Source: a virus
IMG/VR virus record: IMGVR_UViG_3300006919_000584
Coordinates: 1-20,949 of that record
Direction: 5' to 3' (one strand)
Length of the DNA stretch: 20,949 nucleotides
Under the pieces are notes generated by a model, which saw only the letters and a program-made list of their open reading frames with translations, searched no databases and was not told where the DNA came from. Position 1 is the stretch's first letter; every line of letters begins with the position of its first letter. The position numbers and the translations under genes are program-made. Positions 1-20,949 of the stretch are shown here, in pieces.

Positions 1-405
1 AAAGAAGCGATAGGGCAAAGGCTACAACTAAAAAAGAATATTGATGCAGAAACTGGTCAAAAGACTTTGCAGTTTGAGCCTACAACACAAAAACAAGCAG
101 GACTTAGACCTGATCAGGTTAAGAATAAAGAGAAGCTAGTACCCAAGGATATCAAGAGTAATGTTTCGTCTAAGCAAGGTGCTATCTGGGAAGAAGCAAA
201 GAACTATGGAGTTGATCTAGAAGTTGAGCAAAGAGCAAAAGCTAGACGGAATGCAGAGATTGATCTTAGACCAGCACTAGGTACAGAAAAACTAAGTCGC
301 TTTGTTAGAAGAAAACAGATGAAGTTTAAGCCTACAAAACAAGCTAGAGGACAAAAAGGTGCTGACTTAGGTGCATTGGTATCAGGGCAAAAGATCCTTG
401 AATGA
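1..405 (+). CDS. Unknown basic protein, 5'-truncated, upstream of terminase
   Basis: The frame is open from the first base, so the gene begins outside the window; 134 residues are visible. A TTG at 67 could serve as an internal start but there is no reason to prefer it. The visible part is rich in Lys, Arg and Gln, has no membrane segment and no motif I recognise. It contains two similar short segments, QFEPTTQKQAG (DNA about 70-102) and KFKPTKQARGQ (about 322-354), which suggests an internal repeat. The stop overlaps the terminase start by 4 nt (ATGA), so the two are probably translationally coupled. By position it could be a small terminase subunit, but no helix-turn-helix is visible and I do not assign that function. 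Confidence 0.75.
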   Translation, partial: KEAIGQRLQLKKNIDAETGQKTLQFEPTTQKQAGLRPDQVKNKEKLVPKDIKSNVSSKQGAIWEEAKNYGVDLEVEQRAKARRNAEIDLRPALGTEKLSRFVRRKQMKFKPTKQARGQKGADLGALVSGQKILE

Positions 406-1823
406 CGGACGTAGAACAAGCGGTCAAAGTCTTACAACAGCTTACCGAACTCAAAGATACCAACAGGATTCATTATTACCACCCTTACGGATATCAAGTT
501 GAGTTTCATAAAGCGAGAGATCTTAACAAAAACAGAGCAAAGCAGAGGCTGCTTATGGCAGCGAATAAGGTTGGTAAAACCTACTGCGGTGCTGCCGAAC
601 TAGCGATTCATGCACTTGGAGATTATCCAGATTGGTGGGAAGGACATAAGTTTGATTCTGCAATCAAGATATGGGCTGCAGGAAACACAACAGCAAACAC
701 TAGAGATATTGTTCAAGCAGAGTTATTAGGCGAACCAGGAGATCCAGAAGACTATGGTAAAGGACTTATTCCTAAAGACAGGATTATTCACACAGACAGG
801 CTTCCTGGGATTCCTAATGCCTATTCTGCAGTTACCGTTAGACATGCATCAGGTAAGAACTCAAAGATCTGGTTCAAGTCCTATGAACAGGGCAAAGAAC
901 AATGGATGGGTAAAGCAGTAGACATTGTATGGCTAGACGAAGAACCACCACAGGATATTTATTCACAAGGACTCAGAGCAACCTTGAAGACTCAAGGACT
1001 GATCTTCATGACCTTTACTCCAGAGAAAGGGATGACGAATACAGTTGCTCAGTTCATGAACGATTTAAAACCAGGACAGCAGCTGTATCATGCAACTTGG
1101 GATGATGCACCACATTTAGATGAACAAACCAGGAATGAAATACTTGCAGCACTTCCTCCGCATGAAAGAAATATGCGATCAAAGGGGGTTCCTGTTCTTG
1201 GTTCAGGATTGGTTTATCCAGTTGACGAAGACTCTATCAAAATCCCTGCGTTTCAGATTCCAGAATACTGGCCTAAAGTCTGTGGGATTGACTTTGGTTG
1301 GGATCATCCATTTGCTGCAGTATGGGTTGCATGGGATCGTGAAACAGACACGATCTACGTCTATGACTTATACACAATACGTGCTGAAACACCTGTTGCT
1401 CATGCCCATGCAATACGTTCTAAAGGTGATTGGATTCCTGTGGCATGGCCTCATGATGGTATGCAACATGACAAAGGTTCTGGCGATCCACTTGCTAAAC
1501 AGTATCGTCGGCTTGGTGTTAATATGCTTGGTAGCCATTTCAGCAATCCCGACGGTGGTTTTTCTGTTGAGCCAGGTATCATGGACATTCTGCAGAGAAT
1601 GCAGTCAGGGCGTTTTAAAGTATTTGAACATCTTGCCGAATGGTTTGCAGAAATGCGGATGTACCATCGAAAAGAAGGAAAGATCATTAAAGAACGTGAT
1701 GACATTATGAGTGCAACTAGATACGCAACGATGTCAGTACGTTACGCAACCATACATAAAGAAAAACCAAGAATGGAGTACGCAATCGGTACTCAGGACT
1801 TAGAATACCAATACTTTTCATAA
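402..1823 (+). CDS. Terminase large subunit (DNA packaging ATPase and nuclease)
   Basis: This is the motor that cuts concatemeric DNA and drives it through the portal into the empty head. The 473 residues have the two-domain layout of large terminases. The N-terminal ATPase has a Walker A-type loop AANKVGKT at 53-60, a Walker B stretch VDIVWLDEE at 173-181 (D179, E180) and a coupling motif MTFTP at 203-207. The C-terminal RNase H-like nuclease has candidate metal-binding acids D297 in CGIDFGWD, D352 in WPHDG and D433/D434 in RDDIMSATRYA. The first glycine of a classical P-loop is replaced (AANKVGKT), as is common in phage terminases. The start at 402 overlaps the upstream stop (ATGA), with no clear ribosome binding site. 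Family membership is firm; the exact subfamily is not resolved. Confidence 0.95.
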   Translation: MTDVEQAVKVLQQLTELKDTNRIHYYHPYGYQVEFHKARDLNKNRAKQRLLMAANKVGKTYCGAAELAIHALGDYPDWWEGHKFDSAIKIWAAGNTTANTRDIVQAELLGEPGDPEDYGKGLIPKDRIIHTDRLPGIPNAYSAVTVRHASGKNSKIWFKSYEQGKEQWMGKAVDIVWLDEEPPQDIYSQGLRATLKTQGLIFMTFTPEKGMTNTVAQFMNDLKPGQQLYHATWDDAPHLDEQTRNEILAALPPHERNMRSKGVPVLGSGLVYPVDEDSIKIPAFQIPEYWPKVCGIDFGWDHPFAAVWVAWDRETDTIYVYDLYTIRAETPVAHAHAIRSKGDWIPVAWPHDGMQHDKGSGDPLAKQYRRLGVNMLGSHFSNPDGGFSVEPGIMDILQRMQSGRFKVFEHLAEWFAEMRMYHRKEGKIIKERDDIMSATRYATMSVRYATIHKEKPRMEYAIGTQDLEYQYFS

Positions 1824-1831
1824 GACAGACA

Positions 1832-2776
1832 ATGGACTTACTCAATCTATCACAACCATGGGATTGTCAAAGATTTCCTAAATCTAAAACCATCTGCTAT
1901 GGAGGAGGAGGTGGTGGTGGAGGTGCTCCAAAACTAGAAATGAAAGGTTTAGATCTTACTAAAAGTACAGGAGCTTTAAGCCCAAAAGGAGTTAAAGCAA
2001 TTACATCCAGTTTAAAAGCAGCTGGAGGTGGTGCTGCATATACTGCTGCTGTAGATAAAATGAATAAAGAAACAGATAAACGGTTAGGTTTAGGAAAATA
2101 TAAAAAGAAAAGTGGAGGATTACTTGGATCTGGAATATCCATATCTCCACCTAAAATTAAATTACCAAAATCTATTAAAGACACATCTTTAGGTAATGCA
2201 GCCAATGAAGTTAAGAAATTAGGAGATGGTGACTTTAGCCTAAAGAAAGCAGTACAGGGAACTGCATCTGGTGCAGAAAGCACTATTAAGAAATCTGATT
2301 TAGGAAAGGTCGTTAAAAAAGTTGCAGATCAATCGGGTTACACAGGATCTGATATAGATACAGGAATGCAGAAGATAGAAAAAGAATCTTCTAATGTGGT
2401 CAACCAAACCTTAGATGCTGTTGATAATCCGACAAAGGTTATTAACGATGCTGTTGATAGAGCTAAAAACTTTGGTGCTGAAACCGCAGGAGAAGTAAAA
2501 GATGCTTTTGGAGCTTACGAAACTGCAGGAAAAAACATTGAAACTACTGGACAGAACATTGTTGGTGCATTCGAAGACACGTTTCAGACAGGAATGAATG
2601 CAGCTTCTGCATTAGGACAAAACTTAGCTAATCAACTAGGTACAGCATCTGGAGACAAAGGTGGTCTCAAAGGCAAAGCAAACATTGCTGATTTACTAGA
2701 ACAAAAGAGAAAAGGCAGAAGAGGTGGCCTTAGTAGATCAGGTACTTCAAGAACTCTTATTACAGGAAAAGTCTAA
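1832..2776 (+). CDS. Unknown low-complexity virion-region protein with poly-Gly start
   Basis: I do not recognise a function. The 314 residues hold eight consecutive glycines near the N-terminus (residues 24-31), then a Gly/Ala/Lys/Ser-rich body that looks helical or disordered from about 120 to 270, and a basic C-terminus ending GRRGGLSRSGTSRTLITGKV. No membrane segment or catalytic motif is visible. It starts 8 nt after the terminase stop and its own stop shares a base with the next start (TAATG). Position between terminase and portal suggests a minor head or packaging component; this is inference from gene order. The first 20 or so residues do not resemble the rest. Initiation nearer the Gly tract, at the in-frame ATC at 1892, would give a protein beginning MCYGGGG, but no ribosome binding site supports it. 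Confidence 0.8.
   Translation: MDLLNLSQPWDCQRFPKSKTICYGGGGGGGGAPKLEMKGLDLTKSTGALSPKGVKAITSSLKAAGGGAAYTAAVDKMNKETDKRLGLGKYKKKSGGLLGSGISISPPKIKLPKSIKDTSLGNAANEVKKLGDGDFSLKKAVQGTASGAESTIKKSDLGKVVKKVADQSGYTGSDIDTGMQKIEKESSNVVNQTLDAVDNPTKVINDAVDRAKNFGAETAGEVKDAFGAYETAGKNIETTGQNIVGAFEDTFQTGMNAASALGQNLANQLGTASGDKGGLKGKANIADLLEQKRKGRRGGLSRSGTSRTLITGKV
1901..1924 (+). repeat. Poly-glycine codon tract
   Basis: Eight successive GGA/GGT codons encode an eight-glycine run in the gene between terminase and the 2776-3087 gene. GGA and GGT alternate in blocks, which is typical of a slippage-prone tract. Confidence 0.9.
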
Positions 2777-3087
2777 TGGGTGGATCAACAGGAGCAGCTT
2801 TAGACAGAGTTGGAAGTCTTGGTGGTGTTTTATATGACCCTGAGCGTGTAGGTATTAAAAAAGGTGCAGAAGATATGCAAAAGCATTACGGAGATCAAAT
2901 CACTAATTTTATGAATGCTCCTGATGATGCATTAGATGCTGCTTCAGATGCAGTTAGTTCTGTAGCTGATAGTGAATCAGCAACAAATGCTAATCCATTC
3001 TCTATGGGATCTTACGGAAATAGTATGCGCCAAAGACGTAAATCAGGTTTTGGTCGAAGACAAACTTTTAAAGGTCTTACAGGCTGA
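2776..3087 (+). CDS. Unknown small protein just before the portal
   Basis: This is a 103-residue protein with no function I can assign. The N-terminal half is Gly-rich (MGGSTGAALDRVGSLGG) and the middle is acidic and Ala/Asp/Ser-rich (about residues 48-75). The C-terminus is strongly basic (RQRRKSGFGRRQTFKGLTG). The charge split and lack of hydrophobic core suggest an extended or partner-bound protein. Its end resembles the end of the preceding protein (SRTLITGKV), so both may carry the same short C-terminal signal. It is joined by one-base overlaps to both neighbours (TAATG before, TGATG after), so expression is probably coupled to the portal gene. Confidence 0.8.
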   Translation: MGGSTGAALDRVGSLGGVLYDPERVGIKKGAEDMQKHYGDQITNFMNAPDDALDAASDAVSSVADSESATNANPFSMGSYGNSMRQRRKSGFGRRQTFKGLTG

Positions 3088-4733
3088 TGGATCTATTCAC
3101 ACAGCTAACGTCAGAACTCGCATCTTTAAAAGATTCTAGACGTAACTGGGAAAACACTTGGCAGGAAATAGGAGATCTTGTTTCTCCTAATAGAAGTGAT
3201 TTCCTTACGCTTAGAACTGCAGGAGAGAAACGTAGAGAAAAGATTTTTGAATCTACACCTTTACGTGCTTTAACTAGATTCTCTTCTGGTATGCACAATC
3301 TATTGACTCCCAGCACCCAAAGCTGGTTTGAGTTAAAGATGAGAAATAGTGCATTGAACCAGGAACGTGATGTTCAGCTGTGGTTAGAAGAATCTACAAG
3401 AGTATTAATACAGACCTTTAACAGACCACATAACAACTTTCATCCGTCAATGCATGAATACCTACTGGATTTAGGTGCATTCGGAACAGGTGTTATGCAT
3501 ATCAGAGATATACCTGGACAAGGACCATACTTCTCAAGCTATCCACTCTATAACTGTTATTTAGCCAAGAATGATATGGGCCGTGTAGATACGATCTATC
3601 GAGTCTACGAACATACGGCAAAAGAAGTATTGGAAGCATTTGGCGAAGAAAAACTGCCTGACAAAGTAAAGAAGGCTTTAGAAGCAGGAAAGTATTACGA
3701 CAAGTTTGAATGTGTCCATGCAGTCAAGCCTGTATCAACCTTTAAAGATGCTCCTATAAAACGATTTCCGTTTGTCAGTATCTACTTCATGCCTACTGCT
3801 AAAACCATTCTAAACGTAGGTGGTTTTGATTCATTTCCATTTGTATGCAGTCGTTGGGAAAGAAATGCACAAGAAACCTATGGAAGAGGTCCAGGTGCTG
3901 AAGCATTAGCAGATGTTAAAATGCTCAATGAGATGGAAAAGACTTATCTCAAAGCATTACAAAAGATTGTAGATCCACCACTTATGATTCCTGATGACGG
4001 ATTCTTAAATCCTATTAGAACCACACCAGGAGGAATCAACTACTATCGATCAGGACTAGGTAAAGACGAAAGAATCTTTCCAATGCCTTCTGCACAACGA
4101 GTAGACATTGCAGAAGCAAAGATGTCTCAAGTCAGACAGAACATAGAAAAGTCTTTTTACCTAGACATGATGGAATTACCAGGGCCAGTAGCAAACGATG
4201 GTGATGTCCTTAGATTTACGGCTACAGAGGTTCAAGCAAGGCAAAGGGATCGCTTGCAAATCATTGGACCTCTTGTAGCTAGACAAGAAATAGAAATGCT
4301 TGGTCCATTGATCGAAAGAACAACACAGATTCTTCTAAACTCCAATATGCTCCCACCAGCACCAGATATTATTATGGAGCAAGAAGAATTTAAGATCGAA
4401 TATCGAAATCCAGTCTCTGTGGCAATGCGGGGCTACGAACTCAACAGTATTTCCCAACTGATTCAGTTCTTAACTCCTATAGCCCAAATCGACCCAACCA
4501 TTCTGCAGAGGCTGGATACTTCACAAGTAGTCAAACTTGGAGCAGATATTCTTAGAACACCACCTAGTGTTGTTAAAGATGAAGCTCAGTTCCAACAGGA
4601 ACAACAACAGCAACAAGAACAATCAGCATTAATGCAGACTCTACAGCAGGCACAGATTTCAGCAAACATTGATCAAACTACGTCTGCAGCAGAAAAGAAC
4701 CGTGCTATGGCTGCAGATCAGTTAGCTAACTAA
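3087..4733 (+). CDS. Portal (head-to-tail connector) protein
   Basis: This forms the ring at the unique capsid vertex through which DNA enters and leaves, and on which terminase and then the tail dock. At 548 residues it is close to T7 gp8 (536). Typical portal segments are visible: GMHNLLTPSTQSWFEL at 68-83, LGAFGTGVMHI at 129-139 and FVCSRWERNAQETYGRGPG at 252-270 followed by AEALADVKMLNEMEK. The C-terminus (about 500-515) is Gln-rich, with QQEQQQQQEQ, and is probably flexible. It starts at a TGATG overlap and ends at a TAATG overlap with the Bbp19-like gene. An AAAGGT about 15 bases upstream is too far away to be a good ribosome binding site, so coupling to the upstream gene is likely. Confidence 0.94.
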   Translation: MDLFTQLTSELASLKDSRRNWENTWQEIGDLVSPNRSDFLTLRTAGEKRREKIFESTPLRALTRFSSGMHNLLTPSTQSWFELKMRNSALNQERDVQLWLEESTRVLIQTFNRPHNNFHPSMHEYLLDLGAFGTGVMHIRDIPGQGPYFSSYPLYNCYLAKNDMGRVDTIYRVYEHTAKEVLEAFGEEKLPDKVKKALEAGKYYDKFECVHAVKPVSTFKDAPIKRFPFVSIYFMPTAKTILNVGGFDSFPFVCSRWERNAQETYGRGPGAEALADVKMLNEMEKTYLKALQKIVDPPLMIPDDGFLNPIRTTPGGINYYRSGLGKDERIFPMPSAQRVDIAEAKMSQVRQNIEKSFYLDMMELPGPVANDGDVLRFTATEVQARQRDRLQIIGPLVARQEIEMLGPLIERTTQILLNSNMLPPAPDIIMEQEEFKIEYRNPVSVAMRGYELNSISQLIQFLTPIAQIDPTILQRLDTSQVVKLGADILRTPPSVVKDEAQFQQEQQQQQEQSALMQTLQQAQISANIDQTTSAAEKNRAMAADQLAN

Positions 4734-4993
4734 TGTTCGAAAAAGATAGAAAACGTAGGGCAACCTACAAAGAAGTATTCTCAACCGAACCAGGAAGAGA
4801 AGTACTGGAAGACTTGATGAAAAATAACTTTCTCTGGACTTCCACACAAACCAGTGATTCGCATGAAACAGCATATAACGAAGGACGAAGATCAGTCATC
4901 CTCGCAATCCTGAATTATGTTTCTTTAGATGCGGATCGAATACAAACCATGATGAAACAGAATTATGACCGAAGCATCGATGACAACTTCTGA
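4733..4993 (+). CDS. Bbp19-like small phage protein
   Basis: This is an 86-residue protein of a family I associate with Bordetella phage BPP-1 Bbp19. Members sit next to portal and scaffold genes in many podoviruses, and their biochemical role is not known to me. The family look is visible: YKEVFSTEPGREVLEDLMKN at about 12-31, an aromatic/Thr stretch, then TAYNEGRRSVILAILNYVSL at about 46-65. It starts at a one-base overlap with the portal stop (TAATG) and overlaps the scaffold gene by 14-29 nt depending on which scaffold start is used. I infer a role in head or connector assembly from conserved position only. Confidence 0.75.
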   Translation: MFEKDRKRRATYKEVFSTEPGREVLEDLMKNNFLWTSTQTSDSHETAYNEGRRSVILAILNYVSLDADRIQTMMKQNYDRSIDDNF

Positions 4994-5822
4994 AGCAGCA
5001 CCAAGCCCAGATGCTGGTTCCTCAGAAGCCATTGGCGGTAGTCTGTTAAGTTCAGATCAGCCAATACAACAACAACCAACTTTATCGTTTGATCCTACTG
5101 GATTACCAGATGGATTGAATGAAGAACCATCACTACAGACTTTTGATAGCGTAGACAAACTTGCTAAGTCCTACGTCAATCTAGTTAAAAAAATGGGTGT
5201 TCCTGCAGAACAGCTTCTACGTTTACCACAAAGCGGTGAATCGTATGATGATGTTTATAATGCTTTAGGAAGACCAGAAGATCATGATGGTTATCAACTA
5301 GGTGATCATTCACCAGAAGATACAGCAAACTATAGAGAGATTGCTCATCAACTAGGTTTAAACAATGACCAAGCCTCTGCACTATACGATATCTACCAAC
5401 AAGACATGCAATACCGCATGAATGAGGAAGATGCAGAGTTTGAGCAATTTGAAGTAGAAAACCTGCAAGAGCTACAACAGGAATGGGGTGACAAATTCAA
5501 CCACAATCTTGAAATGGCTCGCAGAGCATTTATGAATTTTGCTACTCCTGAAGCGGTAAAAGTCTTGGAAGAAACTGGTATGGGAAACCATCCAGAACTA
5601 TTGAAAGTATTTGCCCGAATAGGAGAAGTATTAGCTGAAGATTCAGTATTACCAGGATCAAATAACGCAGTTCTTGGTGGTATGAATGCAGCTTCAGCCC
5701 AAGAACAAATCAACGATTTATTAGCTGATTCAGAGTTTAGGATTGCATATCAAGACGGATACCATCCTGGTCATAAGGAGGCCGTTGAGAAGATGACTAA
5801 GCTCTATAGTTACTTGGGTTGA
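4965..5822 (+). CDS. Capsid assembly scaffolding protein
   Basis: Scaffold proteins guide capsid protein into a closed procapsid and then leave. The 285 residues are strongly acidic, with a disordered Ser/Pro/Gln-rich N-terminus (1-45). A conserved-looking block follows: FDSVDKLAKSYVNLVKKMG at 60-78. The middle is rich in helices and Glu/Gln (150-200). The C-terminal segment FRIAYQDGYHPGHKEAVEKM (258-277) matches the usual end of T7-type scaffolds. It lies directly before the capsid gene, as in T7 (gp9/gp10). Two ATGs are possible, 4965 and 4980 (residue 6); neither has a convincing ribosome binding site, so the shorter 280-residue form is equally plausible. Both overlap the preceding gene. 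Confidence 0.9.
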   Translation: MTEASMTTSEAAPSPDAGSSEAIGGSLLSSDQPIQQQPTLSFDPTGLPDGLNEEPSLQTFDSVDKLAKSYVNLVKKMGVPAEQLLRLPQSGESYDDVYNALGRPEDHDGYQLGDHSPEDTANYREIAHQLGLNNDQASALYDIYQQDMQYRMNEEDAEFEQFEVENLQELQQEWGDKFNHNLEMARRAFMNFATPEAVKVLEETGMGNHPELLKVFARIGEVLAEDSVLPGSNNAVLGGMNAASAQEQINDLLADSEFRIAYQDGYHPGHKEAVEKMTKLYSYLG

Positions 5823-5932
5823 TTTAGTCCAGACAAGGTTTTTAGACCCCTGGCAATTGATTTTGTCAGCGGACCCCATGTGGACAATCCGCAAATGTGC
5901 GTTTTTTTATTCACGTATTGCGGAGACTTTAT
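5823..5932 (+). promoter_or_regulatory. Leader of the major capsid gene with RNA hairpins
   Basis: This 110-bp gap is the largest in the window. The segment TCCGCAA (5888-5894) is a perfect complement of TTGCGGA (5918-5924), which covers most of the capsid ribosome binding site CGGAGA (5921-5926). An extra GTG/CAC pairing (5897-5899 with 5912-5914) can extend the stem. The same TCCGC can instead pair with an upstream GCGGA (5869-5873), giving two mutually exclusive folds. A short CGCA-AATG-TGCG hairpin followed by seven T residues (5890-5908) looks like a weak terminator. I see no convincing sigma70 promoter and no T7-class promoter. A promoter specific to this phage cannot be excluded. Confidence 0.45.
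5921..5926 (+). promoter_or_regulatory. Ribosome binding site of the capsid gene
   Basis: CGGAGA ends 6 bases before the ATG at 5933. It fixes the capsid start there and argues against the upstream in-frame ATG at 5897. Confidence 0.8.
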
Positions 5933-6943
5933 ATGTCCACTCAAATCACAACGGCATTCGTCAAACAGTTCGATGCCAATGTACAGCTTCTCGTCCAACA
6001 GATGGGAAGTCGATTGCGTAATGCAGTCACTTTAGAATCAGGTAAGGTCGGTGAAGAAGTTTTCATGGACCGTATTAGTGCAACTGCTGCACAAAAAGTA
6101 ACCAGCAGACATGCTGACAGTCCTTTGATCAGTACACCACATGATAGACGTAGGGTAACACCTGTCGATTATGATTGGGGTGACATGATTGACAATCCTG
6201 ACAAACTCAGGCTCTTAATCGATCCTGCATCTGCATATTCCCAAAATGCTGCTATGGCAATGGGAAGATCAATGGATGAAGAAATCATTGGTGCTCTGAA
6301 AGGTAATGCTTTTGGATCTACTGGAGATTCTGCTACATCAGGCAGTTCTTCTAGTTCTTCTATTGCTCTACCTTCATCACAGAAAATTACTTCTGTTCAA
6401 AACAATTTTGCAGTTGATGGTGAAAATACTTCAAATGCACAACCTTTGACAGTAGGTAAATTAATTGATGCTCGTAAGCGTTTAGGTGCTAGTGAAGCAG
6501 ACGATTACGATGTCAATGGAAATAGCAACCTGTTCTTAGTTGTTAATGCTGCTCAATTAGCACACTTGTTGACTTCAACAAAAACTAATAGTGCAGACTT
6601 CAATCAGATCAGAGCATTGGTTGCTGGAGATCTTAATCAGTTTATGGGTTTTAACATAATCCGAACTGAAAAAATCCCAACCACATCTGGATCTGAGTTG
6701 TATTCAGGTTCTACTGAAGTCCCACAGGTTACATCAGAAGACAATCATTATTGTTATGCTTTTCACCGCAGAGGCATTGGCCTTTGTGTTTGGGAAGACA
6801 TTGTAGCCAGGATCTCAGAACGACCCGACAAACGATTCAGTCAATACATCTACTATCGCATGACAGTTGGAGCAACACGACTTGAAGAAGAAAGAGTTGT
6901 AGAGATTCAATGTCAGGATGCACCAGTAGATAAATCATCTTAA
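5933..6943 (+). CDS. Major capsid protein
   Basis: This is the shell-forming protein, expected to have the HK97-type fold. The chosen start gives 336 residues (MSTQITTAFVKQFDANVQ...), similar to T7 gp10A and BPP-1 Bbp17 in size. Supporting features are an N-terminal helix, a charged segment HDRRRVTPVDYDWGDMID (70-87), a low-complexity Ser loop at 129-149 (GSSSSSSIALPSS), and the segment GDLNQFMGFNIIRTEKIP (232-249), which is typical of this phage coat family. The Ser loop may be a surface-exposed insertion. It sits between scaffold and cement genes, and the strong ribosome binding sites on this and the next gene fit the need for hundreds of copies. An in-frame ATG at 5897 would add 12 residues but lies inside the leader hairpins and has no ribosome binding site. 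Confidence 0.93.
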   Translation: MSTQITTAFVKQFDANVQLLVQQMGSRLRNAVTLESGKVGEEVFMDRISATAAQKVTSRHADSPLISTPHDRRRVTPVDYDWGDMIDNPDKLRLLIDPASAYSQNAAMAMGRSMDEEIIGALKGNAFGSTGDSATSGSSSSSSIALPSSQKITSVQNNFAVDGENTSNAQPLTVGKLIDARKRLGASEADDYDVNGNSNLFLVVNAAQLAHLLTSTKTNSADFNQIRALVAGDLNQFMGFNIIRTEKIPTTSGSELYSGSTEVPQVTSEDNHYCYAFHRRGIGLCVWEDIVARISERPDKRFSQYIYYRMTVGATRLEEERVVEIQCQDAPVDKSS

Positions 6944-6951
6944 TCGTTTGA

Positions 6952-6958
6952 AAGGAGA
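6952..6958 (+). promoter_or_regulatory. Ribosome binding site of the cement protein gene
   Basis: AAGGAGA ends 5 bases before the ATG at 6964, one of the strongest sites in the window, in the 20-base gap after the capsid gene. Confidence 0.8.
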
Positions 6959-6963
6959 TTATA

Positions 6964-7455
6964 ATGTCAGCAACAACTAATTACGGAGCAAACTTTACGA
7001 AGTTTGACCAAAATCAACCTAAGGAAATGGTAAATGTCGCTGAACATGGAGCAAGACTTCGTGTTCAATATGACACTTACGAAACCGATGGTAATGAAGG
7101 TGCTGGATCTACTATTGCTATGGCTCGATTGCCTAAAGGTTCAAGGGTATGGCAAGTCATTATGGTAACAGATGACATACATGCATCTGCTACTTTAGCA
7201 GTAGGTGATTCTGCTGATCCAGATAGATTCATTACTGCATCAATTTGTGGTGATGCTAATAAAGTTCATTACATGCATCCTAAAGCACATGCTTCAGATG
7301 GTAATGTAACTATTATTGGTGGTGTTAGTGGTACGGGTATTGACGGATTTGGTCATGCTTATACTGCTCAAACCGATATTATTATCACAACCGCTGCTGC
7401 AACATTAGCTGCAAGCAAAACAATCAATCTTTGTGTTTGGTATTCTGTAGATTGA
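6964..7455 (+). CDS. Capsid cement (decoration) protein, Bbp16-like
   Basis: This 163-residue protein probably binds the outer capsid surface and stabilises it, like BPP-1 Bbp16. The segment MARLPKGSRVWQVIMVTDDI (about 53-72), then SATLAVGDSADPDRF, and a beta-rich Gly/Thr C-terminal half agree with the jelly-roll fold of that family. It immediately follows the capsid gene with its own strong ribosome binding site, and a strong terminator comes after it, so it closes a high-expression head module. T7 has no equivalent at this place; the arrangement is that of BPP-1. The family call rests on recognition of the sequence pattern and on gene order, not on an alignment. Confidence 0.78.
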   Translation: MSATTNYGANFTKFDQNQPKEMVNVAEHGARLRVQYDTYETDGNEGAGSTIAMARLPKGSRVWQVIMVTDDIHASATLAVGDSADPDRFITASICGDANKVHYMHPKAHASDGNVTIIGGVSGTGIDGFGHAYTAQTDIIITTAAATLAASKTINLCVWYSVD

Positions 7456-7463
7456 TTTAATTT

Positions 7464-7486
7464 GGGCTGCTTCGGCAGCCCTTTTT
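7464..7486 (+). terminator. Intrinsic transcription terminator after the head genes
   Basis: A perfect 7-bp stem GGGCTGC/GCAGCCC closes on a TTCG tetraloop (7471-7474) and is followed by five T residues. This is a textbook rho-independent terminator, 8 bases after the cement gene stop. It should reduce transcription into the tail genes. Confidence 0.93.
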
Positions 7487-7490
7487 AAAA

Positions 7491-7494
7491 GGTG
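7491..7494 (+). promoter_or_regulatory. Ribosome binding site of the 47-residue ORF
   Basis: AAAGGTG (7488-7494) precedes the ATG at 7498 by 3-5 bases, just after the terminator. Confidence 0.55.
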
Positions 7495-7497
7495 ATT

Positions 7498-7641
7498 ATG
7501 AGTGAAGTAACTTTTTACGATGATGAAAACAAAGAGCAAACCGTAGTAGTCGATTCTAAAGAACATCAAGATTTAATAAATAAAGGATGGACTACATGGA
7601 AAAAACCATCTGTAAAAAAAACCACTAAGAAAAAATCTTAA
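7498..7641 (+). CDS. Unknown small protein, 47 residues, Lys-rich tail
   Basis: This short ORF fills the gap between the terminator and tail tubular protein A. It begins MSEVTFYDDENKEQTVVVDS, has a central helix-like segment KEHQDLINKGWTTWKK and ends in a basic tail (KKTTKKKS). A ribosome binding site (AAAGGTG) precedes it, and its stop shares a base with the next ATG (TAATG), as at many other junctions in the window; both support translation. No function is recognised. The acidic-to-basic charge split suggests that it binds nucleic acid or an acidic partner, but that is only inference. It could also act mainly as a translated leader for the tail genes. Confidence 0.68.
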   Translation: MSEVTFYDDENKEQTVVVDSKEHQDLINKGWTTWKKPSVKKTTKKKS

Positions 7642-8279
7642 TGGCAACGGCAATTCAGATATCAAATATTGCGTTAAACAATATTGGTGATGGAACAATA
7701 ACGTCTTTTGACGATCCTAATGCTAGAGCTAGGGCTTGTAAATTAAGATTTGAAGACGTTAGGGATGCTGTCCTTCGTGCTCATCCTTGGAATTGTATGA
7801 CAGGAAGAACAACATTATCTCAGAGTGCTAGTTATACTCCTCCATTTGAATATGACTATGCCTATGTTCTGGATAATACCATTGTTCTAAGAGTCTTAAA
7901 TCTTTATGAAAGTGACGTTTTTGATTATCCATTCAAGGTAGAAGGTCAGTTTCTTCTTACCAATGCAACTACTGCAAAAATCAAATACATCAAAAGACCG
8001 ACAAGTATAGACGATACTCAAGACTTTGATGCACAACTGGTTCAAGCAATAGCAATGTCTTTGGCATCTGAAATTGCTATGGACCTTACAGGTCAAGCAC
8101 AGATTAGAGATCTTATGCTTGGTAAGTATCAGCAAGTGCTATCAGAAGCTAGAAGTATTGATGCTCAAGTTGGTACTGCAGATGTTATTGAATCTAATGA
8201 ATGGGTTGAGTCAAGGACGCGAACTTATTCTGGTAACTTCAAACCATTCTCTGCTTCTACTGCTAACGGCGTAGTATGA
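7641..8279 (+). CDS. Tail tubular protein A (T7 gp11-like adaptor)
   Basis: This protein forms the ring that attaches to the portal and starts the short tail. At 212 residues it is close to T7 gp11 (196). The hallmark segment is AVLRAHPWNCMTGRTTLS (43-60), preceded by an N-terminal ALNNIGDGTITSFDDPNARA stretch and followed by helix-rich sequence (about 129-175) containing ALAMSL-type hydrophobic helices (AIAMSLASEIAMDL). It begins at a TAATG overlap with the 47-residue ORF and overlaps the tail tubular B start by 4 nt (ATGA). No strong ribosome binding site is visible, so coupling to the small ORF is likely. Confidence 0.93.
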   Translation: MATAIQISNIALNNIGDGTITSFDDPNARARACKLRFEDVRDAVLRAHPWNCMTGRTTLSQSASYTPPFEYDYAYVLDNTIVLRVLNLYESDVFDYPFKVEGQFLLTNATTAKIKYIKRPTSIDDTQDFDAQLVQAIAMSLASEIAMDLTGQAQIRDLMLGKYQQVLSEARSIDAQVGTADVIESNEWVESRTRTYSGNFKPFSASTANGVV

Positions 8280-11200
8280 GAGTAACCCAAACTCAAACAA
8301 ACTTCTGGGGTGGACAGATTGCTGTCAAATCTCAGGGATTTGTTGATGAGGAACTGTATTCTAAATCTGCATCAGAGCTAACAAACTTTGTTGTTACTCC
8401 GAATGGTGGATTAGCAAGAAGACCAGGAACTCAGTTTGTTGCTAGATCAAAGCCTAATGCACTAGGTGTTGGCAATGAAGCATCTGCTGTAAAGCTCATA
8501 CCATTTACCATTGGATTTGGCAGTGATAACAACTACGTTTTAGAATTTGGAGTTGCTTCTCAAACTGTTACTGCAAGTAATAATTCAGGTGATTTATTAT
8601 TAACTTTCACATCAGCTCCATTTTTAAATACAGATAATATCTTAGTTAATATATCAACAACTGACACTTTGCCTGGGGGTTTATCTGCTAATACTGATTA
8701 TTATTTAAAAAGACAAAGTGATACAACTTACGAAATAGGCACCAACACAGGGCTTTCTGTTATAAGTTGGTCTAATGCTGGTACTGGCACACACACTATA
8801 ACTTATGGCTATGTCAGGTTTTATAAGAACAAAACACAATTATTAGATTCTGGTAATCCTTATCAAATAGACACACCATTTATTACAAATGCTAAAGTAA
8901 ATGCATTAGAATACATACAGTCGGCATCATTTCTATTTTTAGTTAGTCCAGATGTTCATCCGCATCAATTGGTTTATGATGCAACAAATGAAACCAATTG
9001 GACATTATCAGAAATATCATTTTTTGATGGACCTTACTTTAACTCACAAGAATTAGCAGATGGAACTGCAGTAGATACAACGATTTCCATAACTTCTGGT
9101 ACTGCAACTTTACCATCAGGAATAAACCAAACAGGTTGGGTTGGTGAATGTGATAATGCTTATTATTGGTCTAATACTGGAGATCAAATCCCACAACCTA
9201 CAGATAATCTTCAGACCTTTTCCTATTTACAGAACAAAAACCATGGTCTTCAAGATGGAATGAAGATCAATGTATCAGGAATAACATCTGAAGTTTCTGT
9301 ATCTGCATCTTCACCACAAACAGTTTCTAGTGTAACCAATTTTCAAGCTTCTCAAACACATACAGGTATAAATCCTGATCAAACAAGCGGTACAGGTAAT
9401 TTAAGCACTTTAGAAGCAAAAATTGTTACAGACGGTAATGGAACACCAACTATAACCATTACAACAATGGGAACTGGATTCGATCCAGGTGATACAATTA
9501 GATTTACAGATCCTGGATCTACATCAAACACAGCGACAATCACATTATCTTCTGCATTTCCGTCAAATGGTGATTATTTTGCGACACAATGTACGGCAAA
9601 CACATTTAAAATCACACAATCAGTTGGTGGAGCACCAGTAGACTTTGGACATAACCAAAAACCTACTGTAAAAGCTTATTTTTACCGCAAAAACAGCAGT
9701 ATTACACTAACACAATCTGCATCTGGCATTTGGACTGATACTGCAACGGATGCTGGTCGATTATTCAGGATTAATACACTAGGAAACGAACAGATTTATT
9801 GGGGTCATGTAGAAATACAGTCAATTTCTTCAAATAATGCTGTATGTACTGCAAAAACAGACATCCCTCAGTCTTATACTTCTAATTTAAGAGATTGGAA
9901 ACTAGGACAATGGTATACAGGCAACTATCCGCATTTTGTCACTCTATTTCAGCAAAGATTGGTATTTGCTAGAGTCGATCATAGTCCACAAACTGTATTC
10001 TTCTCTCAAACCAACGATTTCTACAATTTTGGACCTTCAGAATCGTTAGGATCGGCTACAGGACAAACAACTGCATCAGGAGCATCTATCATAGGTGAAC
10101 AGGTATTATCGTTCAATGCCATGACGTTTACGTTTGATTCTGGAACGGTTGATGAGATTCAGTTTCTTATACCACAAGAAAAACTCTTAGCAGGAACAAC
10201 TGGTGGTATCTATGCAGTCTATGGATCTGAACAAGATCTAACTATTACACCAACGAATTTTACAATCAGAAGAGAAGGTACTCAGCCTGCAGAAAAAACA
10301 GTCAATGCTGTTGCAGTCGATGAGAATGTTATCTATGTCGAAGGATCAGGGGTCAAAGTACGTTTAGTCAACTTTGGAAATGTCTCTTCTGCAGCTAAAT
10401 CTTTTGATGTCACTATCCGTTCTAACGATATTTTAGATGATAAGGGAAAACAGATTATCTCTACTGCTATACCAAACTATGCCAATTGGATTCGAGATGG
10501 ATCAGGAGCAATTAGCTGTGTTACATACATTCCTCAGAACTCCATTGTTGCATGGCATAGGCACAAAATTGGTGGATCTTACGAATATTCCAATACGAGA
10601 GGAGGTGATCCTACAGGATATCTAACAACAGATCAGACTCATGGTGTTGTTGTGGATATGGCAACAATTCCTTATGAAGATCAAGACCAGTTATGGATGT
10701 TGGTTAGAAGAACCATACCAACAGCAGATGGATCTAATTCTCATACTATTATAGAGACTATTGAGGTTCTAGAAGATTGGATGCAGGAAGAAGCAATAGA
10801 TGCATCTCGATTTATGGATGGTCATGTAGTCGCATCTAATGGAACGACTGTAACTGGATTAGGACACTTAGAAGGATTATCAGTAAAGATGTTAGGTGAT
10901 GGTGCTCAGTTAGATGATAAAACAGTATCTTCAGCAACTGCTGATTCAGGAGCATCTTCTAATTTTACAACCTTAGTTGCAGGACTAGGTTATCAATCCA
11001 AGCTTGTTACTTTACCAGTAGCAGTTGGACCTGGAGGTAATGTCAGGATTGGTAACAAGAAAAGATTGCATCGAGCATGGGTTAAATTACATAGAACACC
11101 AAACATCAAATACGGAGTTTATCCTGCTTCAGAAGCAGATAATACAATCTCTGAACTTGTCACAAGAACAGTATCTGACAATTACGGAGATCCACCTACG

Positions 11201-11335
11201 TTATTAACTGGAGTCGAAGAACTTGTGCCTATCAGCCAAGGGTTTACAGATGCACAGTTTCAAATCCAAATGGACGATTCCTTACCAGTAAACATTCTTG
11301 CCCTAGAACTGGACTACGAAACCAATGATAACTGA
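8276..11335 (+). CDS. Tail tubular protein B (T7 gp12-like nozzle), enlarged
   Basis: This builds the tail nozzle below the adaptor and is likely to carry tail-fibre contacts. The N-terminus TQTNFWGGQIAVKSQGFVDE and NGGLARRPGTQFVA (43-56) are typical of the family. So is the core block LGQWYTGNYPHFVTLFQQRL (544-563), followed by FARVDHSPQTVFFS. At 1019 residues it is larger than T7 gp12 (794). Two beta-rich insertions account for much of this. One (about residues 94-177) sits between NYVLEFG and YVRFYKNKTQLL, which would normally be close together. The other (about 320-464) contains a further nested segment. The start overlaps tail tubular A (ATGA) and the end overlaps the next gene by 11 nt. 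Confidence 0.92.
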   Translation: MRVTQTQTNFWGGQIAVKSQGFVDEELYSKSASELTNFVVTPNGGLARRPGTQFVARSKPNALGVGNEASAVKLIPFTIGFGSDNNYVLEFGVASQTVTASNNSGDLLLTFTSAPFLNTDNILVNISTTDTLPGGLSANTDYYLKRQSDTTYEIGTNTGLSVISWSNAGTGTHTITYGYVRFYKNKTQLLDSGNPYQIDTPFITNAKVNALEYIQSASFLFLVSPDVHPHQLVYDATNETNWTLSEISFFDGPYFNSQELADGTAVDTTISITSGTATLPSGINQTGWVGECDNAYYWSNTGDQIPQPTDNLQTFSYLQNKNHGLQDGMKINVSGITSEVSVSASSPQTVSSVTNFQASQTHTGINPDQTSGTGNLSTLEAKIVTDGNGTPTITITTMGTGFDPGDTIRFTDPGSTSNTATITLSSAFPSNGDYFATQCTANTFKITQSVGGAPVDFGHNQKPTVKAYFYRKNSSITLTQSASGIWTDTATDAGRLFRINTLGNEQIYWGHVEIQSISSNNAVCTAKTDIPQSYTSNLRDWKLGQWYTGNYPHFVTLFQQRLVFARVDHSPQTVFFSQTNDFYNFGPSESLGSATGQTTASGASIIGEQVLSFNAMTFTFDSGTVDEIQFLIPQEKLLAGTTGGIYAVYGSEQDLTITPTNFTIRREGTQPAEKTVNAVAVDENVIYVEGSGVKVRLVNFGNVSSAAKSFDVTIRSNDILDDKGKQIISTAIPNYANWIRDGSGAISCVTYIPQNSIVAWHRHKIGGSYEYSNTRGGDPTGYLTTDQTHGVVVDMATIPYEDQDQLWMLVRRTIPTADGSNSHTIIETIEVLEDWMQEEAIDASRFMDGHVVASNGTTVTGLGHLEGLSVKMLGDGAQLDDKTVSSATADSGASSNFTTLVAGLGYQSKLVTLPVAVGPGGNVRIGNKKRLHRAWVKLHRTPNIKYGVYPASEADNTISELVTRTVSDNYGDPPTLLTGVEELVPISQGFTDAQFQIQMDDSLPVNILALELDYETNDN
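8555..8806 (+). other. Inserted beta-module 1 in tail tubular protein B
   Basis: This encodes residues about 94-177. The pattern TLPGGLSANTDYYLKRQ, TTYEIGTNTGL and SNAGTGTHTI is a module I recognise as recurring in phage tail proteins. It interrupts the core between two family-conserved strands. Confidence 0.6.
9233..9667 (+). other. Inserted beta-module 2 with nested insertion in tail tubular protein B
   Basis: This encodes residues about 320-464. It opens with NHGLQDGMKINVSG and closes with GDYFATQCTANTFKITQSVG, the same strand pattern as module 1. Between them lies a Ser/Thr/Gly-rich stretch (about 341-428) with GTGFDPGDTIRF, which looks like a separate domain placed inside the module. 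Confidence 0.5.
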
Positions 11336-11696
11336 CGTACAGGTTTGGCCCATAACTGATGATATGGACCTAGAAGAAGTAAAACATGCAGGACTTAGTG
11401 ATGGTGATAAACATCTTATTGCACCTACTCATTTTGTAACCAAAGAAGGACAAGTTATTGGTGCATTCTGTTTGACAAGCCCAACAGTCTATTGGTGGAT
11501 GCATTCTCAAAAAGCATCTATGAAAGACTCGTTATTAGCATATCAATCATTGGATGCGTTAATGAGACACAACCGCATTGATCGTTACATTATGCCCTGT
11601 GAACCAACTTCTCCTTATTACAAATTATTAAATAACCGATGCAATGTTCTTAAATCTGCAGACGGTCAAGATTGGACTCTTTTTGTAAATAAATAA
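11325..11696 (+). CDS. Small protein at the T7 gp13 position, function unknown
   Basis: This 123-residue protein lies between tail tubular B and the gp14-like gene, where T7 has gp13 (138 residues, needed for virion assembly). The sequence has alternating strands and helices (GQVIGAFCLTSPTVYWW, then a helix near 85-105) and ends PTSPYYKLLNNRCNVLK and TLFVNK. The pattern is loosely like a GNAT acetyltransferase fold with a late SPYYKLLNN segment, but I cannot identify an acetyl-CoA binding loop, so I do not assign enzymatic activity. It overlaps the preceding gene by 11 nt and the following one by a single base (TAATG). Confidence 0.75.
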   Translation: MITDVQVWPITDDMDLEEVKHAGLSDGDKHLIAPTHFVTKEGQVIGAFCLTSPTVYWWMHSQKASMKDSLLAYQSLDALMRHNRIDRYIMPCEPTSPYYKLLNNRCNVLKSADGQDWTLFVNK

Positions 11697-12247
11697 TGGC
11701 ATTACCAGCAATTATAGCAGGAGCAGCAGTTATAGGTGGTGCTCTTAGCATGTATGGAAAAAATCGTGAGATTTCAGCCCGAAGAGATTCATTAAAAAGA
11801 CAAGCAGAACTTGCTCGTCGAAATGGGATAAATGCTAGAACAGGATTCTATGCACAAGGTAATCGGTTTGCCTTATCTGCAGAGTTGGAAACTGGTCGAA
11901 TGGCAAGATCTCATGCACAAAGAATAGGATCAATGAGATCATCAATTGGAGGTTCTGGAGCAGTAGCAGATTCTGGAACAACATGGGATGTGATCATTGC
12001 TCAAGATACTGAAAATCAAGCAGAGATGAATGCTTTTAGGAATCAGGTGGAATCACGTACACAAGACTTCTTTGATCAAGGACAAGCACAATATCTGTCT
12101 TATATGAATCAATCAAAAGCATTGCTTGACAGTTCTATTCAATTAGAAAGAAGTCGTAACGAACAATTATTTTTGTCAGGGCTGCAAGGTGCAGCTAGTT
12201 TTGGATCTATGGGAGCATCAGGTGGTTCAGCATTAGGATACACATGA
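11696..12247 (+). CDS. Internal virion protein B-like (T7 gp14 type)
   Basis: The first of the ejected internal core proteins; in T7, gp14 enters the outer membrane during infection. This 183-residue protein (T7 gp14 has 196) starts with a hydrophobic segment LPAIIAGAAVIGGALSMYG (3-21) that can insert in a membrane. A long basic and then Ala/Glu-rich helical region follows. The segment SIGGSGAVADSGTTWDVI (about 82-99) is similar to the equivalent region of gp14-type proteins. The C-terminus is Gly/Ser-rich. Neighbours on both sides fit the T7 order gp12-13-14-15. The start is a one-base overlap (TAATG) and the end a 4-nt overlap (ATGA). Confidence 0.78.
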   Translation: MALPAIIAGAAVIGGALSMYGKNREISARRDSLKRQAELARRNGINARTGFYAQGNRFALSAELETGRMARSHAQRIGSMRSSIGGSGAVADSGTTWDVIIAQDTENQAEMNAFRNQVESRTQDFFDQGQAQYLSYMNQSKALLDSSIQLERSRNEQLFLSGLQGAASFGSMGASGGSALGYT

Positions 12248-13965
12248 GACTAAATTTTCAACAACAACGAGCTGTAAATCCATCTGCAGGACCAAATTTA
12301 TTTGTTCCTGAAAGCGGTCAAGGCATTCAAAACGAAGAAAAGCTTAGACTTCAGCTTATTAAACAACAGCAGGATGCTCTTAATGATGTAGCTCAAGCTG
12401 CAGTTGTTATTGCTAAAGCTAATCAACAAGCAAAAGATGCAGACTTTAAAGCAGACTTTGCAGATCTTAGAGTAAAGTTAAACTCTGTTGGGAATCAAAT
12501 TAGCGATGGTTATGAGTCAAACCAAGAATTTAATATAAGTCATTTATCTTTAGAAACTGACGAAAACGGGAAACCAAATAAAAAATATACATTTGTAATG
12601 CCTACTAATAAAGCAGGGCATTTTGGTTATTCGCAAGTAGACAGTAATAAAGAACAGGTTGCAGCTTGGTTACAAAAAACAGTTCTTCAAGATTTTGGAG
12701 ATGCTGATGATAAATATATCCGTGCTGTTAAGCGTGAAGTCAATTTTACAATTGAAAACGCATTTTCATCTGCAAAAAAATCTTCGTTACGTCATACCAA
12801 AAATCATTTGACAGCAAAGGTTAATGAAGAAAATGAGCTTGTTGCAGGAGAAATAAGCAGAACCAAAGATCTAAACTATATTAGTCAGATAGTTGGTAAA
12901 CGATACGATGATATTGAAAGAGATTTAGAAGGAACATTTAGTCCTGTAGATATTGCATCTAAACAATCTAAGTTCTTAGAAAACTCAGTTACAGAATTGG
13001 CATATCGTTTAACTGGTGCAGATTCGTCACCAGAAGATAAACAGATGTACCAGACAATGTATAAAGAAGCTATGAAAGGCGATGGATTGTTTCAAAATGT
13101 AGATCCATTGTTTTTACAAAGACTTCACAGAGATGCTGGCAGCAGAGTTTTTAATCTAGAACGATCTGATGAAATTGCAGCAGCAAAATACGCATTGCAA
13201 TATGATGCAGAAAACTTTTTTGTAGCAGGAAGTGTTGAGATTGTTCCTAAAGAAGTTGATGGAACAATTAAAATGTCTTGGAAGAAAAGACAGATAAAAA
13301 ATGCAGATGGTAATCTAATAGATGATCCAAACTGGTCTTCTTCCTACAAGTCTTTATTTCCTAAACTTACAGATAACGATATTACGACTCTTTTAAATCA
13401 GGGTATTAAAGAAATAGAGAAGGAAGCTAACGATAAATTTAAAACAACAGTATTTGATGGAACTGCTAGGTCTGATTTCAATGTTTTATTAAGAGATTAT
13501 ATTTCTTATTGGCAAGAAGCATGGACTACAGATTCTAATGGACTACGAAAAACCAACTCTTTACCTCCATCACCACCTTGGCTAAATACAAAGTTTAAAG
13601 GTGAAGAATGGGAAAAATACAGAAATAATCTGTTAAAACTAGATTCTGTTTACAGGGGTGCAGATGCAGCATACATGTTGGCTAAAAATCCTGATAGTAG
13701 TGCAGAAGATATTCAACAGGTTTTAGATGACCTAAAAGTAAAAGCAGAATCTATCCCAACTTATAGTGAAGGTATTAGAAAATCTGCCTTAGACTTTCTT
13801 AATAGCGTAAGTCCGTATTTTCAAAAACAGATCAAACGCATTAATAATGTCTTAAACACAGGTGAAAATAACGTCAACAGAATATGTGAAAGCAAAGGAA
13901 TTGATCCAAGCAGTTTTGAATGTTTGGTAGAAGGTTTTAAAGCACAGAAAACTAAGAGCAAATAA
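12244..13965 (+). CDS. Probable internal virion protein (T7 gp15 position)
   Basis: A 573-residue, largely helical and hydrophilic protein without a signal peptide or membrane segment. The N-terminus (about 30-90) is rich in Gln, Ala and Lys and probably forms a coiled coil (LIKQQQDALNDVAQAAVVIA and on to DADFKADFADLRVKL). Its position after the gp14-like gene matches T7 gp15, a periplasmic channel component, although gp15 has 747 residues. I see no lytic transglycosylase motif. It ends TAA TAATG, with two stop codons just before the next start. The internal virion role is inferred from order, size and coiled-coil character. Confidence 0.7.
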   Translation: MRLNFQQQRAVNPSAGPNLFVPESGQGIQNEEKLRLQLIKQQQDALNDVAQAAVVIAKANQQAKDADFKADFADLRVKLNSVGNQISDGYESNQEFNISHLSLETDENGKPNKKYTFVMPTNKAGHFGYSQVDSNKEQVAAWLQKTVLQDFGDADDKYIRAVKREVNFTIENAFSSAKKSSLRHTKNHLTAKVNEENELVAGEISRTKDLNYISQIVGKRYDDIERDLEGTFSPVDIASKQSKFLENSVTELAYRLTGADSSPEDKQMYQTMYKEAMKGDGLFQNVDPLFLQRLHRDAGSRVFNLERSDEIAAAKYALQYDAENFFVAGSVEIVPKEVDGTIKMSWKKRQIKNADGNLIDDPNWSSSYKSLFPKLTDNDITTLLNQGIKEIEKEANDKFKTTVFDGTARSDFNVLLRDYISYWQEAWTTDSNGLRKTNSLPPSPPWLNTKFKGEEWEKYRNNLLKLDSVYRGADAAYMLAKNPDSSAEDIQQVLDDLKVKAESIPTYSEGIRKSALDFLNSVSPYFQKQIKRINNVLNTGENNVNRICESKGIDPSSFECLVEGFKAQKTKSK

Positions 13966-13967
13966 TA

Positions 13968-15437
13968 ATGACTGAAATTGTAGGTAGAGATAATCCTTTT
14001 ACTCCGCAAATGCGGAAAGTATTAAAAGGTATGGACCCTTTTACAAGGAATCAGTTTTTAGATAATGCTATAAAAGCAGCTGGTGCTGGATATAAAGAAA
14101 AATCCAATGCAATAAGGAATCTTCTTACTGATGACACTTATACTGGTGAAGACATGCTTTATCAGTATATAGGCCAATCTTCAGCAGAAGTTCCTATTAC
14201 TCGATACACAAGAAAAGAAGAAACAGGCATATCTGAACCATATACAGAACATGTAAAAGTTGAGATTCCAGGTTTAGACTCAGAAACATATCAAGCTATG
14301 GGTGAGATATGGGATGCTTCTAAAAATGAATATGCTCAAAAGATATTTGGTTCTGATACAAAAACATTTAACGATGTTGAAGCCCAGATCCAAGATGAAT
14401 GGAATAACTACTCATCTGCATTTAACAATACCAAAATAAACTTGAGTGCAAGAGATGGGTTTTTTAAAGCAGGATATTATTTTTACGGCAGAGCAAATGC
14501 AGCAGGGAAATCTTTCAGCGCATCTGAAGTTTCTAAAGAACTGTTTACTAATTCATATTATGTAGGTGAATCACCAGGGAATCCCCTTATTAAAATAATG
14601 ATTCCTAAAGTAGCATTGTCACCATTTGGCTCATATGACGATGAGCAAGTATTTTTTGGTTTAAATATGCTCAGAGAAAATGTTGACAAATACATCAGTA
14701 GTAAAATTTTAGATAAAATTGCTACAGATAAAGGTGGGAATATAAAGATATATCTTAAACCATCTATCACCAATGACGGATTAGCAATTTACAGCACAAA
14801 CAAAAACATAGATGGATCAGATACAAGGCAAGGTGTTATACCATGGGAAACTGTTGCTTCATATGTCACGTTTGAGAACAAAATGGCAATGCTCCATGAT
14901 TTTGATTACATCTTTGCATCAAATGATTATCAGGATTTTGTTGAAGAAATAAAAGAGTTTGAAGAACAGGCATTTGATGATGGTCAGAATATAGCACTCA
15001 CACGAAGTCTCTTTGAAATAAGTCCTACTTTTGCAAAAGGATTGGATCAAACTTTAGCAAAGAAAATGTTTGATAAAACAAGTTTGCTAGATCCTGCATT
15101 TGAGATGAATGCATCTTTTAATTTTTTAAGAGGATTTTTTTACAATCAAACAGAAATAGGTCTTATTGAACGTGATGTTATTGTTGAAGTACTCAAACAA
15201 ATTACTCCAGAGTCTTCTAGCGATGAAATACGTGAAGTGTTAAATACAGTAAGATCAAAAGAAGTAGCAAAGATTGTGTCAGCATTAGACGATATAGATT
15301 TATTGTCAGATGGATTGATAAAATTTTGGAAAAAAGAACTAGAACCGAGAGCAAAGATGCTTGGGTTTGATGAAGATTTTAGAGAAGCACAAAGTGAAAC
15401 CAATCAAAATTTAGCACCATTTGTAGGATCTGAATAA
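13968..15437 (+). CDS. Unknown probable internal virion protein
   Basis: This is a 489-residue, mostly hydrophilic protein that I do not recognise. It begins MTEIVGRDNPFTPQMRKVLK, has a helical N-terminal part (to about 60), a mixed region with several aromatic strands (about 160-330) and a helical, acidic C-terminus ending NLAPFVGSE. No membrane segment, cysteine cluster or catalytic signature is visible. It lies between the gp15-position and gp16-position proteins and is joined to the next gene by TAATG. It may be the second part of a gp15-type function, or an extra core protein. Function is not assigned beyond a likely virion role. Confidence 0.65.
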   Translation: MTEIVGRDNPFTPQMRKVLKGMDPFTRNQFLDNAIKAAGAGYKEKSNAIRNLLTDDTYTGEDMLYQYIGQSSAEVPITRYTRKEETGISEPYTEHVKVEIPGLDSETYQAMGEIWDASKNEYAQKIFGSDTKTFNDVEAQIQDEWNNYSSAFNNTKINLSARDGFFKAGYYFYGRANAAGKSFSASEVSKELFTNSYYVGESPGNPLIKIMIPKVALSPFGSYDDEQVFFGLNMLRENVDKYISSKILDKIATDKGGNIKIYLKPSITNDGLAIYSTNKNIDGSDTRQGVIPWETVASYVTFENKMAMLHDFDYIFASNDYQDFVEEIKEFEEQAFDDGQNIALTRSLFEISPTFAKGLDQTLAKKMFDKTSLLDPAFEMNASFNFLRGFFYNQTEIGLIERDVIVEVLKQITPESSSDEIREVLNTVRSKEVAKIVSALDDIDLLSDGLIKFWKKELEPRAKMLGFDEDFREAQSETNQNLAPFVGSE

Positions 15438-16792
15438 TGATTGTAGAACCAGATATAACCTACGACCCCAATATTGTAACTGAAGGAAACATACGTGCTT
15501 ACACGCCTTCATTACCTACATTATTTAAAGAATCTGCATTATATGCATTTAGAACAACATGGTGGCAGGAATCATTAGATGAACTAGAGTTTAACTTAGC
15601 TAACGAAGGTAACACTTTTACAAAAGAAGAATACGATAATAGTCCTTTTCAGCGTAGTGGTATTCAGCATTTTGAAGGAATGACAGAAGAACAAGCACGT
15701 ATTCTTGCTGAAAACTTTGATAGAAATCAATACTACGGACAACTTACAAAGAATGTATCTTTTTTTAATCCTGGCATGTTTGGAGGTTTAGTTGCTGGTT
15801 CTATCGTTGATCCTCTTAATTTTATTCCATACTACGGAATAGCAAAATTAGCAGTAAAAGCTAAAAGCACTTATAAACGTCTTAAACAGGCCAACAATGC
15901 AATTAGATCTAAACCTGCACAAGGACCATTGGGACAAAACATTATCTCAGTAGTAGATCCAATGATTGGCGCAGGAGTAGCAAATTATGTTGTTAAAGAT
16001 AAAAGAGCAAAGTTTCAAGAACAGCATGATCTACGAATGGTATTAGCTGATATTGCTATAGGTGCTGGTATTGGTGGATCTATTGTTGGTGTAAGAACAT
16101 TACGCAATAGAATGAATCGAGCATCAACCGAAACTCATATGAATCGATTGGCTCAAGCTTTAGATCAATTAGAAGAAGGAAAGCCTATTGATCTAAAACC
16201 TCATCCTACCAAAGGTCTTAACTACGAAAAGTTTGAACAACCCACAACTTTATCAGAATCAACAAGAGCTACAGTCAACGCAGCAATCAAAGTTGATGAT
16301 GATATGTTTTTAGAAATACTAGACCTTGGTATTACAGGAGATGGTGCATTAACACCTAATGAAGCATTAGCTGAAATATTGGAAAAAGCTGAAGCTGAAG
16401 GTTATTCAGGTGTAGCAATACCAGAAGAATTTTTAAGAAATAATGAAAATCTTTTCAGCGATGTGTTTCTTAGCAAATACAGTATGGAAGTGAAGAATAT
16501 AGATGGTGGCAATGGCAAACAGGTTGTTGTTATTAAAGATATACAAAACCAGGAATTACGATGGGACACAGTAGATCCTAATGAAAAATTTGAATACGTT
16601 GAACAAGATGGACAAGCTCAAACATTACAGCAAAGAATTGCAGAAGGTGTTCTCGCATTTACAAGCTTACCTCAAAAAGCTCTTAAACGACTTAAAGACA
16701 TTGAAACTAAGGCAAAGCAAGCAAACGAAAAATTGAACGTCATGAAAAACGCAGTACGTGATGCTGGAAGATGTGTGATTAGCAATGGCTAG
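15437..16792 (+). CDS. Probable internal virion protein, N-terminal gp16-like part
   Basis: A 451-residue protein with two hydrophobic or amphipathic segments: FFNPGMFGGLVAGSIVDPLN at 109-128 continuing to FIPYYGIAKLAV, and MVLADIAIGAGIGGSIVGVR at 201-220. These fit a protein that enters the cell membrane during DNA ejection. The rest is helical and hydrophilic, with a Gln/Lys-rich coiled-coil-like C-terminus (about 395-440). The end, GRCVISNG, overlaps the next gene by 8 nt in another frame (ATGGCTAG). Together with that gene it makes 1252 residues, close to T7 gp16 (1318), so the pair may correspond to one gp16-type protein. No transglycosylase motif is visible in the N-terminal part. Confidence 0.68.
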   Translation: MIVEPDITYDPNIVTEGNIRAYTPSLPTLFKESALYAFRTTWWQESLDELEFNLANEGNTFTKEEYDNSPFQRSGIQHFEGMTEEQARILAENFDRNQYYGQLTKNVSFFNPGMFGGLVAGSIVDPLNFIPYYGIAKLAVKAKSTYKRLKQANNAIRSKPAQGPLGQNIISVVDPMIGAGVANYVVKDKRAKFQEQHDLRMVLADIAIGAGIGGSIVGVRTLRNRMNRASTETHMNRLAQALDQLEEGKPIDLKPHPTKGLNYEKFEQPTTLSESTRATVNAAIKVDDDMFLEILDLGITGDGALTPNEALAEILEKAEAEGYSGVAIPEEFLRNNENLFSDVFLSKYSMEVKNIDGGNGKQVVVIKDIQNQELRWDTVDPNEKFEYVEQDGQAQTLQQRIAEGVLAFTSLPQKALKRLKDIETKAKQANEKLNVMKNAVRDAGRCVISNG

Positions 16793-19190
16793 AACAGGAA
16801 AACTAGATCCATGTTCTAACATGCTTGTTGAAGAGCATGGTATGGATGCTGATGCTGCACAACAGCTAATTAATGATCTTAAAAAAGGGGGTTCTCCTGA
16901 AAAGATTCTAGATGCTGCTGAACGTAGAGCAACAATCCTAGACTTTGAAGCACAACAAGCTCAGAACGCTCCACAGTTAATGCAGTATGCTTTTGAAACT
17001 GCTTATAACTTTGTTAGTCAAGCAACAGATAAATCAGAAGCACTTACACGTTTAAAAGCATTACTTACAGGATCTACTAAAGAAGGTGAAGGTTTTCTTA
17101 ATTCAGTTGGTGCTGCACAGGAAACTAGAACATCTTTAATGCATGGCAGAATCATTACGTCATTCCTTAATGAAACAGGATTGTCTAGAACGCAGATGCA
17201 TAAACTCCTGCGTAACAAAAAGTTTCAGGAAGATGTTGTAAGAGAACGCTTTCCTTTTAATAAAAAAAGCAAAACAGGAAATAAGGAAGCCCACGCATTT
17301 GCAAAGATTGTTGAGCTAGAGAATCAAAGACTTGTTAAAGAAGCAAATGCTGCTGGTGCTGCAATTATTTACAATGACCAATTTGTAACATCCCAATACC
17401 ACAATCCTACAAATATCAAACAAGCAGGGTTTAATGATTGGTTAAACACCATTATGCCTTTGCTTGACAAAGATAAAACCTTTGATGGATTTGGTGCTCC
17501 AGAAGGTGATGTTGGTATTCTTAGAAAGATTTACCAAAACATTATAGAACCTGGATCTGGTGGTGATGGACTAGCAATGAATGAAGCATTGTCAGCCTCG
17601 CGCCGATTGCATTTTAAAGATGCAGATTCCTGGTTGCAGTATAACAAACGCTTTGGTCATGAAGATCCTGTTCAAGCAATGGTTGAAGGATTGGAACTTC
17701 AAAGCGATAGAACTGTTCTTATACAAAGATTAGGACCAGACCCCTCAGAGACCCTTGACAATCTTAAAAAACAGATTAAACAAGATTATGGTCTTACAGA
17801 TAAAGACTTCGACATAGAAGGTGTTAATACTAGAATTGATCTGGTTACAGGAGACTTTTTTATACCTGGAGATCCTAAACTTGTAAAAGTAGTTGCTGGT
17901 CTACAAAACTGGACCATTATTACAAGTATGGGCAAAGCAATGCTTTCGTCATTCAGCGATCCGTTATTGCAAGCAATGACAATGCATTACCAAGGAAAGT
18001 CTTTCTTTTCTGCATATTTTGATACCTTCAGAAACCTAAAACGATCATTTACTAGAGAACTTGGCATTGATGAAAAAGATGCATTCAAGTTATTAGGTAT
18101 TGGCATCGATGGTGTTCTTACATCTTCATCTTCTCGTTACGTAGCATCTGATAAAACATCAGGTACATTAAGCCGATTGGCAGACAAGATGTTTATGTAT
18201 AACGGTCTAAATTACTGGACTAATGCCAATAGAGAAGGTTTTGCTAGAATGGCATCTGCATTCATGGGTGATCAAGCATCAACTCCATGGAATAAACTAA
18301 CTGAAAACTACAGAAGAATATTAAGTCAGTATGATATAACAGAGAAAGATTGGAGTCTTATCAACAAGATAGGAGCCAAAGACATTACTGATGAAGTAAA
18401 AAGATTAGGTCTGGAGTTTGACATCTATGCGAATGAAAGATACGTTACACCTGATCATATAAGAAAGTCTTCTAGGTCAAAACAAGCACAAACAGTTGCT
18501 GACAAACTAGAGATTTTCTTTGTTAATGAGTCAAGGATTGCTGTTCCTCAACCAGGAAAAAATGAAAAAGCAATCATGTCCTTTGGTTTTAAAAGAGGGA
18601 CAGTTCCTGGCGCATTAGCAGAAGCATTCTGGTTACTCAGAAGCTTCCCATTGACTATGGCTATTCAGCAATATCCAAGGATGATGCAGAATGGCATAGG
18701 AAATACGATGATGCATTTAAGTCCTGCAATTATGCTAGGATATGCATCTATCACCGCAAAGGATCTCATCAGAGGGAAAGAGCCAAGAGATCCTTTCGAT
18801 ACTTCTACCGCAGCCGCTTCCTTAATACAATCTGGTGTTGCAGGAATTGCTGGAGATTTAATCTACAACAGTTTCTCAGATCACGGATACAGTTGGCCTG
18901 AATTTATAGGCGGTCCTGTATTTGGCTATGGTGCTGATGCCGTAAAGATTTTTAAAGGCATTACTAATGGAGAAGCAGATGCAGCAAGAGCATGGAAATC
19001 AGTTAAAGATAATCTGCCTTTTGCCAATCTGTTTTATCTAGAACCAGCAGTCAACTACGGATTTCTGTATCAAATTCAAGATTACGTAAACCCTGGATAC
19101 TTAGGAAGAATGGAAAACGCTATCAAGAATCTTGAAGGACAAGATTATATGGAAGTGTTTAGACCAAGTGCTGTGGTAGGAGGATATTAA
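16785..19190 (+). CDS. Large internal virion protein, gp16-like C-terminal part
   Basis: An 801-residue protein of a type I associate with the end of the internal virion gene set in many podoviruses. Recognisable parts are ASRRLHFKDADSWLQYNKRF (about 270-290), followed by an aromatic and Gly-rich middle. A late segment reads FFVNESRIAVPQPG, GFKRGTVPGALAEAFWLLRS, then FPLTMAIQQYPRM, with hydrophobic stretches afterwards (HLSPAIMLGYASI; AASLIQSGVAGIAGDLIY). These suggest membrane contact. The N-terminus DPCSNMLVEEHGMDADAAQQ continues naturally from the end of the previous protein. The start at 16785 has no good ribosome binding site (GGAAGA lies 14 bases upstream), so coupling to the upstream gene is likely. 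It contains a strong ribosome binding site for the tail fibre near its own end. Confidence 0.75.
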   Translation: MARTGKLDPCSNMLVEEHGMDADAAQQLINDLKKGGSPEKILDAAERRATILDFEAQQAQNAPQLMQYAFETAYNFVSQATDKSEALTRLKALLTGSTKEGEGFLNSVGAAQETRTSLMHGRIITSFLNETGLSRTQMHKLLRNKKFQEDVVRERFPFNKKSKTGNKEAHAFAKIVELENQRLVKEANAAGAAIIYNDQFVTSQYHNPTNIKQAGFNDWLNTIMPLLDKDKTFDGFGAPEGDVGILRKIYQNIIEPGSGGDGLAMNEALSASRRLHFKDADSWLQYNKRFGHEDPVQAMVEGLELQSDRTVLIQRLGPDPSETLDNLKKQIKQDYGLTDKDFDIEGVNTRIDLVTGDFFIPGDPKLVKVVAGLQNWTIITSMGKAMLSSFSDPLLQAMTMHYQGKSFFSAYFDTFRNLKRSFTRELGIDEKDAFKLLGIGIDGVLTSSSSRYVASDKTSGTLSRLADKMFMYNGLNYWTNANREGFARMASAFMGDQASTPWNKLTENYRRILSQYDITEKDWSLINKIGAKDITDEVKRLGLEFDIYANERYVTPDHIRKSSRSKQAQTVADKLEIFFVNESRIAVPQPGKNEKAIMSFGFKRGTVPGALAEAFWLLRSFPLTMAIQQYPRMMQNGIGNTMMHLSPAIMLGYASITAKDLIRGKEPRDPFDTSTAAASLIQSGVAGIAGDLIYNSFSDHGYSWPEFIGGPVFGYGADAVKIFKGITNGEADAARAWKSVKDNLPFANLFYLEPAVNYGFLYQIQDYVNPGYLGRMENAIKNLEGQDYMEVFRPSAVVGGY
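19178..19183 (+). promoter_or_regulatory. Ribosome binding site of the tail fibre gene
   Basis: AGGAGG ends 6 bases before the ATG at 19190 and lies inside the end of the preceding gene. It is the best match to the consensus in the window. Confidence 0.82.
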
Positions 19191-20949
19191 TGACAGTAAC
19201 TGTAACAACCACTAGAAATTCATTTGCAGGAAACGGAAACCAAGGTCCACATTCCATTGGTTTTACCATCCTAGATGCAACTCATATCCAGGTTTATTGG
19301 GATAAAGGATCTTCATCACCAGGAACACCTACTGGTCTTTCTGCATCTGGTTATCTTACTAAAGATACTCATTACACAGTACAGAATGCAGGAACATCTT
19401 CTAATGCAACGATTACTTACATTGCAACAGGATGGACTGTTAGCTCAACAGTAACTTATCCACCGTCTGGTGATACGATTGTTGTTACACGTAATGTGGC
19501 ATTAACACAGGGATCTGATTACACCAACAACTCCACTATTGATGCAGAAACCATCGAGAATAGCTTTGATAAACTTACACAGATCACACAACAGCTTGAC
19601 GATGGTAAAGACTACTCAATTAAATTTGCATCGAATCTAGCAGGATCTACAGCTTTTAATTCAACTGCAGATACTGCAGGAACCATTACACAAAACAAAG
19701 CAGATCGAATCTCAAAGATATTAGCCTTTGATGGTAATGGAGATATTTCTGTAACACAGGAACTAGGAACTTATAGAGGTGATTGGGCAACTGGTCAAAA
19801 CTATGTTCTTAGAGATCTTGTCAAACAAAGCAGTGCATCTGATACAAATACCCAAAACAATGTTTACATTTGTACTACAGCACATGCTTCTACAGGTTCA
19901 TATCTTACACAAAACGATACATCAAACTGGACTCTAGTTCTTGAAGTAGCTGCTGCTCAAGCATCTGCAAATACTGCTACAACACAAGCAACTAACGCAG
20001 CAAACTCAGCTACTGCTGCAGCTAATTCTGCTACTGCATCTGCAAACTCTGCAACAACTGCAGGAAACGAAGCAACTACAGCAACAACTAAAGCTAGTGA
20101 AGCATCGACTTCAGCATCGAATGCTGCTAGTTCTGCAACTGCTGCTGCTACATCTGCAGCTAATGCTGCTGCTTCTTATGATTCTTTTGATGATCGTTAT
20201 CTTGGTACGTTTTCTTCAAACCCTACGCAAGATAATGATGGTAACGCACTTGTAACAGGTGCGTTGTATTTTAATACATCTGATGGGGAAATGAAGGTTT
20301 ACGATGGTACAAACTGGATCGCCGCATCAGCCGCACAAAATGTAACTGTCGAAGACTACACTTATACTCTTTCGGGATCTGATGCCACAATTTCAGGATC
20401 CGATGACAATTCCGCTTCATTAAGTTTTTCTAACCAGGAATCAGTTGATGTCTTTCTGAATGGAGTCAAGCTTGTTCCTAAGATTGGAGGGACAGCAAAC
20501 GACTACCATTTAGATACTGCGAACACAGTAACGCTTACTGCTACTGCGGTTTCGGGTGATGTGATTCTCGTCAGAGTTTACAAAACTTTTACAGTTGGCG
20601 ATGCCGTTCCTGCGAGTACGGGTGGGACCTTCTCTGGGAATGTTGCTTACACAGGGAATATCCAGGTTGATGATATTATTGAGAAGACTTCAGCGCATGG
20701 AGTAGAGATCGATGGTGTTCTTTTAAAAGATGGTGGTGGTACTTTTACTGGAGATGTTACTTTTTCGGATAATAACATACTTGGTGTCGGTGACATCGCA
20801 GTAGATACCATTTCTTCTGATGATGCAAATGATATAAGAGTGACTTTAGGAACTAATGCTGATTGTGATTTTAATGTAGGTACTGGGAAGTTGTTAGTAG
20901 AAGGTGACAATGGGAATATTCAATTTAGTGGTAACGGGACAGGAACAGA
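19190..20949 (+). CDS. Tail fibre protein, 3'-truncated
   Basis: The frame is open to the window end (586 codons visible). The N-terminus, with TTTRNSFAGNGNQ, FTILDATHIQVYW, SGDTIVVTRNVAL and AETIENSFDKLTQITQQLDD (to about residue 145), is the T7 gp17-type domain that attaches the fibre to the tail tube. A segment at about 195-247 (YRGDWATGQNYVLRDLV, NNVYICTTAHASTG, NWTLV) resembles chitin-binding CBM5/12 folds and may bind sugars. Residues 254-329 are an Ala/Ser/Thr/Asn repeat, probably a trimeric coiled coil. YFNTSDGEMKVYDGTNWIAA (360-379) is a common module in phage fibres. Then come a module with VDVFLNGVKLVP and a beta-rich part with IIEKTSAHGVEIDGVLLKDG. The receptor-binding tip is not in the window. 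Start is a TAATG overlap with a strong ribosome binding site. Codon use changes near base 20,326. Confidence 0.93.
   Translation, partial: MTVTVTTTRNSFAGNGNQGPHSIGFTILDATHIQVYWDKGSSSPGTPTGLSASGYLTKDTHYTVQNAGTSSNATITYIATGWTVSSTVTYPPSGDTIVVTRNVALTQGSDYTNNSTIDAETIENSFDKLTQITQQLDDGKDYSIKFASNLAGSTAFNSTADTAGTITQNKADRISKILAFDGNGDISVTQELGTYRGDWATGQNYVLRDLVKQSSASDTNTQNNVYICTTAHASTGSYLTQNDTSNWTLVLEVAAAQASANTATTQATNAANSATAAANSATASANSATTAGNEATTATTKASEASTSASNAASSATAAATSAANAAASYDSFDDRYLGTFSSNPTQDNDGNALVTGALYFNTSDGEMKVYDGTNWIAASAAQNVTVEDYTYTLSGSDATISGSDDNSASLSFSNQESVDVFLNGVKLVPKIGGTANDYHLDTANTVTLTATAVSGDVILVRVYKTFTVGDAVPASTGGTFSGNVAYTGNIQVDDIIEKTSAHGVEIDGVLLKDGGGTFTGDVTFSDNNILGVGDIAVDTISSDDANDIRVTLGTNADCDFNVGTGKLLVEGDNGNIQFSGNGTGT
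19949..20176 (+). repeat. Ala/Ser/Thr/Asn repeat region of the tail fibre
   Basis: The region encodes imperfect repeats of the type A-N-S-A-T-A (for example AANSATAAANSATASANSAT) over 76 residues, built from GCA/GCT, TCT, ACT and AAC codons. It separates the sugar-binding-like segment from the downstream fibre modules and is expected to be an elongated stalk. Confidence 0.85.

What the first reader, a model, noticed from the sequence alone, without database searches (positions are those of the whole stretch)
8555..9667. Tail nozzle protein with two related inserted domains, one carrying a domain inside it
Residues 94-177 split two core strands of the gp12 family. Residues 320-464 carry a similar strand pattern (TTYEIGTN versus NTFKITQS). 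The second copy is itself interrupted by a Ser/Thr/Gly-rich segment with GTGFDPGDTIRF. Such decorations on the nozzle surface could bind host sugars or extra fibres. The insertions are read from the sequence; the function is inference.
Basis: partly seen in the sequence, partly recalled or inferred. Interest (0 to 1): 0.5.

Follow-up and report, generated by a model that had tools for sequence, protein, structure and literature searches.

The report
Swappable, nested modules on phage nozzle
The tail-nozzle protein of this marine-type short-tailed phage carries two copies of a small barrel-shaped module that recurs in phage particle proteins, one of them with a further segment lodged in one of its loops, and close relatives gain, lose or swap these pieces, which suggests the DNA gate itself may help grip the host surface.

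Summary
Observation confirmed. The 1019-residue nozzle (8276-11335) belongs to the gp12/Carin-1 nozzle group. Residues 93-177 are an insert absent from Carin-1 and from five close relatives. Residues 313-471 are a second module of the same family: a profile of 144 copies from other nozzles and proteins hits module 1 (1.2e-14) and natural, uninterrupted module 2 (5.6e-19). Residues 336-424 are a nested segment missing from four relatives; it is not shown to be the same family.

The module also occurs in head-tail adaptors, fibre J and baseplate proteins. In 44 nozzles it sits in three zones (A 17, B 44, C 22). In five of them another copy of the module is nested in the same loop where the window has its insert. 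Segments are swapped: the nested one differs at dS 0.93 between two proteins whose residues 1-312 are 97-100% identical.

Closest characterised relative, by weak but converging evidence, is the sialic-acid-binding beta-barrel of phage endosialidases; the nested-insertion loop aligns with its S460-S468 loop, reported as part of the sugar site.

Best reading: exchangeable surface adhesion modules. Anatomy is well supported; glycan binding is inferred. Zone B looks like a standing part of the tip. New variant of a known kind.

The parts
8276..11335 (+). Tail nozzle protein, 1019 aa (gp12/Carin-1 nozzle group)
   Evidence: phrog_376 tail protein 2e-112; 8ck1_A nozzle phmmer 1.5e-36; model pLDDT 78.2, pTM 0.74; VIA Z 39.8, rmsd 2.3, 657 aligned to 8ck1_A and Z 25.9, 552 aligned to T7 9jyz_P
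8552..8806 (+). Module 1 (residues 93-177, zone A): insert between two core strands
   Evidence: no counterpart in 8ck1; absent from L001, L003, L012, L017, L015; 144-copy profile E 1.2e-14
9212..9280 (+). Module 2, first half (residues 313-335, zone B)
   Evidence: same profile on the natural insert-free module 2 of L013: 5.6e-19; alignments
9281..9547 (+). Nested segment (residues 336-424) with GTGFDPGDTIRF, in a loop of module 2; boundaries good to a few residues
   Evidence: missing from L013, L014, L015, L018; the viral-contig scan with it returned 14 loci, all on contigs of this nozzle clade; predicted beta strands; swapped between relatives
9548..9688 (+). Module 2, second half (residues 425-471)
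7641..8279 (+). Upstream tail-adaptor-like gene
   Evidence: phrog_394 tail protein 5.9e-47; gp11-type by position, inference
11696..12247 (+). Downstream gp14-like internal virion protein gene
   Evidence: phrog_418 internal virion protein 1.9e-6; Pfam T7_gp14 only 12.8 of 27 bits

Best explanation
The nozzle carries members of a phage-wide family of small beta-barrel-like modules that are inserted into many virion proteins. Two sit here: one between two strands near the start of the propeller (zone A) and one in the region of the distal tip (zone B). The loop between the second and third module strands is itself a place where further domains settle; here it holds a separate beta-strand segment, in other nozzles a second copy of the module. 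The modules most likely stand on the outside of the nozzle hexamer and give weak, many-fold contact with host surface glycans, as the related barrel of phage endosialidases does with polysialic acid, holding the nozzle on the envelope while the fibres trigger opening. Recombination between related phages swaps, adds and removes the cassettes. Shown: insertions, common family, nesting, exchange. Inferred: outside position, glycan binding, role in adsorption.
For: Family: 144-copy profile hits both modules; HMMs made from module 1 alone and from insert-free module 2 alone hit the same domains in L065, L019, L028 and L031. Zones in 44 nozzles: A 17, B 44, C 22. Self-nesting in L084, L115, L134, L136, L138 at profile positions 42-53; the window's insert starts at position 44/45 by the L013 alignment. 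Backbone tree: at least 6 changes in zone A, 6 in zone C, 4 in nested state. Exchange: window versus L011 dS 0.00-0.05 in residues 1-312 but 0.93 in the nested segment, where L011 and L003 are 98% identical. Virion proteins: of 20 non-nozzle carriers scanned, out of 47, 13 match head, tail or connector families. Sugar link: Pfam End_beta_barrel at E up to 0.1 in 7 of 45 modules, best 1.3e-4; top PDB profile match 4hiz endosialidase, E 0.013; best VIA match 3gvk endosialidase residues 436-506, Z 4.8; K1F endosialidase residues 437-489 best of 8 K1F proteins, 2.5e-4, next 0.37 (2.3e-4); the loop with S460 and S468, sugar-site residues in PMC12632334 (passages), aligns to the insertion loop.
Against: None of 20 virus records searched reaches the cut-off of End_beta_barrel (best 30.2 of 35 bits, in L116's record; no match in the window) or E1_FCCH (best 17.5 of 29.5); End_beta_barrel also rings in 4 of 14 control genomes at that loose limit. 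The second PDB profile match, an insecticidal crystal protein, is almost as good (E 0.028). Z 4.8 may mean only a common arrangement; Foldseek had no PDB match under E 0.001 for the module model. The clade's own HMMs A1 and A2 do not find the endosialidase, and the hhalign match covers 21 columns. In K1F the barrel was largely permissive to mutation (PMC12632334). Modules also sit on head-tail adaptors, so receptor contact cannot be their only use. In the window the presumed sugar loop is taken over by the nested segment. Position on the outside of the hexamer was not computed.
Confidence: 0.5

Rival explanations
1. The modules are structural: they wrap or clamp neighbouring nozzle subunits or docked fibres and stabilise or extend the tail, as the Ig-like nozzle domains of phage SU10 do.
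For: SU10 nozzle domains, inserted between propeller blades 2 and 3, contact neighbours and straighten to lengthen the tail (PMC9509320, passages). Zone B is occupied in 44 of 44 nozzles aligned, as expected of a structural part. Modules also occur in head-tail adaptors (3 of 20 proteins scanned).
Against: Zone A and C modules come and go between relatives, zone A between proteins 92% identical elsewhere; a clamp should co-vary with its partner surface. No co-variation test was made.
Confidence: 0.3
2. The modules are near-neutral, tolerated inserts: surface loops accept them, and they spread because phages recombine often, without a selected function.
For: Frequent gain and loss; nested copies of the module inside itself; occurrence in many kinds of virion protein.
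Against: Fold residues are kept across distant copies (H-G-L, Y-Y-V, N-T-F patterns). The carriers stay open frames, but the set was chosen as long ORFs, so that is no independent test.
Confidence: 0.15
3. The second module is not nested but is a tandem pair of half-degenerate modules: the nested segment supplies the first half of a second copy.
For: On the window the profile also aligns 387-473 as one copy (1.6e-11), using TITITTMGTGFDPGDTIRF as its first half.
Against: The segment alone is not significant; the relative L013 without it aligns continuously and better (4.7e-19). VIA rows of 60 aligned residues spanning 5-161 and others confined to about 31-119 are consistent with one outer barrel and a separate middle, but only end points are given and Z is under 5.
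Confidence: 0.15

Closest known systems
Tail nozzle of phage Carin 1 (PDB 8ck1) and T7 gp12
   Same: Whole-protein fold (Z 39.8 and 25.9) and order of adaptor-like and nozzle genes
   Different: 8ck1 has no residues matching 93-175; about 265 residues lie between query 270 and 535 where 8ck1 has about 141
Beta-barrel domain of phage endosialidases (Pfam PF12195; K1F gp17; PDB 3gvk, 4hiz)
   Same: HGL-x-x-GD strand pair; best structural and profile match; in K1F one of three polysialic acid sites lies in the barrel (PMC12632334, passages)
   Different: Below the family cut-off; the loop aligned with S460-S468 is taken over by a nested insert in the window
E1_FCCH domain (Pfam PF16190) in phage nozzles, e.g. 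Pelagibacter phage HTVC035P
   Same: HTVC035P nozzle has it nearby (residues 116-181, 40.1 bits); the module profile also takes it in (1.3e-9, raised if it entered that iteration)
   Different: The window scores 14.4 and 13.4 of 29.5 bits needed; the HTVC035P insert aligns about one hairpin further on
Ig-like nozzle domains of phage SU10
   Same: Extra beta domains inserted in a nozzle propeller, forming the tip (PMC9509320, passages)
   Different: Ig-like, four in a row, linked to tail extension; the modules here match a small barrel and are scattered in three zones

Membership tests
gp12-type tail nozzle | Sequence similarity to nozzle families | tested here: met
   phrog_376 2e-112; 8ck1 1.5e-36
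gp12-type tail nozzle | Whole-chain nozzle fold | tested here: met
   Z 39.8 to 8ck1_A, 25.9 to T7 9jyz_P
gp12-type tail nozzle | Hexamer below the adaptor | not testable with these tools
   gene order only
Pfam Phage_nozzle PF25675 | Score over curated cut-off | tested here: not met
   no match at E up to 1
Pfam E1_FCCH PF16190 | Score over curated cut-off | tested here: not met
   14.4 and 13.4 bits of 29.5
Pfam End_beta_barrel PF12195 | Score over curated cut-off of 35 bits | tested here: not met
   no match in the window; best of 20 records 30.2 bits
Endosialidase-type barrel | Same fold | tested here: inconclusive
   best VIA match 3gvk_A 436-506, Z 4.8, rmsd 2.8, 60 aligned
Endosialidase-type barrel | Glycan binding | not testable with these tools
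   needs a binding assay

The most novel reading that the evidence does not exclude
The DNA gate of these phages doubles as an exchangeable receptor-reading platform: sugar-binding barrels of the endosialidase type are plugged into three zones of the nozzle, and because the sugar-binding loop itself accepts further barrels, specificity is changed by nesting modules inside modules and by recombination of whole cassettes, independently of the tail fibres.
Probability: 0.22. Interest if true: 0.72.

Novelty: new variant of a known kind. Interest (0 to 1): 0.5.

Why it matters
Nozzles are usually described as conserved gates, with host recognition left to fibres and spikes. Here the gate carries a module family found across virion proteins, present or absent between phages whose nozzles are otherwise 92% identical, and the same loop is used for nested insertion in separate lineages. 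That gives natural with/without pairs to test what such inserts do, and a candidate route for diversifying one of the most conserved parts of short tails.

Tried and rejected
Direct comparison of the two modules gave nothing significant; only deeper sampling did. Module 1 profile against the nested segment: no relation. tblastn of the nested segment in 'phages': no match at E up to 1; PDB profile matches were integrin chains at E 0.36 or worse, taken as chance. NCBIfam: eight families, one member each. Pfam also listed 12 further families with one or two of 45 members each, taken as chance. Foldseek of residues 308-478: nothing under E 0.001 in the PDB; in viral models two matches under 0.001 without names, then mostly cyanophage structural and fibre proteins. 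No match is not taken as proof of a new fold. A profile search over the window's proteins found the module only in the nozzle. Literature: nine of ten searches used; their listings showed no paper on such modules in nozzles. A Carin-1 paper was tried under a DOI that I recalled, which is not held; that paper is recalled, not seen. The tree was the quick kind and warned of long branches meeting; its counts are minima on that tree. The 44 nozzles are the window and 43 of 50 non-redundant relatives, drawn from the loci fetched, 80 of the 449 relatives among them; L065, L108, L119, L127, L131, L135 and L137 were left out as near-copies, broken or partial. So the zone counts describe the nearer relatives. 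Alignment A7 took 43 of 46 listed copies plus two of this clade. In one search, 80 of 157 carriers were first sorted as non-nozzle; that figure holds re-fetched duplicates and nozzle pieces, and two of its 49 representatives are nozzle pieces, leaving 47.

Full report
What is there. The ORF at 8276-11335 encodes a 1019-residue protein between an adaptor-like tail gene and, one ORF further, a gp14-like internal virion gene. It matches phrog_376 (tail protein) at 2e-112 and the solved Carin-1 nozzle at 1.5e-36. Its AlphaFold model (44 sequences, pLDDT 78.2, pTM 0.74) aligns to that nozzle with Z 39.8 over 657 residues and to T7 gp12 with Z 25.9. The source is a 20,949-base virus record. Among named phages the best terminase and portal matches are Pelagibacter phages at 53.9% and 37.6% identity.

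Module 1 is a real insert. The Carin-1 alignment stops at query 92 and restarts at 176 with no chain residues between. Five of the relatives aligned lack it (L001, L003, L012, L017, L015); L001 is 92% identical over residues 171-1019 and 95% over 1-92. The predicted strands 87-103 and 173-184 run from the core into the module.

Module 2 carries a nested segment. Four relatives (L013, L014, L015, L018) have module 2 without residues 336-424. They are natural controls for the uninterrupted module.

The two modules are one family. Pairwise tests fail. HMMs from module 1 alone and from natural insert-free module 2 alone hit the same domains in third proteins: L065, L019, L028 and L031 (module 2 HMM: 2.5e-6 to 0.0026). 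A profile of 145 copies with this clade's module 1 and 2 copies removed gives 1.5e-14 for module 1 and 1.2e-18 for insert-free module 2. One of the 145, from L019, was a zone C copy on a clade contig; without it the values are 1.2e-14 and 5.6e-19, and reversed decoys of these modules reach 3.5 bits at most. The nested segment stays at 0.016 to 4.2, its reversed decoys at 0.15 to 12. The collection was seeded with module 1 of this clade, so the profile is not fully blind to it; the module 2 result is the more independent one.

Where modules sit. In 44 aligned nozzles (the window and 43 of 50 non-redundant relatives) hits fall in three zones: A between anchors 90 and 215 (17 of 44), B between 253 and 498 (44 of 44), C between 812 and 867 (22 of 44, L018 being truncated). 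Zone B should correspond to the tip insertion of T7-type nozzles by its position between propeller segments (T7 description: PMC6702177, passages); that mapping is inference. In SU10 blades 1-3 lie away from the axis (PMC9509320, passages), which fits an outside position for zones A and B; this was not computed here.

Nesting is recurrent. In L084, L115, L134, L136 and L138 the zone B module is split and a full second copy (1.5e-20 to 1.7e-26) lies in the gap. These splits fall at profile positions 42-53, and the window's insert starts at 44/45 by the L013 alignment: the loop between the second and third module strands. On the backbone tree self-nesting appears in three separate places and the GTGF insert once, at least four changes; zones A and C change at least six times each (quick tree with a long-branch warning).

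Exchange. Window versus L011: dS 0.00-0.05 over residues 1-312, 0.39 at 313-335, 0.93 in the nested segment, 0.55 just after it, 0.12 over the 214 further residues that L011 holds; L011 and L003 are 98% identical in the segment with dS 0.09. L011 is best read as a recombinant. Window versus L002: module 1 is 32% identical while the flanks are 88% and 72%. Module 1 is closer to a zone C module of the distant nozzle L028 (47% over 95 residues including a little flank) than to the zone A modules of L002 and L013 (30-33%).

What family it is. Of 45 members, 7 touch Pfam End_beta_barrel (best 1.3e-4) and 5 E1_FCCH (best 0.0023) at E up to 0.1. In 20 virus records searched whole, 8 match End_beta_barrel and 6 E1_FCCH at that limit, none over the cut-off; 4 and 2 of 14 control genomes ring too, one each over the cut-off. 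PHROG families with unknown, tail-fibre and baseplate labels are matched by up to 27 of 45. Outside nozzles, 47 non-redundant carriers remain (49 less two nozzle pieces). Of 20 scanned, 13 match head, tail or connector families (two of them, L200 and L197, only through tail-fibre families that the module alone also matches), one matches unknown families only, six match nothing at 1e-8. In cellular genomes the same kind of search gave 13 loci of 35 candidates, against 102 of 203 in viral contigs (the patterns differ by one residue, the collections in size).

The sugar link. Three lines point to the endosialidase barrel: Pfam, PDB profile search (4hiz, E 0.013, next an insecticidal crystal protein at 0.028) and structure (3gvk 436-506 first among 812 chains, Z 4.8; an EF-Tu barrel next at 4.2). 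In phage K1F the profile's best match among eight proteins is endosialidase residues 437-489 (2.5e-4; next 0.37); the clade-only HMMs A1 and A2 do not find it. PMC12632334 (a preprint; passages read) places S460, S468 and G504 in the barrel's sialic-acid site and calls the barrel site a discrimination hotspot, but also says that the barrel was largely permissive to mutation. The numbering fits the fetched sequence, and S460-S468 aligns to the insertion loop. Each line is weak alone, and the loop alignment is uncertain by a few residues.

Verdict. Anatomy and mosaic exchange are well supported; glycan adhesion is the leading but unproven function, with structural clamping the main rival. Domain mosaicism in receptor-binding proteins is established (PMC10684548, passages); what seems new is the same-loop nesting and the extent of exchange on a nozzle. 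The listings showed no held paper describing it.

Noticed in passing
window 8501-10000: GC falls to 0.326 at 8501-9000 against 0.408 just upstream and GC skew is negative from 8501 to 10000, in line with imported segments; but GC is nearly as low at 12501-15500, so it is no proof.
   Followed up: no
L065 610-4004; L094 2823-5660: Two relatives have a broken nozzle: L065 over two frames, L094 with an in-frame stop. Assembly error or natural break not decided, not mended. The L065 pieces together hold four modules.
   Followed up: partly
L012 and L019 (same contig): This clade member lacks the zone A module but has a zone C module that the window lacks, at 96.5% identity of the last 200 residues.
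   Followed up: partly
window 1832-2776: 314-aa protein between terminase and portal with an eight-glycine run, no PHROG match and only a sub-threshold HAMP match in Pfam.
   Followed up: no
window 11325-11696: 123-aa ORF directly after the nozzle without a family match; in Pelagibacter phage HTVC035P this place holds a gene annotated as putative acetyltransferase.
   Followed up: no
L159 2904-5843: A tail protein of another family (phrog_457) has two modules near its start.
   Followed up: partly
window 19190-20947: Tail-fibre gene cut by the record end, with a long alanine/serine/threonine-rich repeat stretch.
   Followed up: no
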